Shown one piece after another: positions 1-5,684 of a stretch of DNA of 5,684 bases. The stretch lies in contig JACQVL010000039.1 in the NCBI GenBank assembly GCA_016209865.1, forward strand, positions 1-5,684, given 5' to 3'. The DNA is from Candidatus Latescibacterota bacterium. GTDB lineage: Bacteria; JAAXHH01; JACQVL01. Each line of letters begins with the position of its first letter. Position 1 is the first letter of the stretch. A program made the translations under genes and the position numbers. Below the pieces are notes generated by a model. The model was not told the origin of the DNA, did not search any database, and saw nothing but the letters and a program-made list of their open reading frames with translations.

Positions 1-27
1 GAGCCGGGTTCCAGTCGGCCTGCAGCG
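1..27. repeat. Direct repeat, copy 1 (attC arm)
   Basis: These 27 bases are identical to positions 798-824. Both copies are the L''-side arm of an attC site, so the repeat is explained by attC conservation along the array and not by a separate element. Confidence 0.95.
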
Positions 28-38
28 CGTGGTTAGAC
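1..38 (-). other. Partial attC site of cassette 2
   Basis: On the - strand this begins with the R'' core GTCTAAC (complement of 32-38), which fits the RYYYAAC consensus, and continues into the L'' arm toward the window edge. It matches the corresponding arm of the complete attC (798-835) at 34 of 38 positions, with 27 identical bases in a row. The matching R' half (GTTRRRY) must lie outside the window. The lipoprotein gene stops 6 bases before this core. Confidence 0.88.
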
Positions 39-44
39 GCCTTT

Positions 45-662
45 TCAGATCTCCGTATGATCATATTGAAGAGTCAGAAGCCGTGCCCGAGAAAACTGTA
101 ATTTACAGGGCCCCTGAAGTACTCTCAACTCTATTTCCAGTGTGAAATAATAGGAATCAACACAGCCTAGACAGTCCAAAAGCACTGCTACTGTATATCT
201 TCTGCGATTTTGCTTCTTCTCGATTTGCAGGGAATCCGGCGAAACGTAGAGCAACTCAATTGTATTCCCTTGATACTCCTGGTTGAAATAGTGAAGGTCT
301 GTGTCGTAATCAGCCCCATGGGTCGCTCGAGTTGAGTTCGGTTTCTTGATCCGCGGCCAATCCCAAGCTTTAGGCAATGCCTCGTAGAACATCCGTCCGG
401 TCAAAATCCCCTGTTCACATAAGATCGCTATTTGATCCCTGGGATTGCACTCTTCGGAGAGATAATTTCCAGACAAATAGAAACGGAAGGCCCCCTTTTG
501 GTAAGTCGTATAACTGATATAACCGTTGCCTCGGAAGACTTCCACTCTTTGAGGAGGAATCGCTTGAAATGCCTGAGAGGGCATTATACGCGATGGAGTC
601 GTACAACCTATCAACAAGGCGGATATTAGGCTGACAATGAGGCTCTGCCACATGCCTTTCAT
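45..662 (-). CDS. Cassette-encoded lipoprotein of unknown function
   Basis: The 205-residue product opens with a lipoprotein signal peptide: Lys2, a hydrophobic stretch over residues 5-19 and the lipobox L-I-G-C with Cys20 as the lipidation site. Thr21 at +2 would direct it to the outer membrane under the Lol rule, if the host has one. The mature part is about 185 residues with no membrane segment. It is rich in Tyr and charged residues and has five further cysteines (72, 82, 164, 167, 186), including a CLGC motif at 164-167. I recognise no domain. ATG at 662 is preceded by GGAG with a 4-base spacer; Met4 is an alternative start. The TGA stop lies just before the attC core. Base composition is clearly more AT-rich than its neighbours, as is common for cassette genes of foreign origin. 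Real coding is well supported by the signal peptide and cassette boundaries; function is unknown. Confidence 0.82.
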   Translation of the reverse strand: MKGMWQSLIVSLISALLIGCTTPSRIMPSQAFQAIPPQRVEVFRGNGYISYTTYQKGAFRFYLSGNYLSEECNPRDQIAILCEQGILTGRMFYEALPKAWDWPRIKKPNSTRATHGADYDTDLHYFNQEYQGNTIELLYVSPDSLQIEKKQNRRRYTVAVLLDCLGCVDSYYFTLEIELRVLQGPCKLQFSRARLLTLQYDHTEI

Positions 663-707
663 ATCTCTCCAATTATCATATCAACCTCATCACAAGCCTC
701 AAAAGGC

Positions 708-835
708 GTCTAACGCCCCCGCTCAGCCGCTGGAACCCGGACGACAAGGCCTCCAAGAGGCTGAGCGGTGGAATCAAGTCCAGCGGATCGAAAAGCCGAG
801 CCGGGTTCCAGTCGGCCTGCAGCGGGTTGTTAGCT
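708..835 (-). other. Complete attC recombination site of cassette 1 (128 bp)
   Basis: On the - strand the site runs from R'' AGCTAAC (complement of 829-835) to R' GTTAGAC (complement of 708-714); GTTAGAC fits GTTRRRY exactly. The arms fold into the long hairpin typical of attC. Positions 730-740 pair perfectly with 801-811 (11 bp), and the pairing continues outward between 717-729 and 812-826. Three bases of the R''-side arm (812, 816, 820) have no partner. These are candidate extrahelical bases, on the side where attC sites normally carry them, and they set the orientation. The variable terminal region is about 60 nt (741-800) and contains a small GCCTC/GAGGC hairpin (749-761). A total of 128 bp is close to the length of Vibrio cholerae VCRs. 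Confidence 0.92.
798..824. repeat. Direct repeat, copy 2 (attC arm)
   Basis: Identical to positions 1-27. It forms the R''/L'' side of the complete attC at 708-835. Beyond it the copies continue to agree except at a few bases (825, 828) and in the cassette-specific core bases. Confidence 0.95.
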
Positions 836-1444
836 GGCAGGACTTTCTACCCTTACGATCCCCCTCGCGGCAAACCATTCCCTCAGCGCGGGGACGGACC
901 GGAACTGGTGCGCCCGAATCCCCACCGACTCGGCCCGTTCCACATTCCTCACCGAGTCATCAATAAACAGGCACTCGTGGGCGGCACACCCTACCTCGGC
1001 TAAGACATGCTGAAATGTCTCCACCTGCCGTTTCGTCCTCCCCATCTCAAAGGACAAGAACCGCCGCTCGAACCCTGCGAGAAAGCGATGCGTCGCCTCG
1101 ATATACTCCCACCACTCCTTCCCATGATCGGACAGGAGCACCAGCCGATACGCCTGGAGTGATGCAAGGAGTTCAGGCATCCCTGGAACGGGCCGTTGGA
1201 AGGCTGCCCGCGCCAAGGCCCCCAACTCATCTGTCGCGATACTCCATTGGGTCCGGGTCAGAACCTGGTGCCAGTACATGGCCTCGGACATCTGGCCCTC
1301 CACCAAGGCGACTAACGGCGGACCGCCCAAGCCGGGCAACACGGTCTCTTGGGGAATCCGGAGGCGAGTGGCCAACGGCTCCACGACGCCATAGAGGCCC
1401 TCAATGAGCACCTCGGACAAATCGAAGATCAGGACGGGACGCAT
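830..1444 (-). CDS. HAD-superfamily hydrolase, cassette-encoded
   Basis: The 204-residue cytoplasmic protein has the haloacid dehalogenase fold signature, subfamily I with a helical cap. Motif I is FDLSEVL with the nucleophile Asp8; motif II is LLSDH with Ser105; motif III has Lys138 in GRTKRQ; motif IV is FIDDS with Asp162/Asp163. Residues ~15-85 are the likely cap. The usual second Asp of motif I is Ser10, as in YihX-like proteins (DLGNV), so phosphatase activity is plausible but the acid/base arrangement is atypical. The substrate cannot be deduced. I chose ATG at 1444 because it opens directly into motif I and has GGAG 6 bases upstream. An in-frame ATG at 1474 would add 10 residues but spans the attI/cassette crossover. 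The TAA stop is part of the attC core AGCTAAC. It is the first cassette, so the one most likely to be expressed from a platform promoter. Confidence 0.9.
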   Translation of the reverse strand: MRPVLIFDLSEVLIEGLYGVVEPLATRLRIPQETVLPGLGGPPLVALVEGQMSEAMYWHQVLTRTQWSIATDELGALARAAFQRPVPGMPELLASLQAYRLVLLSDHGKEWWEYIEATHRFLAGFERRFLSFEMGRTKRQVETFQHVLAEVGCAAHECLFIDDSVRNVERAESVGIRAHQFRSVPALREWFAARGIVRVESPAS

Positions 1445-1465
1445 ACTCAACTCCGAGGCCCTGCC

Positions 1466-1530
1466 AGCTAACATTAACTGTACGGAAAGATATCTATAGC
1501 TGCTCCTACCACCGTGGCCTTGTCGCTGTC
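1466..1530 (-). other. attI: attI site (crossover at GTTAGCT; left boundary approximate)
   Basis: On the - strand the sequence runs GTACAGTTAAT then GTTAGCT. The latter is the recombination core, with cleavage expected between G (1472) and T (1471), and the first cassette follows immediately. No attC-like hairpin exists upstream of this point, so this junction is attI and not another attC. The R' core is certain. The second integrase-binding box and any accessory direct repeats could not be assigned with confidence, and the outer limit is a guess based on the ~65-bp size of known attI sites. Confidence 0.72.
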
Positions 1531-1837
1531 ATCGAGCTTTGATCCAGCAAGCATGGTCGGTTGAGCGTATGAGACGGTGTGTTTGCTCGGTCAGCCGCGC
1601 CGAGGGCGATGAAATTCCACTATCGTACGAGAACGCGACCGATTCTTCGTCTAATTAGAGGACTCCTTGCAAGGCCGAATCTCTGGGGCAGACGCTCGGT
1701 CACGGATGGGGAACCCGCTCTTCTTCGGATGCCCTGATCCTGAGCGACAGGGGACAAGTCATTGCCGGAGGATCGGTTATTGTATTGTGTCATACTGGAA
1801 CCAGAATGTCAAGGAGTATTTCACTCCGGAGTCCCCG
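1473..1837. promoter_or_regulatory. intI-attI intergenic region; divergent promoters expected, none firmly located
   Basis: These 365 bases lie between two divergent units, so they should carry the integrase promoter (+) and the cassette promoter Pc (-), unless Pc lies inside intI as in class 1 integrons. Seen directly: a perfect 10-bp palindrome TCTAATTAGA at 1650-1659, an 8-bp palindrome TCGTACGA at 1623-1630, and a 9-bp direct repeat GCTCGGTCA at 1585-1593 and 1694-1702. The best -10-like hexamer for intI is TATTGT (1783-1788), with TTGCCG (1762-1767) only 15 bases upstream, which is a poor fit. No canonical LexA box is visible. The frame of intI stays open back to a TTG at 1667, but those 57 codons do not resemble an IntI N-terminus. 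Confidence 0.5.
1828..1831 (+). promoter_or_regulatory. Ribosome binding site that decides the intI start
   Basis: GGAG lies 6 bases upstream of ATG 1838. It supports that start over the upstream TTG at 1667, which would give a 389-residue protein longer than IntI family members. Confidence 0.6.
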
Positions 1838-2836
1838 ATGGACACGCCTCCGAAAAAACTCCTCGACCAGGTGCGTGAGGTGGTACGACTCAAACACTAT
1901 TCGCTCCGCACTGAAGAGAGCTATGTCTCCTGGATCCGCCAGTATATCGTGTTTCATCAGATGCTCCATCCCAAGGACCTGGGCCGTCAGGAACTGGAAG
2001 CGTTCCTTACTCACTTGGCAGTCGACCAGCACGTGGCCGCCTCCACTCAGAACCAGGCGCTGAGCGCGCTGCTCTTCCTGTACCGGGAAGTCCTGCAACT
2101 CGACGAGGACTGGATCATCGAAGCGATTCGGGCAAAACAGCCGCACCGATTGCCCGTCGTCTTGACGAAGGCGGAAGTCTTCACGATCATCACCGCCATG
2201 TCAGGGATGCACCAGTTGATGGCCAAACTCCTGTATGGCTGCGGAATGCGGTTGATGGAGTGTGTCCGGCTGCGGGTGAAGGATGTCGATTTCGCCCAAC
2301 ATCAGATTGTGATTCGAGCGGCAAAGGGCATGAAGGATCGGGTGACGGTGCTCCCCGACAGTCTGATCCTCCCGTTGCAGGAACGGTTGAACCATGTGAA
2401 GTTGATGCATGACCGGGATCTCGCCCTGGGGTACGGTCACGTCTATCTCCCGTTCGCCCTGGAACGCAAGTATCCCCACGCCAGCCAGGAGTGGGGCTGG
2501 CAGTATGTCTTTCCGGCAAAGAGCCTGTCGTCCGATCCCCGGACCGGACTGCGCCGCCGACACCATGTCCATGAGAGCAGTCTGCAGAAAGCGGTGAAAG
2601 CAGCCGCCCGCTTAGCCGGCATCGTTAAACACGTGCATTGTCATACCTTCCGGCATAGTTTTGCCACGCATCTGCTCGAACAAGGGTATGATATCCGAAC
2701 GGTGCAGGAACTGCTCGGCCATGCGGATGTGAAGACGACGATGATCTATACCCATGTCCTCAACCGAGGAGGCATGGCCGTCCGCAGTCCGCTGGATGCC
2801 CCTGCGGGAGAATATACGCCCGTCCCTAAGACCTGA
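1838..2836 (+). CDS. intI: Integron integrase (IntI-family tyrosine recombinase)
   Basis: This site-specific recombinase inserts and excises gene cassettes by attI x attC and attC x attC recombination, acting on the folded single-stranded attC. At 332 residues it is close to IntI1 (337). Residues ~5-95 are the SAM-like N-terminal DNA-binding domain ([18 protein letters not shown]). The catalytic domain follows with the full tyrosine recombinase set: Arg138 (GCGMR), Lys163 (AAKGMKDR), His269 and Arg272 (HTFRH), His295 (LLGHADV) and nucleophile Tyr304 (MIYTHV). Residues ~195-226 (including [10 protein letters not shown] and EWGWQYVFP) are the extra IntI patch that separates integron integrases from XerC/XerD. 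The gene is uninterrupted and all catalytic residues are present, so it is probably functional. It is transcribed away from the cassette array. I identify it as IntI with high confidence but cannot assign a class number. Confidence 0.97.
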
Positions 2837-3004
2837 GTCCATTTGCGGTGCGGCCATCGTTTGACCGTAAAGAACGCAGAGGGACGAATGGGCGAGTGGG
2901 CGAGAATGTCCTTGCTCTCTCCCTGTCTGCACCCCATATTCTGAGTCAAGCCTCAACGTCACAGGCTCTTCAAAGATTTTGGGGGTCAAGACAGGAGCCG
3001 GAAC
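2837..3004. other. Intergenic region after intI
   Basis: I see no convincing gene and no hairpin-plus-T-run terminator for intI. It contains a short imperfect tandem (GGGCGAGTGGGCGAG, 2890-2904). A weak sigma70-like pair, TTGCTC (2912-2917) and CATATT (2935-2940) with 17-base spacing, is the best promoter candidate for the downstream + strand genes. It matches the consensus at only 3 and 4 positions of 6. Confidence 0.35.
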
Positions 3005-3152
3005 ATGGATTTGGATGACGCGCTCTCACACATGCAGGCTGATGGCTGGTACGTGAGAGAACATCGTCCCGCCCGTCCCCCCAGAGGTGTACGACCGGCT
3101 GCCCGACGATGTGCGACCGTTGTACCGGCACTGGGTGAAAGGGGAGAGATAG
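3005..3152 (+). pseudogene. Frameshifted or internally deleted phytanoyl-CoA dioxygenase (PhyH)-like remnant
   Basis: ATG 3005 has AGGAG (2993-2997) 7 bases upstream and opens MDLDDALSHMQADGWYV, which resembles the N-terminus of PhyH-type Fe(II)/2-oxoglutarate dioxygenases (acidic start, then a DGWYV-like strand). That frame then degenerates into Arg/Pro/Ala-rich sequence. The frame starting at 3057 reads ENIVPPVPPEVYDRLPDDVR then PLYRHWVKGER and stops at 3152. This second part looks like genuine protein and, as far as I recall, like a PhyH-type C-terminus. The two frames differ by one base near 3053-3060. If both ends are correctly recognised, some 200 central residues with the iron ligands are missing, so this would be a deletion remnant. 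Without that identification it could be a simple 48-residue frameshifted gene or a sequencing error. The frame kept unshifted would run to 3217 (70 residues), overlapping the sialidase start. Confidence 0.5.
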
Positions 3153-3207
3153 ACGCGGACACCAGTTCCGTCCTCTACAGGTATCCTCTGCAACAAGGAG
3201 CGACATC

Positions 3208-4251
3208 GTGCGCTTGATGACGACAGACGTCTGGTTCAGGTCTCGCCGCGATCTCAATTTCCCCTCGGTGTTTCGTAACCACCAGGGCACACTCTTCCTG
3301 GCGTTCACGATCGGGACGCATGGTCAGGATGAACGGTGGGTGGCTGTGATGAGCGAGGATGAGGGAAGCACCTGGCTGCCAGATACCAACCCGATCCTGT
3401 ACGGAAGCGCACTCCCCTGGATGACGCGACCCTACCCGCTCGCCGGCCATCCGAAGATGCGGGTGGTCGGCCCGCTGCGGGATGGCTCGTGGCTGGGGTA
3501 CTCAAACACAGAAGGGGAGTGGTCTCCCCAACTCCGTACCTATCGCTCGTATGACGATGGACAGGCCTGGACGGAGGAGTTCTGGGCACTCGGCGGGCTC
3601 GGACTGGACCGCCGCCTGTTCCCGTTTGGAAGCCTCGTGGAAGAGGAGGACGGGACTTTACTGGTGCCCTTGTACGGCTATCAAGGCCCGTATTTTACGC
3701 CCGGCTCGTATGAGACGTGGGTGGGAGCGGTGCGGCCAGGGGAGATGTGGGTCCATCCCCGTGGCCGGGTGGCGCACGGCGCTGGCCAGGGCTGGGCGGA
3801 AGGCCCGTGCGAGCCAGCACTCGTGCGGTATCCCGATGGACGCATGATCTGCGTGATGCGCACCAGCGGTCAGCACGATCCTCTCATCCAGTGCGACTCG
3901 AGAGACGGTGGACAAACCTGGAGCGACCCCGCCATCCTGGATACAGAAGGGGTCGCCCCCCTGGCCGTGCAACTGCCCGACAGGGGGCCGACGATGCTGG
4001 TCTATGGCCGGCGCACGGGGGACCACGACGGGGTCGTTCTCCGCCTCTCGACGGACGAGGGTCAACACTGGAGCGACTCCGTCTGGGTCTATGAAGGGGT
4101 GGGATGTAACTATGCTAATGCGCTGGTCGATGGAGCGGATCGCGTCACCGTTCTCTATGCCGCTTCGCACTTCACTTACACTCCGGCCGGCCGGCCCCAG
4201 TTCCGACCCGAAGGCTGGAATGAGGTCCGAGCCACGCAGGTCACGTTGTAG
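3208..4251 (+). CDS. Sialidase-family (BNR/Asp-box) beta-propeller protein
   Basis: The 347-residue protein has four Asp-boxes of the form S-x-D-x-G-x-x-W: SEDEGSTW (49-56), SYDDGQAW (114-121), SRDGGQTW (231-238) and STDEGQHW (281-288). These mark the turns of a six-bladed sialidase propeller. The segment around residues 199-220 (GPCEPALVRYPDGRM then CVMRTSG) matches the conserved Glu and Arg region of sialidase-like hydrolases. The N-terminal FPSVFRNHQGTLFLAF corresponds to the first blade, but a clear RIP motif with the first triad arginine is absent, so glycosidase activity and substrate remain uncertain. No signal peptide or membrane segment is seen, so a cytoplasmic protein is likely. 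GTG 3208 is chosen because AAGGAG (3195-3200) lies 7 bases upstream; ATG 3217 is the alternative. It probably shares a transcript with the remnant upstream and ends 10 bases before a convergent gene. Confidence 0.88.
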   Translation: MRLMTTDVWFRSRRDLNFPSVFRNHQGTLFLAFTIGTHGQDERWVAVMSEDEGSTWLPDTNPILYGSALPWMTRPYPLAGHPKMRVVGPLRDGSWLGYSNTEGEWSPQLRTYRSYDDGQAWTEEFWALGGLGLDRRLFPFGSLVEEEDGTLLVPLYGYQGPYFTPGSYETWVGAVRPGEMWVHPRGRVAHGAGQGWAEGPCEPALVRYPDGRMICVMRTSGQHDPLIQCDSRDGGQTWSDPAILDTEGVAPLAVQLPDRGPTMLVYGRRTGDHDGVVLRLSTDEGQHWSDSVWVYEGVGCNYANALVDGADRVTVLYAASHFTYTPAGRPQFRPEGWNEVRATQVTL

Positions 4252-4261
4252 ACCGGCGACG

Positions 4262-4417
4262 CTACGCGTCCAGCAGATACCGCATCTCCGGCGTCAACCG
4301 CCGCGCGATCATCTGCCGCAGGATGACAAACCCGTGTTCGTCGAGCGAGCGTTGTTCGTCCGGTGTCAGGGTGTGTTCCCGGACGCCGAGGTTCCACAGC
4401 GCGGTCTGGATGTCCAT
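4262..4417 (-). CDS. Short gene resembling the N-terminus of a PhyH-type dioxygenase (51 codons)
   Basis: ATG 4417 is preceded by AAGGA with an 8-base spacer and lies 16 bases after the stop of the NFACT gene, so the two are probably cotranscribed and perhaps translationally coupled. The product reads MDIQTALWNLGVREHTLTPD, then EQRSLDEHGFVILRQMI, then RRLTPEMRYLLDA. The core LTPDEQRSLDEHGFVILRQM is very like the start of phytanoyl-CoA dioxygenase-family proteins (LT.EQ...-dGfv.l...). Such proteins are normally ~250-300 residues with a His-x-Asp...His iron site, all absent here. It therefore looks like a gene truncated by the rearrangement that placed the sialidase gene next to it, or a small protein derived from such an N-terminus. 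Coding is well supported by the ribosome binding site and spacing; whether the product has a function is unknown. Confidence 0.65.
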   Translation of the reverse strand: MDIQTALWNLGVREHTLTPDEQRSLDEHGFVILRQMIARRLTPEMRYLLDA

Positions 4418-4425
4418 CGTCACTG

Positions 4426-4430
4426 TCCTT
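4426..4430 (-). promoter_or_regulatory. Ribosome binding site of the 51-codon gene
   Basis: AAGGA on the - strand, at the end of a run of A, 8 bases before ATG 4417 and directly after the NFACT stop codon (TAA, 4434-4436). It is the main evidence that the short frame is translated. The same T-run read on the + strand (4429-4435) has no hairpin before it and is not a terminator. Confidence 0.6.
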
Positions 4431-4433
4431 TTT

Positions 4434-5684
4434 TTAGATAATGGCGGCGAGCGAGGAATCTTGCTCCTTCAATAACTTCGGCTCTACGAACAACGTTTTC
4501 TCGTGCGTAAACACCACCTGGCCCGGCTTTCCGTCCTTCTGCTTCCTGACGTACCGGCGTTCGGTATAATCGACCGCCACCGTCGTCGACCCGCGCGCTT
4601 TGCTGAAGTACGCGGCCACACACGCCGCTTCGTACCGGGCAGCCTGGCTCGGCATCGCCTTCCGGCCCTCCCGGCGGAGGATGACGTGTGACCCCCCGAT
4701 CCCACGGGCATGAAACCAGAGATCATCCGGGGCTGCCGTCTTCGTGAGCACTTCGTTCTCCCGGTCGTTGCGGCCGACCAGGACGACCCAGCCGTCCGCC
4801 GTCAGAAACCGGCGAGGATGGATGTCCCCCGCCTTCCGCTTCGGCTTCGGCCGACCTGTCGCTTTCGTCCCATCCCGCGACTCCCGGATCAGCTCCCACC
4901 GGACACACTCGCGATGAACACGCTCGACTACCCCAGCGCCCAGTTCCCCCTCCATCCTGCCGCGTAACGTCCGGACGCGCTCAAGCCGTTCCCGCGCCTG
5001 CGCCAGCCGCCGCTCGATGATCGCCCGGCCATCCCGCGCTTTCTTCGCGTGCTTGAAGTACGCCTTCGCGTTGTCCGCCGGACTCAACGCCGGGTCGAGC
5101 GGAATCCGGAGGAGCGATTGCCCAGGGTCGTACAGGTCGGGAACGGCCGCTTCTGGTTGCCCGCGCCGGAGGACGGAGAGGTGGGCGGTCAGCAGGTCGC
5201 CGTACTTGCGGAACTCGTCCCCCCGCGCAGCCTTCGCCAAATCGTCCGTCAGGTTCACGACGAGCCGGTCGAGCCGGGCGACGTCATCGGCGAGGACCCG
5301 GCGGAGACGGGTGGCCTGCTGGCGGACCCGGTCGACCTCCGCCCGGGCCGCGTAGAACCGAACGATCGCCTCGCTCATCGTCGCACAGACGATGCGGCGG
5401 TCCGGCGGCAGGGATGCTAACGGGATGGCCGACAAGATGCCCGGCTGACCGGCTGGGTCGAGACCGATCATCGGCATCCATCTGCCCGTCCGGACCCGGT
5501 CGATCACTCCCGCCAGGCTGGCCGACAGCCGGGCGCGCCGTTCGTCCGGGGAACACCGGACAACCTCATCCGCCTCAGTCAGCCCCGCACCGGCCACGAC
5601 CTCCCGCGCCATGGCCGGACTCAACCCGCCCACTCGCCCGACGAGGCGCGTGACGAGCGATTCCGGAGTCTCCGCAGCAGCCAC
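4434..5684 (-). CDS. rqcH: NFACT (RqcH/FbpA-like) ribosome quality-control protein, N-terminus outside window
   Basis: The visible 416 residues are the C-terminal part of an NFACT protein. In bacteria such proteins (RqcH) bind obstructed 50S subunits and recruit tRNA-Ala to add alanine tails that mark stalled nascent chains for degradation. Visible: the end of NFACT-N and the helix-hairpin-helix segment (GLSPAMAREVVAGAGL, ~20-35); a long charged coiled-coil (~105-265) interrupted by the characteristic segment FRKYGDLLTAHL (158-169), VPDLYDP (181-187) and IPLDPALSPADNAKAYFKHA (194-213); then NFACT-R/DUF814 (~290-400) with VGRNDRENEVL and the signature DLWFHARGIGGSHVIL (321-336). The GTG at the edge is not a credible start: family members are ~550-580 residues, so ~150 residues, including the Asp-Arg motif needed for tailing, are not visible. 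The frame is intact. It is followed by a 51-codon gene in the same direction. The gene symbol is by family similarity only. Confidence 0.93.
   Translation of the reverse strand: MAAAETPESLVTRLVGRVGGLSPAMAREVVAGAGLTEADEVVRCSPDERRARLSASLAGVIDRVRTGRWMPMIGLDPAGQPGILSAIPLASLPPDRRIVCATMSEAIVRFYAARAEVDRVRQQATRLRRVLADDVARLDRLVVNLTDDLAKAARGDEFRKYGDLLTAHLSVLRRGQPEAAVPDLYDPGQSLLRIPLDPALSPADNAKAYFKHAKKARDGRAIIERRLAQARERLERVRTLRGRMEGELGAGVVERVHRECVRWELIRESRDGTKATGRPKPKRKAGDIHPRRFLTADGWVVLVGRNDRENEVLTKTAAPDDLWFHARGIGGSHVILRREGRKAMPSQAARYEAACVAAYFSKARGSTTVAVDYTERRYVRKQKDGKPGQVVFTHEKTLFVEPKLLKEQDSSLAAII

Follow-up and report, generated by a model that had tools for sequence, protein, structure and literature searches.

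An integron integrase with same-family attC sites, and probable single-cassette insertion at secondary sites, in a Candidatus Latescibacterota draft genome

Results

Organization of the integron

The window analyzed here is a stretch of 5,684 bp that makes up one entire contig (G000:C306) of the source draft genome, which amounts to 3.75 Mb in 356 contigs and is 83% complete. The following features were located in the window.

1–43, minus strand: 5′ half of attC2, with R″ GTCTAAC and the first stem arm; the 3′ part is missing
1–713, minus strand: cassette 2, cut off by the contig end; ORF at 45–662 (205 aa)
703–840, minus strand: attC1, complete; R″ CTAAC at 833–829, R′ crossover at G714^T713
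714–1471, minus strand: cassette 1, 758 bp; HAD-family hydrolase gene with probable start ATG at 1444 and stop at 830
1475–1837, no strand: spacer between intI and cassette 1, with a putative attI placed by its position
1784–1812, minus strand: candidate Pc-like promoter, TTGACA-17-CACAAT with TG before the −10 element, pointing into the cassettes
1838–2836, plus strand: intI, integron integrase, 332 aa when counted from ATG 1838, in a frame open from 1667
3208–4251: BNR-repeat protein gene, on the right flank of intI
4434–5684: NFACT-domain (RqcH/EfbA-like) gene, on the right flank, running past the contig end

The original prediction described a complete integron platform. The intI gene, two cassettes on the opposite strand and one complete attC were confirmed, but the contig, which stops at base 1, retains only the 5′ half of the second attC, and attI is assigned from its position. 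No further contiguous array is visible, since the window is the whole contig. attC1 has R″ and R′ cores and an imperfect stem, and is predicted to fold as a single strand. The predicted minimum free energy of the attC1 bottom strand was −37.8 kcal/mol, compared with −24.2 ± 3.0 kcal/mol for shuffled sequences (z = −4.6), and none of 200 shuffles was as stable. The 5′ arm of attC1 is repeated at 1–36 (36 nt, 94% identity; BLAST E value of 4e-11 within the loci searched). Integron cassettes require starts that are inverted repeats of R″ arms. Cassette 1 begins with an inverted repeat of the R″ arm over 14 nt (100%) and cassette 2 over 17 nt (94%), and both have G^TT junctions and starts complementary to their own R″. 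On the minus strand, the attI crossover would separate G1472 from T1471 (AATG^TTAGCTGG). The Pc-like candidate agrees with the consensus at 10 of 12 positions; it is weak evidence for a promoter, because shuffled sequences contain 0.4 such sites on average.

The protein of cassette 1 matches PF00702 and TIGR01509. That of cassette 2 has a lipoprotein-like N terminus (LLIGC) and matched none of the family models. The prediction that neither cassette is a resistance gene and that each has its own composition agrees with these analyses: no antibiotic-resistance model matched either protein, and the GC fractions of the two cassettes are 0.61 and 0.46. In an Rfam scan of the whole window, no family threshold was passed.

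The integrase and its relatives

IntI scored 477 bits with the integron-integrase model TIGR02249 (integron-type tyrosine recombinase; cut-off 265), covering positions 1–314 of 315, and it was the only protein of the source genome to pass that cut-off. The frame is intact, and residue stretches read from the sequence, including YTHV, fit the R...HxxR...H...Y catalytic set. The nearest solved structure is that of Vibrio IntI4 (PDB 2a3v, E value of 3e-93). IntI is 53.7% identical to IntI1 of class 1 and 52.4% identical to IntI3 of class 3.

In a tree of 85 sequences, from which IntI2 of class 2 was left out, IntI1 and IntI3 were paired (SH-aLRT 99) among proteobacterial sequences and apart from the window IntI. 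The latter grouped with sequences from Chloroflexota and Poribacteria and one from Desulfobacteraceae, with a support of only 82. The closest sequences found were those of Chloroflexi HyVt-544 and Candidatus Poribacteria Dive96_bin1.70, at 69–72% identity. The earlier placement outside the known clinical classes therefore stands for class 1 and class 3, given the 52–54% identity, the separate position in this tree and a right flank with no transposon in view. The window integron is real, lies outside class 1 and class 3, and is of a known kind.

The host order was covered by 16 genomes, and the wider comparison genomes share only the domain with the source. Integron integrases above the cut-off were present in two of these 16 genomes, the source genome and G001. 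The G001 integrases lie on other branches of the tree, so nothing points to a single integron passed down vertically.

A family of attC sites across the source genome

With the window and attC1 as queries, five more attCs were detected, on contigs C93, C40, C17, C57 and C52. In a blastn search limited to their own contigs, attC1 found them at E values from 2e-7 to 1e-16; genome-wide, the whole window found them at 3e-13 to 8e-4. A model, designated R1, was built from the six strong attCs of the source genome. Applied genome-wide, R1 recovered six full attCs at 114–137 bits, with attC1 at 137, and gave 35 bits to the partial attC2. The scores of the six are not independent evidence, because the same six sites trained the model; their independent evidence is the blastn E values.

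The mean pairwise identity of the six attCs was 63%. The near identity of attC arms that was claimed from the window holds there for the 36-nt 5′ arm and fails genome-wide. The count and identity along the array had also been asked for: there are six strong full sites in the genome, one of them in the window. The proposed likeness to the Vibrio superintegron was not supported: none of the six full attCs shares a contig with another, their identity is 63%, and at least one lone cassette sits in a conserved operon, as described below.

R1 found no match in 58 other genomes, and it is therefore specific to the source genome and gives no dating of insertions. For the two closest integrases, R1 recognized no attC belonging to them. 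By Pfam, a PIN domain is encoded in the C93 cassette and a thioredoxin-like domain in the C52 cassette, and the other cassettes outside the window had no match. PADLOC returned no match for four cassette proteins.

Two degenerate attC-like sites with a poor R′ box were also observed, both on the minus strand, at 5000–5104 of the C77 locus (35.9 bits) and at 6695–6819 of the C115 locus (31.4 bits). Perhaps they are decayed solo cassettes.

A cassette-like insert between ftsB and recO

On contig C17, the gene order is eno, an ftsB-like gene, two small ORFs, attC and recO. Ten relatives from the order have eno, ftsB and recO as direct neighbors, with 8–73 bp from the ftsB stop to the recO match. 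The corresponding distance in C17 is 795 bp and holds the two ORFs and the attC, while recO is intact and every gene direction is kept. This comparison shows that an attC-bearing, cassette-like unit was added. The C17 attC is therefore not an array fragment and represents an extra single cassette between the housekeeping genes ftsB and recO. Among the five solo sites, only C17 has an empty-site comparison, its site being empty in the ten relatives. For the left edge of the insert, the sole candidate is a GTTAG near 2882, a poor complement of R″.

Junctions of the C52 and C93 cassettes

Both edges were readable for two solo cassettes. In C52, the left junction is G^ATAGGTGGTTTGG at locus position 13634, before the thioredoxin-like ORF, and the attC on the right is followed by G^ATAGCATG. 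In C93, the left junction is G^TTGGGCCCCGCAC at 3736, before the PIN-domain gene, and the attC is followed by G^TTGGGCTGCCC. Each start pairs with R″ over 12 of 13 positions, and neither 13-mer occurred elsewhere in about 80 kb of the source genome on both strands, save in R″ itself. The junctions of C52 are at GAT (G^AT) and those of C93 at GTT (G^TT), at both ends. The HEAT-repeat gene upstream of the C52 cassette ends at the left junction, and the gene upstream of the C93 cassette stops about 45 bp ahead of it. The cassettes of C17, C52 and C93 all have the same direction as the gene ahead of each. The empty site of C52 would read ...GACG^ATAGCATG... and that of C93 ...GAGCG^TTGGGCTG...; a search for the former through the HEAT-repeat gene gave no usable syntenic relative.

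The two junctions of each cassette share a core of 8–9 bp. In C93, positions 3734–3746 and 4646–4658 have GCGTTGGGC in common, and in C52, positions 13630–13640 and 14738–14748 have GACGATAG in common. In both cassettes, the single left-junction mismatch to R″ is the base found at the right junction. The cassette core may have matched the target by chance, identity may help the insertion, or the target core may have been duplicated, and two cases do not decide among these. No description of such a shared core at junction pairs was found in the accessible literature.

For C57 and C40, cassette starts were looked for and not found; the C40 contig ends 110 bp past the attC. The solo cassettes are identified in different ways: C17 by the relatives, C52 and C93 by their junctions, and C57 and C40 as presumptive cassettes by their attC.

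Discussion

The most probable explanation is that this uncultivated bacterium carries an integron of working and sedentary type, and that single cassettes of this integron have also entered secondary (attG-like) sites. Circular cassettes would be integrated by IntI at the neighboring attI through attI × attC recombination, in which attC takes part as its folded bottom strand. Transcription of the first cassettes would start at a promoter located between intI and attI. Either the same integrase or an earlier one would have placed single cassettes of the same family at chromosomal GTT/GAT sites (attG, secondary sites), where each would follow the stop codon of a host gene and share the direction of that gene. 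The family assignment of IntI, the structure of attC, the complementarity at the cassette junctions and the attC-bearing ftsB–recO insert are direct results. The position of attI, the activity of the promoter, catalysis by this IntI and the secondary-site route are inferences.

There are known precedents for integrons, for single attCs and for insertion at secondary sites. The present integron resembles the sedentary chromosomal integrons of Vibrio, Xanthomonas and Pseudomonas in the divergence of intI from the cassettes, the folded attCs, the non-resistance cassette genes and the chromosomal-type neighbors. It differs from them in that two cassettes are in view, the attCs of the genome average 63% identity, and the host lineage is distant. 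Loot et al. (2024; doi 10.1038/s41564-023-01548-y) reportedly described the insertion of cassettes at attG or secondary sites. This attG work is cited in PMC12444791, PMC11023631 and other papers. For IntI1, the secondary sites have been described as GNT or GWTMW (PMC4618277), and cleavage at G^AT has been reported (PMC10127599). The solo cassettes resemble attG insertions in being single, outside classical att sites, at GTT/GAT and within possible reach of host transcription; unlike in the attG assays, the insertions here are natural and fixed, and the two readable junction pairs share the 8–9 bp core. The term SALIN denotes a single attC lacking an integrase (PMC12690207). The five other strong attCs, each alone on its own contig, are SALIN-like, but the genome has a resident intI, and one attC lies, as judged from the relatives, within an otherwise contiguous eno–ftsB–recO operon.

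Among the alternatives, the window could be the start of a large sedentary array (superintegron), with the remaining contigs missing from the bin and the solo attCs a minor feature. We regard this as possible, though clearly not the expected case, and it is compatible with single-cassette insertion, not its opposite. In its favor, attC2 is cut by the contig end, assemblies break at arrays whose attCs resemble one another (PMC9024848), and the genome is incomplete; because it is such a fragmented draft, some of the solo attCs may be array fragments. On the other hand, R1 found no contig of the bin with two full attCs, and a non-exhaustive search with the attC 3′ arm added no attC at any contig end.

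A more far-reaching version of the preferred reading is that, in this lineage, the spread of single cassettes by the integron into host operons is a regular route to new genes. Each cassette would land just after a stop codon and follow host transcription, its site being chosen partly by the 8–9 bp core identity between target and cassette, and would be expressed without being near attI. We put this forward as a tentative and rather doubtful proposal.

It is unlikely that the solo attCs are remnants of a longer or relocated array (decayed CALINs/SALINs) from which the surrounding cassettes were lost. The weak sites on C77 and C115 indicate that decay occurs, and an origin from degraded integrons has been proposed for CALINs (PMC9024848). 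Against this, C17, C52 and C93 each have one cassette behind a host gene, in three contexts and with attCs of 114–134 bits, and the ftsB–recO insert spans one cassette. A mobile, class 1–3-like integron on a transposon or plasmid is highly improbable: integrases of the same general group do occur on plasmids (the best plasmid-borne match, from the cyanobacterium Kovacikia, was 65%), but this IntI falls outside the clade of IntI1 and IntI3, the flanking NFACT-domain gene has relatives of 47–53% identity in every order-mate searched, and the window contains no resistance gene and no transposase among its ORFs.

Laboratory strains have served to map the insertion of integron cassettes at secondary sites; it is less clear whether such insertion leaves lasting marks in natural genomes. 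What is useful in the present case is that a poorly sampled lineage shows several natural insertions of solo cassettes alongside a resident integron. The integron, the five same-family attCs that stand alone and the ftsB–recO insertion make a concrete natural test case.

Additional observations

Poribacteria were considered as the host and rejected, since the RecO of the Poribacteria genome compared is only 32% identical, against 49–60% for the RecO proteins of the order-mates. The order-mate G001 has two different IntIs, on its contigs C397 and C98 (59.6% and 51% identity), one of them with a very long branch in the tree. G001 yielded no attC of the source-genome type. In C93, a glyoxalase domain is encoded behind the PIN-domain gene (Pfam). 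In the C40 locus, a transposase-like ORF lies beside a small ORF and the attC (13405–14847), an arrangement suggestive of a cassette hit by an insertion sequence.
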